Positions 1-64,000 of a DNA stretch of 64,000 nt are shown here, in pieces. The notes below the pieces were generated by a model that saw nothing but the letters and a program-made list of their open reading frames with translations, was not told the DNA's origin and ran no database searches. The DNA comes from a virus, in the IMG/VR virus record IMGVR_UViG_3300030328_002066, positions 1 through 64,000 of that record, one strand, 5' to 3'. The position numbers and the translations under genes were made by a program. The number at the start of each line of letters is the position of its first letter. The stretch's first letter is position 1.

Positions 1-185
1 CGGCTGCTCGCAGGCTCGCAGCCCAGGGCCTCGTTCCTCGGCCCTGCCTGCTCGTCGCTGCGCTCCTCACAGCAAAGACCGCTCGCTGCGCTCGCTCCGG
101 AAGCCCTTCGGGCAGGAAAGACACGGAGGCAGGGCGTAGCCTGCTCCGTTTCTCAGTCTCTTCGTTCCTTCGAAAGGATCCGCTC
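1..185. other. GC-rich hairpin-dense leader
   Basis: No gene is seen. The stretch is GC-rich and packed with perfect inverted repeats: 2-7 with 18-23 (GGCTGC/GCAGCC), 24-30 with 40-46 (CAGGGCC/GGCCCTG), 103-106 with 110-113 (GCCC/GGGC), and a 10-bp stem 123-133 with 140-149 with one bulged G. It ends in a ribosome-binding site (AAAGGA) for the gene at 186. It may be a transcribed leader like those at 766 and 1182; any promoter would lie left of the window. Confidence 0.5.
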
Positions 186-707
186 ATGAACCTTCGTACC
201 CTCAGCTCCATTCGCTCCGTTTCGATCGCCTCCGGTCCCTCGCGGGCCCAGATCCGCTCGAACGCCCTGGAGGCCCTTGCGGCCCTCCAAGGCGACGCAA
301 CCCCCGATGTCTCGGTGCTTGCTACCGCCGTGATCGAGGCTGAGGCCTCGCTCCCGGCAACGACGCTGGCCACCACCAAAGGTTGGTTGTCCATCGCCGC
401 CGCGTGCGAAGCCACGCGGGGGATCGCCGCTTGCAATGTCTGCGACATGGCAGCGGCTTCAGTCACCATCGATTTCTTCGATGGTGACGGGACCCAGGCA
501 CCGACGCTTGTCGCGTCGGTCCCTTGCTCCCAGATCGCGGAAGCCTCTTCTACGAAGTGGCTTCCGCTCCTTGACCAACTCTCCGCAGACGGCGAGTTGG
601 TCAACCTCGGACTTCTGAGCCTTGCTCAGCAGTCCGAGCAGGTCCAAACCCTCGTAGCCGAGGGTGTGGACCTGGAGGCACTCACGGTCGGCTTTAGCCG
701 CCCGTGA
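186..707 (+). CDS. hypothetical early protein (173 aa)
   Basis: I do not recognise this protein. It is 173 aa, rich in Ala, Ser and Leu, mostly helical in appearance, with a CNVC pair near residue 82 and no signal peptide or membrane segment. ATG at 186 is preceded by AAAGGATCC at good spacing. GC content and C/G-ending codons are clearly higher than in the rest of the phage, so it looks host-like or recently acquired. It is followed seven bases after its stop by a 13-bp hairpin and then by the first copy of the repeated promoter motif, so it is a single-gene early unit. Position at the left end suggests a host-takeover role, which is inference from position only. Confidence 0.65.
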   Translation: MNLRTLSSIRSVSIASGPSRAQIRSNALEALAALQGDATPDVSVLATAVIEAEASLPATTLATTKGWLSIAAACEATRGIAACNVCDMAAASVTIDFFDGDGTQAPTLVASVPCSQIAEASSTKWLPLLDQLSADGELVNLGLLSLAQQSEQVQTLVAEGVDLEALTVGFSRP

Positions 708-713
708 GGCAGA

Positions 714-741
714 CGAGGGGCAGCCCCAGGGCTGCCCCTCG
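714..741 (+). terminator. 13-bp hairpin, terminator-like without U-tract
   Basis: CGAGGGGCAGCCC (714-726) pairs perfectly with GGGCTGCCCCTCG (729-741). No T-run follows, so it may be an RNA-end or processing structure rather than a classic intrinsic terminator. Its core resembles the GAGCAGCCC terminators at 2402 and 4395. Confidence 0.55.
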
Positions 742-751
742 GTTCAAGCCA

Positions 752-768
752 TTTCACTATCACTAGAA
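752..768 (+). promoter_or_regulatory. family-A promoter motif, copy 1
   Basis: TTTCACTATCACTAGAA. Copies occur at 1168, 1407, 4502 and 12639, with a degenerate one at 2444, all in intergenic DNA just after a hairpin or gene end and before a gene. TCACTA followed by a purine start resembles the core of T7/T3/SP6-type promoters (T3 has CTCACTAAAGGG). The likely start is the G at 766. Which polymerase reads it is inferred, not shown. Confidence 0.65.
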
Positions 769-950
769 ACGCGGCTGGATCCGTCCAGTCACCGCCTTTC
801 ACCTATTTTCCGGAATTGACCGGACGTTGTAGAAGCTCGCACCGAAAAGGAGAGCTTCAGACCCTACTGGAGGGCGTTGACAGTTGCAAGCGCAACTGGC
901 GACCCTCCGGTAGTCCCACAAAACATGCGCTTCGCGCAGGATAGGGATGG
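766..950 (+). ncRNA. hairpin-array leader RNA
   Basis: Directly downstream of promoter copy 1 there are five successive perfect stems: 775-779/784-788, 809-813/820-824, 832-838/852-858, an 11-bp stem 864-874/903-913 (one G-U) enclosing a second stem 881-887/892-898 with loop AAGC, and the small hairpin inside 925-944. There is no ORF until the micro-gene at 952. Such dense perfect pairing in 180 bases points to a functional RNA or a processed leader. I do not recognise a known RNA family. Confidence 0.5.
925..944 (+). repeat. 20-bp repeat, copy 1
   Basis: ATGCGCTTCGCGCAGGATAG, identical to 2538-2557. It holds a short hairpin (TGCGC/GCGCA) followed by AGGATAG, which can serve as the ribosome-binding site of the micro-gene at 952. 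Confidence 0.8.
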
Positions 951-951
951 T

Positions 952-1038
952 ATGGAGTTTGGATACCTTCTAATCGCAATTTACGGAATTGCAATGCTCT
1001 TTTATATCTTTCTCTTGAAAGGGACAGAACATGAATGA
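952..1038 (+). CDS. single-pass membrane micro-protein (28 aa)
   Basis: A 28-codon ORF below the usual length cut-off. It reads MEFGYLLIAIYGIAMLFYIF and then a short polar tail LLKGTEHE, which is one membrane span with almost no loops. Upstream AGGATAGGGATGG offers a ribosome-binding site. Its stop overlaps the start of the next micro-gene (1031), which suggests translational coupling. It lies between the hairpin-array leader and a strong terminator, so the transcript seems to exist for these two micro-proteins and the folded RNA. The function is unknown; small early membrane proteins of phages often alter the host envelope, but nothing here proves that. Confidence 0.5.
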   Translation: MEFGYLLIAIYGIAMLFYIFLLKGTEHE

Positions 1039-1120
1039 CAAGTACCTGGACATTAAAATCTATAGCGGCAACAACCCCGAAGGGGTCGAAGCCGCTGCAG
1101 TCGTTCACAGCAACGACTGA
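1031..1120 (+). CDS. micro-protein (29 aa)
   Basis: The ORF MNDKYLDIKIYSGNNPEGVE and nine more residues ends at TGA 1118-1120. GAAAGGGACAGAAC before ATG 1031 is a good ribosome-binding site. It is acidic and soluble with no recognisable domain. It overlaps the end of the membrane micro-gene by 8 bases and stops six bases before a 12-bp terminator, so gene and terminator fit together, which supports it being real. Confidence 0.5.
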   Translation: MNDKYLDIKIYSGNNPEGVEAAAVVHSND

Positions 1121-1126
1121 TCACCT

Positions 1127-1159
1127 GGATCCTTGGGCTCATCGCCCAAGGATCCTTTT
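1127..1159 (+). terminator. intrinsic terminator
   Basis: GGATCCTTGGGC (1127-1138), loop TCATC, GCCCAAGGATCC (1144-1155), then TTTT. A perfect 12-bp stem. Confidence 0.85.
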
Positions 1160-1167
1160 AACAGCCA

Positions 1168-1184
1168 TTTCACTATCACTAGAA
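1168..1184 (+). promoter_or_regulatory. family-A promoter motif, copy 2
   Basis: TTTCACTATCACTAGAA, identical to copy 1 and also sharing the preceding GCCA. It lies eight bases after the T-run of the terminator at 1127. Confidence 0.65.
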
Positions 1185-1406
1185 TACTGTGCATCAGCCC
1201 GTGCCGACACTGGGAGCGAGAGCGGCCTCGGATCTTGGTAACAAGATCTTATCCCAGACAACACTCATCCAACCTGCAACGTAGCCTGCTCTGCGTGAGT
1301 GCTGGACAATACCGCGATTACCGTTGCAACTGCAGAGCAACGCCTTGCCTGATCAGCAGGAACTTCAAAGTTGCGTGGAGACTCGGACTCTCCGGCATTG
1401 GCTGAT
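1182..1406 (+). ncRNA. folded non-coding transcript between two promoters
   Basis: No convincing ORF in 225 bases. Perfect pairings: 1210-1215/1252-1257 enclosing 1231-1237/1242-1248 (GATCTTG, loop GTAA), 1262-1267/1296-1301, 1322-1327/1337-1342 and 1377-1381/1389-1393. It starts at promoter copy 2 and ends at copy 3 with no U-run terminator, so it would be a long folded leader for the gene at 1439 or a small RNA cut off by processing. Confidence 0.45.
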
Positions 1407-1423
1407 GTACACTATCACTAGAA
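1407..1423 (+). promoter_or_regulatory. family-A promoter motif, copy 3
   Basis: GTACACTATCACTAGAA; it differs from the family only in the first four bases. The predicted start G (1421) is 18 bases from the ATG at 1439, with AAGGAG in between, so this copy drives that gene with a minimal leader. Confidence 0.65.
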
Positions 1424-1438
1424 CCAAGGAGAAGTATA

Positions 1439-1864
1439 ATGTCTATGGATATGCTTTACGAGAACGCTGATAAATCCCTGGAACGCGTCTTCAACGCCTC
1501 TAACTACAACATGATGTTGTTTCTTGATCACATGGTCAAAAACCTGAACAACAGGATTGAAAAGCTGGAAACCTGGATTGAAGTTAGACAAAACCAAATA
1601 GAAACAGAAGAAATGGATGATCATGAAAAGAGTTACTACAACGAGTCAATTGCAGACGCAAAGTCTCAACTCTTCTACATCACATCCGGACATCTCTCCT
1701 TCAAGCTTCTGAAAGAAGGGAAAAAGACTGGGATGTACGGCCTAGCAGTCTCACTCCCGCTCGTCGACGTAGACGAGCAATTCCAGTACTACGCCAACTG
1801 CATCCAGCACGAAGCAGTAAAAACCTTGATGTTCCAAGGCAATCCAGATATCTGGGTAGCCTAA
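1439..1864 (+). CDS. hypothetical early protein (141 aa)
   Basis: I do not recognise the family. It is a 141-aa soluble protein rich in charged residues, with a probable helical region (residues about 30-65, LNNRIEKLETWIEVRQNQIE) and no membrane segment. AAGGAGAAGTATA before ATG 1439 is a strong ribosome-binding site, and promoter copy 3 is immediately upstream. Codons are often C-ending, as in the other early genes and unlike the AT-rich middle genes. It is followed by a 41-base gap and another early gene with its own ribosome-binding site. Confidence 0.75.
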   Translation: MSMDMLYENADKSLERVFNASNYNMMLFLDHMVKNLNNRIEKLETWIEVRQNQIETEEMDDHEKSYYNESIADAKSQLFYITSGHLSFKLLKEGKKTGMYGLAVSLPLVDVDEQFQYYANCIQHEAVKTLMFQGNPDIWVA

Positions 1865-1905
1865 AACGTCTCAAATCCTACAAACACTATTATTGGAGAA
1901 CATTC

Positions 1906-2394
1906 ATGCCTGATATGATCATTACAAATCCTACCTCACCCGCCGAAGCCCTGATGACGCAAGTGCTGATGGACAAAGACATCAGCGAACTGATCGACTG
2001 CGAAAACACCAACCCAGACTGCATGGAACCTGGAAGCCCTGCACACGCTGCCGTTTACGAGCAGGTAAGCAGATTTAAGGACGCAATCTGGAACGCCAGA
2101 CGGAAGGGTTACATGACTGACCGGCAAGCAATGATGTTCACATGCCGGTTCATCAGAAGCATGAAGCAGTTGGTACTGTTTCAAAAAGACTCGGAAGCCA
2201 AAGGCCTTGACGCAGCAGTCCGAGCAGGCCAAGGAACTGTTCTGTTCGTCCGAGAATCCGGGGAATGGTTCACCAAACTGAACCGTTCAAAAGACATCCT
2301 CTGCACCGGAGCCTATTTGGCTGCGTGTTCGCAGAAGGCAAAGGCCTGGACATTCCTCCTCTTCACCGAAGACGGAGATGTTCACGCCGACTAA
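1906..2394 (+). CDS. hypothetical early protein (162 aa)
   Basis: This 162-aa soluble protein is of unknown family. It has an acidic N-terminal third with Cys residues (ELIDCENTNPDCMEPG) and a central basic helix (WNARRKGYMTDRQAMMFTCR). TTGGAGAACATTC precedes ATG 1906. It is co-transcribed with the gene at 1439 and closed by the terminator at 2402, eight bases after the stop. In T7 the equivalent place holds host-takeover genes; the role here is unknown. Confidence 0.75.
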   Translation: MPDMIITNPTSPAEALMTQVLMDKDISELIDCENTNPDCMEPGSPAHAAVYEQVSRFKDAIWNARRKGYMTDRQAMMFTCRFIRSMKQLVLFQKDSEAKGLDAAVRAGQGTVLFVRESGEWFTKLNRSKDILCTGAYLAACSQKAKAWTFLLFTEDGDVHAD

Positions 2395-2401
2395 AACCCT
2401 G

Positions 2402-2437
2402 GAGCAGCCCTTGGTTCAAACCCTGGGCTGCTCTTTT
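2402..2437 (+). terminator. intrinsic terminator
   Basis: GAGCAGCCC (2402-2410) pairs with GGGCTGCTC (2425-2433), then TTTT. The stem and loop sequence (GGTTCAAACCCT) recur almost unchanged at 4395-4431, so the terminator has been duplicated. Confidence 0.85.
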
Positions 2438-2681
2438 CAAGCCATGTCACTATCACGCGCCAGGCGCGTGATTCCCGAAGGGAGCCCTCTGCGGGCTCCC
2501 TTCGAACCCTGAGTTCACTCCCACACGTTTTCGTCATATGCGCTTCGCGCAGGATAGTTCTGCTAACTAAGCATGGGCGAGCTTTAAAACAACCCAACCC
2601 TAGCATGGTACTGCTCTTTACTCCCGACCCCGATAAGGAGAACCGTACTAGTTAGCTCGGGTATAAACAAAAAGAGGTTAA
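2438..2681 (+). promoter_or_regulatory. intergenic region with degenerate promoter, hairpins and 20-bp repeat
   Basis: It holds a weaker family-A motif (ATGTCACTATCACGCG, 2444-2459) in the same post-terminator setting as copy 1. An inverted repeat CGCGCCAGGCGCG lies at 2456-2468. An 11-bp hairpin pairs GAAGGGAGCCC 2477-2487 with 2493-2503. The second copy of the 20-bp repeat is at 2538-2557, and a long-range pairing joins GCTAACTA (2561-2568) to TAGTTAGC (2649-2656). No convincing gene is present; it is the leader of the short RNA polymerase operon. Confidence 0.5.
2538..2557 (+). repeat. 20-bp repeat, copy 2
   Basis: Identical to 925-944. Here no micro-gene with a good start follows, which suggests that the hairpin itself, not only its ribosome-binding site, is kept. 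Confidence 0.8.
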
Positions 2682-2924
2682 ATGCTCTATATTACCGCCG
2701 ATCAGACAGACAAAATCTCCGCCACAATGTGCGGAGAAATCAATGTTACAACCCTTGATGGTGGCCATCATACAACAGGTTTAGAGGCCGGTGACGGCCC
2801 GGAATGGAAGATGTCAATCAAAGACATCAAAGAACATATCAGGAGGCAAGAAAAGGATCTTGCCCGGCTCAAAACCAAAGTTTCTTCTATGGAAGACTTT
2901 GGATTCACTGAAGTATCTCGTTAG
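2682..2924 (+). CDS. hypothetical protein preceding the short RNA polymerase (80 aa)
   Basis: An 80-aa acidic protein with a C-terminal helix likely to form a coiled coil (SIKDIKEHIRRQEKDLARLK, residues about 46-65). AAAGAGGTTAA before ATG 2682 serves as ribosome-binding site. It ends eight bases before the short RNA polymerase gene and shares its transcript, so it could be a partner or regulator of that enzyme. It is too small to be the N-terminal subunit known from phage N4 RNA polymerase II. Function unknown. Confidence 0.7.
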   Translation: MLYITADQTDKISATMCGEINVTTLDGGHHTTGLEAGDGPEWKMSIKDIKEHIRRQEKDLARLKTKVSSMEDFGFTEVSR

Positions 2925-2932
2925 GAAACAAA

Positions 2933-4387
2933 ATGATGATTCTGAACCAACATAGCTGCATTGCTTACACCCGTTTTATCAACGAAGACTTTGAAACAGG
3001 GTTTGAAGACGACGGTAGAATCTATAGCAAGGCTCTTCCTTCAAACTCTCCTGTAATTCCTGGGTCAAACCGACCCATGATTTCTCGATCTCCTTACGCT
3101 CCTTCCGAAGACTCTCCACACTATGAGTGTCTTAAGAAACTTTCAAACCAAGGTTTCAGAGTTTCTCCGCTGTTTGTCGATTACGTTGCAAGCGTCTTTC
3201 CAAAGGTCTGCGCTGAAAGACAACTATGGCTTGAAGCAATTGAGCGTACCTTTCTCGGACTTTGGAGAACCAAAAACAAGGTTATCTACACAGATGTCTT
3301 TTATGACTGGAGAGGCCGCGTTTATCAGCAGTCTGGAGAATGGGGATCTCTTCAGAATAACCGTTTGAGCCGAGCCGCTCTTTCTTCTCCTGAAAGATAC
3401 AAAGTCACTGTAAAGGGCTTTGAATACATGAAGAAGATTTTTAAGCATGAAGGCTGGCCTTGCACAACTGAAGAAGCAAATCATTTCTTGATGAATCCAG
3501 AATTTGACGGCAACGGCGCACTTGATTGGATGGCCGTTCGAGCTGCTTTGACTATCCTGGAAATCAACAAAGATGGCACTACTGATTTCTTGATCGAACA
3601 GGATGCAACCTGTTCTGGATTTCAGCATATGGCTCTTCTTATGAAAGATTTCGAGCTTGCGAAGACTGTAAACGCAATTTACTCCTCAACTAGAGGAGAT
3701 CTTTACATGCTTGTTGCAAAGCTTGGTAAGATTGCTGAACTTCTGTTCAAAGGCAATGCCAAAAAGGCTAGACAGTTTGCAAAGGTTATTGTGATGCTTA
3801 CTGGATATGGGTCTGGAGCCGCTGGTATCGCTTGTCGTTACTGGACAGATGCAGGCGGAAGTGGTGAAACCGATGAAGATGGTCTTCTCATCCCTGATGA
3901 CGAAAGTACAATCTTCCTTGGAGAAAAAGAATTCACCTACACAGAACTCAAAGCCTTTGTAAAAGAGCGTCAAGAAATTCTGTTGGAAAAGTTTCCGAGT
4001 ATCAAAACACTTCGACAAAAGTGTATTGAATACTATTCTGAATGTATGAGTGCTGATCCTGGAACTTTCTTGTGGACTACTCCAGACGGTTTCCAAGCTC
4101 TTCGAATCATTACTCAAACAGAACAAGACGCAAATTGCGTAGGCGCTGCTGGAGCAATGCCAAACCTTATCCACTCCCTTGACGCTGCCATTATCAGATA
4201 CGTTATCTTGAACTGGCACAAAACCCTGGGAGTCGTTCACGATGCTTTCTTCACAACTATCAACGATGCTCTTGAACTTCGTGAAGTCGTGAGAAGAGGC
4301 TACAAGGAAATTCACTCAAACCTTGGTGAATTCCCTGTTAACAAGCCTGGACCAATCCCTGAAATGGGTCTTTGCATCGGAATCTAA
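2933..4387 (+). CDS. short T7-type single-subunit RNA polymerase (484 aa)
   Basis: It contains the catalytic core of T7-family RNA polymerases. DWRGR is at residues 125-129, and motif A QDATCSG has the metal-binding Asp 224. Motif B has R280, K284 and Y292 in RQFAKVIVMLTGYGSG. MPNLIHSLDA starts near 409, and motif C HDAF has D437. At 484 aa against 883 in T7 it lacks nearly all of the N-terminal domain that binds the upstream promoter and the nascent RNA. The catalytic-only subunit of phage N4 RNA polymerase II is the nearest known parallel, but no N4-like partner gene is visible. ATG 2933 follows AGGAAACAAA. It is flanked by family-A motifs (2444, 4502) and closed by a terminator. All catalytic residues are present, so I expect it to be active, perhaps with a partner for promoter recognition. 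Confidence 0.85.
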   Translation: MMILNQHSCIAYTRFINEDFETGFEDDGRIYSKALPSNSPVIPGSNRPMISRSPYAPSEDSPHYECLKKLSNQGFRVSPLFVDYVASVFPKVCAERQLWLEAIERTFLGLWRTKNKVIYTDVFYDWRGRVYQQSGEWGSLQNNRLSRAALSSPERYKVTVKGFEYMKKIFKHEGWPCTTEEANHFLMNPEFDGNGALDWMAVRAALTILEINKDGTTDFLIEQDATCSGFQHMALLMKDFELAKTVNAIYSSTRGDLYMLVAKLGKIAELLFKGNAKKARQFAKVIVMLTGYGSGAAGIACRYWTDAGGSGETDEDGLLIPDDESTIFLGEKEFTYTELKAFVKERQEILLEKFPSIKTLRQKCIEYYSECMSADPGTFLWTTPDGFQALRIITQTEQDANCVGAAGAMPNLIHSLDAAIIRYVILNWHKTLGVVHDAFFTTINDALELREVVRRGYKEIHSNLGEFPVNKPGPIPEMGLCIGI

Positions 4388-4394
4388 AACCCTA

Positions 4395-4431
4395 GAGCAG
4401 CCCTCGGTTCAAACCCTGGGCTGCTCTTTTT
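4395..4431 (+). terminator. intrinsic terminator after short RNA polymerase
   Basis: GAGCAGCCC (4395-4403) pairs with GGGCTGCTC (4418-4426), then TTTTT. Near copy of the terminator at 2402. Confidence 0.85.
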
Positions 4432-4501
4432 CAAGGGACTGTCGTTATTCTCTCTGTTGCTGGTCCTGTATGGACCGGCGAAATCCTTTGATGCTTTTGT
4501 A

Positions 4502-4518
4502 GTTCACTATCACTGGAA
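4502..4518 (+). promoter_or_regulatory. family-A promoter motif, copy 5
   Basis: GTTCACTATCACTGGAA, two changes from the family consensus, about 85 bases upstream of the gene at 4604. Confidence 0.6.
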
Positions 4519-4603
4519 TTCACTGACACTCGTTGTGTCAAACCAGCTCTGCGCTCTGGCTAACGGCGCAATTCACTTACATCTCCAAACAAAGGAAATG
4601 AAA

Positions 4604-4762
4604 ATGAACAAAGATACTGCTCTCCACGTTATCTGGGGCGTGTTCAATAACCCGAACACTCCGGAATCGATGAAGGACAAGATCAAGGAACGTCTTCAGA
4701 AGGCTATCGAGAACAACAGCTCGAAGCTTGCTAAGAAGATTGCTCTTGTTGTCAACTCATAA
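4604..4762 (+). CDS. small basic hypothetical protein (52 aa)
   Basis: I place the start at ATG 4604 because AAAGGAAATG ends 3 bases before it, while the longer in-frame ORF would begin upstream of the promoter motif. The product is MNKDTALHVIWGVFNNPNTP and 32 more residues, Lys-rich and helical in its second half (KDKIKERLQKAIENNSSKLAKK). No known domain. It is the only protein on the transcript that starts at promoter copy 5 and continues into the folded region and terminator at 4763-4999. A small nucleic-acid-binding or regulatory protein is plausible but not shown. Confidence 0.65.
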   Translation: MNKDTALHVIWGVFNNPNTPESMKDKIKERLQKAIENNSSKLAKKIALVVNS

Positions 4763-4962
4763 GTAGCACTGAGTAGCTCTCGGTGTTGTTGTGTAACCTA
4801 AGCGTGAACTAAAGCGCGCAAAGGTGCATTGCATGAGTCGCGTCTATCTTAGAGCCAATCGGTGAAAGATACCTTCGACGCAGAAGGATGCAATGGCTGA
4901 CTCCCTTGCCTACTTTGGTGGGGTCATGCAGGTAATAAGTAAATCCTGTCACAACGTTTACG
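4763..4962 (+). ncRNA. folded non-coding RNA before a strong terminator
   Basis: No gene in 200 bases. Three nested perfect helices form one rod: CATTGCAT 4827-4834 with ATGCAATG 4888-4895, GCGTC 4840-4844 with GACGC 4877-4881, and TATCTT 4845-4850 with AAGATA 4866-4871. The last two are contiguous on the 5' side. The segment ends in the terminator at 4963, so it could be a discrete 3' RNA. I do not recognise the family. Confidence 0.5.
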
Positions 4963-4999
4963 GGTCTCCTCTAGCTTCGGCTAGGGGAGACCTATTTTT
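4963..4999 (+). terminator. intrinsic terminator with UUCG loop
   Basis: A 13-bp stem 4963-4975/4980-4992 (one G-U), loop TTCG, followed by TATTTTT. It closes the early region. Confidence 0.9.
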
Positions 5000-5005
5000 A
5001 GATCT

Positions 5006-5215
5006 ATGGAACACACTATGAATAATAATGATAATGAACAAATGGTCTTCGGACTGTTCTTGTGGGCGGTTATCGCTCTTGTTATAGCTTTTACTTTGAC
5101 TGGTTGTAACACAATCGCAGGTCTTGGTAAAGACGTACATCTCGCAGCTAAGGGAATCCAGGAAAAGATGGCAACCCCATCTGATTACAATGGAGCAAAC
5201 TTTAACAATGACTGA
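5006..5215 (+). CDS. entericidin-like lipoprotein
   Basis: A short lipoprotein of 69 aa. A hydrophobic stretch (VFGLFLWAVIALVIAFTLTGC, residues 14-34) ends in the lipobox LTGC. The mature part NTIAGLGKDVHLAAKGIQEK matches the pattern of the entericidin A/B family (TGCNT, GxGKDV), small envelope lipoproteins associated with lysis toxicity in bacteria. A second in-frame ATG at 5018 has a better-spaced GGAA and may be the true start. Placed just upstream of the lysozyme, it may help disrupt the envelope or block superinfection (inference). Its stop overlaps the next start (ATGACTGA). Confidence 0.7.
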   Translation: MEHTMNNNDNEQMVFGLFLWAVIALVIAFTLTGCNTIAGLGKDVHLAAKGIQEKMATPSDYNGANFNND

Positions 5216-5402
5216 CTTTGAAGAACTCATGTCCTCTTATGGTCTGGACCCAAGTGATCCAGATAATCTCGACGAACTTATGTTTAGGATTTGTAGCGAA
5301 AATGATGATTTTATTGATGAGTCTGTTGAGCTTTTGCTCTCTGAATACTCCGATCTCAACGAATTCTATGAAGAATACGATGATGATGAATGGGTTGATT
5401 GA
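5208..5402 (+). CDS. acidic hypothetical protein (64 aa)
   Basis: A very acidic 64-aa protein (MTDFEELMSSYGLDPSDPDN at the start, ending in a run of Asp and Glu) with no recognised domain. ATG 5208 overlaps the stop of the lipoprotein gene, and its own end overlaps the start of the lysozyme gene by about 17 bases, so it is translationally coupled in a compact operon. Its strong negative charge suggests DNA mimicry or binding to a basic partner, but that is speculation. Confidence 0.6.
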   Translation: MTDFEELMSSYGLDPSDPDNLDELMFRICSENDDFIDESVELLLSEYSDLNEFYEEYDDDEWVD

Positions 5403-5757
5403 TGCAATCCATCAAGTAGAAACAAATGGGAAGCTTGGTCCTATTAGCGGTGACAATGGCGCTGCTTTAGGACCCCTTCAAATTCACCGTGGATGCTGGC
5501 AAGACGCTAACATCGGTGGTAAATACTCCCAATGCGCTGACCTAGAATACTCTAAGCAGGTCTTTCGTGCGTATATGAAACGATACGCAACAAAGAAAAG
5601 GCTGGGTAGAACACCTACCCCGGAAGATATGGCTCGGATTTGGAATGGTGGGCCTAACGGATTTAAGAAATCTGCTACCCTAAAGTATTGGAACAAAGTA
5701 GAATGTGCGATGAAGAACGCTACCCTGTCTCCTGTAAAGACTGTAATCAACCAATGA
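5386..5757 (+). CDS. i-type (destabilase-like) lysozyme, endolysin
   Basis: The 123-aa product has the layout of the invertebrate-type lysozyme/destabilase family: a Glu in IHQVETNG (residue 9), an Asp in SGDNGAALG, GPLQIHRGCWQDA, FRAYMKRYA, ARIWNGGPNG and ATLKYWNKV in order. These enzymes cut the glycan backbone of peptidoglycan. There is no signal peptide, so release would need a holin or lipoprotein partner; the entericidin-like gene is two genes upstream. The start is uncertain among three consecutive Met codons (5380, 5383, 5386), all inside the end of the previous gene. T7 uses an amidase (gp3.5) instead, so this is a non-homologous lysis enzyme. Confidence 0.75.
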   Translation: MNGLIDAIHQVETNGKLGPISGDNGAALGPLQIHRGCWQDANIGGKYSQCADLEYSKQVFRAYMKRYATKKRLGRTPTPEDMARIWNGGPNGFKKSATLKYWNKVECAMKNATLSPVKTVINQ

Positions 5758-5813
5758 TTGATGGAAAACGATGCGATGAATGCCAGGTTTTATTTGATGA
5801 GGAAAACACATGA
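5703..5813 (+). CDS. zinc-ribbon micro-protein (36 aa)
   Basis: An alternate-frame ORF bridging the lysozyme and methyltransferase-like genes. It reads MCDEERYPVSCKDCNQPMID and then GKRCDECQVLFDEENT. Two CxxC pairs (CKDC, CDEC) 12 residues apart form a standard zinc-ribbon spacing. It overlaps the lysozyme 3' end by 55 bases, and its TGA overlaps the next ATG (ATGA at 5810), which is the coupling seen across this operon. No strong ribosome-binding site is visible, so it is probably translated by reinitiation. It is below normal gene-calling length. Confidence 0.55.
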   Translation: MCDEERYPVSCKDCNQPMIDGKRCDECQVLFDEENT

Positions 5814-6355
5814 AAGTTTTAGTTGCTTGTGAATACAGTGGCAGAGTTCGAGATGCTTTTATAAGAGAAGGTCATTACGCTGTTTCTTGTGATCTATTAG
5901 AGACTGACGTAGAGGGACCTCACTATAAAGGTGATGTAACAGATATCTTAGATGATAACTGGGATTTAATGATTGCTCATCCTCCTTGTACACATTTAGC
6001 TGTATCAGGAGCACGTTGGTTTAAAGATAAACAACAAGAACAAAAAGAAGCTCTTGATTTTGTTAGGCTTCTCTTAGATGCGCCTATTAATAAGATTGCT
6101 TTAGAAAATCCTGTCTCTGTTATTTCTAGTAAGATCCGAAAACCGGATCAAATAATCCAGCCCTGGCAATTCGGTCATGGTGAAACTAAAGCTACTTGTC
6201 TCTGGCTTAAGAATCTTCCTAAGCTAGAACCTACAGATATTGTAGATGGACGAGAAGCTCGTGTACATATGTTACCGCCTAGTAAAGATAGGTGGAAACT
6301 TCGTTCTACTACTTATGAAGGTATTGCCGACGCTATGGCAACTCAATGGGGATAA
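5810..6355 (+). CDS. C5-cytosine-methyltransferase-like protein
   Basis: A 181-aa protein with an N-terminal Rossmann-type start (MKVLVACEYSGRVRDAF) and the sequence HPPCTHLAVSGA, which corresponds to the PPC catalytic motif IV of C5-cytosine methyltransferases, followed by LENPVS in the place of motif VI (ENV). It is about half the length of a normal methyltransferase and has no visible target-recognition domain. Related short proteins are common in phages as 'DNA cytosine methyltransferase', with unproven activity. It may modify phage DNA or act on nucleotides. ATG 5810 overlaps the upstream stop. Confidence 0.6.
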   Translation: MKVLVACEYSGRVRDAFIREGHYAVSCDLLETDVEGPHYKGDVTDILDDNWDLMIAHPPCTHLAVSGARWFKDKQQEQKEALDFVRLLLDAPINKIALENPVSVISSKIRKPDQIIQPWQFGHGETKATCLWLKNLPKLEPTDIVDGREARVHMLPPSKDRWKLRSTTYEGIADAMATQWG

Positions 6356-6356
6356 A

Positions 6357-6524
6357 ATGGATATTGATTACACAGAACCGTTTGAAGGTGATGATTACTT
6401 TCCAATTGAGGGGATTGATTACCCTGCTTATGACGAACACTCTTTAAATGAACATCTTAAATGGAAACCTATAAGGTTTAACCCTAACTTTTGGGATGCT
6501 AATGATGAAGATATCCCTTTCTAA
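6357..6524 (+). CDS. acidic hypothetical protein (55 aa)
   Basis: A 55-aa acidic protein (MDIDYTEPFEGDDYFPIEGI and onward, ending DANDEDIPF). The start at 6357 was chosen because it directly follows the stop of the methyltransferase-like gene (GGGGATAAAATGG); a longer in-frame ORF would overlap that gene deeply. The DEDIPF end is reminiscent of the acidic tails of ssDNA-binding proteins that recruit replication partners, but there is no OB fold. Function unknown. Confidence 0.6.
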   Translation: MDIDYTEPFEGDDYFPIEGIDYPAYDEHSLNEHLKWKPIRFNPNFWDANDEDIPF

Positions 6525-6888
6525 TCTTGTTGATCAAGCAAGAAAAATAGCAGAGACATCTAACCAAAGAAAAAAACATGTCTCCGTTATACTAAGAAAT
6601 AACAAAATCCTTGCGGCAGAAGCTAATGGTTTTGAAGTACCTAGTTCTTATGCTTACAGAGGATACCGTAGTCTTCATAGCGAAATCCACGCTTTTATGA
6701 AAGTAAAACAAAGACAGGACTTAGTGCTATATAATTTTAGATTTAACAATCAAGGAAATCTAAGAATAGCAAAACCATGTAAACTTTGTTTGCCCTGGTG
6801 TGAGACTATCTTTAAAGATATTTATTATTCAACAGATGAAGGCACTGTTGTAAAACTTATTAAGGAAATTTCTAATGTATCATCCTAG
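6502..6888 (+). CDS. cytidine/dCMP deaminase-like protein
   Basis: About 128 aa with the zinc-deaminase signature: HSEIHAF (H and the catalytic E) near residues 55-61 and KPCKLCLPWCE (PCxxC) near 90-100. The family deaminates cytosine nucleosides or dCMP; beside ThyX, dUTPase and dNMP kinase it fits dCMP to dUMP supply for thymidylate synthesis. The start lies inside the end of the previous gene; ATG 6496, 6502 and 6505 are all possible and GGGA favours 6502 or 6505. Substrate cannot be told from sequence. Confidence 0.65.
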   Translation: MMKISLSNLVDQARKIAETSNQRKKHVSVILRNNKILAAEANGFEVPSSYAYRGYRSLHSEIHAFMKVKQRQDLVLYNFRFNNQGNLRIAKPCKLCLPWCETIFKDIYYSTDEGTVVKLIKEISNVSS

Positions 6889-7102
6889 TGTTTATGAGAT
6901 TATTAAAAAAGAATACGATGTAAGGCTTGATGACGGGACTGTCCTTAATATAACTGCAGACGAGCATGACTTCGGTGTCTTTAAGTTGACCGATACATCA
7001 AGTGTGTGGGAAGAAGTCCCAGCACATTCTTATTTGGAATATTTGGCAAACGTTATCTTTAAGGATATCGAAAGAGGAGAGTACAATGGAACAACTTCTT
7101 GA
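6875..7102 (+). CDS. hypothetical protein (75 aa)
   Basis: A 75-aa soluble protein with no recognised domain. AAGGAAATTTCTA before ATG 6875 is a good ribosome-binding site inside the end of the deaminase gene; the overlap is 14 bases. Its end overlaps the next gene (7086). The context is nucleotide metabolism, but there is no motif to support such a role. Confidence 0.65.
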   Translation: MYHPSVYEIIKKEYDVRLDDGTVLNITADEHDFGVFKLTDTSSVWEEVPAHSYLEYLANVIFKDIERGEYNGTTS

Positions 7103-7319
7103 TAGAGTTGACCGCATAACGATTTGGGATGGAATTATTCACGCTAATACTTGGAGTTGTGGGTGTTGTTCTGATACTCTTTCAAGTCATGAAGATGAAT
7201 ATGGATATTCTGAAGAAATAAACACTCAGTTAGTTTCTGATTATATTACGAGAGAACTAAAACGTTTGTCAAAGCTGCTAGATCAGCTGAAAGAGCTAGA
7301 AGATAATGTACATGGCTGA
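7086..7319 (+). CDS. hypothetical protein with CGCC motif (77 aa)
   Basis: 77 aa, starting at ATG 7086 after AGAGGAGAGTACA, a strong ribosome-binding site that decides against the longer ORF start at 7002. The N-terminal half has a Cys cluster (WSCGCCSDTL) and the C-terminal half is a probable coiled coil (RELKRLSKLLDQLKELED). I do not recognise the family. The start overlaps the previous stop. Confidence 0.65.
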   Translation: MEQLLDRVDRITIWDGIIHANTWSCGCCSDTLSSHEDEYGYSEEINTQLVSDYITRELKRLSKLLDQLKELEDNVHG

Positions 7320-7518
7320 TAACAATAAGTCGGACGGGTTTTATGTAAATAACTCTACTGTTTTTATTAAGAAATCTCATGTTCCCTATCCTATGGGAAG
7401 CTTGAAACTTCGATATGAAATAGATCAACACAAGAACCGTCTTGCAGATGAACTTACCGCCTGGATTCAGCTAGGTAAGGAAAACGAAAGGGCTATTAAT
7501 GATTCTGAGAGAGACTGA
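7312..7518 (+). CDS. hypothetical protein (68 aa)
   Basis: A 68- to 70-aa soluble protein. ATG 7306 or 7312 are both possible; both lie inside the preceding gene's end and neither has a strong ribosome-binding site. The C-terminal half is charged and helical (LRYEIDQHKNRLADELTAWI). Its end overlaps the start of the ThyX gene by 20 bases. Function unknown. Confidence 0.55.
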   Translation: MADNNKSDGFYVNNSTVFIKKSHVPYPMGSLKLRYEIDQHKNRLADELTAWIQLGKENERAINDSERD

Positions 7519-8182
7519 CGGAAGATTTATCCAAGAATATGAGCCTGTTACTTTCATTGATAAAATGGGAGACGACTATGCTGTATGCAATGCCGCTCGT
7601 GTTTCATTCGATAAGGAAGCGGGGTCTTATACCCCAGAAGCTAACCAAAAGCTTCTTCATTACTTGGCAAATCATGATCATTGGTCCCCTTTTGCCCACG
7701 TACATTTCAAGTTTAAATTCCGAGCCCCTATCTTTATTGCTAGGCAGTTTGTCAAGCACCAAGTAGGATTTGCTTGGAACGAAGTAAGTCGCCGCTATGT
7801 ATCTGAAGATCCTATGTTCTGGATACCAGACGCTTGGAGAAAAAGACCTTCTAATATTAAGCAAGGTTCTACTGAAGAAAACGCGGTTGAAGTTAAAGAA
7901 GATTTACTAACCGAATACGTAAATCAAATGTACGAACACGCACAAGATTATCGTCTTATGATTAAACAAGGGGTTTGTCCTGAACAAGTCCGAGCTATCA
8001 TGCCCCAGGCTATGATGACTGAGTGGATTTGGACGGGATCTCTTCAAGCATGGTGGCGTTTCTTTGAACTAAGAAGCGACAAACATGCTCAAGCTGAGTG
8101 TTGGCCCTATGCCGATGCTGTTCAAACAGAAATTCTTAAACACTTTCCTATGTCTTGGAAAGCATTACAAGGAACTGACTAA
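7499..8182 (+). CDS. thyX: flavin-dependent thymidylate synthase ThyX
   Basis: It makes dTMP from dUMP using methylene-tetrahydrofolate, FAD and NADPH. The signature region RQFVKHQVGFAWNEVSRRY (residues about 82-100) is the ThyX motif with the conserved S-x-R-Y end, and the N-terminal ARVSFDKE and C-terminal WRFFELRSDKHAQAE blocks also match. At 227 aa it has the usual length. T7 has no thymidylate synthase; with deaminase, dUTPase, dNMP kinase and ribonucleotide reductase it completes a phage dTTP pathway. The ATG lies inside the end of the previous gene and the stop TAA overlaps the next ATG (TAATG). Confidence 0.92.
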   Translation: MILRETDGRFIQEYEPVTFIDKMGDDYAVCNAARVSFDKEAGSYTPEANQKLLHYLANHDHWSPFAHVHFKFKFRAPIFIARQFVKHQVGFAWNEVSRRYVSEDPMFWIPDAWRKRPSNIKQGSTEENAVEVKEDLLTEYVNQMYEHAQDYRLMIKQGVCPEQVRAIMPQAMMTEWIWTGSLQAWWRFFELRSDKHAQAECWPYADAVQTEILKHFPMSWKALQGTD

Positions 8183-8595
8183 TGCCTAACTGGTGCGAAA
8201 ACAGAGTAACTATTTCGTTTGATGTTATTGAAGATAAAAAGCTCTTCATTAACCGATGTCTTACAGAAGCTGAAGATGAACCCGGCACTTACTTTCTAGA
8301 TTTTCATAAGATCCGACCTTTGGGTTTGGGCGAAGATGAGAACGGTGATCCTAAATGGGATTATAATGTAGCTGTAGATCTTTGGGGAACTAAGTGGGAA
8401 ATCGGAGACACCGTAGTTGATCAAGTTTGGGTAGAAGATGACGAAGATCTCTGGCTCCAAATGTACTTTGAGACAGCTTGGTCTCCTCCAGAAGGAATCT
8501 ACAACGAGCTTAATGCTATGTTTGATGATGCTCACATCTCTTGGTTTTATGACGAGCCTGGTATGGAATTTGCTGGGTATCTAAATAACGAATAA
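8182..8595 (+). CDS. Api92/DUF1281-like ferredoxin-fold protein
   Basis: 137 aa beginning MPNWCENRVTISF, with YNVAVDLWGTKWEI and FETAWSPPEGI. These are the three conserved blocks of the Api92-like (DUF1281) family found in phages and plasmids, whose predicted fold is ferredoxin-like and whose role is unknown. It is strongly acidic. It starts on the stop of thyX (TAATG) and ends seven bases before the first tRNA, so the tRNAs are probably on the same transcript. Confidence 0.7.
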   Translation: MPNWCENRVTISFDVIEDKKLFINRCLTEAEDEPGTYFLDFHKIRPLGLGEDENGDPKWDYNVAVDLWGTKWEIGDTVVDQVWVEDDEDLWLQMYFETAWSPPEGIYNELNAMFDDAHISWFYDEPGMEFAGYLNNE

Positions 8596-8601
8596 GGTTT
8601 G

Positions 8602-8674
<73 letters not shown>

Positions 8675-8677
8675 TTA

Positions 8678-8757
8678 GCACTGGCTAGCTGCGTTGGCGT
8701 GTAGCGGGTGACTTATAATCGCCGTCATTTCCGCAGGTTCGAATCCTGCCCGGTGCA
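8678..8757 (+). tRNA. tRNA-Ile (TAT)
   Basis: Acceptor GCACTGG/CCGGTGC, anticodon stem GGTGA/TCGCC with loop CTTATAA (anticodon TAT), T arm GCAGG-TTCGAAT-CCTGC. The variable loop is slightly long (nine bases). It reads the AUA codon. Confidence 0.75.
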
Positions 8758-8763
8758 TTTAGG

Positions 8764-8806
8764 TTATTGGCAAGGATTCAATCGCGAGTAAGCGCCTTGT
8801 CAATAA
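8764..8806 (+). other. 12-bp hairpin between tRNAs
   Basis: TTATTGGCAAGG (8764-8775) pairs with CCTTGTCAATAA (8795-8806), one G-U, 19-base loop. It sits between two tRNA genes and lacks a U-run, so it is more likely an RNA-processing site or small RNA than a terminator. Confidence 0.55.
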
Positions 8807-8812
8807 TCTATA

Positions 8813-8886
8813 GGGCCGATAGCTTAGCGGTCCAAAGCTGTCGACTCATAATCGATAGATCGTCGGTTCGAATCCGACTCGGCCCA
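8813..8886 (+). tRNA. tRNA with CAT anticodon (Met or Ile2)
   Basis: Acceptor GGGCCGA/TCGGCCC, anticodon stem GTCGA/TCGAT with loop CTCATAA, T arm GTCGG-TTCGAAT-CCGAC, discriminator A. CAT can be elongator Met or lysidine-modified Ile2; the bases flanking the anticodon fit both. Confidence 0.85.
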
Positions 8887-8898
8887 TTGGAGAATACT

Positions 8899-9039
8899 AT
8901 GTCAAAGTTTTGGGAAGACTTGGCTAAGTACGTTGTAGAAAAACTTGAAAAACAAGAAACATCTAATACAAACGTAACTTTAATAGATAAACTTAAATCT
9001 TTTATCAACAAGGATAATGATAATGAGAGACAAACCTAA
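8899..9039 (+). CDS. small hypothetical protein (46 aa)
   Basis: ATG 8899 follows TTGGAGAATACT, a good ribosome-binding site, twelve bases after the tRNA; the longer in-frame ORF would read through the tRNA and is rejected. The product MSKFWEDLAKYVVEKLEKQE and 26 more residues is helical and highly charged. No family recognised. Its end overlaps the next gene. Confidence 0.6.
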   Translation: MSKFWEDLAKYVVEKLEKQETSNTNVTLIDKLKSFINKDNDNERQT

Positions 9040-9214
9040 TTGGGAATCTATGTGTCGTGCTCTTTGGTGGTGCATTGAACTCGGTGCAGGAGATGACATC
9101 GATGAACTTATGAGGTATATTGAAAAATTTATTCGTCATGGTGATGCTGAAGTAGATCATTACGAACAAATTAGGTACGAAGAAGATAAGGAACTAAATA
9201 ATGGCGAAGAATAG
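9023..9214 (+). CDS. small hypothetical protein (63 aa)
   Basis: The start at 9023 has AAGGA eight bases upstream, better than the in-frame ATG at 9017. The protein is a 63-aa acidic helical product (MRDKPNWESMCRALWWCIEL and onward). No recognised domain. It overlaps both neighbours in the cluster of micro-genes between the two tRNA groups. Confidence 0.6.
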   Translation: MRDKPNWESMCRALWWCIELGAGDDIDELMRYIEKFIRHGDAEVDHYEQIRYEEDKELNNGEE

Positions 9215-9338
9215 TTACCAGCTTTCACTAAGCGTAAGAAACTGGACTAAAGTAGGCAAGCCCCGCCGATCAAAGAAAGGTAAGGGAAATGCTCCCTCAC
9301 GTACTTCTCGTTCGGGTAACGGAAAAAGGATTCGATAA
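9201..9338 (+). CDS. basic micro-protein (45 aa)
   Basis: A 45-aa very basic protein, MAKNSYQLSLSVRNWTKVGK then PRRSKKGKGN and an Arg/Ser-rich tail ending GKRIR. AAGGAACTAAATA precedes ATG 9201 at good spacing, and its stop overlaps the next start (TAATG at 9336-9340). It is below normal gene-calling length but fits the operon exactly. The charge suggests nucleic-acid binding; unknown otherwise. Confidence 0.7.
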   Translation: MAKNSYQLSLSVRNWTKVGKPRRSKKGKGNAPSRTSRSGNGKRIR

Positions 9339-9589
9339 TGAGCGTTTTTAGAGAGATTGAACACGAAGTAGAATGTTGGATAGCAGAATCTGGTCCTAGT
9401 TATTACGGAGCTGATAATAAAACTGAAGCGTGGGAAGATGAAATTGATAACTTTGTAAACGAAGTTGCAAGCGAAATTTACGAAGATCTTGATGCTATGA
9501 TTGACGATTGGTGTGAAAGACATCTTCGGGATCGTGTTAATACTTGGATAGATACCTTGCCTGAAAACGAGGAAGAAGATGAAACTTAA
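9338..9589 (+). CDS. acidic hypothetical protein (83 aa)
   Basis: A strongly acidic 83-aa helical protein (DEIDNFVNEVASEIYEDLDA in the middle, ending ENEEEDET). ATG 9338 overlaps the stop of the basic micro-protein; a basic and an acidic protein translated together could form a complex, which is inference. Its end overlaps the dockerin-like gene by 11 bases. Confidence 0.65.
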   Translation: MSVFREIEHEVECWIAESGPSYYGADNKTEAWEDEIDNFVNEVASEIYEDLDAMIDDWCERHLRDRVNTWIDTLPENEEEDET

Positions 9590-10172
9590 TAAGATACCTG
9601 TCTTTATTGTTTTATTTATAACATCTTGTTTGCTAGCCGATCAACTATGCGCTCCTCCTTTGCCTTTCTTTGAAGTAAACAGAGAAAGTCTAGGTAACGG
9701 GTGGGTTCATACTACTGGTGAAGTGGTAAGAGAAACAAGAAAAGTTGAAGTAAATTACATTGATAATAGAGAAGATCCAGGGTTGTTGTTTGACTCGCAG
9801 GGTTATGTAATTCTCACTAATCTTAGTGACTCTCGCTTTAGGCGAATCAAATACCGACATACTGTAGACTTACCAAAAGGTTCTTATATTGTACACCAAG
9901 AAAGAGATTGGTATCAAGTATGCGCTGAAGACGGAGAAGTAATTTTCTTTGTATCTAATCGCGTAGGCTCGTGGCCTATAACACACCACTGGGCTTATAG
10001 CGTAGAGATTAGTCCTTACGGCGATCTAAACGGAGATGGCTGTGTAGACGGATCTGATCTTGGTCTTGTTATGTCAGCGTGGGGTACAGACCTAGCTGAC
10101 TTTAATAATGATGGAATTACTAACGGTTTAGACGTTGGTATCTTTTTTGAAAACTGGACAGGAAATTGTTAA
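9579..10172 (+). CDS. secreted or lipid-anchored protein with type I dockerin-like repeats
   Basis: 197 aa. The N-terminus is an export signal (MKLNKIPVFIVLFITSCLLA); ITSC at residues 14-17 fits a lipobox, so lipid anchoring is possible. The C-terminal 45 residues hold two Ca-binding dockerin-like repeats, GDLNGDGCVDGSDLGLVMSA and ADFNNDGITNGLDVGIFFEN, each with the D-x-N-x-D-G loop. The form DLNGDGxVDGxDL...WG is characteristic of planctomycete secreted proteins. The middle region is not recognised. A dockerin on a phage protein is unusual: it may attach to host cell-surface partners or be a host gene captured by the phage. Confidence 0.75.
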   Translation: MKLNKIPVFIVLFITSCLLADQLCAPPLPFFEVNRESLGNGWVHTTGEVVRETRKVEVNYIDNREDPGLLFDSQGYVILTNLSDSRFRRIKYRHTVDLPKGSYIVHQERDWYQVCAEDGEVIFFVSNRVGSWPITHHWAYSVEISPYGDLNGDGCVDGSDLGLVMSAWGTDLADFNNDGITNGLDVGIFFENWTGNC

Positions 10173-10405
10173 TGGCTAAGCAACTTTATGATATTATTAT
10201 TGACGTATGTGAAACTACTTGGTCTACTGCTGAAGTCGTTGTTGAAGCTGAAAGCATGGAAGAAGCTATTGCTGAGTTTAAAGAAGATCCTTGGAACCAC
10301 GACTGGAGTAATTGGTCAATTCACGACAGCGAAGTTCAAGACTGGAGTGTTGATGAAGACGAAACCAAAAGAAGTAATCTTTGCCATCTTGACGAGGACG
10401 AATGA
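10172..10405 (+). CDS. acidic hypothetical protein (77 aa)
   Basis: 77 aa starting at ATG 10172, which overlaps the previous stop (TTAATGG) and has GGAAAT upstream. The first 45 residues (YDIIIDVCETTWSTAEVVVE, then AESMEEAIAEF) have the pattern of a small beta-alpha-beta domain often seen in phage acidic proteins; the tail is Asp/Glu/Trp-rich. No family recognised. Confidence 0.65.
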   Translation: MAKQLYDIIIDVCETTWSTAEVVVEAESMEEAIAEFKEDPWNHDWSNWSIHDSEVQDWSVDEDETKRSNLCHLDEDE

Positions 10406-10515
10406 AACTAAGAAGGTTATCGCTTTGGATTAAACGATGTAAGAAAAATCCTTACTATATCCTTGAAGTATTCGCAAGATATGATGATTGGAACAGACCC
10501 CGGCCTTTGCCCTGA
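10402..10515 (+). CDS. basic micro-protein (37 aa)
   Basis: MKLRRLSLWIKRCKKNPYYI followed by LEVFARYDDWNRPRPLP. ATG 10402 overlaps the previous stop (ATGA), with GACGAGGACGA upstream. The N-terminal half is a basic amphipathic helix. Its 3' end overlaps the tRNA-Arg gene by seven bases. The reading frame fills the gap exactly, which supports it. Confidence 0.5.
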   Translation: MKLRRLSLWIKRCKKNPYYILEVFARYDDWNRPRPLP

Positions 10516-10582
10516 TAGCTCAGCTGGATAGAGCAACGGTCTTCTAAACCGTAGGTCGCAGGTTCGAGTCCTGCTCGGGGTG
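10509..10582 (+). tRNA. tRNA-Arg (TCT)
   Basis: Acceptor GCCCTGA/TCGGGGT (two G-U pairs, including the first), D arm GCTC/GAGC, anticodon stem ACGGT/ACCGT with loop CTTCTAA (anticodon TCT), T arm GCAGG-TTCGAGT-CCTGC. It reads AGA. Confidence 0.88.
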
Positions 10583-10587
10583 CTTTT

Positions 10588-10673
10588 GGCTCTGTGGCGG
10601 AATTGGCATACGCATTAGACTTAAAATCTAACGCCCTTTAACGGGCTTGGGGGTTCGAGTCCCCCCGGAGCTA
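10588..10673 (+). tRNA. tRNA-Leu (TAA)
   Basis: A class II tRNA with a long variable arm (GCCC TTTAAC GGGC). Anticodon stem TTAGA/TCTAA with loop CTTAAAA (anticodon TAA), T arm GGGGG-TTCGAGT-CCCCC, acceptor GGCTCTG/CGGAGCT. It reads UUA. Confidence 0.88.
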
Positions 10674-10676
10674 TTA

Positions 10677-11228
10677 ATGAACAAAGAAAAAATATATAAT
10701 ATCATAGCTGAGTTTATACCTAAAGCTAAACACCTGGCTCGTTTTACTCCCGATTGGACAGACGAAGATAGGGTTACTATTCTTTGGGTATGGGCTGTAG
10801 AAAACTATGATCGCTATGACTCAACTAAAGGTAATCTAACACAGTGGCTTAAAGGCTGCTCTCGACGTATTATTGATGTATATCGAAAGGAAAAAGGATC
10901 TATGCGTGAACAGAGTTATCCAGAAATTTATGATGACAATGGAGAACTAATTGATTTTGCACAGACAATCCCAGACTACCATAATATACATCCTCGCTAT
11001 GACGAAAGAGTATGGGCTCTAGTTCAAGAAGCTCTTGAAAACCTGCCTCCGGACAGTCGATGGATTCTTGAGGCTGTAGCTAAAAGAGATAGTTATAAAG
11101 AATCTAAAGGAGCTGAAGATGCTTTAGCTTTTTCTTTAGGTATAACTAAAAATGTAATGAGACACCGTCGAATGCGGGCTAAAGAGTTTATACGTGAATA
11201 CGTAGAAAGATTTAAAAATGGATCTTAA
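10677..11228 (+). CDS. ECF-sigma-like protein
   Basis: 183 aa from ATG 10677, three bases after the tRNA; the longer ORF start lies inside the tRNA. WAVENYDRYDSTKGNLTQWL and the following KGCSRRIIDVYRKEKG (residues about 40-75) match sigma-70 region 2 (YDPxKGxFxxWL...RxxIDxxRR). The C-terminal part (residues about 125-175: ALENLPPDSRWILEAVAKRD, then LAFSLGITKNVMRHRRMRAK) fits region 4 with a helix-turn-helix. Such a protein could direct host RNA polymerase to phage or host promoters, which is unusual in a phage with its own polymerases. No strong ribosome-binding site is visible. Confidence 0.6.
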   Translation: MNKEKIYNIIAEFIPKAKHLARFTPDWTDEDRVTILWVWAVENYDRYDSTKGNLTQWLKGCSRRIIDVYRKEKGSMREQSYPEIYDDNGELIDFAQTIPDYHNIHPRYDERVWALVQEALENLPPDSRWILEAVAKRDSYKESKGAEDALAFSLGITKNVMRHRRMRAKEFIREYVERFKNGS

Positions 11229-11727
11229 ATATTTAAACAAAATGCATAAGAAACTTGCTAAGAGAGGCAATGCAAGTTCTCAAATCGTAGCCTCAATGGC
11301 TTTCTTAGGTAAGCCTATGTATGAATCCTTTGCATCTGGTTTGCTTAGCATGGGAAATATTCATGCTCCTATTGAAAAAACTTGTAGACTATTTAACAAC
11401 CCTAAGTGGCAAGAAGTCATTGATGACTTAGCTATTAGGGGTAAAAGAGTCCCTGGTTTTGGTTCGGCCTTTTGTAAACAAGAAGATCCTATTATTGAAG
11501 AAGCTTTGGGACACCTTCCTAGCGCTATTATTCAAAGAGTAGAGAAAATTACAGAAGCTGTTCAAGTCACTTTTAATCCTAACCTACACCCAAACGCAGC
11601 AATGGCAACAGCAGCCTATGCGTATGCTAATGATATTCCTCCTACCGAAGCTCAATTTCTGGTATTGCAAGGAAGATTGGGAGTATGGAAAGAAATCTAT
11701 ATAGCTAACAGAAAGGATGTACTATGA
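11218..11727 (+). CDS. citrate-synthase-fold-like protein (C-terminal part)
   Basis: 169 aa resembling the C-terminal, CoA-binding half of citrate synthase/citryl-CoA lyases. FASGLLSMGNIHAPIEKTCR corresponds to the block with the first active His, GKRVPGFGSAFCKQEDP to PGFGHPxYKxxDP, and NAAMATAAYAYANDI...FLVLQGRLGVWKEIY to the helix block near the active Asp. The second active His (PGFGH) is Ser here and the active Asp position is not Asp, so ordinary citrate synthesis is unlikely. I infer a CoA- or acyl-binding or regulatory role. The match is by eye from motif order only. It overlaps both neighbours by short coupling overlaps. Confidence 0.45.
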   Translation: MDLKYLNKMHKKLAKRGNASSQIVASMAFLGKPMYESFASGLLSMGNIHAPIEKTCRLFNNPKWQEVIDDLAIRGKRVPGFGSAFCKQEDPIIEEALGHLPSAIIQRVEKITEAVQVTFNPNLHPNAAMATAAYAYANDIPPTEAQFLVLQGRLGVWKEIYIANRKDVL

Positions 11728-12179
11728 AACTTCACGATGCTTTTATGTCATCTAATGCATACTATGAATTATTTAGTAACACTTATGAATATAAGTGGAG
11801 CCCTGACAAGACACTTAGGATTACTGTCAATGAAAATGACGCTGATCTTAATATTAGTTATCATGACCACGCCGATGGAGATATCCAATATCTCGATGAA
11901 ACAGACGCTGACTTTTGGATAGGCGCTGTTCTATATTGGTATGATGCTATGGAACTTAGCGGATTTCATAAGATTCAAATTGACGCTATTGCTCGATTGG
12001 CTAAGTGGCTAAAGTTTGTCCCTCATGAAGAGCTTATTAAAAAATATGCGGTTCCTAATAAAGCTGAGGTTTTGACTTATGACGAACAAATTAATGCCCT
12101 GGCTAAGGATGAATATGATTTTGCAGTTCGTCTAAAGTCTCATAGAGATTCTTTTAAAAACGCTGAAGGGGCTGACTAA
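11724..12179 (+). CDS. hypothetical protein (151 aa)
   Basis: An acidic soluble protein of 151 aa with no recognised domain. The N-terminal half is beta-rich (YEYKWSPDKTLRITVNENDA) and the C-terminal half helical. ATG 11724 overlaps the previous stop (ATGA) and GAAAGGATGTACT gives a ribosome-binding site. It is part of the same operon; function unknown. Confidence 0.7.
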   Translation: MKLHDAFMSSNAYYELFSNTYEYKWSPDKTLRITVNENDADLNISYHDHADGDIQYLDETDADFWIGAVLYWYDAMELSGFHKIQIDAIARLAKWLKFVPHEELIKKYAVPNKAEVLTYDEQINALAKDEYDFAVRLKSHRDSFKNAEGAD

Positions 12180-12180
12180 G

Positions 12181-12360
12181 TTGGCAAAGGAAAAGAAATA
12201 TGGAATCTGGTGAAAGGCCGAAAAGACAAACGAAATTTCAACATGGGTCCTCGATGAATTACATGAAGTGGCTCTGTACAAAACAGAAGCCGCCGCAAGA
12301 AAAGAAATCAAACATTTCGTTCATCAAAAAAGATATGAAGTACGGCCCTATCGAAGATAG
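12181..12360 (+). pseudogene. small gene with in-frame UGA
   Basis: The frame beginning at TTG 12181 reads LAKEKKYGIW, then TGA at 12211-12213, then KAEKTNEISTWVLDELHEVA and LYKTEAAARKEIKHFVHQKR, ending YEVRPYRR at TAG 12358. The part after the stop looks like a real phage protein (a helix-rich charged domain ending in a beta strand), more so than the overlapping ORF at 12200. UGA is one change from Cys or Trp. TGA is an ordinary stop elsewhere in the window, so a nonsense mutation or sequencing error is likelier than a code change; readthrough is possible. Confidence 0.4.
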
Positions 12361-12406
12361 AGACTATGAAGATGACGTAGATCCTAACGCTTATGGAGAC
12401 TGGTAA
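12200..12406 (+). CDS. uncertain small protein (68 aa, or only its last 23 aa)
   Basis: ATG 12200 has AAAGGA at good spacing, but residues 1-45 look like an out-of-frame reading of the neighbouring gene (12181-12360). The last 23 residues, from Met at 12335 (MKYGPIEDRDYEDDVDPNAY and GDW), look like a genuine acidic peptide, and the stop overlaps the next start (TAATGC). So either the full ORF or a 23-aa gene is used. Confidence 0.35.
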   Translation: MESGERPKRQTKFQHGSSMNYMKWLCTKQKPPQEKKSNISFIKKDMKYGPIEDRDYEDDVDPNAYGDW

Positions 12407-12636
12407 TGCAAGAAAGTAATTGGGATGCCTATCGTCGTAGAGAAGCTCTTGCCCAATCTGGTGGTAACTACCGGGCTTGGGAAGGTGGCAAAGGCGATAT
12501 GGATCGGTCTAGTCACACCACTCCCTTTAAACTTGGGATGGACCTAATAGAAATCGCAGAGTCACATGGAAAAGACTCTAAAGAATACAAGAAATGCCTC
12601 GCCGCATGGCGTAAGGCTGTCCGTGAAAGTCACTGA
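12406..12636 (+). CDS. hypothetical protein (76 aa)
   Basis: A 76-aa soluble protein, basic and acidic residues balanced, with a C-terminal helical region (SKEYKKCLAAWRKAVRESH). ATG 12406 overlaps the previous stop. It is the last gene before an internal family-A promoter motif. No family recognised. Confidence 0.65.
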   Translation: MQESNWDAYRRREALAQSGGNYRAWEGGKGDMDRSSHTTPFKLGMDLIEIAESHGKDSKEYKKCLAAWRKAVRESH

Positions 12637-12638
12637 TC

Positions 12639-12654
12639 TTTCACTATCACTAAT
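12639..12654 (+). promoter_or_regulatory. family-A promoter motif, copy 6
   Basis: TTTCACTATCACTAAT, identical to the consensus through CACTA. It lies 10 bases from the DUF932 start codon, with GGAG between, so transcripts from it would have almost no leader. Confidence 0.6.
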
Positions 12655-12663
12655 GGAGAACAC

Positions 12664-13518
12664 ATGTTTACTGTAGAAAAAACTACACCAATTAATGGCC
12701 TCGCTCAATCAACCCGTGAAATGATTGTTGACCCTAAGCGATGCATCACCTATCGTACCGATACAGGTGAACCTCTTGGGGTCGTGAGTAACGATTATCA
12801 AGTCCTCCAGCCCTCTGAGGCTGAAGAGCTTGTTCGTATTGTAACTAATAACGAGGTTGAGACTCGTTGGAGTGGTACTAAGATGATGTACCAGGCTAAA
12901 ATCTCAGATATGGATCTTGGAAATGACCCCGTTAATTCCAACTTCCTCCTTGTAAACTCTTTTGATGGCTCATCTTCGGTAATGACGATGGGTAGTACTT
13001 TTAGACTTAATTGTGCTAATCAACTATCAATGGCCTTTAGGGCGGCTAAGAAGACTCAATCATACTTCCGTATTACTCATAACGGAAACTTTGATGATAA
13101 GCTTCGAGACCTTAGGCAGCACCTCGATGGTATTCGTATCCAGGAAAATAACTGGCGTAAGGCAGTATCTCCTCTTGTAAACAGAGATATCCGTGGAACA
13201 GACCTGGATACTTTGTGGAAGCAAGCAGCTCCTATTGCCTTGGAACTTACCGGAGATCTTCGCAATGCTGATAAGGAATCCCGCAAAATCGGGTCCTATA
13301 TCGCTTATTGTAATCAGATCTTTGATATGGAAGTTAACAAGCTGGGATGCCGTCCAACCCTATGGACTGCTGCAAATGCAGTCACCCACTATGTTCAGCA
13401 CAATCTCTCTAAGCGTGGTCGTAAGCCTGACATGGATCGACGATACGTCGACTGTGCCATCGGGCTTCGAGCCAGCAAGACCAACAAGGTCATGCAAACG
13501 GCTCTAGAGATGGTCTGA
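12664..13518 (+). CDS. DUF932 family protein
   Basis: 284 aa with the features of DUF932 (phage/plasmid-like protein TIGR03299): an N-terminal GVVSNDYQVLQPSEA block, SFDGSSSVMTMGSTFRLNCA and CANQL near residues 115-125, and a helical C-terminal half. The biochemical role of the family is unknown; it is linked to phage and plasmid replication regions. GGAGAACAC precedes ATG 12664. It has its own family-A promoter and a long hairpin after the stop, and uses many C-ending codons, all signs of strong, separate expression. Confidence 0.75.
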   Translation: MFTVEKTTPINGLAQSTREMIVDPKRCITYRTDTGEPLGVVSNDYQVLQPSEAEELVRIVTNNEVETRWSGTKMMYQAKISDMDLGNDPVNSNFLLVNSFDGSSSVMTMGSTFRLNCANQLSMAFRAAKKTQSYFRITHNGNFDDKLRDLRQHLDGIRIQENNWRKAVSPLVNRDIRGTDLDTLWKQAAPIALELTGDLRNADKESRKIGSYIAYCNQIFDMEVNKLGCRPTLWTAANAVTHYVQHNLSKRGRKPDMDRRYVDCAIGLRASKTNKVMQTALEMV

Positions 13519-13522
13519 TAAT

Positions 13523-13562
13523 AAGGGCTCTCTTCGTAACGAAAGTATCGTTGAGAGCCCTT
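13523..13562 (+). terminator. long hairpin, probable terminator
   Basis: AAGGGCTCTC (13523-13532) pairs with GAGAGCCCTT (13553-13562), and AACGA/TCGTT (13538-13542/13548-13552) pairs inside. Only a weak AT tract follows (ATATT), so it may also be an RNA-processing site. Confidence 0.65.
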
Positions 13563-13568
13563 ATATTC

Positions 13569-13597
13569 GGGCGTTAACGCCTGAGTCTAAGAGAGAC
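13569..13597 (+). promoter_or_regulatory. family-B element, copy 1
   Basis: Palindrome GGCGTTAACGCC followed by TGAGTCTAAGAGAGA. Also at 26615 and 46889. Its right half, read as ACGCCTGAGTCTA then AGAGAGA, resembles the T7 promoter ACGACTCACTATA then GGGAGA at nine of the first 13 positions by eye. It lies 28 bases before the second RNA polymerase gene, which it may control. Confidence 0.6.
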
Positions 13598-13624
13598 ACA
13601 CACCCTTTAACTTTAAGGAGAGCT

Positions 13625-16060
13625 ATGAATAGATGGAATTCTTTAAGTGACCAGAACAAGTCAACTAGATTTACTTATCAGCATCATATTGAAGAAACCC
13701 TAACAGATCAATCCTTAAACAAGTATTGGAAGGGTTATGATAACTGTAAAACAGAGTGTGCAGCAGAGCAAGACTTAATCCAACAGTTTATTAAAGACTG
13801 TACGTCTTCTTTTGAAATGGTTAAAGAAGAAATAAGCAAAGACGGTCGTATGCGCGAATGGGCTCCGGCCCTATTTCTTATTCCTTCTGAAACTTTAGCT
13901 GCTATTGTTATTTCACAGCTTATTGAAGATCTTGTCGATAGCCGAGATATTAGAAAGAAACTCTATTCTAACGGAGTGGATAACTTTTATTCTGTAGCTT
14001 ATCGTGTAGGCAAAGAAGCTAAACTTATTGCGTCTTTTAAACACGCCAAGTTAAATAACTCAGAAGAATACCAATACGTTAACAAATATGTTAAACGTTG
14101 GGATAAGAAAAGATGTATGCGTTTTACAAAAAGATGTGATTCAATTCAATCTTGGAGTAAAAAACAAACGTTATTTCTAGGAACCTGTCTTCTTAACGTA
14201 GCCAAAGCTCACAATGTAATCGAAATTACAAAGCGAAGCTACCGAAAGAATAATAAAACACGAAGCTATAACGAAGTCAGCATGGACCCAAACATCATGC
14301 TCGAACTTATTAGGCGACATGATTATTATCAATTCCTTCGTATTTTATACAGGCCAATGTTAGTACCTCCTATTCCTCATTCCGAGGAAATACCTGGCGG
14401 TTGTCTAATGTTAGATCGTAGAAAACCAACGGTGGGGGGAATAAGCAAATCAAGTGAACAAAGCCTTGAGGCTTTAAATGCTTTGCAAACAACAGAATGG
14501 TCTGTTAACGAACAAGTTTTAGAGGTAATGAATACCATTTACCAACAAAACAGCACCAACTGTAACATGCCCGCTTATAATTTTGAACAGTTTACTTTTC
14601 TTAGGCCTTTTCCTGAGTCTGGTGAACCAGAAGAAAAACTAGCGTGGAAAAAAGAAAAAGAAGAGCAATATAGTCTATGGTACAAAGAGGTTCAAAAACG
14701 AGCCCAAATGGAAATTAGACTTAACTTAGCTAAAAAGTTAGTTTCTGCTCAATTCTTTTATCATGCTTACACAATGGATTTTCGTGGCAGAGCTTATACA
14801 GTTACTGAAATGCTAAGTCCTCAAAGCGGTGACTTTGATAAGGGACTGCTTCAGTTTGCCTTAAAAGTAAAAGTGACAAAAGAGGGCATGTACTGGTTAA
14901 TGGTGCATGTAGCTAATTGTTTTGATGGAGTCGATTTTGGTTCTGGCCCCGCCAGTGACAAGGTCTCTTTTGACGACCGTGTCTTGTGGGTCAAAAACCA
15001 TATCGACGACATCAGAGCAATTGCTAAAGATCCTTATAGTAATGATATTTGGATGGATAACGAAACTACTAAGAAAAATCCTAGCTTTCAAAGATTGGCT
15101 TCAGCCTTTGGTTTAGTCCAAGCTTTAGATACAGGTTATTCTCAGTTGCCCGTCCAATTAGATGGGTCTTGTAATGGTAGCCAGCATTGGTCTGCTATTA
15201 TGAGAGATAAAGAACTTGCCTTACAAGTAAACGTAGCTCCTACTGAAGTACCTGGTGATTTATACCAGTTAGTAGCTGATGTAGCTACTAATGTTTGTAG
15301 TCAAGGTCTAACCAAATGGCAGGAAATTTTCTACGAGCATTGGGAAAAAAACATACCTCGTAAAGTAGTTAAACGTTCTACAATGTGTGATGCTTACGGT
15401 ATTACAGATCATGGAATTCGTCGTTACTGTAGAGAAGAAGGTCATCTTAATTGGATTGAAGATCCTACTGATAAAACACAAGCTGTTAACGAGCTTTCTT
15501 TAATCATTAGAAACTCTTTAGACGGTGCGCTTAGTTCTGCTAATGAAGGTAAGATTTTTCTTCAAGACCTTACTGAGTTATGTGCCGCTCATGGAAAACA
15601 TGCTTCTTGGTATACACCAACTGGTTTTAAAGTAATCAATCGATATACACAAGAGAGAGTGAAAGTTCTTGATACTCACTTATATAGAAATTCAAGGCTT
15701 CAGCTTAGTATTGTAGAAGATACCAAAAACCCTTCTCCAATCATGGCTATTCAAGCAATTCCTCCAAATTATATTCATAGTATTGACGCTGCTCATATGG
15801 TGTTAACTATACTTAGAATGTTGATTTATAATATACCTAGTTTTTCTATGGTACATGATTCATTTGGTTGCCATTGCTCTTACGTACCTTTAATGAGAAA
15901 GTCTTTAATAGAAACATTTTATGAGATACACAAAGAACCCTTACTCGAAAAATTCAAAAATGACATCGAAAATGTCGTCGGTCCCGTTGGGAGAAAGCTC
16001 CCCAATCCAGGATCATTCAACATCCAAGATGTTAGAAACTCCGAATACCTTTTCGGATAA
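13625..16060 (+). CDS. full-length T7-type DNA-directed RNA polymerase (811 aa)
   Basis: A single-subunit phage RNA polymerase. MDFRGRAYTV has D385; LDGSCNGSQHWSA is motif A with Asp 513. RKVVKRSTMCDAYG is motif B with K583, R584 and Y591; AIPPNYIHSIDAAH follows, and MVHDSFGCH is motif C with D745. The N-terminal 370 residues correspond to the promoter-binding and RNA-exit domain of T7 polymerase (883 aa). All catalytic residues are present. TTTAAGGAGAGCT precedes ATG 13625, and the family-B element is just upstream. It lies at the head of the replication module, unlike in T7, and is the second such polymerase in the window. Confidence 0.93.
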   Translation: MNRWNSLSDQNKSTRFTYQHHIEETLTDQSLNKYWKGYDNCKTECAAEQDLIQQFIKDCTSSFEMVKEEISKDGRMREWAPALFLIPSETLAAIVISQLIEDLVDSRDIRKKLYSNGVDNFYSVAYRVGKEAKLIASFKHAKLNNSEEYQYVNKYVKRWDKKRCMRFTKRCDSIQSWSKKQTLFLGTCLLNVAKAHNVIEITKRSYRKNNKTRSYNEVSMDPNIMLELIRRHDYYQFLRILYRPMLVPPIPHSEEIPGGCLMLDRRKPTVGGISKSSEQSLEALNALQTTEWSVNEQVLEVMNTIYQQNSTNCNMPAYNFEQFTFLRPFPESGEPEEKLAWKKEKEEQYSLWYKEVQKRAQMEIRLNLAKKLVSAQFFYHAYTMDFRGRAYTVTEMLSPQSGDFDKGLLQFALKVKVTKEGMYWLMVHVANCFDGVDFGSGPASDKVSFDDRVLWVKNHIDDIRAIAKDPYSNDIWMDNETTKKNPSFQRLASAFGLVQALDTGYSQLPVQLDGSCNGSQHWSAIMRDKELALQVNVAPTEVPGDLYQLVADVATNVCSQGLTKWQEIFYEHWEKNIPRKVVKRSTMCDAYGITDHGIRRYCREEGHLNWIEDPTDKTQAVNELSLIIRNSLDGALSSANEGKIFLQDLTELCAAHGKHASWYTPTGFKVINRYTQERVKVLDTHLYRNSRLQLSIVEDTKNPSPIMAIQAIPPNYIHSIDAAHMVLTILRMLIYNIPSFSMVHDSFGCHCSYVPLMRKSLIETFYEIHKEPLLEKFKNDIENVVGPVGRKLPNPGSFNIQDVRNSEYLFG

Positions 16061-16316
16061 CTTAGAACAACTGCCTATTGTCTGCATAGACTGGTATGAT
16101 GCCGTATGTAGCGGAGGGTCAGATTGGCAAACGTTTGAAGAAATAGAAGAGGCTATAAACAACGGCCCGTCTAAAGTACGGACTGTTGGTATGATGTTAA
16201 AACAAACAGAAGAGTATATAGCTATTTGCGATACTATTATTTTAGACGGTGAATCGGGTGGTTACGTACATGTTATTCCTTCCGGTATGATTATTTCCTC
16301 AAAGGTTTTACAATGA
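16029..16316 (+). CDS. hypothetical protein (95 aa)
   Basis: The start at ATG 16029 overlaps the end of the RNA polymerase gene by 32 bases; the longer ORF start at 15921 would overlap by 140. No clear ribosome-binding site is seen. The protein is small and acidic with a beta-rich pattern (LPIVCIDWYDAVCSGGSDWQ; CDTIILDGESGGYVHVIPSG) and no recognised family. Its stop overlaps the next start (CAATGA). Confidence 0.6.
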   Translation: MLETPNTFSDNLEQLPIVCIDWYDAVCSGGSDWQTFEEIEEAINNGPSKVRTVGMMLKQTEEYIAICDTIILDGESGGYVHVIPSGMIISSKVLQ

Positions 16317-16693
16317 AAAACAACTTTAGTATTAAAAGCGAAGCTGATTGTGAGCGAGTCGCAAAAGTTTTTGTTAGTTGGCTAAGGAATAAAAGTCCTC
16401 AGTTAAACAAGCGTCAAATTATTAAGGCTCCAAGCGAAATGTGGGCGCATTATTTTTCAGATATCTACACAGATGAGCTTTTAAATAACCATTTAGAAGA
16501 AACCGCTGAAAAGAATATTATCCATGTTGAGTTTAACGTTATTAACCCTAATAAGACTGGGTTAGAAAACATCAGTAACTCTGATTTAATGGGCCTTCTT
16601 CAAGAATTCTTAGATAACATAGAAAAGCATGAAGAAGAACCCTACGAGTTTAATGATGATGATTTTGATTTAGAAAGCGAAGATAATGAGTAA
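16313..16693 (+). CDS. hypothetical protein (126 aa)
   Basis: An acidic 126-aa protein, helical at the N-terminus (SEADCERVAKVFVSWLRNKS), with an acidic tail (FNDDDFDLESEDNE). ATG 16313 overlaps the previous stop, and AAAGGTTTTACA acts as ribosome-binding site. Function unknown. Confidence 0.65.
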   Translation: MKNNFSIKSEADCERVAKVFVSWLRNKSPQLNKRQIIKAPSEMWAHYFSDIYTDELLNNHLEETAEKNIIHVEFNVINPNKTGLENISNSDLMGLLQEFLDNIEKHEEEPYEFNDDDFDLESEDNE

Positions 16694-17003
16694 AGAACGT
16701 AGATTTATTAGTGGCCCTATTAAGGGGACTAAACTAGAAATCATGCCTAGCAAAGCAGCTACGCATCTTTCTAATGGTACTCCAATTCTAGAGCGATGCC
16801 TTGAAGATAAAAACCCATCGCTCTTATCTAGTACCCAACAAGCCGCACTTGCTGGCAAAGTTAATGTACATGAACCACAAGAGTACGTGATTAAAGAAAA
16901 GAACAAATCTACTCGATATGTAGGTCCTTCGATTGCCCAAGAATGGAAGATTCTTTATCAAGGTAAACGTCCCTTCTATCAGGCAGTACAGGAGCGTTCA
17001 TGA
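16686..17003 (+). CDS. hypothetical protein (105 aa)
   Basis: A basic 105-aa protein (pattern GPIKGTKLEIMPSKAATHLS) with no recognised domain. It overlaps the preceding gene by eight bases and the phosphoesterase start by four (ATGA), so it is translated in a coupled chain with them. GATAATG with upstream AAGCGAAG gives a modest ribosome-binding site. Confidence 0.65.
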   Translation: MSKERRFISGPIKGTKLEIMPSKAATHLSNGTPILERCLEDKNPSLLSSTQQAALAGKVNVHEPQEYVIKEKNKSTRYVGPSIAQEWKILYQGKRPFYQAVQERS

Positions 17004-17692
17004 GTAATGTTCTTGTAATTGGAGATACACACTGTCCTGCAATGTTAGATTCTTATCCAGATTTTTTAAAGGATATCTATGATTCTTGGAACTGCGATAG
17101 AGTCGTGCATATTGGCGATCTTGTCGATTTTCATGGTATTAGTTTCCATGCTAAAGAAATAGGAATGCCTAACATTGAAGAAGAGCTAGAAGAAGCTAAG
17201 CGCCAGGTAAAAAACCTAACGAAAATTTTTCCTAAGGTTGATTACTTAACCGGAAACCACTCTGCTCTCCCCGCTAGACAAGCGCAGGAAGCAGGGCTGC
17301 CTCCTTCAATGCTCTTATCACTATCACAGATCCTAGATCTCCCTGATACATGGAACGTACTTCCTCGTTACACAGATTTAATCATTGACGGTGTAATCTA
17401 TAGACACGGTGACAAGGGGCGCTCAAATCAAGCAAACGCTGCTTTTTTAAACGCTCAAATCGAATTTATGTCCGTCGTGCAAGGACACTTCCACGCTCAA
17501 GGTGGAGTATTGTACGGAGCTAACCAGGCCTCAAGATACTTTGGTATGCAAACTGGTTGCGGGGTAGATCCTAGATCTCCCTACCTTAATTATAGTAAGA
17601 TCTATAGTAAACGTCCTATTCTAGGATGTGGTGTAGTTCTAAATGGTGAAAGCGCTGTCTTCGAGCCCCTATTTTTAGAAGACTGGCGTTAA
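17000..17692 (+). CDS. calcineurin-like metallophosphoesterase
   Basis: 230 aa with the complete metal-binding motif set of the family: GDTHC at residues 8-12, GDLVDFHG near 38-45, GNHSALP near 90-96, RHGDKGR near 134 and GHFHAQGG near 157. The enzymes cleave phosphodiesters or phosphomonoesters with two metal ions. Substrate is unknown; phage homologues include nucleases and polynucleotide phosphatases. CAGGAGCGTTC precedes ATG 17000. Position just before the SSB suggests a DNA or nucleotide role. Confidence 0.82.
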   Translation: MSNVLVIGDTHCPAMLDSYPDFLKDIYDSWNCDRVVHIGDLVDFHGISFHAKEIGMPNIEEELEEAKRQVKNLTKIFPKVDYLTGNHSALPARQAQEAGLPPSMLLSLSQILDLPDTWNVLPRYTDLIIDGVIYRHGDKGRSNQANAAFLNAQIEFMSVVQGHFHAQGGVLYGANQASRYFGMQTGCGVDPRSPYLNYSKIYSKRPILGCGVVLNGESAVFEPLFLEDWR

Positions 17693-17743
17693 TATTGGGC
17701 GTAGTCCCATCAAGTAAGTTGTGTAATATAAAGGAAAGACACA

Positions 17744-18295
17744 ATGGCAAATCGTAACAATGAACTTTATTCTCCGGTAGTAGAAATCGCATGGGCAAAC
17801 CTTCGTAAGCCTGACGAATTCCGGGGTAGCAAGAAGCACGACGTTCAGGTCGTAGTCAATGAGGAATTCCAGGCTCAAATTGATAAGCTTGGTATGCCCC
17901 TCAACGGCACTTATACTGGCAAAGAATCTGGCGATACTATCGTTAAGGTCAAGACCACCGAGTTCACTAAGAAGGACAAGGAAGAATATGGTCGGATTGT
18001 AGATTCTCGTGGTGTAAAGACTGACTATTTCCCTCAAAAGGGTGACAAGGTCCGTCTTAAGATCTGGACCCGTGAGTGGGAAGGTAAGATGAGTCTCTTC
18101 CTCTCAGGTGTACAAGTCATTGAAGCCAATGGCTCAATGAGCAGTGGCTGGGAAAGCCACGATGATGGCTTTGTAACTGAGAAGTCTGAAGATTCTAAGG
18201 AAGGAACTCCCAAGGATGATTGTTGTGGAGATCCTGCAACATGTGAGACTCCTTGTGAAACCGCTGCAAGTGGTGGAGAGGATCTACCGTTCTGA
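17744..18295 (+). CDS. ssDNA-binding protein, gp2.5-like
   Basis: 183 aa. The N-terminal 125 residues have a beta-rich pattern as in OB-fold phage SSBs (LYSPVVEIAWANLRKPDEFR; VRLKIWTREWEGKMSLFLSG). The C-terminus is acidic and ends EDLPF, the kind of tail by which SSBs recruit polymerase and helicase. The linker contains a Cys-rich segment (DDCCGDPATCETPCETA) unusual for SSBs. AAAGGAAAGACACA precedes ATG 17744. Codons are more C-ending than in its neighbours, as expected for an abundant protein. Position before primase-helicase and polymerase matches T7 gene 2.5. Confidence 0.7.
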   Translation: MANRNNELYSPVVEIAWANLRKPDEFRGSKKHDVQVVVNEEFQAQIDKLGMPLNGTYTGKESGDTIVKVKTTEFTKKDKEEYGRIVDSRGVKTDYFPQKGDKVRLKIWTREWEGKMSLFLSGVQVIEANGSMSSGWESHDDGFVTEKSEDSKEGTPKDDCCGDPATCETPCETAASGGEDLPF

Positions 18296-18690
18296 TGCTA
18301 AAGCAATGGAGGTTTAATATTAATCCCATTGCTGCATCCAGACCGCGTGTAACAAGAGCGGGACATACGTACTATGCCGGTCCGTATAAAAGATTCCGTG
18401 AAGACATGATTCTGCTAAAAGAAGAGCAGCTAGGAGGCTTTGAGCCTCTTAGCTCTCTACTTTTAGTGGAGATTGAGTGTTACATAACAAAACCCAAAAC
18501 AACCAAACTGCTTACTCCACGAGCCGATGTCGATAATTATGCCAAAAGCATAATGGATCAGTTCAATGGCTGGTTATGGGATGATGATAGGCAGGTTATA
18601 AACCTATCTATCAGCAAAGCGTGGTGTGAAGATGAGATCAATGCGGGTTATTTTACAATATCTATAGAGGAGTATCCTACAGATGAGTGA
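18295..18690 (+). CDS. RusA-like Holliday junction resolvase
   Basis: 131 aa with the RusA signature: RPRVTRAGHTYY near residue 15, and PRADVDNYAKSIMDQFNGWL with WDDDRQVINL near residues 77-105, which hold the metal-binding Asp residues. RusA resolves four-way DNA junctions. T7 uses the unrelated endonuclease I (gp3) in this genome position, so this is a functional replacement. ATG 18295 overlaps the SSB stop (TGATG), and its end overlaps the primase-helicase start. Confidence 0.82.
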   Translation: MLKQWRFNINPIAASRPRVTRAGHTYYAGPYKRFREDMILLKEEQLGGFEPLSSLLLVEIECYITKPKTTKLLTPRADVDNYAKSIMDQFNGWLWDDDRQVINLSISKAWCEDEINAGYFTISIEEYPTDE

Positions 18691-20386
18691 GTCTTTTGTG
18701 ACTAACCGAGAGCAATGCCCTAAGTGTGCTGCTGAAGGACATGATAACTCAGAGGATAATTTAGCAAGATACAACGATGGACATGCTTATTGCTATCGTT
18801 GTAAATATTATGAAAAAGGCAATAACGTGATCGAACAACGTAAACCAATAGGTGACTGGAAGCCTTTGTATGGTGAGTATAAAGATTTATCAGATCGTAG
18901 ATTACAAGAAGCTACTCTTAGAAAGTTTAGCTATCAATTAATCGACCATCCTGAAAAGGGCTGCGTACACGTAGCTAACTTTTATGTAAATAGTTCTCTC
19001 GCTGCACAAAAGTTTCGCGGACCTGATAAACAATTTAAATGGCGAGGCGAATCTAGAAGTGCTGGCTTGTTTGGTCAACATCTATTTGACGGAAGCAATA
19101 GCCGTAGACTTGTGATTACGGAAGGCGAAATTGATGCTATGTCCGTTTACCAAGCTAACGGAGGTTGGCCTGTAGTTTCTCTTAATGGAGGAACTGGTAA
19201 CGCTATTAACAACATTAAAGACAATCTTGAATGGATTTCAAAATTCCCTGAGATTATTCTTATGTTTGACAGCGATGATGTAGGCAGAGAGACTGCTTTG
19301 AATTGCGCTCAGCTTCTTCCACCAGGAAGAGTTAAAATTGCTACGCTACCTCGTAAAGACGCAAACGAATGTTTGAAGTCTAATGACAGCAAATCAATTG
19401 TTAATGCAATCTTTCAAGCTAAAGTCTACAGCCCCGATGAAATCTTACACGTAGCTGACATTGCAGAATCCTTTTCTGAGGATACGATGGAAGTGTATGC
19501 TTACCCCTGGGATAACCTATCTGAGTTTTTACTTGGACAACGTAGTGGAGAAGTTTCTCTATGGTGTTCTGGCACAGGCTCTGGTAAGTCTACTATTCTA
19601 AGAGAAGTTGCACACCACCATCTTGAAGAAGGTCGTTCCGTTGGAATGATCATGCTTGAAGAATCCCCAGAAGAAACACGCGATGACATGATTTCGTTGC
19701 TTATCAATAAACCTGTAAGGGCTATTAGAGCAACTAAGATTATGAACAACCTGCGTAAGAAGATGGGCAAAGAGCCTATTAGTATCGAATTCTTTGATGA
19801 TCTTAGCGACGAAGAGTATTCAGAAGCTAAGAAATCATTAGAAGATACTAATCTTTACATCTACGATCACTTAGGTAATAGCGCAATGACTAACATCATA
19901 GCGCGTATGGAATACATGGCTGTTTCTTTGGGCGTAGATACAATCATTCTAGACCACATTACTGCTCTTGCAGCAGGTATGATGGTTAGCAAGGATGACG
20001 AAAGTACCAATGAGCGTATCTTAATTGATACTGTAATGAAACAATTACGTGCATTAGCTGTACGTACAGGTGTTCACATTGATATTGTATCCCAGCTTAA
20101 GAAAACTGACAAGGCTTTTGAAGAAGGTACTCGTATTACTCTCCAGGATCTAAGAGGTTCTGGTAGCCTGGCTTCTGTTCCAAACACAATCATTGCGCTT
20201 GAACGTGATCGTCAAGCTGATTGTGAATACGAAGCTAATACAACTACTGTAAGAGTTCTTAAGAATCGTCTTACGGGAAGATCTGGAGTAGCTTCATGTT
20301 TATATTATAATAGAAACGCTGGTAGACTTAAAGAAGTTGATTTTCAACTGTCCGAAGGTCAGGTGGTTCTTAACCCTAACACATAG
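18683..20386 (+). CDS. primase-helicase, gp4-like
   Basis: 567 aa with the T7 gp4 domain order. A zinc finger comes first (C12, C15, C37, C40). The TOPRIM primase has ITEGEIDAMSVYQ near residue 148 and LMFDSDDVGRE near 193. The RecA-like hexameric helicase has Walker A GTGSGKST near residue 298 and LEESPEETRDDM, TIILDHITAL and IDIVSQLKKTD following. It unwinds the fork and primes lagging-strand synthesis. Length equals T7 gp4 (566). Ribosome-binding site GAGGAGTATCCTACAG lies inside the RusA gene. Confidence 0.95.
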   Translation: MSESFVTNREQCPKCAAEGHDNSEDNLARYNDGHAYCYRCKYYEKGNNVIEQRKPIGDWKPLYGEYKDLSDRRLQEATLRKFSYQLIDHPEKGCVHVANFYVNSSLAAQKFRGPDKQFKWRGESRSAGLFGQHLFDGSNSRRLVITEGEIDAMSVYQANGGWPVVSLNGGTGNAINNIKDNLEWISKFPEIILMFDSDDVGRETALNCAQLLPPGRVKIATLPRKDANECLKSNDSKSIVNAIFQAKVYSPDEILHVADIAESFSEDTMEVYAYPWDNLSEFLLGQRSGEVSLWCSGTGSGKSTILREVAHHHLEEGRSVGMIMLEESPEETRDDMISLLINKPVRAIRATKIMNNLRKKMGKEPISIEFFDDLSDEEYSEAKKSLEDTNLYIYDHLGNSAMTNIIARMEYMAVSLGVDTIILDHITALAAGMMVSKDDESTNERILIDTVMKQLRALAVRTGVHIDIVSQLKKTDKAFEEGTRITLQDLRGSGSLASVPNTIIALERDRQADCEYEANTTTVRVLKNRLTGRSGVASCLYYNRNAGRLKEVDFQLSEGQVVLNPNT

Positions 20387-20394
20387 GAAAAAAC

Positions 20395-22089
20395 GTGCGA
20401 CTAGTATTCGACATCGAGGCTAACGGCCTATACTGGGATGTAACGGAGATTTACTGTTTAGTAGCTTACGACATTGATACAAAGAAAACTTATAAATTTA
20501 CTGCGGATAGTATCCGAAGTACTATTGAAGAAGGCGTTAAATTTGTGTTTAAAGCTGATACGCTTATTGGACACAACATTACAACGTATGATATCCCTGT
20601 CATAGAAAAACTATATAATATTAAATTCACCGGGAAAATCTTAGATACTCTTATTACATCTCGTTTAATGTACCCAGATATTAGGCAACATCCTTTTGGA
20701 GGCAACGGTCTAAAAAACTGGGGTGAGCACTTGGGAAATGCTAAAATTGAGTTCGAAGATTGGACACATTTCTCCGACGATATGCTAACATATTGTGTGC
20801 AGGATGTCATGCTAAACTATGATATCTTGCAAGCTCAAAAAGAGTTTATTAAAGAAAACGAAAAAATAATTAAGTTTGAAACTTTAGTAGCTCAGATTTG
20901 TTTTAAGCAGCATCAAAAAGGATTTGGTTATGATCTTGAAAAAGGCGTTGATTTAGAACAGGTTTTAGCTATTGAACGAGCTACTTATTTAGATAATCTC
21001 CAAACAACCTTTCCTGATACTATTGAAGAACGCTGGTCTGAAAAAACAGGTAAGCAACTTAAATCAAAAATTACAGCCTTTAATCCGCAAAGTAATCTAC
21101 AAGTTTATCAAAGATTTGTAGAAAAGTATCCTGGTATTGATAAAGCAATTCCTCGTACTGAAAAAGGTAATCCTCAGATTGATTCGTTAGTCTTAAAGGA
21201 TTTAGATAAAAGAGGTGTAAAAGAAGCTAATTCAATTTTACAATACCGAGACACTCTAAAACTAGAGGGTCAGATAAAGGATTGGAATGATAAAGCTTCT
21301 AAGTCTTTGGACGGTCGCATCCACGGAGAAGTTAACACACAAGGAGCTGGAACAGGTCGTTGTACTCACGCTAATCCAAATGTTGCTCAAGTAGCTAAAG
21401 ACAAAAGAATGCGTGCGTTATGGGTTCCAGGTATTAAAGATTATGTACAAGTAGGATGCGATTTATCTGGGTTAGAGTTAAGAATGTTAGCTCATTACAT
21501 GCATAAGCATGATGATGGAGCCTATGCTGACGTAATTTTGAACGGTGATGTTCATAGTATGAATCAAGAAGCTGCTGGTTTATCTACACGAGACCAAGCT
21601 AAGACATTTATTTATGGATTCCTTTATGGAGCAGGTGACACTAAGATTGGTACAATCGTAGGTGGAAGCCGAAACAAAGGCAAAGAACTAAAAGAAAAGT
21701 TCTTAGCTCAGCTCCCTGCTTTGAAGAAAGTAATTGAAGAAGTCCAGTGGTCTTTTCTAGAGCGTGGCGAAGTTCAACTGCCTGATGGTAGATGGGTTCG
21801 TTGTAGATCAGAACATGCAGCTCTAAATACTATGCTTCAAGGCGCTGGAGCAATCGTCTCTAAATACTGGATGGCGGTTGCTAATCTACGTCTACAGCAT
21901 TTAGGATCAAAAGTATTTCAAATGGCCTATGTCCACGATGAGTTGCAGTTTGCTGCTCATAAAGACGTAGCTGACGAAGTATGTAAGATCCTAGAAGCTG
22001 CTAGTCTAGAAGCCGGAGAACGCCTTGGAATTAACATGCCGATTCATTCTGAAGCGTGCATTGGTTCAAACTGGCAGGAAACACATTAA
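20395..22089 (+). CDS. A-family DNA polymerase, gp5-like
   Basis: 564 aa starting with GTG at 20395 (AGGAAAAAAC upstream). The 3'-5' exonuclease begins at the N-terminus with VFDIEANGLY (D and E metal ligands) and GHNITTYDIP. The polymerase motifs are CDLSGLELRM (A, about residue 355), RDQAKTFIYGFLYGAG (B, about 399) and YVHDELQF (C, about 511). It is shorter than T7 gp5 (704). It directly follows the primase-helicase as in T7. Confidence 0.95.
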   Translation: MRLVFDIEANGLYWDVTEIYCLVAYDIDTKKTYKFTADSIRSTIEEGVKFVFKADTLIGHNITTYDIPVIEKLYNIKFTGKILDTLITSRLMYPDIRQHPFGGNGLKNWGEHLGNAKIEFEDWTHFSDDMLTYCVQDVMLNYDILQAQKEFIKENEKIIKFETLVAQICFKQHQKGFGYDLEKGVDLEQVLAIERATYLDNLQTTFPDTIEERWSEKTGKQLKSKITAFNPQSNLQVYQRFVEKYPGIDKAIPRTEKGNPQIDSLVLKDLDKRGVKEANSILQYRDTLKLEGQIKDWNDKASKSLDGRIHGEVNTQGAGTGRCTHANPNVAQVAKDKRMRALWVPGIKDYVQVGCDLSGLELRMLAHYMHKHDDGAYADVILNGDVHSMNQEAAGLSTRDQAKTFIYGFLYGAGDTKIGTIVGGSRNKGKELKEKFLAQLPALKKVIEEVQWSFLERGEVQLPDGRWVRCRSEHAALNTMLQGAGAIVSKYWMAVANLRLQHLGSKVFQMAYVHDELQFAAHKDVADEVCKILEAASLEAGERLGINMPIHSEACIGSNWQETH

Positions 22090-24639
22090 ATGGCACGTAC
22101 CCCAACTTGGTATTCAATACGAAAGAGACTAGAAGCGGGGGAAGTTAAGGCTAACAACGAACTTGAAAGGTTCTTAACTTCTCTAGCTTCCTTTTTTAAT
22201 TGTATTGACATATGGTATCAAACATCTGAAGAAGACTCTAATATAATAGAGTGTCAGATTATATATTTACAAGCAGATTCTACTTTTACAGCATCAAAAT
22301 CTTGGGAAGAGAACGGAGAACGTCCTAAGTTTTGGATGCAGTTAAAAGGAACTGTGGCAGAAATTAGAGCAACTTTTATTTCTTTATTACCTAGACTATC
22401 TAGACTACATAGCGAAAAAAGACACGGTGAATGGAACTTTGGTTCTACTCAACCTTACGAAGGTCAAGGCGCTATTCAAACTGTAGATGGTAGCGGTAAT
22501 GTAATTCTTAGCGGTCGCTTTGGTGACTTAACTGTATACGATAATAAAGCTGACGAAATAGACTGGGAAACGATAACGTGGGCTTTTGATGTTTGCTCAG
22601 TTCAAGCTAACGTAGGACCAAACGCTGGACTATGTATAGAACAGCCTGGTATGACTGAAAGAATCTGCAATTGTTTATCTGGATCTAGTTGTGGTACGTG
22701 TCTTTTAGGCGGCTGTGGTGACGTATGGGATGCTCAATGGCCTTATACTGAGGCCCAATGTAATAGCGACAGCGGTACTTTTATTCCTTGTTTAACGGGA
22801 ACGTCTACAGATCCCTGGCCTTGTGGCGTAGATTATTCCCAATATCCTCAAAGTTATTGGGAACAGACTCAAAAATGTGATCCGTGCGATGCATGTGATG
22901 CCAGTAATCCATGTACTGTCGAGGGCGAAGAATGTCTAGATGGTTGCTGTGGAACTCCTGGAGGAGGAGGAAGTGCTACAGAAGGACAGTCCTGTGCTAC
23001 TACATCTGAATGTAAAAGCGGTCTTAGTTGCTGTGGAGATGTCGGTAGAAAAGTATGTGTATCCAACACTTCAGTAGGAACTTGTTTTACGTCAAGTGAT
23101 ATTTGTACTGCTGGTAATGTATGTGCTGAAGATATATCTGAATGCGCTTGTACAGGAGCGAATAAGTATTTTGCTAAAGGTGATTTATCTTGTGATAACT
23201 ATTCTTTAGAAGGGTGGCGAAATTTCTTTGGTTGTTCAACAGGATGTTGTGTAATTATACCTTCAAGCGGGCCTTGTGCTGGTAAGGTTTATTCTATTAT
23301 TACTCCCGGTGAATGTACAGCCAAATGTGCTGGCGGGGGTTGTACAGCAAAGTTTTATCCCGCTGTATCAGATTCTTGTAAGTGTTTAACTTTATTAGCT
23401 AACATACAAAAGGCTTGCGTAGATTGCGACACAGACGACGTTTGTACTGATGATACAGATTGTTCTACTGGATATAGTTGTGTAAATGAATGTTGTGTCG
23501 AAGATGATCCAGCATGTAATCCACTGGGTTTAGACGCAAGTACCGTAGCAGCACCAACTACTATAAACGTTACTGTTACATGGAAGTACACCTCAGGTAC
23601 TCACATGTCTCCCGGATATGTCGATGGCTCTAAAAATGAGGATTGGAATAGTTTGTTTTGGTGGTATCCTACAAGTAACGTAGGTAGCACTTGGATTGCT
23701 GCGCTTACTGCTGGTAATTCTTTTGCTCATGCCAATTTCTATAACCAAGACAATGGGTCTTGTACTGAAACTTGTAGTCCTCCTGCTAACTCTTGCGACT
23801 GTGATTCAGAAGTATGTAAAACAGTAACCTGGACTGAAGGAAATAATACCCGAGTCGGTAAGTATGGAGATATAGCTTTAAGTGGCTATAGTAATACTGC
23901 TTCAGTAGGCGCTGGAACGTGTGCTGTAACTTATAGTTTTACTAAAGATAGCGGAAACAATATCGAAGATATTTACACTATTAAGAGTGCAACTATAGAT
24001 GTTCCTCATTTTCGTAACGAGTTTTCTACTACTACACTTACAAAGAAATGTTGTAACAGAAACTGTTTTAGAAAATGTAGCTGTAGAGACGTAGCTACAG
24101 ATTGCTCTAGTGAAAAATCAGAATACTCTGACACACAGTATTGGAGACAAGGAAAACCTGTAGTTGAAAAGCTTTCGGTTCCCTTTAATTCTGCTGTTCT
24201 TAAAAGAAAGAGGGTAAGTGATACCGAGGCTAAATGGGAATACGATATAAACATCGAAGGCTTAGCTAATGGTAATTCCTATAGTATAGCTCTTAATTCT
24301 ACTGCCGAAGCGTCAGGAGGATCTTTAACAACTGTTTTCCCTGATTCTATAAAACACCATAATGACGCTTACAATGCTGGCTATTATTCATCAAAGAATT
24401 ATCATCAGTATTGTGGACAACAACCTAGAGCTAAAGATTTAAAAGCGACGTTTTGGAAGCCCCTCTCTTTTACTCTACCATCTCCTTATAATAACGATAC
24501 ATCTAAAGTATCTACTTGGGGTATTAATAGCGCAGCGGTTCTTGCAACAGCTGAGCAGGGTAAAGGTTATTTATGGACTCCGACAACGGGTCAAATAGAT
24601 TCACATCAAGCTACTGTAGTAGTAGCGGAGGTAACTTAA
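22090..24639 (+). CDS. cysteine-rich 849-aa protein of unknown function
   Basis: I do not recognise this protein. It starts right after the polymerase stop. Residues 1-170 are an ordinary globular region. Residues about 175-490 are extremely cysteine-rich (I count 60 Cys in the whole protein), with runs such as CDPCDACDASNPC, CLDGCCGT and CTDDTDCSTGYSC, the spacing style of disulfide-knotted extracellular domains. Residues about 495-650 are beta-rich, with another Cys cluster (KKCCNRNCFRKCSC). There is no signal peptide. Such a protein would normally be a virion surface protein or an exported one, so its place between DNA polymerase and dNMP kinase is odd. Confidence 0.75.
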   Translation: MARTPTWYSIRKRLEAGEVKANNELERFLTSLASFFNCIDIWYQTSEEDSNIIECQIIYLQADSTFTASKSWEENGERPKFWMQLKGTVAEIRATFISLLPRLSRLHSEKRHGEWNFGSTQPYEGQGAIQTVDGSGNVILSGRFGDLTVYDNKADEIDWETITWAFDVCSVQANVGPNAGLCIEQPGMTERICNCLSGSSCGTCLLGGCGDVWDAQWPYTEAQCNSDSGTFIPCLTGTSTDPWPCGVDYSQYPQSYWEQTQKCDPCDACDASNPCTVEGEECLDGCCGTPGGGGSATEGQSCATTSECKSGLSCCGDVGRKVCVSNTSVGTCFTSSDICTAGNVCAEDISECACTGANKYFAKGDLSCDNYSLEGWRNFFGCSTGCCVIIPSSGPCAGKVYSIITPGECTAKCAGGGCTAKFYPAVSDSCKCLTLLANIQKACVDCDTDDVCTDDTDCSTGYSCVNECCVEDDPACNPLGLDASTVAAPTTINVTVTWKYTSGTHMSPGYVDGSKNEDWNSLFWWYPTSNVGSTWIAALTAGNSFAHANFYNQDNGSCTETCSPPANSCDCDSEVCKTVTWTEGNNTRVGKYGDIALSGYSNTASVGAGTCAVTYSFTKDSGNNIEDIYTIKSATIDVPHFRNEFSTTTLTKKCCNRNCFRKCSCRDVATDCSSEKSEYSDTQYWRQGKPVVEKLSVPFNSAVLKRKRVSDTEAKWEYDINIEGLANGNSYSIALNSTAEASGGSLTTVFPDSIKHHNDAYNAGYYSSKNYHQYCGQQPRAKDLKATFWKPLSFTLPSPYNNDTSKVSTWGINSAAVLATAEQGKGYLWTPTTGQIDSHQATVVVAEVT

Positions 24640-24791
24640 TGATAGGATTAGGAGATATAATCTTTTATATTACTAAATTTACAGGCATAGCCTGGTTAAC
24701 TCATAAATTACATATGTTAACTGGGTTTGAGTGCAACTGTATGAAAAGACGTAAGTACTTAAACAAATTCGCAATTAAATGGCGGACGTAA
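24639..24791 (+). CDS. small CxC-motif protein (50 aa)
   Basis: ATG 24639 overlaps the previous stop (TTAATGA). The protein has an N-terminal hydrophobic stretch (MIGLGDIIFYITKFTGIAWL) and then ECNCMKRRKYLNKF. The pattern C-x-C-x-x-(K/R)R-x-x-LN is common in short proteins of phages of many groups, often near nucleotide or lysis genes, with unknown role. Its end overlaps the next gene. Confidence 0.6.
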   Translation: MIGLGDIIFYITKFTGIAWLTHKLHMLTGFECNCMKRRKYLNKFAIKWRT

Positions 24792-25216
24792 CTCTTACTC
24801 TTTGGAAAGATTCCAGTACTGGTTGGAGATCTCGTTGGATAAGATTAGGGACTGGATCGTCATTAACTCACTGTACAGTTACAATAGGAGATAGAACTCT
24901 TCACATGGACCCTAAAGTCCAAGGTTGGTTTCGTACAGATCTTTTATTTAGGACGTATAAAAGAACCTATTCTCATACACCAGAAAATAAAATTTATATT
25001 GGCTCAGTGGAAAATCCAGTCTATAAAAAACTGAAGAAACCAAAAAGTGGGGCTACTTGGTCCGTTATAAGATGGAAATACTTATACGGACCTCGTCCCT
25101 ACTGTTGCAGCGTCGGTTGTATAGACGCTCTTAGAGACAACGGTTTTTATTGCCCTGAGCTTATTGTCCCAGAAAAATTAATAGGATACTTTAAACATGC
25201 TTATAATAGGCCTTAG
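24779..25216 (+). CDS. hypothetical protein, possibly a permuted papain-fold enzyme
   Basis: 145 aa. LTHCTVTIGDRTLHM (residues 29-43) and YCCSVGCIDALRDNGF (residues about 108-123) could be the His and Cys blocks of a circularly permuted NlpC/P60-type domain, but this is weak and I would not rely on it. It is basic and soluble. Its start overlaps the previous gene and its end overlaps the dNMP kinase start by 20 bases. Confidence 0.6.
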   Translation: MADVTLTLWKDSSTGWRSRWIRLGTGSSLTHCTVTIGDRTLHMDPKVQGWFRTDLLFRTYKRTYSHTPENKIYIGSVENPVYKKLKKPKSGATWSVIRWKYLYGPRPYCCSVGCIDALRDNGFYCPELIVPEKLIGYFKHAYNRP

Positions 25217-25907
25217 CGGCAAAGCTCGCGCAGGGAAATCAAGGTTATGTAAAGAGTTATACGATGCAGCTGAAAAGCTAGGCTGGGATGTGTTTGTAAA
25301 GCCCTTTGCGGGGCCTTTGAAAAAGTACGTGTCTGAAGAGCTAGGGTTTACTAAGAAAGAAAACCCAAAAGAGTACCGAGAAAATTGTCAGCGTATTGGC
25401 GCAGAAAAAAGACAAGCAGATAAAGATCATTGGGTTTCATTGTGGTATAAAGATATGCTTGAAGAGCATTCTGATGAAATGGTAAACGCCGAAAGACCAG
25501 CTTTATACCTGGTTGATGATGTTCGTTATGCTAATGAAATAAAGATTTTGAAATCTTCAAAGGTAAACGCAACTCTTTTGTTTGTAAAACACCAAGGTAG
25601 GACTATTGAAGATCCAACAGGTGAATGGCGTTCTCATGAATCTGAAAAAATTGCTAACAAGTTTGAAGAAACAGAAGACTCTGTTCTTAAAACTAAGTAT
25701 AATTACGATTTTGTTATATACAATGATAAGCCAGAAGAGCAACTTCAACAGTGGGCTCTAAACTTTATTACATTCTTGTCTTCAAATGATCCGTGTTTAT
25801 GCGAAGCTTGTACTTCAAACTATGAAATGCGGCAGCCAGACGGGGATAAAATAGATAAAGAGTTAAAAGAATTTCTTGAGGACATGCCAGGAGAAGACGA
25901 TGAATGA
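25197..25907 (+). CDS. deoxynucleoside monophosphate kinase
   Basis: 236 aa with an N-terminal P-loop (GLSGKARAGKSRL, residues 5-17), KPFAGPLKKYV, and VDDVRYANEIK in the place of the family's D-x-R motif, as in phage dNMP kinases (T4 gp1 type). It phosphorylates dNMPs to dNDPs, which feeds DNA synthesis. The C-terminal 40 residues are acidic with CLCEAC. It overlaps both neighbours, including the exonuclease start by eight bases. Confidence 0.8.
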   Translation: MLIIGLSGKARAGKSRLCKELYDAAEKLGWDVFVKPFAGPLKKYVSEELGFTKKENPKEYRENCQRIGAEKRQADKDHWVSLWYKDMLEEHSDEMVNAERPALYLVDDVRYANEIKILKSSKVNATLLFVKHQGRTIEDPTGEWRSHESEKIANKFEETEDSVLKTKYNYDFVIYNDKPEEQLQQWALNFITFLSSNDPCLCEACTSNYEMRQPDGDKIDKELKEFLEDMPGEDDE

Positions 25908-26646
25908 AGTACCCGACATAGCTATTTTAGATGCTGATATTATAGCGTACAAAGCAGCTTGTTGGGCTGAGTCAAATAATGCATCTCTTTCTGCTCTTTC
26001 AGATAGATTAGAATTTGATGTAAATTATTGGACTCCACCTGGTTTAAGTAGAAAGATACTTGCGTTTTCTTGTCCAAGAAAAGATAACTTTAGGAAAAAG
26101 ATATGGCCTTCGTACAAAGACAATAGGAAAGGCAAACCAAGTCCTAAGTTTTTACCTATATGTAAAAAGATTCTGTGTTCTAATAACATAGCTACTGAAC
26201 GTCCTACGTTAGAAGCAGATGATATTATCGGGTTGGGTATGGGGTCTATGAAAATGATAGGCGTTAGCTTAGACAAGGATCTTATGACTTGTCCTGGCTG
26301 GTTTTGGAATCCAGAAAAGATGGACTTTCCAAAACTCATCTCAGTTGAGACTGCTGATTATTGGTTTCATAGACAATGGCTTATGGGGGATAGCACGGAT
26401 AATATCCCAGGTATTCCAAAGATAGGTAAAGTAAAGTCTGAGAATCTTCTTAAAGATGTTTCTCCGGCGAACAGAACCCCCACTGTCCTGAAATTATATG
26501 AGGATAGAGGGCTTGATTTAGATTATTGTTTATCCCAAGCTCGTTGTGTTCGTATTCTACGTCATGGCGAATGGAATAAAGAAACCAAAGAAATATCTCT
26601 ATGGTCTCCTAGCTGGGCGTTAACGCCTGAGTCTAAGAGAAACTAA
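25900..26646 (+). CDS. 5'-3' exonuclease, gp6-like
   Basis: 248 aa from ATG 25900, chosen for CAGGAGAAGACG just upstream. It has the FEN/PIN-type motifs ILDADIIAYKAA, WPSYKDNRKGK, RPTLEADDIIG, SLDKDLMTCPG and MGDSTDNIPGIPKIG with KVKSENLLK (helix-hairpin-helix). It removes RNA primers and degrades DNA from 5' ends, as T7 gp6 does. The last ten codons coincide with copy 2 of the family-B DNA element, so the C-terminal sequence WALTPESKRN is partly dictated by that element. Confidence 0.88.
   Translation: MNEVPDIAILDADIIAYKAACWAESNNASLSALSDRLEFDVNYWTPPGLSRKILAFSCPRKDNFRKKIWPSYKDNRKGKPSPKFLPICKKILCSNNIATERPTLEADDIIGLGMGSMKMIGVSLDKDLMTCPGWFWNPEKMDFPKLISVETADYWFHRQWLMGDSTDNIPGIPKIGKVKSENLLKDVSPANRTPTVLKLYEDRGLDLDYCLSQARCVRILRHGEWNKETKEISLWSPSWALTPESKRN
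26615..26640 (+). promoter_or_regulatory. family-B element, copy 2
   Basis: GGCGTTAACGCC then TGAGTCTAAGAGA, lying in the exonuclease coding end, 40 bases before the dUTPase start. Identity to copy 1 across 26 bases, although it is coding here, shows selection on the DNA or RNA itself. Confidence 0.6.
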
Positions 26647-26679
26647 GAGCTAAGATACTAAGAAAACAAGGAGAGAACT

Positions 26680-27183
26680 ATGAATAAAGTAAATATTACT
26701 GAACACGAACTAGACAACCATAAAGAATCTGTTGCGCATTCTTATATTGGAAACATCCCAAGAATTCGCTTTTGGACTAACCCAGGATCGCCAGAGCCCA
26801 CTATTTCAACTGCTGGGTCTGGTGGCTTAGATCTATTTGTGGATAATTTTCACGTTGAAGATAATCAACTTAAGATCCATACAGGTCTTTATATGGAAAT
26901 TCCTAGAGGTCATGTTGGGCTTCTATTGCCCCGGTCCAGTACAGGATTAAAGGGCCTTCGCCTTAAGAATACGGTCGGTGTTATTGATTCCGATTACCGT
27001 GGCGAAATCCTTCTTATGGCTGATCGATTTGACGCAGAAGAAGAGCTTGTTGATATTGGCAAGAAAATTGCCCAGCTTATTATTGTCCCCGTATGTCCAT
27101 TTCCAATGGAACAGGTAGGCAACTTTGAAGACCTTACTGTGACATCCCGCAATGCGGGGGGATTTGGTTCAACCGGAGAGTAG
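26680..27183 (+). CDS. dut: dUTPase
   Basis: 167 aa with all five trimeric dUTPase motifs in order: AGSGGLDL, PRSSTGLKG, GVIDSDYRGEI, GKKIAQLIIVP and RNAGGFGSTG. It hydrolyses dUTP to dUMP, keeping uracil out of DNA and supplying ThyX. AAGGAGAGAACT precedes ATG 26680. It follows a family-B element and is translationally linked to the reductase gene that begins two bases after its stop. Confidence 0.93.
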   Translation: MNKVNITEHELDNHKESVAHSYIGNIPRIRFWTNPGSPEPTISTAGSGGLDLFVDNFHVEDNQLKIHTGLYMEIPRGHVGLLLPRSSTGLKGLRLKNTVGVIDSDYRGEILLMADRFDAEEELVDIGKKIAQLIIVPVCPFPMEQVGNFEDLTVTSRNAGGFGSTGE

Positions 27184-27184
27184 A

Positions 27185-29080
27185 ATGTATCCAGATACTT
27201 GGTCTGAATTTAGTAGTTTCATACACCTTTCGAAATACAGCAGGTGGAATGAAGAACTTGGGCGAAGGGAAACATGGGAAGAAACCGTTGATCGGTGGTG
27301 GGCTTGGTTTACCAAGCAAGCCGCTGACAATGGTTTAATTCTTGATGACCCTTCCATTAAACAAGCTGTATTTGATAGACAAATAATGCCATCCATGCGT
27401 TCAATGATGACAGCTGGTAAAGCTGCAGATAGAGATAATACATGTATCTTTAACTGCTCTTACTTAGAGCTAGATTCGCCTATCGCTATGGCTGAATTAT
27501 TATATATTCTTATGAACGGTACTGGTGTAGGCTACTCAGTCGAACACCGTGTTGTTGATAAATGGCCCGCAGTTCCTCAAGTTATTACTAGGGACGAGGA
27601 AAAATTCCTTGTTCCCTCTGATAGCAAAGGGGGCTGGGCCGATGTAGTCAAATGGCTGCTTACGGATCTTTTAAACGGTCGTCACCCTACGTGGGAGCTT
27701 CATATGATCCGTCCGGCAGGAGCTAGGCTTAAGACCTTCGGAGGGCGTGCCTCTGGTCCTGAGCCCTTAGAAGATTGTTTACGTTTTATTACTAAGACAA
27801 TCTACGGAGCAAGAGGACGAAAGCTTCGTCCTATTGAAATACACGACATAGCTTGCGTAATTGCCAATGCTGTCATTGTAGGTGGTGTAAGAAGATCAGC
27901 AATGATTTCTTTATCTGACCTGGATGATTCAGAAATGGCTAGGGCCAAGTCTGGAAACTGGTTTGAAACTAAGGGGTATAGAGCCTTAGCTAATAACTCA
28001 GCGGTCTATGAACAGACTCCTGAGGTAGATAAGTTTATGGAGGAGTGGCTAACTATTTATAGAAGCTACTCAGGTGAGCGAGGTATCTTTAATCGCCAAG
28101 CTGCTAGAGTTTGCAGCGATATCATTGATAGGGATTCTAATCATTACTTTGGTACTAATCCTTGTGGTGAAATAACGCTTCGTCCTATGCAGTTCTGTAA
28201 CTTAACGGAAGTTGTTATTCGTCCTGACATGAGCAGAGAAGAATTAGGTACACTCGTAGAACAAGCTACTCTAATAGGAGCAGTGCAAGCTACTTGTACT
28301 AAGTTTCCTTATCTTAGAAAAGGTTGGCATGATAACACAGCAGAAGAAAGCCTTCTTGGTGTTTCTTTAACAGGTATGTGTGACAACCCTGAGTTAGCGT
28401 TTAACCCAGATGTTTTAGAAGAGATGCGTAGTCGAGCAAATAACTCGTCTAAGGCTTATTCAAATACATTGGGTATAAACGCGCCAGCTGCTGTAACTAC
28501 TGTTAAACCTTCTGGTACAGTGAGTTGTTTAGTTGATTGCGCTTCAGGGATTCATGAACGCTGGAGCCAGCATTATATTAGACGAGCTAGGATGGATCTC
28601 AAAGATCCTCTTTGTAAACTAATGAAAGATGCTGGTGTTTTAGGCGCTCCTTGTATTAACAACCCTGGAAATACTTATGTATTTGATTTTCCTGTAGGCA
28701 TAGATAGAGAAGTTCCTCGCGTAACTGCAATGGAACAACTTGAAAAATGGGCTTTAGTTAAGTTACATTGGACAGATCATAATCCATCCGTTACAATTAA
28801 CTATAGACCTTATGAATACATGGAACTAGGTGCTAAGCTTTATTCAGAATATTGGGAATATGCTCAAGGTTTGAGCTTCTTGCCTAAATCTGATCATGTA
28901 TATGCTCAAGCTCCTTATGAATCTATTACTAAGGAACAATACGATTGGCTAGTAGAAACTATGCCTAAAGTTCCTTGGGAAAAACTAAGTGAATATGAAC
29001 TCGAAGATAATACAAAGTCAGGGCAAGCCTTTGCTTGTACTGGCGGGTCTTGTGAGATCGTAGACACTACAGAAAATTAA
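27185..29080 (+). CDS. nrdJ: class II (B12-dependent) ribonucleotide reductase, monomeric
   Basis: 631 aa from ATG 27185 (GGAGAGTAGA upstream). The key blocks are FNCSYLEL (first redox Cys, about residue 90), NPCGEI (thiyl Cys, about 326), FCNLTEV (about 338) and the C-terminal redox pair CTGGSC (about 618-623). Pattern and length fit the monomeric adenosylcobalamin-dependent NrdJ type. It makes deoxyribonucleotides without oxygen requirement or a radical subunit, and depends on host cobalamin. It is followed directly by a strong terminator, the end of the replication/nucleotide block. Confidence 0.88.
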   Translation: MYPDTWSEFSSFIHLSKYSRWNEELGRRETWEETVDRWWAWFTKQAADNGLILDDPSIKQAVFDRQIMPSMRSMMTAGKAADRDNTCIFNCSYLELDSPIAMAELLYILMNGTGVGYSVEHRVVDKWPAVPQVITRDEEKFLVPSDSKGGWADVVKWLLTDLLNGRHPTWELHMIRPAGARLKTFGGRASGPEPLEDCLRFITKTIYGARGRKLRPIEIHDIACVIANAVIVGGVRRSAMISLSDLDDSEMARAKSGNWFETKGYRALANNSAVYEQTPEVDKFMEEWLTIYRSYSGERGIFNRQAARVCSDIIDRDSNHYFGTNPCGEITLRPMQFCNLTEVVIRPDMSREELGTLVEQATLIGAVQATCTKFPYLRKGWHDNTAEESLLGVSLTGMCDNPELAFNPDVLEEMRSRANNSSKAYSNTLGINAPAAVTTVKPSGTVSCLVDCASGIHERWSQHYIRRARMDLKDPLCKLMKDAGVLGAPCINNPGNTYVFDFPVGIDREVPRVTAMEQLEKWALVKLHWTDHNPSVTINYRPYEYMELGAKLYSEYWEYAQGLSFLPKSDHVYAQAPYESITKEQYDWLVETMPKVPWEKLSEYELEDNTKSGQAFACTGGSCEIVDTTEN

Positions 29081-29087
29081 TATGTAG

Positions 29088-29120
29088 CTAGGTCCTCGAA
29101 AGAGGATCTAGTTATTTTTT
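29088..29120 (+). terminator. intrinsic terminator with GAAA loop
   Basis: CTAGGTCCTC (29088-29097), GAAA, GAGGATCTAG (29102-29111), then TTATTTTTT. It separates replication from virion genes. Confidence 0.92.
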
Positions 29121-29140
29121 GATCTAATCTGGAGAACATA

Positions 29141-29395
29141 ATGTCTTATTTAAAATTAGACGCTATCTTACAGCGTCTTCGTAATGGTGTAACTATGCTG
29201 TCACCTGGAGAACAGCGAACAATTCTAAATCATTTAGTGGATCAAGTAGATGAGCTTAAAGGACAAATTGAAAGCCTTCGTCGACCCGAATCTACCGGCA
29301 GTTCTGAAAAAGAGGATGCCGGAAATAGAGTACGTCGAGGAAGAAAACCCAAGCAGAACCAGGGAGAAATTAGCTCGACGACAGGGGATGATTGA
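29141..29395 (+). CDS. hypothetical protein (84 aa)
   Basis: 84 aa; CTGGAGAACATA before ATG 29141 is a strong ribosome-binding site. Residues 1-48 are helical (LVDQVDELKGQIESLRR); residues 49-84 are a disordered basic/acidic tail (RRGRKPKQNQGEISS). The tail-coding part is shared with an overlapping ORF (29250-29444). First gene of the virion block; function unknown. Confidence 0.65.
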   Translation: MSYLKLDAILQRLRNGVTMLSPGEQRTILNHLVDQVDELKGQIESLRRPESTGSSEKEDAGNRVRRGRKPKQNQGEISSTTGDD

Positions 29396-29444
29396 TTTAA
29401 TCGTCATCCTTGAGGCCATGATCCGCGAGCAGGAGAGAAAATAA
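29250..29444 (+). CDS. overlapping gene in another frame (64 aa)
   Basis: A 64-aa ORF (MSLKDKLKAFVDPNLPAVLK and onward) that shares 146 bases with the preceding gene in a different frame and ends on the start of the next (AAATAATGG). The sequence is charged and helical, and its end MIDLIVILEAMIREQERK is non-overlapped coding DNA, so at least the C-terminal part is probably translated, perhaps from ATG 29387. No family recognised. Confidence 0.45.
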   Translation: MSLKDKLKAFVDPNLPAVLKKRMPEIEYVEEENPSRTREKLARRQGMIDLIVILEAMIREQERK

Positions 29445-30520
29445 TGGCTATATTTACAAGCGCTATTAATCAACGCGATCTTTATAGAGGATACGGCGAT
29501 CGGCGTGGAAGTCAAAGAAGAGCTAATTTATTTTCAGCTAGGCTTGGTTCTAGGATGAAACAGTGGGGAGAACTTAGTAAAACTAATACTATGGAATTAA
29601 CCTCTGATTTTGCTAATCCCAATTTTAGAGACATTAGAGAAGAGCGAGATGTAGCTGGAATAAGACAAGCTGAAAAGTTTTCAGAAAAAGCCGTAGCAAA
29701 TCTTCAAAAATCTAAGCTAACTGCTCCGGCATTAAGCGAAGGTTCTTATATTAAAAAAACTATGGAACGAAGACAGGCTTTACAGCAATCTAAAAGAGCT
29801 TTAGAAAAAGCTAATGAGTTTTACTCAAATATAGGCTCTACTTTTAGATTTGATGAGACAGGCTATACTCGTTTAGACCCTAGTGCAGATAAGTTTTACA
29901 CTGAGTTTGATGAAGCTGTTGAAAGACGTAAACAAGAATACGCTGAGATGTATGGTGCAGAATCTTTTGACGATTTAGGCGACTCTTATGCTCAATTTGG
30001 CAGTGACCGATGGAATCAAATGGGTGAAGTCGGTCAACGTGATATTATGGATATGGTTATGTCAGATATTACAGGAATGTCTTATGAGGATTTAGTCGAA
30101 CTAAATGCATACCACGTTGCCGCAGAAGGTCATTACAACGAAGATTCTCGAAACAGACTGGATATGCGGGTTCGTTATGATACAAGCAGACTTGAAGATT
30201 ATACTAGCGAACAACTAGAAGGTTTAAGAGAGTTTTATGCTTCATCAGGCGCACAGGGTATAAAAGCCGCTAATAAATTAGCTGCTGCAGAAGATGAATC
30301 CAGACGAGAGTCTGCTATAGCGTCTCAAAGAGCTACAATAGCTAGTCAACAAAAACGAAAGAAAACAGCTTCAGAAGAGTTATCAAAATCATCTGAAGAA
30401 ATTCAACTTCAACTAAGAGAATTAGATGAAGATTTTATGAAAAACATCGGCTCGTTTAGAAGCGCGCCTAAAAAACGAAAAGTGCCTAAGGTTTCTTTTA
30501 CAGAAGGCAGGCCTATTTAG
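29444..30520 (+). CDS. hypothetical virion-region protein (358 aa)
   Basis: 358 aa, long helical and charged throughout, with an Arg-rich N-terminus (YRGYGDRRGSQRRANLFSAR), a coiled-coil-like end and a very basic tail (APKKRKVPKVSFTEGRPI). Upstream of the portal gene, where T7-like phages keep small head or internal proteins. No domain recognised. AGGAGAGAAAATA precedes ATG 29444. Confidence 0.65.
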   Translation: MAIFTSAINQRDLYRGYGDRRGSQRRANLFSARLGSRMKQWGELSKTNTMELTSDFANPNFRDIREERDVAGIRQAEKFSEKAVANLQKSKLTAPALSEGSYIKKTMERRQALQQSKRALEKANEFYSNIGSTFRFDETGYTRLDPSADKFYTEFDEAVERRKQEYAEMYGAESFDDLGDSYAQFGSDRWNQMGEVGQRDIMDMVMSDITGMSYEDLVELNAYHVAAEGHYNEDSRNRLDMRVRYDTSRLEDYTSEQLEGLREFYASSGAQGIKAANKLAAAEDESRRESAIASQRATIASQQKRKKTASEELSKSSEEIQLQLRELDEDFMKNIGSFRSAPKKRKVPKVSFTEGRPI

Positions 30521-30529
30521 GAGATAGTT

Positions 30530-31024
30530 ATGGGTGGCGCACCAACCGTTGATGGTGGAATGACTGAAGAACAATATAGAAAACTGCAGATGGAAGAGCG
30601 TCAGTTTATGTCCGAACAAGAAGAGCGTCAGATGATGCTTATGAATGAGATGGAAGATAAACGAGTTCAACGCGAACAAGCAGAAAAGAAACGCCAAGAA
30701 AGGCTACGCTCTAAAGAAGAAGAAGCGTTAACCGATCTTGAAAATACTATTAGCGATGAAGTTAAGGGCTTAGACGAAGTCGCAAAAGGCGAAGATAAAG
30801 ATATTGTTATGGACTTCTATGGAAGTCTTGCTAAAAATACGCCAGGCGCTGAAGGTCCTTATAGATTACCAGACGGAACTGTGGCAAGCGGAAACGAAGG
30901 TGGAGCTGGAATGGGCGGGGCTGGAAAAGGCCGGGGTAGTAAGGGTGGCGGAAAGCCTTCTCGCATACCTGGGCAAGGTAAGTCAAAGACATCGGGCGGA
31001 AAACCAGGAGATAGGCCAAAATGA
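30530..31024 (+). CDS. coiled-coil and Gly/Lys-rich protein (164 aa)
   Basis: 164 aa in two parts. Residues 10-75 are a charged coiled coil (MTEEQYRKLQMEERQFMSEQ, then EERQMMLMNEMEDKRVQREQ). Residues 110-164 are low-complexity Gly/Lys/Ser (GMGGAGKGRGSKGGGKPSR). TAGGAGATAGTT precedes ATG 30530. The stop overlaps the portal start (AAATGA), so it is coupled to the portal. A head-assembly accessory role is likely from position only. Confidence 0.65.
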   Translation: MGGAPTVDGGMTEEQYRKLQMEERQFMSEQEERQMMLMNEMEDKRVQREQAEKKRQERLRSKEEEALTDLENTISDEVKGLDEVAKGEDKDIVMDFYGSLAKNTPGAEGPYRLPDGTVASGNEGGAGMGGAGKGRGSKGGGKPSRIPGQGKSKTSGGKPGDRPK

Positions 31025-32637
31025 ATTTAGCTAATGAACTCGAAGGCACTATCGCTGACCGTTTTTCTGAGCTAGATTCAAGACGTAGGTCGAAACTTGA
31101 CAGAGCAAGAGAATGTGCTTTGTTAACACTCCCTAATCTATTACCCCCTGAAAATTGGTCTGAAGAATATGAATTATATCAGCCCTTTTCTTCTGTAGGC
31201 GCTCGTGGTGTTACAGCTTTAGCATCAAGAATGTTATCTGCGTTAATCCCTTTAAACGATCTTCCTTTTTTTACCTTTAGTTTAAAATCAGGCGTTGATC
31301 CAGAAGTAGATACTAGTAATCTATTAAATACTATGTCTATGCAAGTCTATGAAAAGATGCGTAGTAAGAATATTAGAGAGTCTTTTTTTCAAGCTCTTCA
31401 AAGTCTTATCGTAGTAGGTGATATTGCAGTTAAACTAGAAGAAGATTTTACAATTAGATGTATTCGCTTTGATCACTACGTTTCTATTAGAGATGTAGTA
31501 GGAGACTTAATTGAGTTTATACATCTTGAGTTTGTCCCTGATGAAACGCCTTTACCTACTAACTCTCAAGAAACTTATGGGCATGGTATATGGAATCGCA
31601 CTGGATTTAAAACTATTTTTTGTCGTTATGTATTAGATGAAGAAGGTAACTGGCATGGTCGAAAAGAAGATGACGAAGGTAACTTGATTGATGAAGGAGT
31701 CTTTGAAGTATTTCCCTACGCTGTTCTTAGATGGAACTCTGTTGTAAGTGAAAACTACGGTCGGTCTAAGTGTGAAGAAATTTACGGAGACTTAAAGACT
31801 TTAGAAGCTTATACAGAAAGTTTAATTAACAGCATGGCTGCAGCCTCTACGTTCTTTATGGGCGTATCTCCTACGGGAGTTACAGAACTAACTGATTTAG
31901 CTTCAGCTCAAAATGGCGAATGGGTAGCTGCTAGGCAAGAAGATCTATATGTTCTTTCTCCTGCACAAACAATGAACCCTCAGATTCAACAAACTCAGAA
32001 CAGCGTTGAGATGATGCGCCGAGAAATTGGCGAAGCTTTCTTAATGAACAGAGGCTCTATCAGAAACGCAGAAAGAGTTACTGCAACTGAAGTTCGAATG
32101 ATTGGGCAAGAATTAGAACAGGTCTTAGGCGGCGCTTTTAGTGCAATTGCACGAGACTTGCTTGTTCCTATCATTAAACGAACTGTATACCTTATGGTAG
32201 AAGAAGGTGATATCGATACTAGATTGGCTAAGGATTTCTTTGATTCCGATGGCCGACTATCTTTTGATATTATTACTGGACTCCAGGCCTTAAGTAGAGA
32301 TACAGAGCTACAAAAGCTTATGCAAATGGGTGAAATGGTTCGCAATCTTCCTGAACAAGCTGTTCAACATTTTAAGTTTGACGAATATGGCCGAGCTTTA
32401 ATCTCTGCTCTTGGCTTTGATCCTAGTAATTGGGTTAAAGATCCTGCTGAGCTTGAAAAAGAAAAGCAAAAAGCTATGCTTGAACAACAACAAATGCAAA
32501 TTGCTGGTAGCGCTGGTCAAGGCGTTGCTCAAGGCGTTGGCCAAGCAGCTGGAGCTGCTACAGAACAGATGGCTCCTCAGGTTATGGAACAAATCATGGC
32601 AGGTGGAGCGGCTCCTGTACAAGGAGGTCCAATGTGA
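31021..32637 (+). CDS. portal (head-tail connector) protein, gp8-like
   Basis: 538 aa, matching T7 gp8 (536) in length and pattern: LPPENWSEEYELYQPFSSVG and ARGVTALASRMLSALIPLND near the N-terminus, VLRWNSVVSENYGRSKCEEI in the middle, RVTATEVRMIGQELEQVLGG near residue 355, and a Gln/Ala-rich tail. It forms the dodecameric ring at one capsid vertex through which DNA passes. AAGGTAAGTC and neighbouring purines lie upstream; the start overlaps the previous stop. Confidence 0.9.
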   Translation: MNLANELEGTIADRFSELDSRRRSKLDRARECALLTLPNLLPPENWSEEYELYQPFSSVGARGVTALASRMLSALIPLNDLPFFTFSLKSGVDPEVDTSNLLNTMSMQVYEKMRSKNIRESFFQALQSLIVVGDIAVKLEEDFTIRCIRFDHYVSIRDVVGDLIEFIHLEFVPDETPLPTNSQETYGHGIWNRTGFKTIFCRYVLDEEGNWHGRKEDDEGNLIDEGVFEVFPYAVLRWNSVVSENYGRSKCEEIYGDLKTLEAYTESLINSMAAASTFFMGVSPTGVTELTDLASAQNGEWVAARQEDLYVLSPAQTMNPQIQQTQNSVEMMRREIGEAFLMNRGSIRNAERVTATEVRMIGQELEQVLGGAFSAIARDLLVPIIKRTVYLMVEEGDIDTRLAKDFFDSDGRLSFDIITGLQALSRDTELQKLMQMGEMVRNLPEQAVQHFKFDEYGRALISALGFDPSNWVKDPAELEKEKQKAMLEQQQMQIAGSAGQGVAQGVGQAAGAATEQMAPQVMEQIMAGGAAPVQGGPM

Positions 32638-32897
32638 CTCTTAGTAAAAGCGCTCTATATTATAGAAAAAATAAATCAGCGCGAGATAAGAAAAAGAAAT
32701 ATGATACTAAGTATCATAAGACTGCATCGCGCCGTAAATATCGTTCTGAATTAAACGAAGAAAATCGCCGTCGCGGTACTTATGGAAACGGCGATGGTAA
32801 AGATGTCTCGCACACAAGACGGGGCGGTATGACTTTAGAATCTATGTCTAAAAACAGAGCCCGGCAAGGTGCGGGTGGAAAAAGAAAAAGGAAATAA
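32634..32897 (+). CDS. small basic conserved phage protein (87 aa)
   Basis: 87 aa, extremely rich in Lys and Arg, with blocks YRKNKSARDKKKKYDTKYHK, ELNEENRRRGTYGNGDGKDV and SKNRARQGAGGKRKRK. I recall similar short basic proteins next to portal genes in other podoviruses and marine phages; function unknown, probably DNA-binding inside the head. ACAAGGAGGTCCA before ATG 32634 is a strong ribosome-binding site inside the portal gene. Confidence 0.7.
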   Translation: MTLSKSALYYRKNKSARDKKKKYDTKYHKTASRRKYRSELNEENRRRGTYGNGDGKDVSHTRRGGMTLESMSKNRARQGAGGKRKRK

Positions 32898-32899
32898 AA

Positions 32900-33649
32900 A
32901 TGGCTTTCACAATAGATAGCAGCGTGAATGACGATCAATTAGGAAAATCTAGAATAAAATTTCAACTTCAAACACCAAATAATACAGCTGGGTTCGAGCC
33001 TGGAGATTGGATTGAGCTAACTAGACGAGGTGGTCTAGTAAGAACATTTGTTTTTTGTGAGGCTGGTCACGATGTAGCATCTGGCGATACTATTGTAGCT
33101 ACAGATCGAATTTCAGATGCTGGATCAAATAATACAGCAGCCGATATTCTTGGAGCTACTTTTACTACGGATCGTACTTGTATTGCTGTAGTCGGAAATC
33201 TTGCTGGCGCTGCGGATAAAAACTATGTACTAGGTAACGCATTTAAAACTACAGTTCTTGCTACACCTGGTTTTGAAACCGGCTGGATAGGTACTTTCGG
33301 TACTTTTTCGGATACGGCCTCAGTGGAGGCCATCCTTTTTCGAGAAGAAAGCGACGGTTATGTACCTGTTCGGGCTAATATAGCGCAGAACGGTTTAGAG
33401 CAATCTGGATCGGGAGATACTGTCGTTCTTTGTTCGGTAGTAAATAATGCTGTTAATAATCACGCTCTTTGGAATCAATATGCTACTGACATATCTCCCG
33501 GATCTGGTGATAAGCATCAGCTCCTTATTATTGAGCTAATGCAGCAAAGTATGCTTCCTGCAAATAGTACTAATACTACTATTTTAGAAGCAGAATATGA
33601 AGCTAACTTTCTCCCTGCTTTAAGATCTTATAAGAAAAAGGTAAAGTGA
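32900..33649 (+). CDS. hypothetical virion protein (249 aa)
   Basis: 249 aa, beta-rich and Ala/Thr/Asn-rich (DWIELTRRGGLVRTFVFCEA; TRISDAGSNNTAADILGATF), a composition typical of capsid decoration or minor structural proteins. It lies between portal and scaffold, where T7 has no gene. AAAAAGGAAATAAAA precedes ATG 32900. No family recognised. Confidence 0.65.
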   Translation: MAFTIDSSVNDDQLGKSRIKFQLQTPNNTAGFEPGDWIELTRRGGLVRTFVFCEAGHDVASGDTIVATDRISDAGSNNTAADILGATFTTDRTCIAVVGNLAGAADKNYVLGNAFKTTVLATPGFETGWIGTFGTFSDTASVEAILFREESDGYVPVRANIAQNGLEQSGSGDTVVLCSVVNNAVNNHALWNQYATDISPGSGDKHQLLIIELMQQSMLPANSTNTTILEAEYEANFLPALRSYKKKVK

Positions 33650-33650
33650 A

Positions 33651-34538
33651 ATGAATGAAGAGAACACACAGAATACTGAATCTATTGAAACCGAAGCACC
33701 TGTTACTCCTGCAGCTCCTGAACCTGGTTCTGATGAGTATAATGCTCGTATGGCTGCTGAAGGATCTGTAGCATTAGGAAATGTACCTGATAAGTTTAAA
33801 AACGAAGACGGTACAGTTAACATGGAAGCGTTTTCCCAGTCTTATATGGAACTAGAAAAACAATTCCATGCTCCAAAAGAAGAACCCGCTGTTGAAGAAG
33901 CTTCTGACACCGAGGTTCTTGACGGACCCGATGCTATTGTTGATGAGTTACGTGTCCCAGACGTTGATGAAACCGCTGAAAGTATCCAAGAACAAGCTCA
34001 GAGTGTTGGAATTACTCCTGAAGATTTAGGAGATATGACCAAAGAACTTATGCGAACTGGAGAAATCACTGAAGATCAACGTGGTGCTTTAAATAATAAG
34101 GGTGTTGATGATCGAGTCATTGATGCTGTTATTGAAGGACAAAGAGCGCGTATGCGTCAGCAATATACAACCGCTGCAGAGTATGTAGGCGGTTCAGATA
34201 GATTATCAAAAATTTTTGGATGGGCTGCTCATAACCTCGACGAAGGACAGAGAGCCCACATTAACGCTGGCTTAGCTGGCGATGCAAGTGAAATTACGTT
34301 AAGAGGGCTTGCTTCTATGTACGACAAAGCAGTAGAAAATTCTCCTGCTCAAACGGAAATGCGGTCGGCTACTAAGCCGTCTCAAAACCCTGTCGGCAGA
34401 GAAGTAGTTCAAGGTTTTTCTACTAAGGCAGATTACTATGCTGCTTATGATCAACTTATGAAAAACCCTCACGATATAAACCTACGTAATGGTATTGAAG
34501 AACGTATGAGAAAAACTGATTGGACGACAATTGCCTAG
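33651..34538 (+). CDS. scaffolding protein, gp9-like
   Basis: 295 aa, acidic, low-complexity N-terminus (ETEAPVTPAAPEPGSDEYNA), then VPDKFKNEDGTVNMEAFSQS with YMELEKQF, the block shared by T7-type scaffolds (a 'PxKFK..DG..N...L...Y..LE' pattern), and a helical, basic C-terminus. It guides capsid assembly and is lost on maturation. T7 gp9 is 307 aa. It directly precedes the capsid gene. Confidence 0.85.
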   Translation: MNEENTQNTESIETEAPVTPAAPEPGSDEYNARMAAEGSVALGNVPDKFKNEDGTVNMEAFSQSYMELEKQFHAPKEEPAVEEASDTEVLDGPDAIVDELRVPDVDETAESIQEQAQSVGITPEDLGDMTKELMRTGEITEDQRGALNNKGVDDRVIDAVIEGQRARMRQQYTTAAEYVGGSDRLSKIFGWAAHNLDEGQRAHINAGLAGDASEITLRGLASMYDKAVENSPAQTEMRSATKPSQNPVGREVVQGFSTKADYYAAYDQLMKNPHDINLRNGIEERMRKTDWTTIA

Positions 34539-34662
34539 CTACTCTAAGGATATAGCAAATCAATTTAAATCAACGGCCCGCAAGGATAACCGTGATTAGT
34601 TAGAAGTATAATCTTTATACAAACTTGTAAACTTTCAATTAACTAACAAAAGGATTAAAACA
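34539..34662 (+). promoter_or_regulatory. capsid gene leader with hairpins
   Basis: A 124-base leader with TTAGTTA (34596-34602) pairing TAACTAA (34640-34646) around TATAA/TTATA (34607-34611/34615-34619), then AAAAGGATTAAAACA before ATG 34663. No copy of promoter family A or B is seen. It may stabilise the abundant capsid mRNA or be a processing site, as the T7 gene 10 leader is. Confidence 0.5.
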
Positions 34663-36006
34663 ATGCCAGGAACAGGCACAAACGTTAACTATGCTACGCC
34701 AGGTACTATGTACGGGCGTACTGCTGCAGCTCAGACCACCGCTACTACTGGTGGTGCTGAGGGTACTAACAAACTATGGCTTCCTATTTGGAGTGGCGAA
34801 GTACTTCGTGCTTATGATCACTACCGCGTATTCGAGCCAATGGTAGAATCTCGAACAATTTCTTCTGGTCGACAGATGGAATTCCCAATCACTGGTACTG
34901 TTGCTATGAACGAAGCATGGGGCGCTGGTGAAGAACTCGTCGGTAACGTCGAAGATCACGTTTCAAAAACCATTGCTGTTCAGCTTGATTCTAGACCCAT
35001 CGCTGCTCACTTTGAAATTGATAACATTGACCTTATGATTAGTCAGTGGGAGTTCCGTTCGGAACTAGCCCGCCAGGCTGGTCAAACTTTAGCTAACGCA
35101 AGAGACTTACAGGTCGGTGCATATCTTGTTCGCGCTGGTTGCGAAGATTTGTTAGCCGCCGATCCTAGACTTGCTCAGTCAGGTGATTTATCTGACTGGC
35201 GACATAGTCTTGGAGGTGCTCCTCTTTTCCACATTGGTGGCGAAACTAGTGGAGTAAACCCAGTAAGAGGCAAAGCTAACTTAACTAACCTTTACTCAAC
35301 AAGTGCATCTGCAGCAGCAGGCGGAGCTTTAGCTCTTCTAGAGTGCATCGAAGACTTTATGGTTCACCTTCAGGAAATTAATGCACCTACTACTGGTGTT
35401 TACTGCGCTGTTACTCCTCAGGTGTTCCACAACATTAGGGCTCTTGGTGTTGCTCGTGATACCACAGACTTGGCTGGTGGTGCTGGTCGTCCCATGTTTG
35501 GTGGCGTAGCTGAAGCTGGTGGCCTTGGCTCCGGTCTTAGTGACGGTATGATGGCTATCAGTGACTCTCTTGAGTACATGGGTTGTCGTATTGTTAAGAC
35601 TAACCACTTACCTAACTTTGATGCAACCCTTGCCACTGCAAAGATTGGTGAAACTAAGTACAATCTTAACTTCTCTTCGACCGCGCATACTGGATCTGGC
35701 AGCGATGCAGTTGACGGTCTTGGCGTAGGCGCTGTTATTTGGCAATCAGGTGCTGTTGCCTCTATTAGCAAGACTGGACTTAAGGTTGATACTGTTGATG
35801 ATGTTCGTCGTAACACCGTCTTTACTGTAGCTTCAATGATGTCTGGTACTGGTGTTCTTAAGCCAGAACTTTGTTCGGTAGTTTCTACTATTGACATTGG
35901 AGAGCAAACCGGATCTACCGTCGCTGATACTAAGGCATCTGCTCGTGGCCTACTTGGTATGGCTGCTCATTACGGCGTTGCCGCCGGTGGCGTAGCAAAT
36001 AGCTGA
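34663..36006 (+). CDS. major capsid protein, gp10A-like
   Basis: 447 aa. The features of T7-type capsids are visible: LWLPIWSGEVLRAYDHYRVF near residue 38 (T7: gEVltaF), TISSGRQMEFPITGTVAMNE, and GEELVGNVEDHVSKTIAVQL (T7: hG.el...dei.v.iD). T7 gp10A is 345 aa; the extra 100 residues lie in an insertion before LLECIEDFMVHLQEINAPTT and in the C-terminal third. Codon use is shifted to C-ending codons, as expected for the most abundant protein. It is followed by the strong terminator at 36110. Confidence 0.93.
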   Translation: MPGTGTNVNYATPGTMYGRTAAAQTTATTGGAEGTNKLWLPIWSGEVLRAYDHYRVFEPMVESRTISSGRQMEFPITGTVAMNEAWGAGEELVGNVEDHVSKTIAVQLDSRPIAAHFEIDNIDLMISQWEFRSELARQAGQTLANARDLQVGAYLVRAGCEDLLAADPRLAQSGDLSDWRHSLGGAPLFHIGGETSGVNPVRGKANLTNLYSTSASAAAGGALALLECIEDFMVHLQEINAPTTGVYCAVTPQVFHNIRALGVARDTTDLAGGAGRPMFGGVAEAGGLGSGLSDGMMAISDSLEYMGCRIVKTNHLPNFDATLATAKIGETKYNLNFSSTAHTGSGSDAVDGLGVGAVIWQSGAVASISKTGLKVDTVDDVRRNTVFTVASMMSGTGVLKPELCSVVSTIDIGEQTGSTVADTKASARGLLGMAAHYGVAAGGVANS

Positions 36007-36108
36007 TAAATTAGACTGAAAGGAACCTTTATGGTTTTAGTTATCTCCGTACAAAGGGGGTGATTCAGTCTCGCCAGTGGTATTGAATGGCGTTAAATCC
36101 ACAATTAA
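36007..36108 (+). ncRNA. folded 3' region after the capsid gene
   Basis: About 100 non-coding bases with GACTGAA (36013-36019) pairing TTCAGTC (36064-36070) and CGCCA/TGGCG (36072-36092). It ends in the terminator. It may simply protect the capsid mRNA 3' end, or be a small RNA released from it. Confidence 0.4.
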
Positions 36109-36109
36109 C

Positions 36110-36147
36110 CCGGTCTCTAAGGGAAACCTTAGGGACCGGCTTTTTTT
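36110..36147 (+). terminator. intrinsic terminator with GAAA loop
   Basis: CCGGTCTCTAAGG (36110-36122), loop GAAA, CCTTAGGGACCGG (36127-36139) with one G-U, then C and TTTTTTT. Same place as the T-phi terminator of T7, directly after the capsid gene. Confidence 0.95.
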
Positions 36148-36174
36148 GTTTTACTATATATATAGGAGAAATCT

Positions 36175-36828
36175 ATGGGAGCTTATACAAAACTCCAAGC
36201 GATAAATGAAATGCTTCTGTTCTCCGGAGAAACGCCTGTAAGCGACTTGTCTGGGAACTCTGGAGTAGATACATCTATTGCAGAATCTATTTTAAACCAG
36301 AAGACTACGGATGCACAGGCACGAGGGTTAGCTGACAACATTACTATTAGAGATTTTACTATCGCTAGCGATGGTCGGATTGAGTTACCGTCTGATCTTT
36401 TATCAGCAAATATGTTAAGTAATGTATCAGCTTCTCATAACGATGTTACATATGCTAGGGTTGTAACCAGGGGGTGGGAAAGTGGAACACCTTATTTTTA
36501 TAACCTTACAGATAATACTGACGTATTTACAGCAGGTACTTATACAGCAGAAATCATTTTAAGCGTAGCTTGGGACGACCTTATTACATCTGTCCAAAAA
36601 GACATTATGATGCAAGCTTCTAGGCAATATCAAATGCTTACTCAAGGTGATGGAGCGGTTGATAATTACCTTGCTCAATTAGAACTTTATTACGGGGCTA
36701 AATCTAAAGGCGCTGATACTAGAAACAAAGGTTACAACATACTTAATCTAAATACAGCTGCTCGCAAAGCTTCGGAAAGACAAAATAGACAAGATCCAGA
36801 TAGATTTCGTTATTGGAAAACTTCTTAA
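36175..36828 (+). CDS. tail tube protein A, gp11-like
   Basis: 217 aa, T7 gp11 being 196. The N-terminus KLQAINEMLLFSGETPVSDL and the middle block FYNLTDNTDVFTAGTYTAEI fit the T7-type tail tubular A family, which forms the ring below the portal. AGGAGAAATCT precedes ATG 36175. It follows the capsid terminator and directly precedes tail tube B, the T7 order. Confidence 0.88.
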   Translation: MGAYTKLQAINEMLLFSGETPVSDLSGNSGVDTSIAESILNQKTTDAQARGLADNITIRDFTIASDGRIELPSDLLSANMLSNVSASHNDVTYARVVTRGWESGTPYFYNLTDNTDVFTAGTYTAEIILSVAWDDLITSVQKDIMMQASRQYQMLTQGDGAVDNYLAQLELYYGAKSKGADTRNKGYNILNLNTAARKASERQNRQDPDRFRYWKTS

Positions 36829-36841
36829 TAAAGGGATATAA

Positions 36842-39800
36842 ATGCCAACTTTAAATAAAAATGCTAGATATCCTAGTACTAATAATAGAATTGCGATTCC
36901 TACGTTATCTGGTGGTGTTGGCAGACAAGCTCCTCCTAAAAGAGCTATCAATGAGGCTCAAAACTTAGATAACATTTTAGTAACCTTAGAAAGATCTGTT
37001 GAAAAAAGAGCAGGTACTAATTTTATTAGGCGATATAATAACGCTGCTATGACTACTATTGATAATGTTTTAGACGATGGAGTTCCTACTTCTGATCCCA
37101 GAAACTTTGGAGCTTTAAGTCTAAACGATAGAACTACGTCAGCAGATTATAAATTCTTTTGGTTTCAAATAGCTGAAGATCAGAGGTATTTAATTGCGGT
37201 TAATTTTAGAGACGCTGCTAGCGTAGGCGCTCCTACGTCAACAGAAAAGTCTAATTACATGCAGATTTTTAAGGTTACTAAGACTGGCTTTATTGCGTGT
37301 AATTTATCTGGACATAATACAGACGCTATGTTTAACTACTTCACCTATAAAGACGGTGATACTACACTAACAAGCGATGATTCATTATCGTCCATTACAC
37401 TTGGTCCTCAGATGCTTTTTAATAACAAGCACGTTAAAGCTGGTTATACAAGCAAGCTAAAAACTTTTGTTCAAACCGATGTAGATGCTGGTGTTCGTTT
37501 GGAAACCAAAGAAAACATTAGCAGTGGAGTTCCAGGCGATGGTACGCAAGCTGGTGTTGCCGTTACGTTAAACCAGACTGCTTGGTGTACTGTAGGTTTA
37601 GACGGGGAGTTTGACACTTATACAAGCGCTGCATCTGGCTCTTCGAAAACACACTATGTCGAAGACACTAAAGGAAGAAAATTAGTATACTTTAGCACTA
37701 CTCCAGTAGACACTGAAGGTCAAGCAAGTGTATATGTTGACGGTAAGTTTTATGTGAAAAACGATCAGGTTTTTGTTTCGGTTCCTGCGGGAACTGATTT
37801 AAGTCCTTATCTATTAAACGATGTAAGTGGTTCAGGTAATCTTAAATTTAGTACTAATGTTGATGACGCTGATACTTACAAATCTGTTCAAATTGATATA
37901 CCTACGTCTTTACGTGATATAGGTGTTACAGAAATACAAGCAGATGAAAACGGGACTGGCAATGAGTCGGTTACATTTATAATTAATGACGAAGATAAAC
38001 AAAAAGCTTTTAAAACCTTAGATCGTTTTATTATAAACGGAACAGACCTTGAACCAGATAGAGCAAGCCTTACAGGAGATGGAAGTGCTTCTACTCCGTG
38101 GAAAGCTACTTTTACAACTGGTGTGGGTTATACAGCTCCCGCTACTATTCTTACAGATATAGAATCTGCCTGGGATTCTGCTGACGATTCAGATAACGAT
38201 GATAACGGTTCATTTCCTTTTAACATATCTTACGATTTCGCAGGATCTATTAACTTAGGCCTGACTATGCCAGCTTCTTTAAGCGATTATATTGACTCTG
38301 ATAATATAACAAATAATACCTACGGATCTAGTTACACTTTAGTATTTACATGTCTTCGAGACGGTAGTTCTAATGGAGCTTTATCTCTCGGTTCTGTTAT
38401 ACCAGCGTATGCTACAGAAGCTTCTAGTACAGAGTCTTACTTTGGCCTTAGATCAGATGACGATGGTGGTCCTTTAGCTAAGTTTATTCCAGTACAAGAC
38501 TGGCAATACCCAGACGCTACTAGAAGATATCTAGGAAACCAATTAGCTGATTTTTCAGAGTTTAATTTTCCCCCTAGATCTAACGAAACGACTCTTGAAA
38601 GTGACGGGTCTCCTGAAAAAGAAGGTAGTACTGTAATCTATACAAGATTCAATCAACCGCCTACTTTAATGGAAGACCGTGTAGAAAACACTTTAAAAGA
38701 ACTTTACACAGATCTTTCTAACGGAAAAGGAAAAATTTATTATGTTGAAAACTCGTATGCGGGTGAAGTGCCGGGTTACTACATAATTAAAAGCGCATCA
38801 GAAACCCCTTATTCGCTTCTTGTACGAACACCGGAAGAATACTCTGTTTTTGACGCGGATCGTTTTCCTAAAATACTTAAACTAGATAGTACAACTCCTT
38901 TTGACGGTAATAATATTGAAAACTTTGTTGTTGAAAACATGGCTCTTGAAGAGCGTAGATCTGGAAATTTAAATACTAACCCAGGACCTGAAGCTTTTAA
39001 AGATGGAAAACAAACCCAGATTAAAAGCTTAGCCTTTTTTAGAGATAGGCTGTTCTTATCTGCTGGAGATACAGTATTTTCTTCTCGCACCGGAGATTTT
39101 TCTGACCTGTGGGCTCAGAATCCCGGCGTTGTAGCAGACACCGATCCTATTGATGTTCGTTTATCTACTAATAAGTATGCGGAAGTAGAGTCTATGACTC
39201 CATTCGCTTCTAGTTTATTTATCAATACGGGTTCAGATATTCAGTTTAGTTTAAAGGGATCAGAAAACAACATTACTCCCTTTACGGCTGAGGTAAGTCC
39301 AACAGCTTTTTATTCTACGTCTCCTTTAGTAGATCCTGTTTTGTTGGGCTCTCAGATTTATTTCTTTGCGCCTAAGAGAGCGTACATTTACTTTAACGAT
39401 GCAACTGTTTCAGTTAACCAGGCTATAGAAGTTAGCCTTAATTGTCCTAACTATTTACCATCTAATTATGGAGACGTTACATCTATACCTGGCTATGATT
39501 CCTTATGTATGATTGACAAAGATAATAGAAAATTTCTTTATGTATATACTAATAGATATCAAGGCGCTGACGTAGTTCAAAACGCTTTCTTTAGATATAT
39601 ATACGATGAAGATTTAATGTCAGTTAATTCGTATGATAACGATTTATACTTTGTTAGTCGACAAGAAAACCTGGCAGAGCCTACGAATAAATACAAGTAT
39701 TTCTTAGGTTATCAGAAATTCTATGAGAATAATAATGCTATTCCTAGATTAGATCATATGATTACTTTTGATGAGTCGTTAACAGATGGAAGCGGAGAAC

Positions 39801-40426
39801 ACGCTACTGGATCTATTGTATATGCTGGTAGTAATACTACTATAAAAGTAAAGTTTTATGGTAACGCTGCTCCAGATACAATGTACATAGCTACAGGCGA
39901 TTCAAGAGAGTCTAGAGCGGGTGAGGTTTATAACCTATCTGAATATTCGACCACTCTTAGTAATGGCGTGCTTCAGGTAGTAATACCAGAAAATCTTACA
40001 ACTACTGGAAAGTTCCGTAAGTTTATTTTTGGTACTTCTTTTAATAGCACTATTGAGCTTTCTCCTCAGTTTATCAGAGATGAAAGAAATAACGTAGTTG
40101 AAGGTGTGTTATCCCTTAGGACTCTACACTTACAACATCATAATACGGGTACTTATAGGATTGAAAAATCTACAAGAGGACGAAGAGCTGAGGCTCTTGT
40201 ATTTAGTCCATCTGAATTAGATGGGTATACTTCCGATGGTATATTCGATCCTGACGACGCTCCTTTACCTTTCTATGAAAAGCAGGGAGAAACCTATACA
40301 AAAATTATGGGATACGCGGCTGAGACTGGCATCTTTATTGTTTCAGATTATCCTAATCCTATGAATATTGCACAAATAGAACTCAAGGGCAAGTTCACGA
40401 ATAGAACTTCGGGATTTGTCCGTTAG
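36842..40426 (+). CDS. tail tube protein B, gp12-like
   Basis: 1194 aa, much longer than T7 gp12 (794). The N-terminus RIAIPTLSGGVGRQAPPKRA followed by INEAQNLDNILVTLERSVEK is the T7 gp12 start pattern (GGVSQqp...R.pGQ..e..N...s...G). The middle holds WAQNPGVVADTDPIDVRLST and the C-terminus beta-rich domains. The extra 400 residues (about 200-560, rich in Asp, Thr and Ser) look like inserted beta domains exposed at the tail nozzle, possibly for receptor binding. It is closed by a terminator. Confidence 0.88.
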   Translation: MPTLNKNARYPSTNNRIAIPTLSGGVGRQAPPKRAINEAQNLDNILVTLERSVEKRAGTNFIRRYNNAAMTTIDNVLDDGVPTSDPRNFGALSLNDRTTSADYKFFWFQIAEDQRYLIAVNFRDAASVGAPTSTEKSNYMQIFKVTKTGFIACNLSGHNTDAMFNYFTYKDGDTTLTSDDSLSSITLGPQMLFNNKHVKAGYTSKLKTFVQTDVDAGVRLETKENISSGVPGDGTQAGVAVTLNQTAWCTVGLDGEFDTYTSAASGSSKTHYVEDTKGRKLVYFSTTPVDTEGQASVYVDGKFYVKNDQVFVSVPAGTDLSPYLLNDVSGSGNLKFSTNVDDADTYKSVQIDIPTSLRDIGVTEIQADENGTGNESVTFIINDEDKQKAFKTLDRFIINGTDLEPDRASLTGDGSASTPWKATFTTGVGYTAPATILTDIESAWDSADDSDNDDNGSFPFNISYDFAGSINLGLTMPASLSDYIDSDNITNNTYGSSYTLVFTCLRDGSSNGALSLGSVIPAYATEASSTESYFGLRSDDDGGPLAKFIPVQDWQYPDATRRYLGNQLADFSEFNFPPRSNETTLESDGSPEKEGSTVIYTRFNQPPTLMEDRVENTLKELYTDLSNGKGKIYYVENSYAGEVPGYYIIKSASETPYSLLVRTPEEYSVFDADRFPKILKLDSTTPFDGNNIENFVVENMALEERRSGNLNTNPGPEAFKDGKQTQIKSLAFFRDRLFLSAGDTVFSSRTGDFSDLWAQNPGVVADTDPIDVRLSTNKYAEVESMTPFASSLFINTGSDIQFSLKGSENNITPFTAEVSPTAFYSTSPLVDPVLLGSQIYFFAPKRAYIYFNDATVSVNQAIEVSLNCPNYLPSNYGDVTSIPGYDSLCMIDKDNRKFLYVYTNRYQGADVVQNAFFRYIYDEDLMSVNSYDNDLYFVSRQENLAEPTNKYKYFLGYQKFYENNNAIPRLDHMITFDESLTDGSGEHATGSIVYAGSNTTIKVKFYGNAAPDTMYIATGDSRESRAGEVYNLSEYSTTLSNGVLQVVIPENLTTTGKFRKFIFGTSFNSTIELSPQFIRDERNNVVEGVLSLRTLHLQHHNTGTYRIEKSTRGRRAEALVFSPSELDGYTSDGIFDPDDAPLPFYEKQGETYTKIMGYAAETGIFIVSDYPNPMNIAQIELKGKFTNRTSGFVR

Positions 40427-40441
40427 TGTTCTCTCTTTTAG

Positions 40442-40481
40442 CTCTCGGCTTTCCTTCGGGAAAGTCGGGGGTTTTCTTTTT
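40442..40481 (+). terminator. intrinsic terminator with UUCG loop
   Basis: A 13-bp stem 40442-40454/40459-40471 (several G-U), loop TTCG, then TTTTCTTTTT. Confidence 0.88.
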
Positions 40482-40492
40482 ACGGAGATATT

Positions 40493-42442
40493 ATGGCTTA
40501 TGATAGCACAATCGCTGGTTACGCAGTAGATAGAGACTACTCTAGAACGGTGAACATAGGATCTTGTAACATTCCTTTTGTCAGATCTTTTAGAATACGA
40601 GAAACATCGTTTGACTCTCATACTCTTACTATTAACCAGACTAAATTAATAGGTACTTATCCTACAAGAGCCGCCGCTTTTGGCGCTCTTGTAGGGTGTG
40701 TTAAAGCAGCAGGCGGCGGAGAAGATTCCGCTATCAAATCTATTGAAAATATGATTGACAATAATCGCGGTATATTTGAAGCGGGTATTGTTGATCGAGT
40801 AGGATCTTACGGATTAAACCGAGTAGCAGGTCTTTTAATGGAAGGTTGCAATGCTCTTGTTTTTGGTGACTCTTATTCGTACGCGTACATGAATATTGGT
40901 AGGCCAAAATCATGGCGACCTAAGAATTGGGTAGGCGGCCTAGTAATGGGAGCTAACTCATCTGGTATGCCTTCATCAGATGGACCTTATGCTACAGGAG
41001 CTACTAGTGGAGGTAGTGGTGATCCGCCTGCTTATAACTACGCTGGTAACACAACAACTTTTATTTCTGATACCGATGCAACTGAATCCGACCCGGCAAC
41101 TATAACAAGTACAGCCTGGGGAAAAACTAAATATTATAAAATTACGGGGACTATTGGTGAAAACCCTAAGATGTGGAACGGTTGGTTTAATAAAGGCGGT
41201 TTTTCAACAAACGGTGGTTTTAGCGCTGGTGTATATTTAAACGAAGACGGAACCCAAAATTACTTCTTTCCAAACGGATATACAGCTTCTGTAATTCTTG
41301 AGCAAAACCTTAATACAATAACATCGTTTAATTTGTTTCAAGGTAGTAATCAATGGCATTCTGGTAGCGGAACTCCTAACTGGTATAGAGAAATTACTTG
41401 TACTGAGACTAATCCTGCTGATTGGACAGTTACGGCACACGGTAGCGCGGATTCTAATGGACCGATTTTTAAATCATCAGCTTCTTCAGGCACTCCAGAA
41501 TTCGGCGCTATTGAACTAACAAACCCAAGTTTCACCGCTTCCCCTCTTAATGATGACGTATATTTGTCTTTACAGTCAACTGGAGATGCTCATACTAACG
41601 AGCTTATAGGCGCTTACTCTTTTGCGTTTAAATCAACAGAATCTACTAAAGGACTTTGGTTAGGCCATATAGGGTTTGGTGGTAAAAGAGCAACTGATTT
41701 TACGGCTAAAGTTAGTAACGAATATCTAAAGTTTCTAATAGATACAATGTACGATGTTGATGTATGCATTCTTCAGTTTGCTCATAATGATTTTGCTTCA
41801 GCTGTTACTGGAGCGGGTTTAAAGACTAATATAGAAGGCGCTATTAATAAAATAAGAGCCGCTGTTGCTAAAAAGGATTTACGATTCTTAGTTATTCTTA
41901 CGCAAGAAACGTCTTCTGGCGCTATTCCCTCTTCAAGTAGATCATCTGGTGTGACCGGCATTCCTGATGGAAAAATACTGAAGGGTAATTTCTACGATAA
42001 ATATAGAGATGCTTCAATAGAGCTTAGAAAACTTGTAGATGAATATAGCGATGTAGCTTTCTTAGACGATTATCAACTGCTGAAACAAACTTATTCTTAT
42101 ACCGTCGATGCCGATGCCGCTGGCACAGGCACTCCAGCAACAGCCGAAGATTGGGGATCTTTTGGTGCTTTAAAATCGTTCCAACTTACCTGGAACGACA
42201 CTACTGTCACTAATCCCTTTGGAACAGGATCTGCTGCTCTTCCTTTCTATAAACCAGAATCCTCAGACACAGTACCCGCCGCTGATCAAGGTATTCATCC
42301 TCTTATTGATACAACTGCCGAATCCGACGAAACTGACCCTGGAACCGGAACTCCAATAGTAACTGATCCAACCGTCCATGATGGTGTTAGTTTAGTAGGT
42401 AATTATGAGTGGACTGAAATTAAAGCTGTCTATGAGCTATAA
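40493..42442 (+). CDS. tail protein with SGNH/GDSL hydrolase domain
   Basis: 649 aa. The SGNH blocks are VFGDSYS (nucleophile Ser, about residue 126), FAHND in place of GxND (about 429) and DPTVHDG in place of DxxH (about 626). This family removes acetyl or other acyl groups from sugars or acts as esterase. A Gly/Thr-rich beta domain is inserted between blocks I and III (residues about 150-400). Between tail tube B and the fibre it is most likely a receptor-modifying spike that deacylates host surface polysaccharide (inference). ACGGAGATATT precedes ATG 40493. Confidence 0.75.
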   Translation: MAYDSTIAGYAVDRDYSRTVNIGSCNIPFVRSFRIRETSFDSHTLTINQTKLIGTYPTRAAAFGALVGCVKAAGGGEDSAIKSIENMIDNNRGIFEAGIVDRVGSYGLNRVAGLLMEGCNALVFGDSYSYAYMNIGRPKSWRPKNWVGGLVMGANSSGMPSSDGPYATGATSGGSGDPPAYNYAGNTTTFISDTDATESDPATITSTAWGKTKYYKITGTIGENPKMWNGWFNKGGFSTNGGFSAGVYLNEDGTQNYFFPNGYTASVILEQNLNTITSFNLFQGSNQWHSGSGTPNWYREITCTETNPADWTVTAHGSADSNGPIFKSSASSGTPEFGAIELTNPSFTASPLNDDVYLSLQSTGDAHTNELIGAYSFAFKSTESTKGLWLGHIGFGGKRATDFTAKVSNEYLKFLIDTMYDVDVCILQFAHNDFASAVTGAGLKTNIEGAINKIRAAVAKKDLRFLVILTQETSSGAIPSSSRSSGVTGIPDGKILKGNFYDKYRDASIELRKLVDEYSDVAFLDDYQLLKQTYSYTVDADAAGTGTPATAEDWGSFGALKSFQLTWNDTTVTNPFGTGSAALPFYKPESSDTVPAADQGIHPLIDTTAESDETDPGTGTPIVTDPTVHDGVSLVGNYEWTEIKAVYEL

Positions 42443-42454
42443 AAAGGAATAAAA

Positions 42455-44236
42455 ATGCCTATTCAAAGAACAAACACAAATAGGGATACTGGACAAATAG
42501 ATCCCGGAAGTGGAACATATAACTTAAGTGATAAATCGCTTAGTTGGGATACTTCAAAATCCATAAGTTCTCAGTTCATTATACTAGGTTACTTTACTAC
42601 GTTTAGTGGTGGACAAAACGTAAGCGCGTATAACTATACTAATTGGTACGATCCATATTTAATTCCTTTGTCTGAAGGAGGAACTGATTTAGTAACGTTT
42701 AACGACGCTACAGGAGCTATTAGCTTAAACAAAGCTATTAACTTAGGTACTTTTACTGTAGGTAGTACTTCTTTAACAAGACCTAAGTTTGCTGATTTAA
42801 CAAAAGTAAGAATCATAAGAGCTACTGATATTGATTCAAAAGCAAGAACCTACGCTGCTGGAACTAGAATTACTTCTGAAGGTTTAAATAATAGCTTTGA
42901 CCAGGTCTTTAATTCTGTTGCTGAATTAGAAGAAAGGCTTGTTCAAGTAGAGGGCTCTAGTTTTGAGGACACCCTTTCTTTAACGGATTTATCAGATATA
43001 CCTACTGTTGAAGTAGGAGATCGAATTTTAAAATTTAACGGAACTACTTTTGAATGGATACCTACTCCTTCTGGTAGTTCTGGTGTAAGCGGCGGCGATA
43101 TAACTGGAGTCGATCTTACTGGTGGCAATGGTATTACTATAGGAAGCGAAGCAAATACCACAAGCGGTGACTACTCAGCTACAATATCTGCGGATATAAA
43201 AACTAATGGCGGCCTTGTAATTGAGTCTAATAAGTTAGCTGTGGATTTAGCAGGTAGTTCTATAACTAATACATTAGGTATTTCTGATGGCGGTACTGGA
43301 GCTACAACAGCCTCTGCTGCTAGAACAGCTTTAGGTGTTGCTATTGGATCAAATGTACAAGCTTATGATGCCGACCTTTTAGCGCTTGCCGGATTAACTT
43401 CAGCAGCTGATAAAGGCATTCAGTTTACTGGATCTGGTACAGCTGCTACGTATACTTTAACAGCAGCAGGTAAAGCTTTACTAGATGATGCAGATGCAGC
43501 AGCACAGCGAACTACTCTTGGCTTAGGTACTGCTGCTCTTGTTGATACGGGAACAGGGGCTTCAAACGCTATTCTGGGAAACGATGCTCGTCTTACAGAC
43601 GCTCGTACTCCCGCAGATCACTCAGCAGCTAAGATTACAAGTGGTACTCTTCCAGTTGCTCGCGGAGGAACTGGGGTAACGTCTCTTCCTATGATTGCAG
43701 TAGTTACTGCCGCCGATGCTGCAGCAGCTAGAACTGTTTTAGGCGTAAGACCTGGCACTGAGGTTCAAGCATACGATGCTGACCTAGCAGCTATAGCTGG
43801 ATTAACTTCAGCAGCTGACAAAGGCATTCAGTTTACAGGCTCAGGAACAGCAGGCGTTTATACTTTAACAACAGCAGGTAAAGCTTTGTTAGATGACGCA
43901 GATGCAGCAGCTCAACGTACTACTCTAGGTGTTACAAACGTTGGTTCTTATACTGGTCAAATTGAAACGGCCTCAGATAAGACCTATACAATAGACCCCG
44001 GAGCTGCTACAGCTAGAACCATTACTGGTTTCTATATTAAGAGTGCTTCTGGTACTGTTACAGCAACGCTTAAAGTCGGAACTGATGTCGTTAAGGCTGC
44101 AAGTGTTTCTAGTTCAAGCGGAGACCAGTCTTCATTGGCTAATACAGGCGTAGCTGTTAATGAAGTTATTACTATCGTTACTTCTTCTAACTCTTCAGCA
44201 ACCGACGTAATCTTTGCGGTGGAGTATACAGAATGA
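42455..44236 (+). CDS. tail fibre protein
   Basis: 593 aa. Residues 1-165 (LSWDTSKSISSQFIILGYFT; TRPKFADLTKVRIIRATDID; NSFDQVFNSVAELEERLVQV) are the N-terminal attachment domain with a coiled-coil end, as in gp17-type fibres. The shaft contains two near-identical 54-residue repeats beginning AYDADLLALAGLTSAADKGI, each encoded by a 162-bp direct repeat. The C-terminal 90 residues (TITGFYIKSASGTVTATLKV) form the tip. It would bind the host receptor. AAAAAGGAATAAAA precedes ATG 42455. Confidence 0.85.
   Translation: MPIQRTNTNRDTGQIDPGSGTYNLSDKSLSWDTSKSISSQFIILGYFTTFSGGQNVSAYNYTNWYDPYLIPLSEGGTDLVTFNDATGAISLNKAINLGTFTVGSTSLTRPKFADLTKVRIIRATDIDSKARTYAAGTRITSEGLNNSFDQVFNSVAELEERLVQVEGSSFEDTLSLTDLSDIPTVEVGDRILKFNGTTFEWIPTPSGSSGVSGGDITGVDLTGGNGITIGSEANTTSGDYSATISADIKTNGGLVIESNKLAVDLAGSSITNTLGISDGGTGATTASAARTALGVAIGSNVQAYDADLLALAGLTSAADKGIQFTGSGTAATYTLTAAGKALLDDADAAAQRTTLGLGTAALVDTGTGASNAILGNDARLTDARTPADHSAAKITSGTLPVARGGTGVTSLPMIAVVTAADAAAARTVLGVRPGTEVQAYDADLAAIAGLTSAADKGIQFTGSGTAGVYTLTTAGKALLDDADAAAQRTTLGVTNVGSYTGQIETASDKTYTIDPGAATARTITGFYIKSASGTVTATLKVGTDVVKAASVSSSSGDQSSLANTGVAVNEVITIVTSSNSSATDVIFAVEYTE
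43361..43522 (+). repeat. fibre-shaft direct repeat, unit 1 (162 bp)
   Basis: Nearly identical to 43769-43930; both encode a 54-residue Ala/Asp-rich shaft unit ending DDADAAAQRTTLG. Confidence 0.8.
43769..43930 (+). repeat. fibre-shaft direct repeat, unit 2 (162 bp)
   Basis: Second copy of the 43361-43522 unit. Most differences are synonymous-looking or conservative. Confidence 0.8.
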
Positions 44237-44730
44237 GTAACAAATGGTTATTTTTTCCTACTCAATCATCTGGGCCACTTCAGACAATTACATTCAATAT
44301 GTCTGGTGCGCAAAACGCTTCTTCAATTTCAAGTAGTGGCCAGGAAATTATTTCGGTACTCAAAGTATCGGAATTACGTGCAGGTGGGGGTAGTGCAGCG
44401 GGCAAGCTAAGAATCTGGAATGGATCAGAAGCTGCTAATGGAGCTAACTTTTCGGGGACTGCTGGGTCGGGTGCAAATATCCAATATAAGTTTACAAGTA
44501 CAACAACTTGTCGTCAGTGGTGGCATAATTATTCTGTCTCTGCAACCTTAAACGGGGGTTCACCTATTAGTCTGAACGCCGTCAGTAGTGGGGGCAGCGG
44601 AGGCAGTGAAGACGTTGTAGGTTCTTTGGATGGCGCATGTCAGCCGGGATACTGTAATACTACAACAGCCATTAAAGGATCAGATTTTTCAAGCGGGGAT
44701 GTAATAGTCCTTACCATTACGGCTGTTTAA
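44233..44730 (+). CDS. hypothetical beta-rich virion protein (165 aa)
   Basis: 165 aa, Ser/Gly/Thr-rich and beta in pattern (SGPLQTITFNMSGAQNASSI; QWWHNYSVSATLNGGSPISL), overlapping the fibre stop (ATGA). Probably a fibre-associated or minor head/tail protein; similar Ser-rich proteins follow fibre genes in many phages. No family recognised. It has three Cys residues in its second half, two of them in CQPGYC. Confidence 0.6.
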   Translation: MSNKWLFFPTQSSGPLQTITFNMSGAQNASSISSSGQEIISVLKVSELRAGGGSAAGKLRIWNGSEAANGANFSGTAGSGANIQYKFTSTTTCRQWWHNYSVSATLNGGSPISLNAVSSGGSGGSEDVVGSLDGACQPGYCNTTTAIKGSDFSSGDVIVLTITAV

Positions 44731-44759
44731 GCCATTACTATTTAATCAAGGAAATCTAA

Positions 44760-44984
44760 ATGAATACTTTGCCTTATTACGCCGCAATTCTCGGTCACAT
44801 AAACTCTATGAAAAGCTGTTTATCAGCTGTAGCTTATGATTTTAAAGAAACTGCTCCTCGTAATGCTTTGGATGAACAGCTAATTGATGCGCTTATCGCT
44901 ACTTCTAATGAAATGTTAGCAGAAGCTGCGGCGCTTAAAACTATTAGTTACGATCCAACGCCAGAAGAGCCCGTTGATCCTTGA
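44760..44984 (+). CDS. hypothetical protein (74 aa)
   Basis: A 74-aa helical acidic protein (INSMKSCLSAVAYDFKETAP and onward). AAGGAAATCTAA before ATG 44760 is a good ribosome-binding site. Unknown function; last gene before the folded region and terminator at 44985-45123, so it closes the fibre unit. Confidence 0.65.
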   Translation: MNTLPYYAAILGHINSMKSCLSAVAYDFKETAPRNALDEQLIDALIATSNEMLAEAAALKTISYDPTPEEPVDP

Positions 44985-45086
44985 ACCTTAGGACCGTTTG
45001 CTGCTGTTGCAGCTGAAGTCGGACGTACTTGGTTACGCCATTCAGTGCAGCTAGCCCTCGGGTAGCAGCGTCGGACTTATCATAGT
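44985..45086 (+). ncRNA. folded non-coding RNA before terminator
   Basis: Hairpin GCTGC-TGTT-GCAGC (45000-45013), then AAGTCGGACG (45016-45025) pairing CGTCGGACTT (45069-45078) with one mismatch, enclosing GCTAGCCC/GGGTAGC (45050-45066). No ORF. The layout (folded about 100 bases, then terminator) repeats that at 4763 and 36007. Confidence 0.45.
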
Positions 45087-45123
45087 GGCGTTAGGGGCCT
45101 CTGTGTCCCCTAACGTCTATTTT
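45087..45123 (+). terminator. intrinsic terminator
   Basis: GGCGTTAGGGG (45087-45097) pairs with CCCCTAACGTC (45107-45117), one G-U, then TATTTT. Confidence 0.88.
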
Positions 45124-45154
45124 GTTATAAGAGAAAGATATTAAAAAGGATTGC

Positions 45155-45565
45155 ATGATGAGCATGGAATTAATTTCAATGTTAGGAGGAGGCCTTGCAG
45201 GTTTCATATTCCGATTTATGGCAATGTCCGTGGAAAATCAGCAAAAAACTACGGAGATGCTTTTACAAAAACAAGCAGCGGCAGATGACTCAGCTGATAG
45301 GGCTGCTAAGCGTGGTACTCATCTCGGTAGGCGGGTGCTCGTCTTCACCGTCTTATGGGTCCTTGCTATCGCCCCGTTCCTTGGAGCCCTCCTCGGAATC
45401 GACACCTGGGTCGAAAGCGAACGAGCCCCCTGGGACCTCTTTGGCATCTTCACAGGCGGCTGGGTGGATCTCAAAGGAATCATCGTGTTACCTGAGCTTC
45501 GCGCTGCTCTTCTTGCCGCCGTTGGTTTTTACCTTGGCGGTTCTTCCATTGCGAGAGGTAAATAA
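45155..45565 (+). CDS. membrane protein (136 aa), holin candidate
   Basis: 136 aa with a short N-terminal hydrophobic segment (ISMLGGGLAGFIFRFMAMSV), a charged helix (ENQQKTTEMLLQKQAAADDS), one clear transmembrane segment (VLVFTVLWVLAIAPFLGALL, residues about 62-81) and a C-terminal hydrophobic segment (LRAALLAAVGFYLGG). Proteins of this layout beginning MELISxLGGGLAGF are common in marine phages, with unknown role; holin function is plausible. AAAAAGGATTGC precedes ATG 45155. The second half (45310-45560) is clearly GC-richer than its surroundings and carries an overlapping frame (see 45285). Confidence 0.65.
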   Translation: MMSMELISMLGGGLAGFIFRFMAMSVENQQKTTEMLLQKQAAADDSADRAAKRGTHLGRRVLVFTVLWVLAIAPFLGALLGIDTWVESERAPWDLFGIFTGGWVDLKGIIVLPELRAALLAAVGFYLGGSSIARGK

Positions 45566-45578
45566 GAAAAATGAATGA
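45285..45578 (+). CDS. possible embedded lipoprotein in alternate frame (Rz1-like?)
   Basis: Inside the 45155 gene, a second frame from ATG 45285 reads MTQLIGLLSVVLISVGGC, a lipoprotein-type signal ending in VGGC. It is followed by a Ser/Pro-rich stretch (SSSPSYGSLLSPRSLEPSSE) like outer-membrane spanins, which are classically embedded in another lysis gene. Against it: weak ribosome-binding site, no positive charge before the signal, and an extra hydrophobic segment near its end. Confidence 0.25.
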   Translation: MTQLIGLLSVVLISVGGCSSSPSYGSLLSPRSLEPSSESTPGSKANEPPGTSLASSQAAGWISKESSCYLSFALLFLPPLVFTLAVLPLREVNKKNE

Positions 45579-45807
45579 ATCACAGATGTTTGATTTACTT
45601 CTCCTAGCTATTGGCATTGTTGCTGCTATGGTAGGAGCTGTTTTATACCGCGTGTGGGCAATACCCGCTATGCAACAAAAGATAGAGATATTGGACGAGG
45701 AACAATCTAAGGCTCGTCAACATATACACGATATGAGAAATACGCTACATGAACATGGTACAAGGATCACTGTTCTTGAGGAAACAAAGCAAGAAGCCTC
45801 TTCGTGA
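45571..45807 (+). CDS. membrane-anchored coiled-coil protein (78 aa), lysis candidate
   Basis: 78 aa: an N-terminal transmembrane helix (FDLLLLAIGIVAAMVGAVLY, residues 7-26) followed by a long charged helix (QQKIEILDEEQSKARQHIHD, then MRNTLHEHGTRITVLEE). This topology fits an inner-membrane spanin or small holin. GAGAGGTAAATAAGAAAA precedes ATG 45571. It follows the 45155 membrane protein closely, so the two may form a lysis pair separate from the early lysozyme (inference). Confidence 0.65.
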   Translation: MNESQMFDLLLLAIGIVAAMVGAVLYRVWAIPAMQQKIEILDEEQSKARQHIHDMRNTLHEHGTRITVLEETKQEASS

Positions 45808-45866
45808 AAATCAGCTTCCTCGGTTGAGGTTAGCTTCAGTTAAACTAGAAAAAAGGAAACGATACG

Positions 45867-45992
45867 ATGCCAACCGTAAAAGGTAAAAAATTCGCCTATA
45901 CAAAAAAAGGTAAGGCTGCTGCAAAAAGATATGCAAGAAAAACAGGAAAGCCTTCAACTAAACGTAAGACTGGTATGAAAAAGGGTTATTGA
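45867..45992 (+). CDS. small basic phage protein (41 aa)
   Basis: MPTVKGKKFAYTKKGKAAAK followed by RYARKTGKPSTKRKTGMKKGY. This MPxVKGKKFxYTKKGKAAAK type of micro-protein recurs in many phages near structural genes and is thought to bind nucleic acid; its role is unknown. AAAAAGGAAACGATACG precedes ATG 45867. It is below usual gene-calling length but has high coding quality. Confidence 0.8.
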   Translation: MPTVKGKKFAYTKKGKAAAKRYARKTGKPSTKRKTGMKKGY

Positions 45993-46017
45993 TATTTAAC
46001 TATAGGAGGGTGCTCCG

Positions 46018-46692
46018 TTGTCCGATAGATGTCCTTATTGTTCAGATTACGAAAGTATAAAAGAGGAACTAAAAGAGACAAAACGGAACGCAGAAAAGGT
46101 AGTAAAAGACTCCCTTGAAAACTGCGAACGCGAAAGAAGAAAGATTAAAAAGCAGTTAATGAGTATAGGTATTGTTGTTGTTGTAGCAGGGACGCTACTT
46201 GGTAAAGAGTTTGTGGATAAAGTAGCCGAATATTTAGAGAGTTTTAATTCTGTTAAGGATGCTGGATCTGATTTGATTTCAGAAGCTTTACCTAAAAACT
46301 CTAAGAATTCTTCTATACCAGGACCTTCTTTTGCCGCTAAGCCAAACGGATTTACTATAGATAATTACCACGTTTTAAAATCTACAAACATACAGCTTTA
46401 CCAAGCAGATTTAGATTTAATGTCAAATAATATGTCAATCGTCGATATAGGTTTTGACGCTTCTAGTTTTTTGGATGTTTCTACTAGACCAGATTCGCCT
46501 ATAAAACCATTTTATACCGACTGGTCATATTTTATGTTAGACGAAAAACCCAAACAAATATTACCTCAAGGTCCTTTTCAATTTGAAGGTCCTTTAGACA
46601 TAGAATTATATAATACTTCTTCCGTTCCCGGGCCTGGGGTGTTAATGTGCTTTGCACTAGGGTTACTTTTTTATAAAAGAAAACAACGATGA
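46018..46692 (+). CDS. membrane protein with PEP-CTERM-like tail
   Basis: 224 aa starting with TTG at 46018, supported by a very strong AGGAGG eight bases upstream. It has an N-terminal CPYC pair (residues 5-8), a charged coiled coil, a transmembrane segment (SIGIVVVVAGTLLGKEFV, residues about 49-66), an exported domain, and a C-terminus VPGPGVLMCFALGLLFYKRK. PGP, then a hydrophobic span, then basic residues, is the PEP-CTERM-type sorting signal abundant in planctomycetes. In a phage it suggests use of the host exosortase-type sorting system to place the protein at the cell surface (inference), or capture of a host gene. Confidence 0.65.
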   Translation: MSDRCPYCSDYESIKEELKETKRNAEKVVKDSLENCERERRKIKKQLMSIGIVVVVAGTLLGKEFVDKVAEYLESFNSVKDAGSDLISEALPKNSKNSSIPGPSFAAKPNGFTIDNYHVLKSTNIQLYQADLDLMSNNMSIVDIGFDASSFLDVSTRPDSPIKPFYTDWSYFMLDEKPKQILPQGPFQFEGPLDIELYNTSSVPGPGVLMCFALGLLFYKRKQR

Positions 46693-46889
46693 ATTATAAA
46701 ACACTTAACGAAAAACTGTATTGGTCGTTAATGAATGATCTTGAAGACTCTGAGCGGAGAAATCCTCAGCTTTACAAAGTTGTATTAGACGTTCTTAAGG
46801 AAAATAGAGATCAATTAGAGCTTACAGAAAGAAATATTGAGCAAGTTATTGAAGAGAAGATCGATCTTCCCTTTAAGTTTGGCTCTTAG
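46689..46889 (+). CDS. terminase small subunit-like protein (66 aa)
   Basis: 66 aa. The pattern MNDLEDSERRNPQLYKVVLD and VLKENRDQLEL with ...IDLPF resembles the C-terminal two-thirds of podoviral small terminases (D...R.P..Y..V..FLK.N). At 66 aa it is shorter than T7 gp18 (89 aa). It lies directly before the large terminase, the T7 arrangement, and overlaps the previous stop (ATGA). The small subunit binds packaging DNA and stimulates the large subunit. The family-B element begins at its stop codon. Confidence 0.6.
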   Translation: MNYKTLNEKLYWSLMNDLEDSERRNPQLYKVVLDVLKENRDQLELTERNIEQVIEEKIDLPFKFGS

Positions 46890-46916
46890 GCGCTAACGCC
46901 TGAGTCTAAGAGAGAG
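46889..46916 (+). promoter_or_regulatory. family-B element, copy 3
   Basis: GGCGCTAACGCC then TGAGTCTAAGAGAGAG. It differs from copies 1 and 2 by one base in the palindrome centre (TTAA to CTAA), keeping the GGCG/CGCC arms, which fits a four-pair hairpin. It starts on the stop codon of the small terminase and lies 26 bases before the large terminase ATG. Confidence 0.6.
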
Positions 46917-46941
46917 AATAATCAAATAGGAGAATACTATT

Positions 46942-48669
46942 ATGCCTCTACCAGATATAAATGAGGATCTTATTCCAAAGAATATTCCAAAGGATATCTT
47001 AGATGACTTTCGTAACCATCTTCATCAATGTATGAAGTACTTGGGACTAGGAGAACCTACTCCACTCCAGTACATGATGGCAGAAAGGCTTCAGACAGGC
47101 TCTGACGAGTTCCAGCTTCAGGCTGGGCGAGGAGCTGGAAAGTCTGTGCTAACGTCTATGTTCGCTTCTTGGCTACTCTTGAGAGATCCTGATCACGTTA
47201 TCATGGTTTTATCTGCTACGGCGATTAAAAGTACTGAGTTTATAAGCATGACAAGGAAGATTTTAACTCTTGTCCCTTACATGAAACACCTTGAACCGGG
47301 TCCCAATACTAGGGACTCTGCGTTTGGCTTTAATGTAGAATGTAGACAAACTACTGGACAGGATTTGTCAGTGTTTTCTAGAGGTATTTCATCTCAGATT
47401 ACTGGATCTCACGCCGATACGGTTATTCTTGATGACGTTGAAATTGAAAAGAATTCAGAAACAGCAGAGGCAAGAGAGAAACTACTAAATAAGGTATGGG
47501 AAATTGAACAAATCAGAAATCCCGGCAAAGGACTTATTAGAATTTTGGGAACTCCTCAAAGTTCAGAATCCATCTATAACAAGTTGCGTGATGCGTACCC
47601 ATGTTTTAAATTCCCGGCGCTCTTCCCAGATCCGGATATGCCGGGGCAAACTAGCGATGTGGATGCTTCGATTCTTGAGTTGGATCTCGAAGTTGGTGAA
47701 TCGACGCAACCAGAGCGGTTTCCGGATGACTTGCTCGCTGAGCGAAAAGCTCGAATCGGGCCAAAACTCTTCAGCTTACATTATCACCTGGACACCTCGC
47801 TTGCTGACCAAGATCGTTACCCGTTACGGCTTAACGATCTTATCGTGCTGGACCTTGACCACGAAGTCCACCCCGATAAAATAGTGTGGTGTTCAGAGCC
47901 TGCTAAGGATCTTCCTTCGTTTGGTCTTAATGGAGACGTAATATCGAAGCCTATGTGGGTAGCTGATTCTTATACTCCATATAAGCATACAGTAATGCAT
48001 ATAGACCCTTCAGGAAGAGGTAACGACGAAACTTCTGTTTGTGTCTCATCATTTGGTAATGGTTATATTTGGATACATGAACTGTGGGGTTTCGACGGCG
48101 GTTATGAAGACGCTCTTTTAGAGAAAATCGTAAAGCTGGCTCTTGATTATCCTGGTTTGAATTTAATTAGATACGAGGAAAACTATGGTGATGGTATGTT
48201 TGGCTCTCTTCTTATGCCTCATATCGGTCGATTAGCTGGTACTAAAATCGGTATTGAAGGCTATCGTGTTAGCGGTATGAAGGAAGCACGTATCATTAAA
48301 AGCTTAGAGCCTGTCATGGCTCAGCATCGCCTTTGTATTGATAAGAAGGCTATCCGTCAAGAAGAAACCCAGAGGCAGCTAACAAGGCTGTACGAGCGCA
48401 GAGGGGCTTTAAAACACGACGACCGTGTAGATGTTTTAGCAGCTTCTGTGGAATACTTTGAAGATACTCTTGGCGTAGACGTTGATGAGATGATTGCTAA
48501 GAATGAGTATGCAGAACAAATGAAAATAATAAAAAGCTGGGAAGATGACAAAAGACGCGCAGATCTTCTAATAGGAAATCGAACATCCGGGGCTGTGCGT
48601 CTTAAAACTCTTAAACCCCAGGAAGTTAATAAAACTATTTTTGGCCAAAGGAAAAAATCGTGGCGTTAA
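46942..48669 (+). CDS. terminase large subunit, gp19-like
   Basis: 575 aa (T7 gp19 586). ATPase: Walker A QAGRGAGKSVL near residue 60 and Walker B TVILDDVE near 160. Nuclease: MHIDPSGRGNDETSV near 352 and HDDRVD near 492 hold the metal-binding Asp residues. It pumps DNA into the prohead and cuts concatemers. AGGAGAATACTATT precedes ATG 46942. Within the gene, about 47600-47885 is markedly richer in G+C and in C/G-ending codons than the flanks, a possible recombination patch. Confidence 0.94.
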   Translation: MPLPDINEDLIPKNIPKDILDDFRNHLHQCMKYLGLGEPTPLQYMMAERLQTGSDEFQLQAGRGAGKSVLTSMFASWLLLRDPDHVIMVLSATAIKSTEFISMTRKILTLVPYMKHLEPGPNTRDSAFGFNVECRQTTGQDLSVFSRGISSQITGSHADTVILDDVEIEKNSETAEAREKLLNKVWEIEQIRNPGKGLIRILGTPQSSESIYNKLRDAYPCFKFPALFPDPDMPGQTSDVDASILELDLEVGESTQPERFPDDLLAERKARIGPKLFSLHYHLDTSLADQDRYPLRLNDLIVLDLDHEVHPDKIVWCSEPAKDLPSFGLNGDVISKPMWVADSYTPYKHTVMHIDPSGRGNDETSVCVSSFGNGYIWIHELWGFDGGYEDALLEKIVKLALDYPGLNLIRYEENYGDGMFGSLLMPHIGRLAGTKIGIEGYRVSGMKEARIIKSLEPVMAQHRLCIDKKAIRQEETQRQLTRLYERRGALKHDDRVDVLAASVEYFEDTLGVDVDEMIAKNEYAEQMKIIKSWEDDKRRADLLIGNRTSGAVRLKTLKPQEVNKTIFGQRKKSWR

Positions 48670-49124
48670 ACATAGTCACTGGTATAGGACCAAGAGTAGG
48701 CTCTTCGTTTGTCATGCAGCAGTGCAAGGCAAACGGTTTATTAGTAAATGGCGATAAGTTTTTACAAGGTTTGCTTCCTACAGAAGGAAACCCCTTAGGA
48801 TATTACGATCTGTTTCCGTGGGATGTATCTACTCTTCACCAAGGTATAGCAAAGGTATGGCCGGTACAACTACATTCTATTTCTGCCCCCGTCAATAGAA
48901 TGGTCATCCTGCAACGAAGAGATCTCACGGAACAGATCAAATCCTGTAAAAGACAAATAGAACGGGAGCCCTTTAATATAGATATGCCTCCAGAAGAAAT
49001 TATAGAGATGTCTAAAGAAAGGCTGCAAAAGTGGCTATTTGATACCAAAACAATTCATAATACGTACTATACTGAAGACTTAGATTCTTGTATAGACGAT
49101 ATTGTACAATTCTTAGGAGAATAA
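48660..49124 (+). CDS. sulfotransferase-like P-loop protein
   Basis: 154 aa starting with GTG at 48660 (CAAAGGAAAAAATC upstream). The N-terminus IVTGIGPRVGSSFVMQQCKA with LLVNGDKF and GNPLGYYDL follows the pattern of a phage sulfotransferase-like family (GxPRSGTSxMM...NPxGYYE). RMVILQRRDLTEQIKSCKRQ matches the later R-D block that binds the sulfate-donor phosphate in these folds. It could modify a small molecule, sugar or protein; the substrate is unknown. The placement between terminase and internal virion genes is a typical site for accessory genes. Confidence 0.5.
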   Translation: MALNIVTGIGPRVGSSFVMQQCKANGLLVNGDKFLQGLLPTEGNPLGYYDLFPWDVSTLHQGIAKVWPVQLHSISAPVNRMVILQRRDLTEQIKSCKRQIEREPFNIDMPPEEIIEMSKERLQKWLFDTKTIHNTYYTEDLDSCIDDIVQFLGE

Positions 49125-49125
49125 C

Positions 49126-49770
49126 ATGGGAGCTGTATTAGCCGTAGGCGGCGTAATGGCTGGCTTAGGTGCTTTAGGTGGTGCGTTGGGTGCTATTGGC
49201 GGTCAACAAAACGCGGAAGCTCAGTACTTAGCTGGAAAAATCGAAACCGAACGAAGCAATTTTCAAAACGCTTTAAAAAACGATAAACAAAATATGGCAA
49301 TGGCTAGAGCAAACGCACAACGCCAGTGGAATAATGTTAAAATTGGGGAAACTGCGTTAAGTAACTATACAGAAAGTTTACGTAATAATAGAGAAGCGTT
49401 TCAAGCTAATTCACAAAACTATGCTAGAAGCATGGTTCAAAACCATGCCGCTATGAAGGCTAGAGCAACCGGGAAAAACCTTCGCGGTGGAATGCAAAAT
49501 AGATTAAAAGCGTTAGCTGATTCAAATTTTACAAAGCAACGAGGTGCTATGCGTATTCAGAAATTTAGAGCTGATACTAGTGCCGAAAACGTTTATCAAA
49601 ACCAACTAGCAAAAAGAGATATGCTATCTAAAAGCGAGGCTAGTATTTATATGCCCGGTTCCACTGGTGTTGAACCTGGTTCTGGAACGCTAAATTTAAT
49701 TGCGGGTATTCTCGGTGGAGGAGCTAGCGGTTTTGCATCTGGTGTTTCAACAGGGAAGGCTTTAAGCTAA
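49126..49770 (+). CDS. internal virion protein, gp14-like
   Basis: 214 aa (T7 gp14 196). N-terminal Gly/Ala-rich membrane-active helix (VLAVGGVMAGLGALGGALGA), then a long helical middle (QNAEAQYLAGKIETERSNFQ; TALSNYTESLRNNREAFQAN) and a C-terminal second Gly-rich segment (IAGILGGGASGFASGVSTGK). This matches gp14, which is ejected into the outer membrane to start DNA entry. AGGAGAATAAC precedes ATG 49126. It directly precedes the gp15- and gp16-like genes, the T7 order. Confidence 0.82.
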   Translation: MGAVLAVGGVMAGLGALGGALGAIGGQQNAEAQYLAGKIETERSNFQNALKNDKQNMAMARANAQRQWNNVKIGETALSNYTESLRNNREAFQANSQNYARSMVQNHAAMKARATGKNLRGGMQNRLKALADSNFTKQRGAMRIQKFRADTSAENVYQNQLAKRDMLSKSEASIYMPGSTGVEPGSGTLNLIAGILGGGASGFASGVSTGKALS

Positions 49771-49779
49771 GGAATAACT

Positions 49780-52700
49780 ATGCCAAGACGAGATATACCT
49801 AGTGCCAAAAGCACTGAAGGACGCGGACGACAAAAAGATGCCTATGGTTTTCTTCAAGAATACACAGAACCTGATTTAGGAAGTATTGCTCCTTTAGATC
49901 CGGTTTTACAGAATAACCAAACAACAGGCGGAGAAGTCGTATTTGGCCGAGGAAGTAATCAAATAGGTGGAACAAATACTTCACAAGAATTAGCTAATTT
50001 GTTGTTTACTGGCATAGAAGCAACTCAACAGTTTGCTGAAGGTTATAAAGAAATATCTGTTAAACACGATAGCGATGTTTTGGATGGTGCTCAAGAAGAG
50101 TGGGATCGACGAAAGCTTCAAAAAGGAACTGAAGACTCTAACGGTATGTTGACAGAAGACGGTAAGCCTGTATGGTCTACTCTTACTCCAGAACAACGAC
50201 TTTTAGAAGAAAGATCTTTTTTAAAAGAAACAAAGAAAAAGCTATGGCGAAGAGATAACAAACTTGCTTTAAGACAGGACATTGTAAAAAATAAAATGAC
50301 CTTAAACCCCTTAAAGCTAGAAAGTAAAATTGAGGATATCCGTTTAGAACGTATGCGTCTTTTAGCCTCACCTCTTTCTGCTGATGAGCTTCAAAAAAGA
50401 CTAGAAGAACAAACTAAAATTTACCAAGACTGGGTTGACTCAAACGAATTTATTCAAAAGGATCCTGTTCTTAAAGCAACGGCTGATGCAGCTTTATACG
50501 GACTTCAAGAAAAGGATTTCTCTACTGCAGAAGCAGCTATGGATTCTTTTATGTCAGAGCAAAAACCTGTTTTAGAAGGTCTTCTTGTTAAATGGGAAGG
50601 ACATCTTTTAGATCAAGGTATTGAATACGGTCCCGAGGAAGATCAGTTTCAGGGGTTTATTGAATTTGCAAAAACCCAACAAAATGCTACTGCGTTAGTA
50701 AGTGTTTTAGAAAGCAACGACGCTTTTTCTATGCGCTTTGGAGAACGCCTTGCTCCGATTTATACTCAATGGAGAGAATCGTTTGAAGAAACGGCTGCAG
50801 AAAACACAAGATTAACGCTTATTCAAAGGGGCGTAGAAGATTCTAGTTTATGGCTAGCTGACGTATACGATGAAAAAACAGGAAGTTTTAAAGCGCGCCC
50901 AGGAGAAGGTACAGTTTTTGACAACCCCAGCCGTTTTGCGTCTTTCAGCGTTCACTTAAGCCAAATACAAGAAAATAGTAAAAGTTCTCGATCAGCTAAT
51001 ATAAGCCAAGAATTTGGCGTTACTGTAACGACTTTTTCGCGTTTAGCGCAGGCTAGAGCTAAGCAATTATTTGTTCAAAACGGCGGGTCTATGGATGACG
51101 CTGTTCAAGCTGCTCTTGAAGACGTAACTAAAGCCCTTGAACATACCGCGGAATTAGGTGGTTTAAATTGGAATGAAGCTTCAATACGGTCTCGTGCAAA
51201 CGCTATTGAAAAAGAGTTACGAAAGATTCATGCTCAAGACGGATTAAATATAGCAGAAAGCAATAACGGAGTAATAAGCAAGACAAACCCAGTAACAGAA
51301 GAACAGGAAGTTTCTTTTAATCTAAATTCTTCAGTAAATGTAGCTACTAATTACCCCAACGGTATTCCTCCAGAGATACAAGCTGTAATGCTCGACACAT
51401 ATCAATATGCAGTTGCGCAGCGCCTTACAACATATGCTTTAGAAAGCGAAGAAAACGGGGGTAGTTTAAATCGAATAGTAAGTAAAATACAAAATGTCGC
51501 GCCTGAGAATTTAAATCGCCATCAGTTAAGTAGACGGCTTTATGACTCTATCGCTGAAGTCACGGGGGATTTAAATATTCCCGAAGAAAATCGAGCTGAG
51601 GAAGCTGCAAAAAGATTTATAGCAGGCCTCAGACCAAGTACGAAAGCTTTAGAAAGTACAGAAAACGGACAACGCTATTTAAAAACAATATCAGAAATTG
51701 AAGCTTATGTTCTCGAACACTTAACAACTTTTATGTCTGGGTTTTCTTTAGATCATGGTCTCCAGGTTTTACATTCGTTTGCCGATGCTTTTAATCAAGA
51801 TACTAGGGAGGGTCAACAAAACGCTATAGGAGATCTTTCGGAATTTCCTTTAAACCTAGATTGGTTAAATAACTACGGGCTAACCGTTAGTGAAGATGGT
51901 GATGTAACTTTATCAAGTATCCCCGATGCAAGGATGCTTCAAAAAGAAGCGTTTTTAAGCAAAGATCCGGATAAAATTATAGCGGCTTTAGATCAAGTAG
52001 CTCCTATTCCTTCTATTGGTTTTACACCAGGTAGAATAACAAGACCAGAGGATATTGATCAGGCTGCTACCGTATTAACTGGAGCTTTAATTACAACCTC
52101 TGATGCTTTAGAGGCTTTGGGTATAAGAAGAAATAGCCGGACATATAAGCAGGTACTTGACATCCAGGTTGACAGACTTGTACCCCCTGTTTTAGAAGGT
52201 AATTCAAACATAGGTGATCAACGCACCTATAGAATGCGGTTAACAAGTCTTATTCACAAATTACACGAAATTCCTCAAATGATTGACGAGGGTGAAGTAA
52301 ACCCAGAATATAAAGAGGTTGCTAGGAATCTTAGAGAATCATATGCTAAATACGCAGAAATAAGGGATTTTGAAGTACGAGCGGCGGTTGCTGGCCCGTT
52401 TGACTCTAGCGGGATAAATGATTGGGCAAGACAAAATACAAATAATCCTAACAGTCCTATGTCTACTTTTGATGAAGGATGGTGGGACGGTAATAAAACT
52501 AATTCGTTTACAACCTATTTGCAAAAGATAGCCCCACAGGATTTTAGTGGGTTTTTACAAGATTTAAGAATAAACGCTATGGCTGGAGATGGAGCATCTT
52601 TTGCTAATAGCTATTACGCATCTATTGGCTATAATACACCTACTTTTGAAAACTTTATGGCTTTCTGTATGGAGAATAATTTAAGTCTACAGGCTAGAAA

Positions 52701-54024
52701 AGATGAGTCTGACAAGATAATTGGTTATGAGGCTGTTGATCGACCTAGAGTTTCTTCAGATCAGACTCGGATTTTTCAGGCTGCTCCAAACGGCCTTGTT
52801 TCAGCTTTTTCTCCTGAAGACGGTATTACAAGCCTTACGACTATGCAGTCTCTTCAAGGTATTTCTGATTCGTACAGAACTGGAGAATTAACCGAGCGAA
52901 ACTATCAAGCCTTTAGCGCGCTTATTTATTTTCTTTCAAACACAAAGTCTACTGAAGGTCTTAAAGTAGACCGTCTTCTTCGTGATGATGAACTTGATTT
53001 TAGCGTTAGGCCTGACGATGATCGTAGTTTCAAGCTGCTTCGTTTATTTACGCCTCCTGAAGATATTAGAGAACAATCTCAAGTTCAAGGCCAGTGGAAT
53101 GAAGAAAACCAGGCTCAAATTGCAAATGATGCTTTAGCGCTTCTTAGGGGTTTATACGCTTCTCCTTACGACAGAGCGCGTAGAGATGGCAAAGATCCTA
53201 ACGCTTATGGCTTAGACGGAAGTTATAAGATTTTTATTAACTTAGCTTCTTTACATAATCTAGAGGCTTATCTAAAAGACGCTACTACTTTATCAGATCC
53301 TCATAGTTTCTACGACGATCCAACATTGCAACTGCCTAATACTGAAATTTATAAAGATACTACTTTTAGAACTCCTAGCGGTCAACGTGGTTTGGTTAGA
53401 AGAACGCAAGTGGAGCGTTTAGACGGCGAGTTTGAAACCAAAGTTTCAACTGTAAGTTCAATGCCTGTTTCTTTACCTAGAAGCCTTGAAGTAGAAAATG
53501 CCGAAGACTTCACCGATGAAGAGGTTGTAAGGTTTAATAGGCGTGAATCTGAAATATTCAAGGCTAGTAAAACCATTGAAGAACTTGAGAAATCGTTAGA
53601 GACTAGTATACAGCAAGATACTAACTTTGGGGACTTTATAACCGAAGATTCGCCGAAAACTTTAAGGCTAAGAGAACAACTTAAGAACGCAAAAAGTATA
53701 TTAGAGGGCTTAGAACAAACAACCCCTGAAGTTTTTAAGGCTAAAAAGTCTTTTAAAAGAGAGAGAGTGCTCACGTCAAAGGAGCAAGTGGAATGGAAGG
53801 CTCAGTCTTATCCCAATACTATACTAGAAGATCCTAGATATATTTCGTTATCAGAAGAAAAACGAGAAAGAATAAAAACGTTATTAGAAATATATCAAAT
53901 TCAAGATCGAAGCTTAGAGACGGGTAAAGTTGAATCTTTCAATATTCAAGACAGAATTGCAGATATGTTAGACCGTGAAGATGAAAAACCTAATTATGTT
54001 TTTAAAAATGTGCAGTGGAAATAA
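49780..54024 (+). CDS. internal virion protein, gp15-like
   Basis: 1414 aa, nearly twice T7 gp15 (747). It is helical and charged throughout, with an N-terminal block GTNTSQELANLLFTGIEATQ and QFAEGYKEISVKHDSDVL typical of podoviral gp15 starts. The C-terminal quarter has coiled coil (KASKTIEELEKSLETSIQQD). Its role would be to form the ejected channel across the periplasm with gp16. Assignment rests mainly on position between gp14- and gp16-like genes. TAAGGAATAACT precedes ATG 49780. Confidence 0.75.
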   Translation: MPRRDIPSAKSTEGRGRQKDAYGFLQEYTEPDLGSIAPLDPVLQNNQTTGGEVVFGRGSNQIGGTNTSQELANLLFTGIEATQQFAEGYKEISVKHDSDVLDGAQEEWDRRKLQKGTEDSNGMLTEDGKPVWSTLTPEQRLLEERSFLKETKKKLWRRDNKLALRQDIVKNKMTLNPLKLESKIEDIRLERMRLLASPLSADELQKRLEEQTKIYQDWVDSNEFIQKDPVLKATADAALYGLQEKDFSTAEAAMDSFMSEQKPVLEGLLVKWEGHLLDQGIEYGPEEDQFQGFIEFAKTQQNATALVSVLESNDAFSMRFGERLAPIYTQWRESFEETAAENTRLTLIQRGVEDSSLWLADVYDEKTGSFKARPGEGTVFDNPSRFASFSVHLSQIQENSKSSRSANISQEFGVTVTTFSRLAQARAKQLFVQNGGSMDDAVQAALEDVTKALEHTAELGGLNWNEASIRSRANAIEKELRKIHAQDGLNIAESNNGVISKTNPVTEEQEVSFNLNSSVNVATNYPNGIPPEIQAVMLDTYQYAVAQRLTTYALESEENGGSLNRIVSKIQNVAPENLNRHQLSRRLYDSIAEVTGDLNIPEENRAEEAAKRFIAGLRPSTKALESTENGQRYLKTISEIEAYVLEHLTTFMSGFSLDHGLQVLHSFADAFNQDTREGQQNAIGDLSEFPLNLDWLNNYGLTVSEDGDVTLSSIPDARMLQKEAFLSKDPDKIIAALDQVAPIPSIGFTPGRITRPEDIDQAATVLTGALITTSDALEALGIRRNSRTYKQVLDIQVDRLVPPVLEGNSNIGDQRTYRMRLTSLIHKLHEIPQMIDEGEVNPEYKEVARNLRESYAKYAEIRDFEVRAAVAGPFDSSGINDWARQNTNNPNSPMSTFDEGWWDGNKTNSFTTYLQKIAPQDFSGFLQDLRINAMAGDGASFANSYYASIGYNTPTFENFMAFCMENNLSLQARKDESDKIIGYEAVDRPRVSSDQTRIFQAAPNGLVSAFSPEDGITSLTTMQSLQGISDSYRTGELTERNYQAFSALIYFLSNTKSTEGLKVDRLLRDDELDFSVRPDDDRSFKLLRLFTPPEDIREQSQVQGQWNEENQAQIANDALALLRGLYASPYDRARRDGKDPNAYGLDGSYKIFINLASLHNLEAYLKDATTLSDPHSFYDDPTLQLPNTEIYKDTTFRTPSGQRGLVRRTQVERLDGEFETKVSTVSSMPVSLPRSLEVENAEDFTDEEVVRFNRRESEIFKASKTIEELEKSLETSIQQDTNFGDFITEDSPKTLRLREQLKNAKSILEGLEQTTPEVFKAKKSFKRERVLTSKEQVEWKAQSYPNTILEDPRYISLSEEKRERIKTLLEIYQIQDRSLETGKVESFNIQDRIADMLDREDEKPNYVFKNVQWK

Positions 54025-54050
54025 TAATCCCCCTACGGGCAGGAGAATAA

Positions 54051-57000
54051 ATGACACAAGAAACTACCAATAATTTTTCTTTTAATCCAACAAATGTTAG
54101 ACAAGAAGATCTATTAAACTCTCAGACTTTCAGTAGATTTGTAAATAGAGATACTGCTTTAATTAAGTCTTTTTCTCAAATAGAAGAGCAAAAAAGATAC
54201 GACGATTACTTATTTAATAATTCAAATCGAATAGATCAGATTTTAAAAGACATTGAAACCGCGTCTTCTAAAAATGACGGCTTTTTAAAAGCTCTTTTTG
54301 ACCGGAAGTTTGATCCAGATGAACCAGTTGTTGAGGGTATTAAAGCCACTGATAGCGGTTACATTAGAGACTGGATGAATGCCGGTGATCGTTCTAATTG
54401 GCAAGCTTATAGCCAAAGAAGCGCAGCTACAGATCCAGGAACTTTGTTTGGATATTCTGGTAGAGCTGTTGATGCTAAGTTTGCTGGAAGCTATACAGCT
54501 ATTGACGGAGAGTACGAAAAACTTTCTCCCGATGCAAAGGCTTTAATTGATCGTTCTAAAAGCTATGCTGAGTCGCAAGGGCTTCGTTTAAATAGAAACA
54601 ATTGGGGAGGTCTTGAGGGTGTTGGTGAAACAGTTTCAGGGATTTACTCATTCTTCGCTGCTCCTTGGTCTGAATCAGCTGAAGGTTTAGGCGCAAGAAA
54701 ATTAAATGAAGGTACAGAATTATGGTATCGTTTGTACGAGGGAGATCCAGAGTGGAAGGCAAATTCTAAGGCTAGAAAAGAAATTGCTAATGCTATTGTA
54801 AACGGAGATCAGAAATTCGTATTTGAGTTAATTGGGTTGACAGAAAAAGATATCGAAGACGCTCCGTCTTTAACAGCAGCTATGGAAAGAGTAAACCAAA
54901 GAGTCTTAGCTTTTCAAGAAGGACAAGCAATGGCTCATGCTGGCACAACGGAGTTAGTTTTTAGAGATACTTGGGAAATGCTTAAAGCTATGCCTTCTGA
55001 TCCTGATTCTGTTTTTGAATTAGGAGCTGCTGTAGCTTTTGGTGTAGCTACGGGTGGTATTAGCCTTGCGGCATATGGCACAAGATTAACACAACGGGCT
55101 ACTGCTAGAGCAGCTGGACGAGTCTTGTTTAACGGCCCAGTTTTACGAAGAGCCGCAAAAACAGCAGAGAATTGGAGGCGGTTATCTGAAGCAGCCTCAA
55201 CAACGGCTGGTTGGTTAGAATCTGCAGCTAAAGCTTCTAACGTTACACGAAAGTTTTTAACTCCTACTACGTGGTCAGAAGAAATTCTTGTTCCTACTGT
55301 TAAACAAGCTTGGTGGATTTCTAGAGAAGCCTCTAAAGAAACCGCTGAAGCTTTGGCAATTAAAGAACTAAGTAGAGGAAGCGTTTTTGGAATTGCCCTT
55401 CGTAATTCTTTGTTTGACATGGATGCTCCAGGTGGTCTTACTGGACTAGCTGCTAACATGGCAGATGGAGCGTGGAGTGAGCTTTTAGCCTACGCTGCTA
55501 CTAGAGACGAAGAAGCAGACTATGCTCGTTTTATTTACGGAGATGACGTTAACCCAGAAGATTATGCCTTTAGTCTCCACGGTGCTTTACAGTCTATGGG
55601 CTATGGTGCTATGTACGGAGCAATTCTTGGTGGAGCTATTCGAACCGCTACAGGTATCTTAACTTCTCCTGGTAGTTATGCAAAGGATGATTTTAAAGTA
55701 GGTGATATTAAAGACTTAGTTAAAAACATCAGGCAAAAAAGAACAGATCGAAAAAACGGTGTATTAGCTAGTACTATGTATGATTTAGCTAGCGGCGGTA
55801 TTAGATCTAAACGCGTTATTCTAGAAAACGTAAAATCTAGTGCTGTTTCTAGAGGTTTTATACACGCTGATGATGCTGAGGCTATGAGCCGATTAGAGGT
55901 TGTTGTTGATACAGGTATTGCTAATGGTGTTGATATGGCTAAGGCCGTTAAAGAATCCGGAGGCAATCCTGTTGAGTTAAATAAAATTATACAGAGAGAA
56001 TCGAAAACAACTAAAGCTCAAAGTAAACGAGACGCACAAAGAAGAGCAAATGAGCATTCGCCCGAAAAACGCCGTACAAGTACTAAAGCAGCAGTGGCTT
56101 TAAATACAGCTGTTGTTGAAAAAGCTGCCGATAATGGTACGGGGACTGAAGCAGTAAATCGTGGAGAAGTAGTTCGTGAGCTTATAGATGACCCTAATAC
56201 AGATCCAGAAATAAAAGCTACTCTTATTGAAATAGAAGAGGGAGTCAAAGAGGCTTCTAATTTTCAAGTATATGAGACTATGCGGCAAATTGATGAAGCT
56301 ATTGAAGGCGGTCTTAGTGAGGTAGATGATGAGTTACAAGACGATCTAATAAACACAGTTGCTGTAAACTCAGGTCTTAATCCTATGGCCGAAGGCACTG
56401 TTACGACAGAAGATACTGGCAGAGCTATAGAAAAGGAGGTAGCTAGAAGACAAGAGGAATATGAAAGTCAGCTAGCTGAAACTCAAGCAAGACAAGAACA
56501 GGTTAATAAAGAAGCCTTAGAAGAAGAAAGACAAAAGCTTTTAGTAGATGGTCGAAAAAAGGGTGGCTATAGTTTAGCTGCGCTAAAGAAAATGGCTGAA
56601 GGGTTAGGGATTACTTTCGGTAAAAACGGAGATCTTCCTGCAAAGCCTGGACGAGAAGCTCTTGTAAACGCTATTATGGAACGACGATCCGGTGAGGCTA
56701 CTACTGTAGGCGCAGCTGTTGTTCCTCCTCAGCCTCCTCAGGCTGTAAAACCCGAAGACGTTACTAAGGAAGCACGCCAGGAAAGTCAACGTCGTAGACT
56801 ACAGCAAAATAACGGTTCTGAAGAGATACTTAAAAGTATTACTGATTCTACCGATGTACTTATGGTTACAGAGGGGACTCTTACTGAGGCTGTTACAATA
56901 CAAGCACAAGTAGGAGTTGAACGAGGAATCACTTCTTTTATTATGCAACAAGGTGATAGGGCTGCTGATGCTCGAAACAAAGCGAGTGTTTATAGTCCTA

Positions 57001-60000
57001 TCCAAATGGCTAAAGTTACTAAAGAGCGTTATGATTCTATCAAAGAAGCAGGACTAAAACTTCCTCCAGAAACTCGAAAAACTGTAGCTAAGAAAATTAA
57101 AGCTTTAAGAGATAAAGAGGGTCTTACTAAAAAAGACATAGAAAAAGCTGTTTATAGAGAATATGGTATTAACGTAGGCGTTAACTTTGAGATTTCAGAT
57201 AAAAAAGCTGAGGTTGATGAATCTGGAAAAGATATTATTCCGGAGAAAGTCGAAGTTGATGGGGAAGAAAAAGCTTACCTGACAAAAGAAGAAGTCCTCA
57301 GTCTTTACGAACAACTTACTTGGATTGCTGCTATTAGCGATGCTTTTGAAAGCGATGCTTTAGGAGATTGGTCTCCTACCGAAACTCAAAAGTTTTGGTT
57401 AGGTGATCCTACTACCCAAAATAGAGTAGCTCGTCAAGCTTTAGCTTCTATTATGGCTATTGAATCTAAATATGCTAAAGAGGGTAAAGACGCTCAATAC
57501 GTGACTTATAGAGAATTAATAGAGGCTGGCTGGCCTATTGGACATGAAAACCTTCTTCACTCGGCTTTTGGCGAAGCTGAGGCGCTCGAATCTAACAATG
57601 CTGGGAACTCTTTATTTCATATTGTTCTTCTTAGATCAATGGTTGAAGAAAGAGTTGCGCGATCAGCAGAAGATAGCGAGTTTACGTCTGCTTATAGACA
57701 AGAACAACAAGCTCGTATTGATCGGATTGAAGAAGGCTTAGAGGGCGATGTCCCTGATAGAATCCGCAATAAACTAATTAAATATCGCTCTCAAGCAATG
57801 ATTGAACTAACTGTTGTAAACTTTATTGCAAATGCTGGAGTAAACACTTCAGTTACTCAGTCTAGAGTAAACGAGGTTATTAATAGCCCCGCTTATGGTA
57901 ATAAAGATACCTCTTTTGCTGATAGAAAAGCAAAGTATATGCGGAGACAGGAAACTAAGTTTGTTGAAGGTGTAATGCACGCTCTAAGCAGACTTCCTGA
58001 CGATAGTCCCGCTTTTCATACCATGCTTAAGAAAATGGGTCTTCAAGAATTTATTAGAAGGAAGTTAATCTTTACTCCAGATAAAGATCTAAGACCAAAC
58101 CAAAAAGCCCAGGCAATTAGAGAACGTAAAGAATTAGCAGAAGGGATTGCGAGATGGGCTGTAAGCCAGTCTCCAGATTTGTTTGGTAATGTAACTGACG
58201 CTAATACGTTTGGTGGTTTATCTAAATTATGGGATGGTTCTTTAGATGCTGTAGATGGCTTTACCGCCGGTAACGCTCTTATTGAAGCCGTCTTTAATTT
58301 TAGAAACTTTGGGACAAGTAAAGGGGATTCTCTTGCTGCAGGAGTTAATACAAAAGAAGATGAACATGGTTATCTTGGTCAATTAAGTAATCGTGGCTTT
58401 ATGTTAACTTTTGAACGCCACGTTCAAGATAAAACTAATGAGCATATTCTTTTTGACACTAACCCTGAAACAGGAGAGCAAAAAAGAAAATTTTATACTG
58501 AAGCAGATGTAGAAGAACGTTTAGCTTACTACGAAAGAATTGAAAGTCTAATAAATCTTGAGCAGTGGGATAAACTTTCAGAGTTTGTTCAGAATACCCC
58601 CTACGCCGCTGATCTACGAAGAGGTATTGCTCCTCAACAGTTAATCACTGAATTGCAAGGAGAGATTCAAAATTTCCGCGACAAGTACGAAAGTCGCGTT
58701 GAATGGGCTCGTATAACCCCTCCTTCTGTTATTCATACGTTACATGACCAGGCTTTAAGCATGAGAAACTCTTCGGCAGCTTACCATGTATTTGGTAGCC
58801 TTCCTGAAACTCCCGAGCTAAAGCCTTTAAAAGCGATGATAAACGCAAAGGGGGATACTGGACTAAAGACAGGAACCTTTAATGCTGGTTCTTTTAAAGA
58901 TGCTTGGGCTGTTAAGTCAAGCCGCATCTGGGGAACGGCTTCTGGTATGGCTAGTTTTGCTAGAGCTTCTGGACGACATCACTTAGCTGCTCTTATGTCT
59001 TCTTTAGAAGATAATCCTATTCAACTGCTAAGTGCTTTACACGAAGCTAAAGATGGCACAGTAGTTGTTGATAATGGTAAAGTAAAGGTTACTATTGATA
59101 ATGATGAAGATGCTTCTGCTCAAGCTGTTGAAGTTGCTCAGTCTATCTATGACGACTTCCATGCTGGTGTAGTTCATTTGTTTCTGGAGAGGAACAAAAC
59201 ATCTTTAGAGACTTGGGAAAAAGCATACAAAGAAGCTAAGCTTGACTACGACGGTATTAAAGGCAACTACAATAGGGCTGATCCAGAACATGCTAAAATC
59301 TATGCTGTTTATAAAAACGCACAAGAAAAAAGAAACCACCACAAAGCTATATCTAAGGTTAAGATAACTACTAAGCCAGCTTCAAAAGATATCAAAGATA
59401 GGACTGGACAAGATGTAGTTATTACTGAAGTAGACTATAGCAAAGTCCCTATTAATAAAAAAACCGGCAAACCTGAGATTGGGCCTAAAGATATTCCTGG
59501 TTTAAACCAAGCGGTTTTTAGAGATTTTCTTGCTCAAGAGTTAAACACAATTAAAACTGTGGGTGGAGGAGAACAAGTTGCTTCCGCTTTGGCTCAATAC
59601 CAAGATAAATTCGTAGCTGAAAAAGGAGCTGATAACTATTCTTTAGTGGGTGTAGCTACCTTAGAAAATGAAAATTTAACTCATAGAGGATGGACTATTT
59701 TATCTCAAGTAGCTGAAATAGCTTCTCTTAAAGAAGGCCAAGGCTTTAAAGATTTAAGTAGTCCTATTGCTTCTTGGTTCCGGAGTGATGTTTTTAAACC
59801 ACCAGTGATGACAAAGGTATACTCTGCTGGTAAAAAGGCTTTTAGAAACAATACTATTAAAGTATTAAACGAATTGGATCTAGAAGACATTTCCGATTTA
59901 GCTTTAAGAGAAGAGTTTAAAAAGCTTAGGGATGAGGGCGCTGTAACTGAAATGGCTAATGAACTTGTGTTTGTTCTTGTAGGAGATAAGGATACTAAAG

Positions 60001-63000
60001 GAACGATTGAAACTGTTTTAGGGCTTCCTAATACAGACGTTCTTATCGAACAGTTAAACGCTCGTATGGCTTATGATAGCTTAGTTGTGTATGTTCCTGA
60101 CGGACAAGGCGGAGAAAAACGAGTTGATTTAGAAGATGTCCTTGATAGAAAAATTACTCAAGAAGAGCTAACACAGCTTCGTAAATATAAAGAAGTGGGC
60201 GATAGTAAATTTACACCTGCTATTCCTGCAGATGATGTAGTTCAAGATGCTGATGTAGATCAGGATATTTATGATCGTAGGACTCAATCTACTGATAAAG
60301 ATATGCTACGAGCTATTAGAACAATAGGAGAACGTGTCTTTGGCGGTATTGCTGATGATAGTTCTTTTCCTATGCTTGGTCTTTGGGTCGCTCGCCTAGA
60401 AATGGGACAACGCAGCGGCAACATAACTCAAAAAGCTAAAGACGCGGCTATTCGTCGTATGTTTGAGTTTATCCAAGATGCTAAAGCAACTAGTGCTCAA
60501 AAAGGAATTCCTTTTGATGAAGCTCTTCGTCGAATAGTAAAACCCGTTAGTTCTTACTTACAGAGCGTTGAACATCTAAACCGAACTTCGGTGGTTGCTA
60601 ATAATCCAATTATTATGGATTACATGGAAGATATGAGTCTAACGGTTGAAGACCTAGATTCTATTTCTAGGGCTCAGCTAGGAGAAAACGCTTTACCGAT
60701 GTATGCCCGTAACAGGGTATCTACTGGTCGTTCATTTAAGTTTACAGATACTTCTGCTATGGGTAGACCTATGAGCGGAGAAAGTAGCACAGAAGAAACT
60801 TTGGGAATCGGAGACGAACAAGTAGGAACTCTTGTTATAGGCGATGCGTTTGCTAGTCTTATGGAAGGCCAGGAAACCGAAACAGACGCTCTTAGGTCCA
60901 CTGTTCTTCAAGACATGGAAATGGAGTTAGGTGGTATTCTTAAACCCCTTGGTTTTACTGATCCAAACGAAAAAGACTTTGTTGAAACGGCTCGTAAAAA
61001 TTCTTACGATCCAGAAAAAAAGAAAAGGTCTAAAAACCGCAACGCTCGCTTAAAAGAAATTGACGGCGAAATTGCAGCTTTGAAGAAGAAAGAAAGAGAA
61101 GAAGGTTCTGAGTTAACTGAAGAAGAAATTTATAGAATGGGGCGTTTAACGGAGTTAAGAAAAGTTGTTATTAAAATAGATGATGACGGAAAAACAACAG
61201 AGCAAGCGGATCGGACTTTAATCCCTGTTTCAGTTAGTCCTCAGAATCGCCTAACAACCCCAGACGTTTCTAATGTTTCTATGCCTAACTCAGCTGTTCA
61301 ACCAACCGCTTTGGGCGTACCTTCTTTAAGGGCTTTACGCACTAAACTTCATAGCCGTCAATTGCAAGACGCTGAGGCAGCTAAGAAAAATCTTCAATCA
61401 GAGCAAAGATCTACCTTTAGTATTCAAGAGATGGCAACAGCTTCGCCAATTTCTCCTGCTTATACTGAAGCTGTACGCGCTGAAAGTTCTCAAAACCCTG
61501 TTGAATTATCAGATGCTGAATACATTGCTGGTATTCGTACCGAAGATCAAAGAAGTAAAGAAGAAATTAAGCAGGAAGTAGAAGGAGAAAACTTATCGTC
61601 TAAAGAGCATTTTGGCGATAGTTTAACTTCTGAAGAAAGAATAGCTGGTGTTCGTTCTTTACGTCTAGCTCATCGTTTAGCAGAAACTCGTCGAAGAGAA
61701 AAACCAAGAGGAGAAACAAAGTCTGATAGAAAAGCTGCACAAAGAGCACGAATGAGACAGCATAGTATGGATGCTCTTAATCTTACTCACGGAGCTATCT
61801 CTGTTTCTGCAGCAGACGCTGGAAAAAGGAAACACGATCTAGACAGAGGAGAAGTAGCCCCAGGTCGTAGATCTTCTACTAGGTTTAAACAAATAGTAGA
61901 TAAAGACGGTAAGCCTAAAGTTGTCCGTGTTGAAGGAGAACAAGAAGGCGATTACCTTAAAACTTTTGGGGAGATGTTAGTTAATTATGCATTTAGAAAT
62001 CAATTAACTGGCATGGCCGGTCTTATGGTAGGTCCTGTTGATGCTACGGGTGTTCTTTTAAGAAGGCCTGATATGAGACCTGGAAAAGATCCTAGAAAAG
62101 CTATGGAAGAAATTGTACCTAAGTTAACGAGCAGAGGTCCTACTTCGGTGTTCTTCTTAGACTTTATGCTTATGGGCGGAGCTAATAAAGAGTTTACTAT
62201 GAAAGCTCTTGCTGCTATGTATATGGATAGAACGAAGTTAGCTCCTGATAACGCTGAAGTTGCAGCTATGTCTCCTACTGAGTTTGTAGCGTGGGTTAAT
62301 GCAGATGGGTTTTTAAAAAATTATACTGAATGGAACAACGTTAAATTCGGTTTAAAAAACGAAACTGTTCAGTCTATTCCAGATGCAGACGCTAAGTCTA
62401 AAATAATTACTAGAGATTTAGCCGAAGAAAAACAAAAGTTCTGGGATGATTTCGAAGACTATGAAGACGGAAAAGATGTGACTTCGGATAATGATTTTCA
62501 AACCGTGGTGTCTGAATTTTACGACTCTATGTTTGAGGAAATGGCAACAGAGTTTCCTGAACTACCTCGTTTAAAACTAGACGAAGATACTAAAATGTTC
62601 TTTTACGGTATCTATGAAATGTTAGAGAACGAGCCTCAGTATAGAGAGTTTCTTTTTCAAGTTTTAGGTCTTGATGCTGACGATCCTAATATTACTAATT
62701 TAGACGTAGCAGCTGGCTTTACTTTAGCTTTAGATGATGTAGATAATAACTTTTTTGTTCCTTTGTTAGAAAAAATCAAAAACGGCCCAGATGAAGTAAT
62801 TAGACCTACTCAATTCGGCGCTAGGTATAATAGTATGGAAGTTAGCGATCCTACTTTACCTTCCGGAGCACGTCCTACGTTTACCGCAATGGAACAGCTC
62901 CATATATTAAACCTTAGTCGTAATAAAGAGATTGTTCATAAGCTTTTAGTAGCTTCTATGTTTGGCGTTGATATAGAACTAGACTTAGAAATGAGCAGCA

Positions 63001-64000
63001 AGCTCCGAGAAAAGAGTGATCGATTTGATACTTCGTTTGCTCCTGCTCATGGTTTTGCTAGAACACCCTTAACAGAACGAAACGCTGAACAATTAAGAGT
63101 TGAAGGGGATACTAATGCCGGATGGAAACCAGAAGCTTTAGGAGCTGTCTTATGGCATGACATGCGAGATACTATCGATCCAGATAGTGTTTTTGGAAAA
63201 GCTAAGGGTACAGACATAAACTCTGCACAAAAAGGTAAACTTGGTTTAGCTTACTTTTTATTAAACGCAGGGCTTGTAGATAAAAACGGAACTGTTCATA
63301 TTGAAGCTGAGAAGTTTTTAAGCGGGCATAGTTTTGATGTAAGTAAAGAAGACATCTCAAAGATTGTTCCAGATTTAGCTAAAGAAATGGCTAAGAAACA
63401 AGAACAGCCTGACTTAGAAAGTACTTCTAGTCAATTAGAAGACAATGCTGTTATTGACGATGACTTTGATCTACCAACAGGTACTGTATCTAGATCAGAT
63501 ACCACAAAGGCAGATGATGACTTTGATCTACCAACAGGTACTGTATCTAGAAAAGCTACTAAAAAGGCAGATGATGACTTCGATCTACCAACAGGTACTG
63601 TATCTAGAAAAGCTACTAAAAAGGCGGATGATAAATCAACTGATTCTAAAGTTGATCCCAATTACAAAGAACATGATCTTGACCGGCTATATAAAACTAT
63701 GGATGAGCTGAACGAGATATTAGATCAAGCTGAAAACGAATTTTCTGAGATTGGAGCTAAGTTCGTCGATCTTGAAGGCCCTGCCGGGCCGTCTAGACTT
63801 GTAAACTTTTCTGCTCGTAATATGGTCGCAGTAGAAGTTAATGGAGAAGTCTTTGTTTTTTACCAGTCTTCTGGGTTGGCAGGCAAAGAAAAAGTACCAC
63901 GCGGCGTATGGTATGTTATTGGCGGAATAAGGCCTGATGGTAGTTGGATAGCTAAAACCTCAGATGGAATGATGAGTAACTATGGTTCCCCTCAACTTAA
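54051..64000 (+). CDS. giant internal virion protein, gp16-like (partial, runs off window)
   Basis: An open frame of at least 3316 codons from ATG 54051 (GGCAGGAGAATAA upstream) without a stop to the window edge. T7 gp16 is 1318 aa. It is mostly helical and charged. Ala/Gly-rich hydrophobic stretches lie near residues 325-345 and 505-540 (LHGALQSMGYGAMYGAILGG), suited to membrane insertion. A SAP-like DNA-binding motif lies near residues 842-880 (YSLAALKKMAEGLGITFGKN). Three 19-residue repeats (DDFDLPTGTVSR...) lie near 3136-3192. No transglycosylase domain at the N-terminus and no RNA polymerase motifs were found by eye. Its place after gp14 and gp15 indicates an ejected DNA-translocation protein. 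Confidence 0.8.
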   Translation, partial: MTQETTNNFSFNPTNVRQEDLLNSQTFSRFVNRDTALIKSFSQIEEQKRYDDYLFNNSNRIDQILKDIETASSKNDGFLKALFDRKFDPDEPVVEGIKATDSGYIRDWMNAGDRSNWQAYSQRSAATDPGTLFGYSGRAVDAKFAGSYTAIDGEYEKLSPDAKALIDRSKSYAESQGLRLNRNNWGGLEGVGETVSGIYSFFAAPWSESAEGLGARKLNEGTELWYRLYEGDPEWKANSKARKEIANAIVNGDQKFVFELIGLTEKDIEDAPSLTAAMERVNQRVLAFQEGQAMAHAGTTELVFRDTWEMLKAMPSDPDSVFELGAAVAFGVATGGISLAAYGTRLTQRATARAAGRVLFNGPVLRRAAKTAENWRRLSEAASTTAGWLESAAKASNVTRKFLTPTTWSEEILVPTVKQAWWISREASKETAEALAIKELSRGSVFGIALRNSLFDMDAPGGLTGLAANMADGAWSELLAYAATRDEEADYARFIYGDDVNPEDYAFSLHGALQSMGYGAMYGAILGGAIRTATGILTSPGSYAKDDFKVGDIKDLVKNIRQKRTDRKNGVLASTMYDLASGGIRSKRVILENVKSSAVSRGFIHADDAEAMSRLEVVVDTGIANGVDMAKAVKESGGNPVELNKIIQRESKTTKAQSKRDAQRRANEHSPEKRRTSTKAAVALNTAVVEKAADNGTGTEAVNRGEVVRELIDDPNTDPEIKATLIEIEEGVKEASNFQVYETMRQIDEAIEGGLSEVDDELQDDLINTVAVNSGLNPMAEGTVTTEDTGRAIEKEVARRQEEYESQLAETQARQEQVNKEALEEERQKLLVDGRKKGGYSLAALKKMAEGLGITFGKNGDLPAKPGREALVNAIMERRSGEATTVGAAVVPPQPPQAVKPEDVTKEARQESQRRRLQQNNGSEEILKSITDSTDVLMVTEGTLTEAVTIQAQVGVERGITSFIMQQGDRAADARNKASVYSPIQMAKVTKERYDSIKEAGLKLPPETRKTVAKKIKALRDKEGLTKKDIEKAVYREYGINVGVNFEISDKKAEVDESGKDIIPEKVEVDGEEKAYLTKEEVLSLYEQLTWIAAISDAFESDALGDWSPTETQKFWLGDPTTQNRVARQALASIMAIESKYAKEGKDAQYVTYRELIEAGWPIGHENLLHSAFGEAEALESNNAGNSLFHIVLLRSMVEERVARSAEDSEFTSAYRQEQQARIDRIEEGLEGDVPDRIRNKLIKYRSQAMIELTVVNFIANAGVNTSVTQSRVNEVINSPAYGNKDTSFADRKAKYMRRQETKFVEGVMHALSRLPDDSPAFHTMLKKMGLQEFIRRKLIFTPDKDLRPNQKAQAIRERKELAEGIARWAVSQSPDLFGNVTDANTFGGLSKLWDGSLDAVDGFTAGNALIEAVFNFRNFGTSKGDSLAAGVNTKEDEHGYLGQLSNRGFMLTFERHVQDKTNEHILFDTNPETGEQKRKFYTEADVEERLAYYERIESLINLEQWDKLSEFVQNTPYAADLRRGIAPQQLITELQGEIQNFRDKYESRVEWARITPPSVIHTLHDQALSMRNSSAAYHVFGSLPETPELKPLKAMINAKGDTGLKTGTFNAGSFKDAWAVKSSRIWGTASGMASFARASGRHHLAALMSSLEDNPIQLLSALHEAKDGTVVVDNGKVKVTIDNDEDASAQAVEVAQSIYDDFHAGVVHLFLERNKTSLETWEKAYKEAKLDYDGIKGNYNRADPEHAKIYAVYKNAQEKRNHHKAISKVKITTKPASKDIKDRTGQDVVITEVDYSKVPINKKTGKPEIGPKDIPGLNQAVFRDFLAQELNTIKTVGGGEQVASALAQYQDKFVAEKGADNYSLVGVATLENENLTHRGWTILSQVAEIASLKEGQGFKDLSSPIASWFRSDVFKPPVMTKVYSAGKKAFRNNTIKVLNELDLEDISDLALREEFKKLRDEGAVTEMANELVFVLVGDKDTKGTIETVLGLPNTDVLIEQLNARMAYDSLVVYVPDGQGGEKRVDLEDVLDRKITQEELTQLRKYKEVGDSKFTPAIPADDVVQDADVDQDIYDRRTQSTDKDMLRAIRTIGERVFGGIADDSSFPMLGLWVARLEMGQRSGNITQKAKDAAIRRMFEFIQDAKATSAQKGIPFDEALRRIVKPVSSYLQSVEHLNRTSVVANNPIIMDYMEDMSLTVEDLDSISRAQLGENALPMYARNRVSTGRSFKFTDTSAMGRPMSGESSTEETLGIGDEQVGTLVIGDAFASLMEGQETETDALRSTVLQDMEMELGGILKPLGFTDPNEKDFVETARKNSYDPEKKKRSKNRNARLKEIDGEIAALKKKEREEGSELTEEEIYRMGRLTELRKVVIKIDDDGKTTEQADRTLIPVSVSPQNRLTTPDVSNVSMPNSAVQPTALGVPSLRALRTKLHSRQLQDAEAAKKNLQSEQRSTFSIQEMATASPISPAYTEAVRAESSQNPVELSDAEYIAGIRTEDQRSKEEIKQEVEGENLSSKEHFGDSLTSEERIAGVRSLRLAHRLAETRRREKPRGETKSDRKAAQRARMRQHSMDALNLTHGAISVSAADAGKRKHDLDRGEVAPGRRSSTRFKQIVDKDGKPKVVRVEGEQEGDYLKTFGEMLVNYAFRNQLTGMAGLMVGPVDATGVLLRRPDMRPGKDPRKAMEEIVPKLTSRGPTSVFFLDFMLMGGANKEFTMKALAAMYMDRTKLAPDNAEVAAMSPTEFVAWVNADGFLKNYTEWNNVKFGLKNETVQSIPDADAKSKIITRDLAEEKQKFWDDFEDYEDGKDVTSDNDFQTVVSEFYDSMFEEMATEFPELPRLKLDEDTKMFFYGIYEMLENEPQYREFLFQVLGLDADDPNITNLDVAAGFTLALDDVDNNFFVPLLEKIKNGPDEVIRPTQFGARYNSMEVSDPTLPSGARPTFTAMEQLHILNLSRNKEIVHKLLVASMFGVDIELDLEMSSKLREKSDRFDTSFAPAHGFARTPLTERNAEQLRVEGDTNAGWKPEALGAVLWHDMRDTIDPDSVFGKAKGTDINSAQKGKLGLAYFLLNAGLVDKNGTVHIEAEKFLSGHSFDVSKEDISKIVPDLAKEMAKKQEQPDLESTSSQLEDNAVIDDDFDLPTGTVSRSDTTKADDDFDLPTGTVSRKATKKADDDFDLPTGTVSRKATKKADDKSTDSKVDPNYKEHDLDRLYKTMDELNEILDQAENEFSEIGAKFVDLEGPAGPSRLVNFSARNMVAVEVNGEVFVFYQSSGLAGKEKVPRGVWYVIGGIRPDGSWIAKTSDGMMSNYGSPQL
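63456..63626 (+). repeat. three 57-bp tandem repeats
   Basis: Units 63456-63512, 63513-63569 and 63570-63626. Units 2 and 3 are almost identical; unit 1 diverges in its last third. Each encodes DDFDLPTGTVSR plus a basic end (KATKKA). Confidence 0.92.

Follow-up and report, generated by a model that had tools for sequence, protein, structure and literature searches.

For freshwater Phycisphaerae, a surface complex built from cohesins and dockerins has been put forward under the name 'planctosome' and is itself hypothetical (PMC6461901), and phage surface lipoproteins with an exclusion function, such as Ltp, are known (PMC3952083). Some planctomycetes have dockerin tails in abundance, with a role that is unproven. 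In the literature searched, we found no account of phages encoding dockerin or cohesin proteins of the kind described below. We analysed a 64,000-nt stretch (the window) of a 69,509-base virus record, IMGVR_UViG_3300030328_002066, which contains a gene for a small dockerin protein with a predicted export signal. Judged from sequence, such an exported dockerin, in a phage group with cohesin genes as well, represents a new form within a known kind of phage surface accessory protein.

The virus looks like a T7-like podovirus of the lytic type, with a T7-type RNA polymerase, ThyX, a head-tail connector, a nozzle protein and a T7-type terminase recognized by profile search. Its primase-helicase showed at most 39% identity to isolates among the matches listed and up to 83% to metagenomic contigs; by this comparison, the virus belongs to an undescribed T7-like lineage. 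Relatives were located with ThyX and primase queries, and the most syntenic of them, L003, shared about 40–77% identity across most of the larger early-region genes and had a similar tRNA block. Several genes outside the dockerin locus were also noted. Two T7-type RNA polymerase genes are present, a short one lacking the N-terminal domain (2933–4387, +, 484 aa; 60% identity in L003) and a full one (13625–16060, +, 811 aa). The 169-aa product of 11218–11727 (+) resembled the citrate synthase C-terminal domain (PF00285, 23.5 bits, cut-off 27); the gene was kept in L003 (40%), had a similar ORF by eye in L082 (7785–8345), and such a half-size citrate-synthase-like gene is present in T7-like phages. 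A sigma-70 region 2-like protein (PF04542, 19.2 bits, cut-off 24) is encoded at 10647–11228 (+), and since the listed TTG start of this ORF falls inside the tRNA-Leu gene, translation probably begins instead at the ATG of MNKEK. The 145-aa product of 24779–25216 (+) carried a THC...CC pattern resembling, by eye, permuted-papain (NlpC/P60-like) proteins, and both L005 and L063 have a similar ORF after their DNA polymerase. Ahead of the terminase gene, a 224-aa protein (46018–46692, +) contained a hydrophobic stretch, and its C-terminus, VPGPGVLMCFALGLLFYKRKQR, resembled a PEP-CTERM sorting tail; no profile supported this tail, and the protein is possibly another envelope signal in the style of the host, or else a spanin.

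The dockerin gene itself (9579..10172, +, 197 aa by the ORF list and translation) lies about 20 kb ahead of the structural genes, in the pre-structural half of the genome, and may be expressed early. It starts with an ATG placed 5 nt downstream of the AGGA within a Shine-Dalgarno-like GAGGAAG read from the sequence (9569..9575, +). This start lies inside the end of a small acidic 83-aa ORF found in the ORF list (9338..9589, +), and the ATG of the next small ORF (10172..10405, +, 77 aa from ATG), which is 48% identical to an ORF of the relative L082, is located at the stop codon of the dockerin gene. Owing to the overlap with the preceding stop and the abutting ATG, the gene looks like a translationally coupled member of an operon of small genes. 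Its GC3 of 0.28 is phage-like, within the 0.25–0.36 of its neighbours. Downstream lie a tRNA-Arg(tct) gene (10509..10583, +) and, in the same cluster, a tRNA-Leu(taa) gene (10587..10674, +); a tRNA-Leu gene also adjoins a dockerin gene in the related contig L068. An o-spanin reading of the dockerin gene was rejected, the protein being too large and the gene far from the lysis/terminase region.

The product begins with a hydrophobic N-terminus (residues 1–17, MKLNKIPVFIVLFITSC; 9579..9629, +) that ends in a lipobox, ITSC, with Cys17 encoded at 9627–9629. The lipobox rule applied, of the PROSITE PS51257 type, looks for a Cys at positions 15–35, an uncharged h-region and K/R within the first 7 residues. 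Of the window's ORFs with 60 aa or more, 147 in all, only the dockerin protein carried such a cysteine, at position 17, in keeping with the signal sequence and possible lipobox proposed in the first-pass annotation, and the protein is probably exported as a lipoprotein lipidated at Cys17.

At the other end of the protein (residues 149–197), the PF00404 profile and a loop motif located two calcium loops, DLNGDGCVDGSD (residues 149–160; 10023..10058, +) and DFNNDGITNGLD (residues 174–185; 10098..10133, +), each followed by a helix, predicted from homology, and by a hydrophobic stretch ending in W, and the second also by a C-terminal TGNC; such helices are visible in the structure model of a relative. 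Both loops are complete, with ligand positions 1, 3, 5, 9 and 12 intact, and are spaced 25 residues apart. Nothing else in the six frames of the window matched D-x-[DN]-x-[DN]-G-x-x-[DNS]-x-x-D, for which shuffled proteomes gave an expectation of 0.0165 single matches and 0 tandem pairs, and 200,000 shuffles of the dockerin protein produced 0 loop pairs. The two dockerin-like calcium-binding repeats that had been claimed are thus two perfect loops that did not arise by chance, and they recur in related T7-like contigs. The type I profile search advised in the first-pass annotation supported the assignment in part: PF00404 was the best match, but the protein alone scored 20.0 bits (E = 7.8e-4) against a gathering cut-off of 22.9, and 23.3 bits were reached in a six-frame search that counts neighbours in frame. 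The NCBIfam GC-type dockerin model NF041540 matched to its last position with only 15.8 bits, below its cut-off of 29, which ruled out membership in that family. Since the single-protein scores are borderline, the dockerin identification leans on the relatives; on sequence comparison the C-terminal repeats are convincingly read as a dockerin type I pair, which would bind calcium and a cohesin.

Between the export signal and the repeats lies an orphan domain of about 115 aa (residues about 25–145; 9651..10013, +) without a convincing match in Pfam, NCBIfam or PHROGs. Matches in 392 planctomycete genomes (best E 4e-4) fell on TonB-receptor-like, PAS-type and other proteins sharing one stretch and were attributed to chance. 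No homologue of the whole protein was found in viral contigs, and 41-bit tblastn matches in Pseudomonas phages, spanning two genes at 24% identity, were likewise judged to be chance. The single-sequence AlphaFold model of the dockerin protein (pLDDT 35) was unusable, and neither sequence nor model gave a hint of the function of the orphan domain.

Examination of related phages, also advised at the outset, gave a divided answer: the gene was not found in L003, and is therefore accessory, but dockerin domains occurred in four further related contigs (L068, L005, L063 and L055), and cohesins were found as well. L068 (primase 59% identical) encodes two dockerin proteins. The first combines a C-type-lectin-like domain (a weak match, E 0.035) with a dockerin scoring 25.9 bits against PF00404; the second joins an orphan domain to a dockerin scoring 32.7 bits (cut-off 22.9) that is 43% identical to the window repeats over 47 residues, and its gene stands directly ahead of tRNA-Arg(tct) and ThyX in a cluster like that of the window. 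Proteins with both a cohesin and a dockerin are encoded by L005 and L063, whose primase identity of about 60–62% places them in the same phage group as the window virus, and by L055, whereas L056 and L057 encode a cohesin alone. PF00404 scored above cut-off in L063 (25.4 bits), and the cohesin above its Pfam cut-off in L055 (25.6 bits). The model of the L005 cohesin-dockerin protein had a moderate mean pLDDT of 56, with about 76–87 over most of the dockerin; its best structural matches were clostridial cohesins, and the dockerin of 2y3n matched at TM 0.81 (target-normalised) with an rmsd of 0.6. No viral structure in BFVD matched at E up to 0.001, and PHROGs gave no convincing match to the cohesin/dockerin proteins of the relatives. 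The L055 protein, which has no export signal, adjoins tail-like genes and could be virion-borne. A homologue of the cohesin-dockerin protein in Phycisphaerales bacterium bin220 has an export signal, whereas the phage versions appear to be without one. No cohesin was found in the window virus record, so the binding partner of its dockerin would be that of the host.

A consensus dockerin query found no comparable protein among 50,697 phage records; in viral contigs, a consensus query mostly brought up long proteins with dockerin-like repeats from contigs unrelated to the window virus. In four of these (L177, 6510–9245; L178, 6513–9326; L180, 4146–8162; L181, 7011–8669) the repeats lay within, or closed, long proteins of structural appearance, one of them collagen-like; these are possible virion proteins. 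A contig from a viral collection, L176, encodes a metalloprotease of the metzincin type that is exported and has a dockerin-like region (7122–8249); the contig could be a misassigned planctomycete fragment.

The host was approached from two sides. The closest cellular dockerins were planctomycete, the top one at 54% identity and 59 bits, and the loop spacing of 25 falls in the planctomycete range (25–32 in 22 of 23 pairs) rather than that of Firmicutes (32–38 in 17 of 18). The tRNA-Arg gene had best matches of 93–95% identity, one over 63/63 bases, among 397 genomes of one planctomycete class that includes Phycisphaerales bacterium SpSt-1223; in the phage and plasmid collections, which contain few chromosomes and are thus limited controls, the best-ranked phage record reached 88% (92 bits versus 118) and the plasmid records listed up to 90 bits. 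All 12 genomes with the best tRNA-Arg match had 25–103 copies of GC-type dockerins, which were absent from 18 of 20 genomes with a poor match (1 and 3 copies in the other two). Because both traits track phylogeny, and because the two sets were picked as extremes from non-independent genomes of the same class, this agreement is concordance and not proof. Seven planctomycete genomes reached through the dockerin itself contained 1–141 dockerin copies. No CRISPR spacers were seen when the first 20 kb were compared with the 397 genomes, the matches listed being tRNA genes. The planctomycete style and host that had been claimed thus agree both with the nearest dockerins and, independently, with the tRNA-Arg gene, which indicates dockerin-rich planctomycetes; by these sequence comparisons, the host is most likely a Phycisphaerae-like, dockerin-rich planctomycete.

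We propose, with no more than an even degree of confidence, that the dockerin gene is an accessory gene whose exported, probably lipidated product joins the dockerin-dependent surface layer of the host, most plausibly so as to change the infected cell's surface. The product would be exported and probably lipid-anchored through Cys17; its calcium-loaded dockerin pair would give it a place in that layer, either through a host cohesin or through the host's dockerin retention route. The orphan domain would thereby be placed outside the infected cell, the surface of which would be altered, above all by masking a receptor or by keeping the DNA of competing phages from entering (superinfection exclusion). 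A surface location is predicted, and the protein may also re-route host complexes, as had been suggested; the anatomy of the protein fits best with surface modification or exclusion. By analogy with known lipoproteins, superinfection exclusion is tentatively the likeliest purpose, with competition against host dockerins and a passenger gene ranked below it. Against the proposal stand the L003 genome without the gene, the sub-threshold PF00404 score of the single protein, and the lack of a cohesin in the virus; moreover, it is temperate phages that carry exclusion lipoproteins of the Ltp kind, whereas the window virus looks lytic.

An exported dockerin could instead act as a competitive decoy, saturating host cohesins and stripping or replacing surface enzymes or adhesins so as to weaken the envelope or free the progeny. 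Host genomes of the matched kind have dozens of dockerin proteins, and L068 adds its C-type-lectin-like dockerin protein; still, the conserved combination of export signal and orphan domain would be superfluous for a decoy, and this reading appears unlikely. We consider it quite unlikely that the gene is a passenger, a captured fragment of a host surface protein gene with no selected role in infection: its accessory status and absence from L003, and the very high frequency of dockerin tails in such hosts, would fit, but the ORF is intact, coupled to its neighbours and phage-like in GC3, both loops are perfect, and several related phages keep dockerin genes in varied builds, one of them in the same gene cluster. 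A dockerin displayed on the particle as an adhesin, with host cohesins as receptors, is improbable: the signal-less L055 protein next to tail-like genes and the dockerin-like repeats in structural-looking proteins of unrelated phage contigs lend it some support, but the window protein carries an export signal and its gene is distant from the structural genes. The help in adsorption that had been suggested fared no better, since the export signal and a location outside the virion genes make such a role unlikely. Finally, it is very improbable that the repeats are another calcium-loop repeat of the FG-GAP, EF-hand or thrombospondin type, for despite the sub-threshold dockerin score and weak FG-GAP (E 0.037) and EF-hand (E 0.78) matches, the dockerin profile scored best, the two tandem C-terminal loop-helix units have a conserved W, the repeats are 43–54% identical to bona fide dockerins, and dockerins were the best PDB sequence matches.

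Beyond the proposed joining of the host surface layer, the other dockerin and cohesin genes of related viruses suggest that these viruses use the host's surface docking code. More speculatively, and on balance doubtfully, viruses of Phycisphaerae-like planctomycetes may act on both sides of the cohesin-dockerin code, with exported dockerin proteins (the window gene and the lectin-like protein of L068) in the host surface layer, and signal-less cohesin or cohesin-dockerin proteins binding host dockerins from the virion or after lysis. It is equally doubtful, though conceivable, that these phage cohesin(-dockerin) proteins were stripped of the export signal seen in the host homologue. If true, the two-sided reading would amount to a modular docking code of the cellulosome type carried by viruses, serving exclusion, attachment or release. 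An exported phage dockerin together with the cohesins of the group suggests that the docking system faces outside and matters in infection; the gene offers a small, testable handle on the planctomycete docking system and helps to assign a host to an uncultured T7-like lineage.

Among known systems, a cellulosome component was discarded, with no recognizable enzyme module in the protein and no cohesin in the phage genome. The window protein resembles the compact planctomycete form of dockerin type I (PF00404) in its two C-terminal DxNxDGxxDxxD loops with helices and its 54% identity to a planctomycete dockerin; it differs in being phage-encoded, in scoring below cut-off singly, and in a spacing of 25 instead of the 32–38 usual in Firmicutes. 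With GC-type dockerins (NF041540) it shares the C-terminal position and the planctomycete character, but not the score (15.8 bits, cut-off 29). With the 'planctosome' (PMC6461901) it shares the use of cohesin/dockerin modules for something other than cellulose degradation, in the group to which the host probably belongs; the 'planctosome', however, is a hypothetical host system, and neither a peptidase nor a scaffold module is present in the phage protein. Ltp-type exclusion lipoproteins (PMC3952083) are also small, phage-encoded, exported lipoproteins with a repeat region, lipidation being predicted here; they come from temperate phages of Gram-positive hosts with no dockerin reported, and no exclusion-lipoprotein family matched the dockerin protein in Pfam, NCBIfam and PHROG profile searches. 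The cohesin-dockerin proteins of L005, L063 and L055 end in a dockerin tail like that of the window protein, but in them a cohesin domain replaces the orphan domain, the export signal appears to be missing, and the genes occupy other genome positions.
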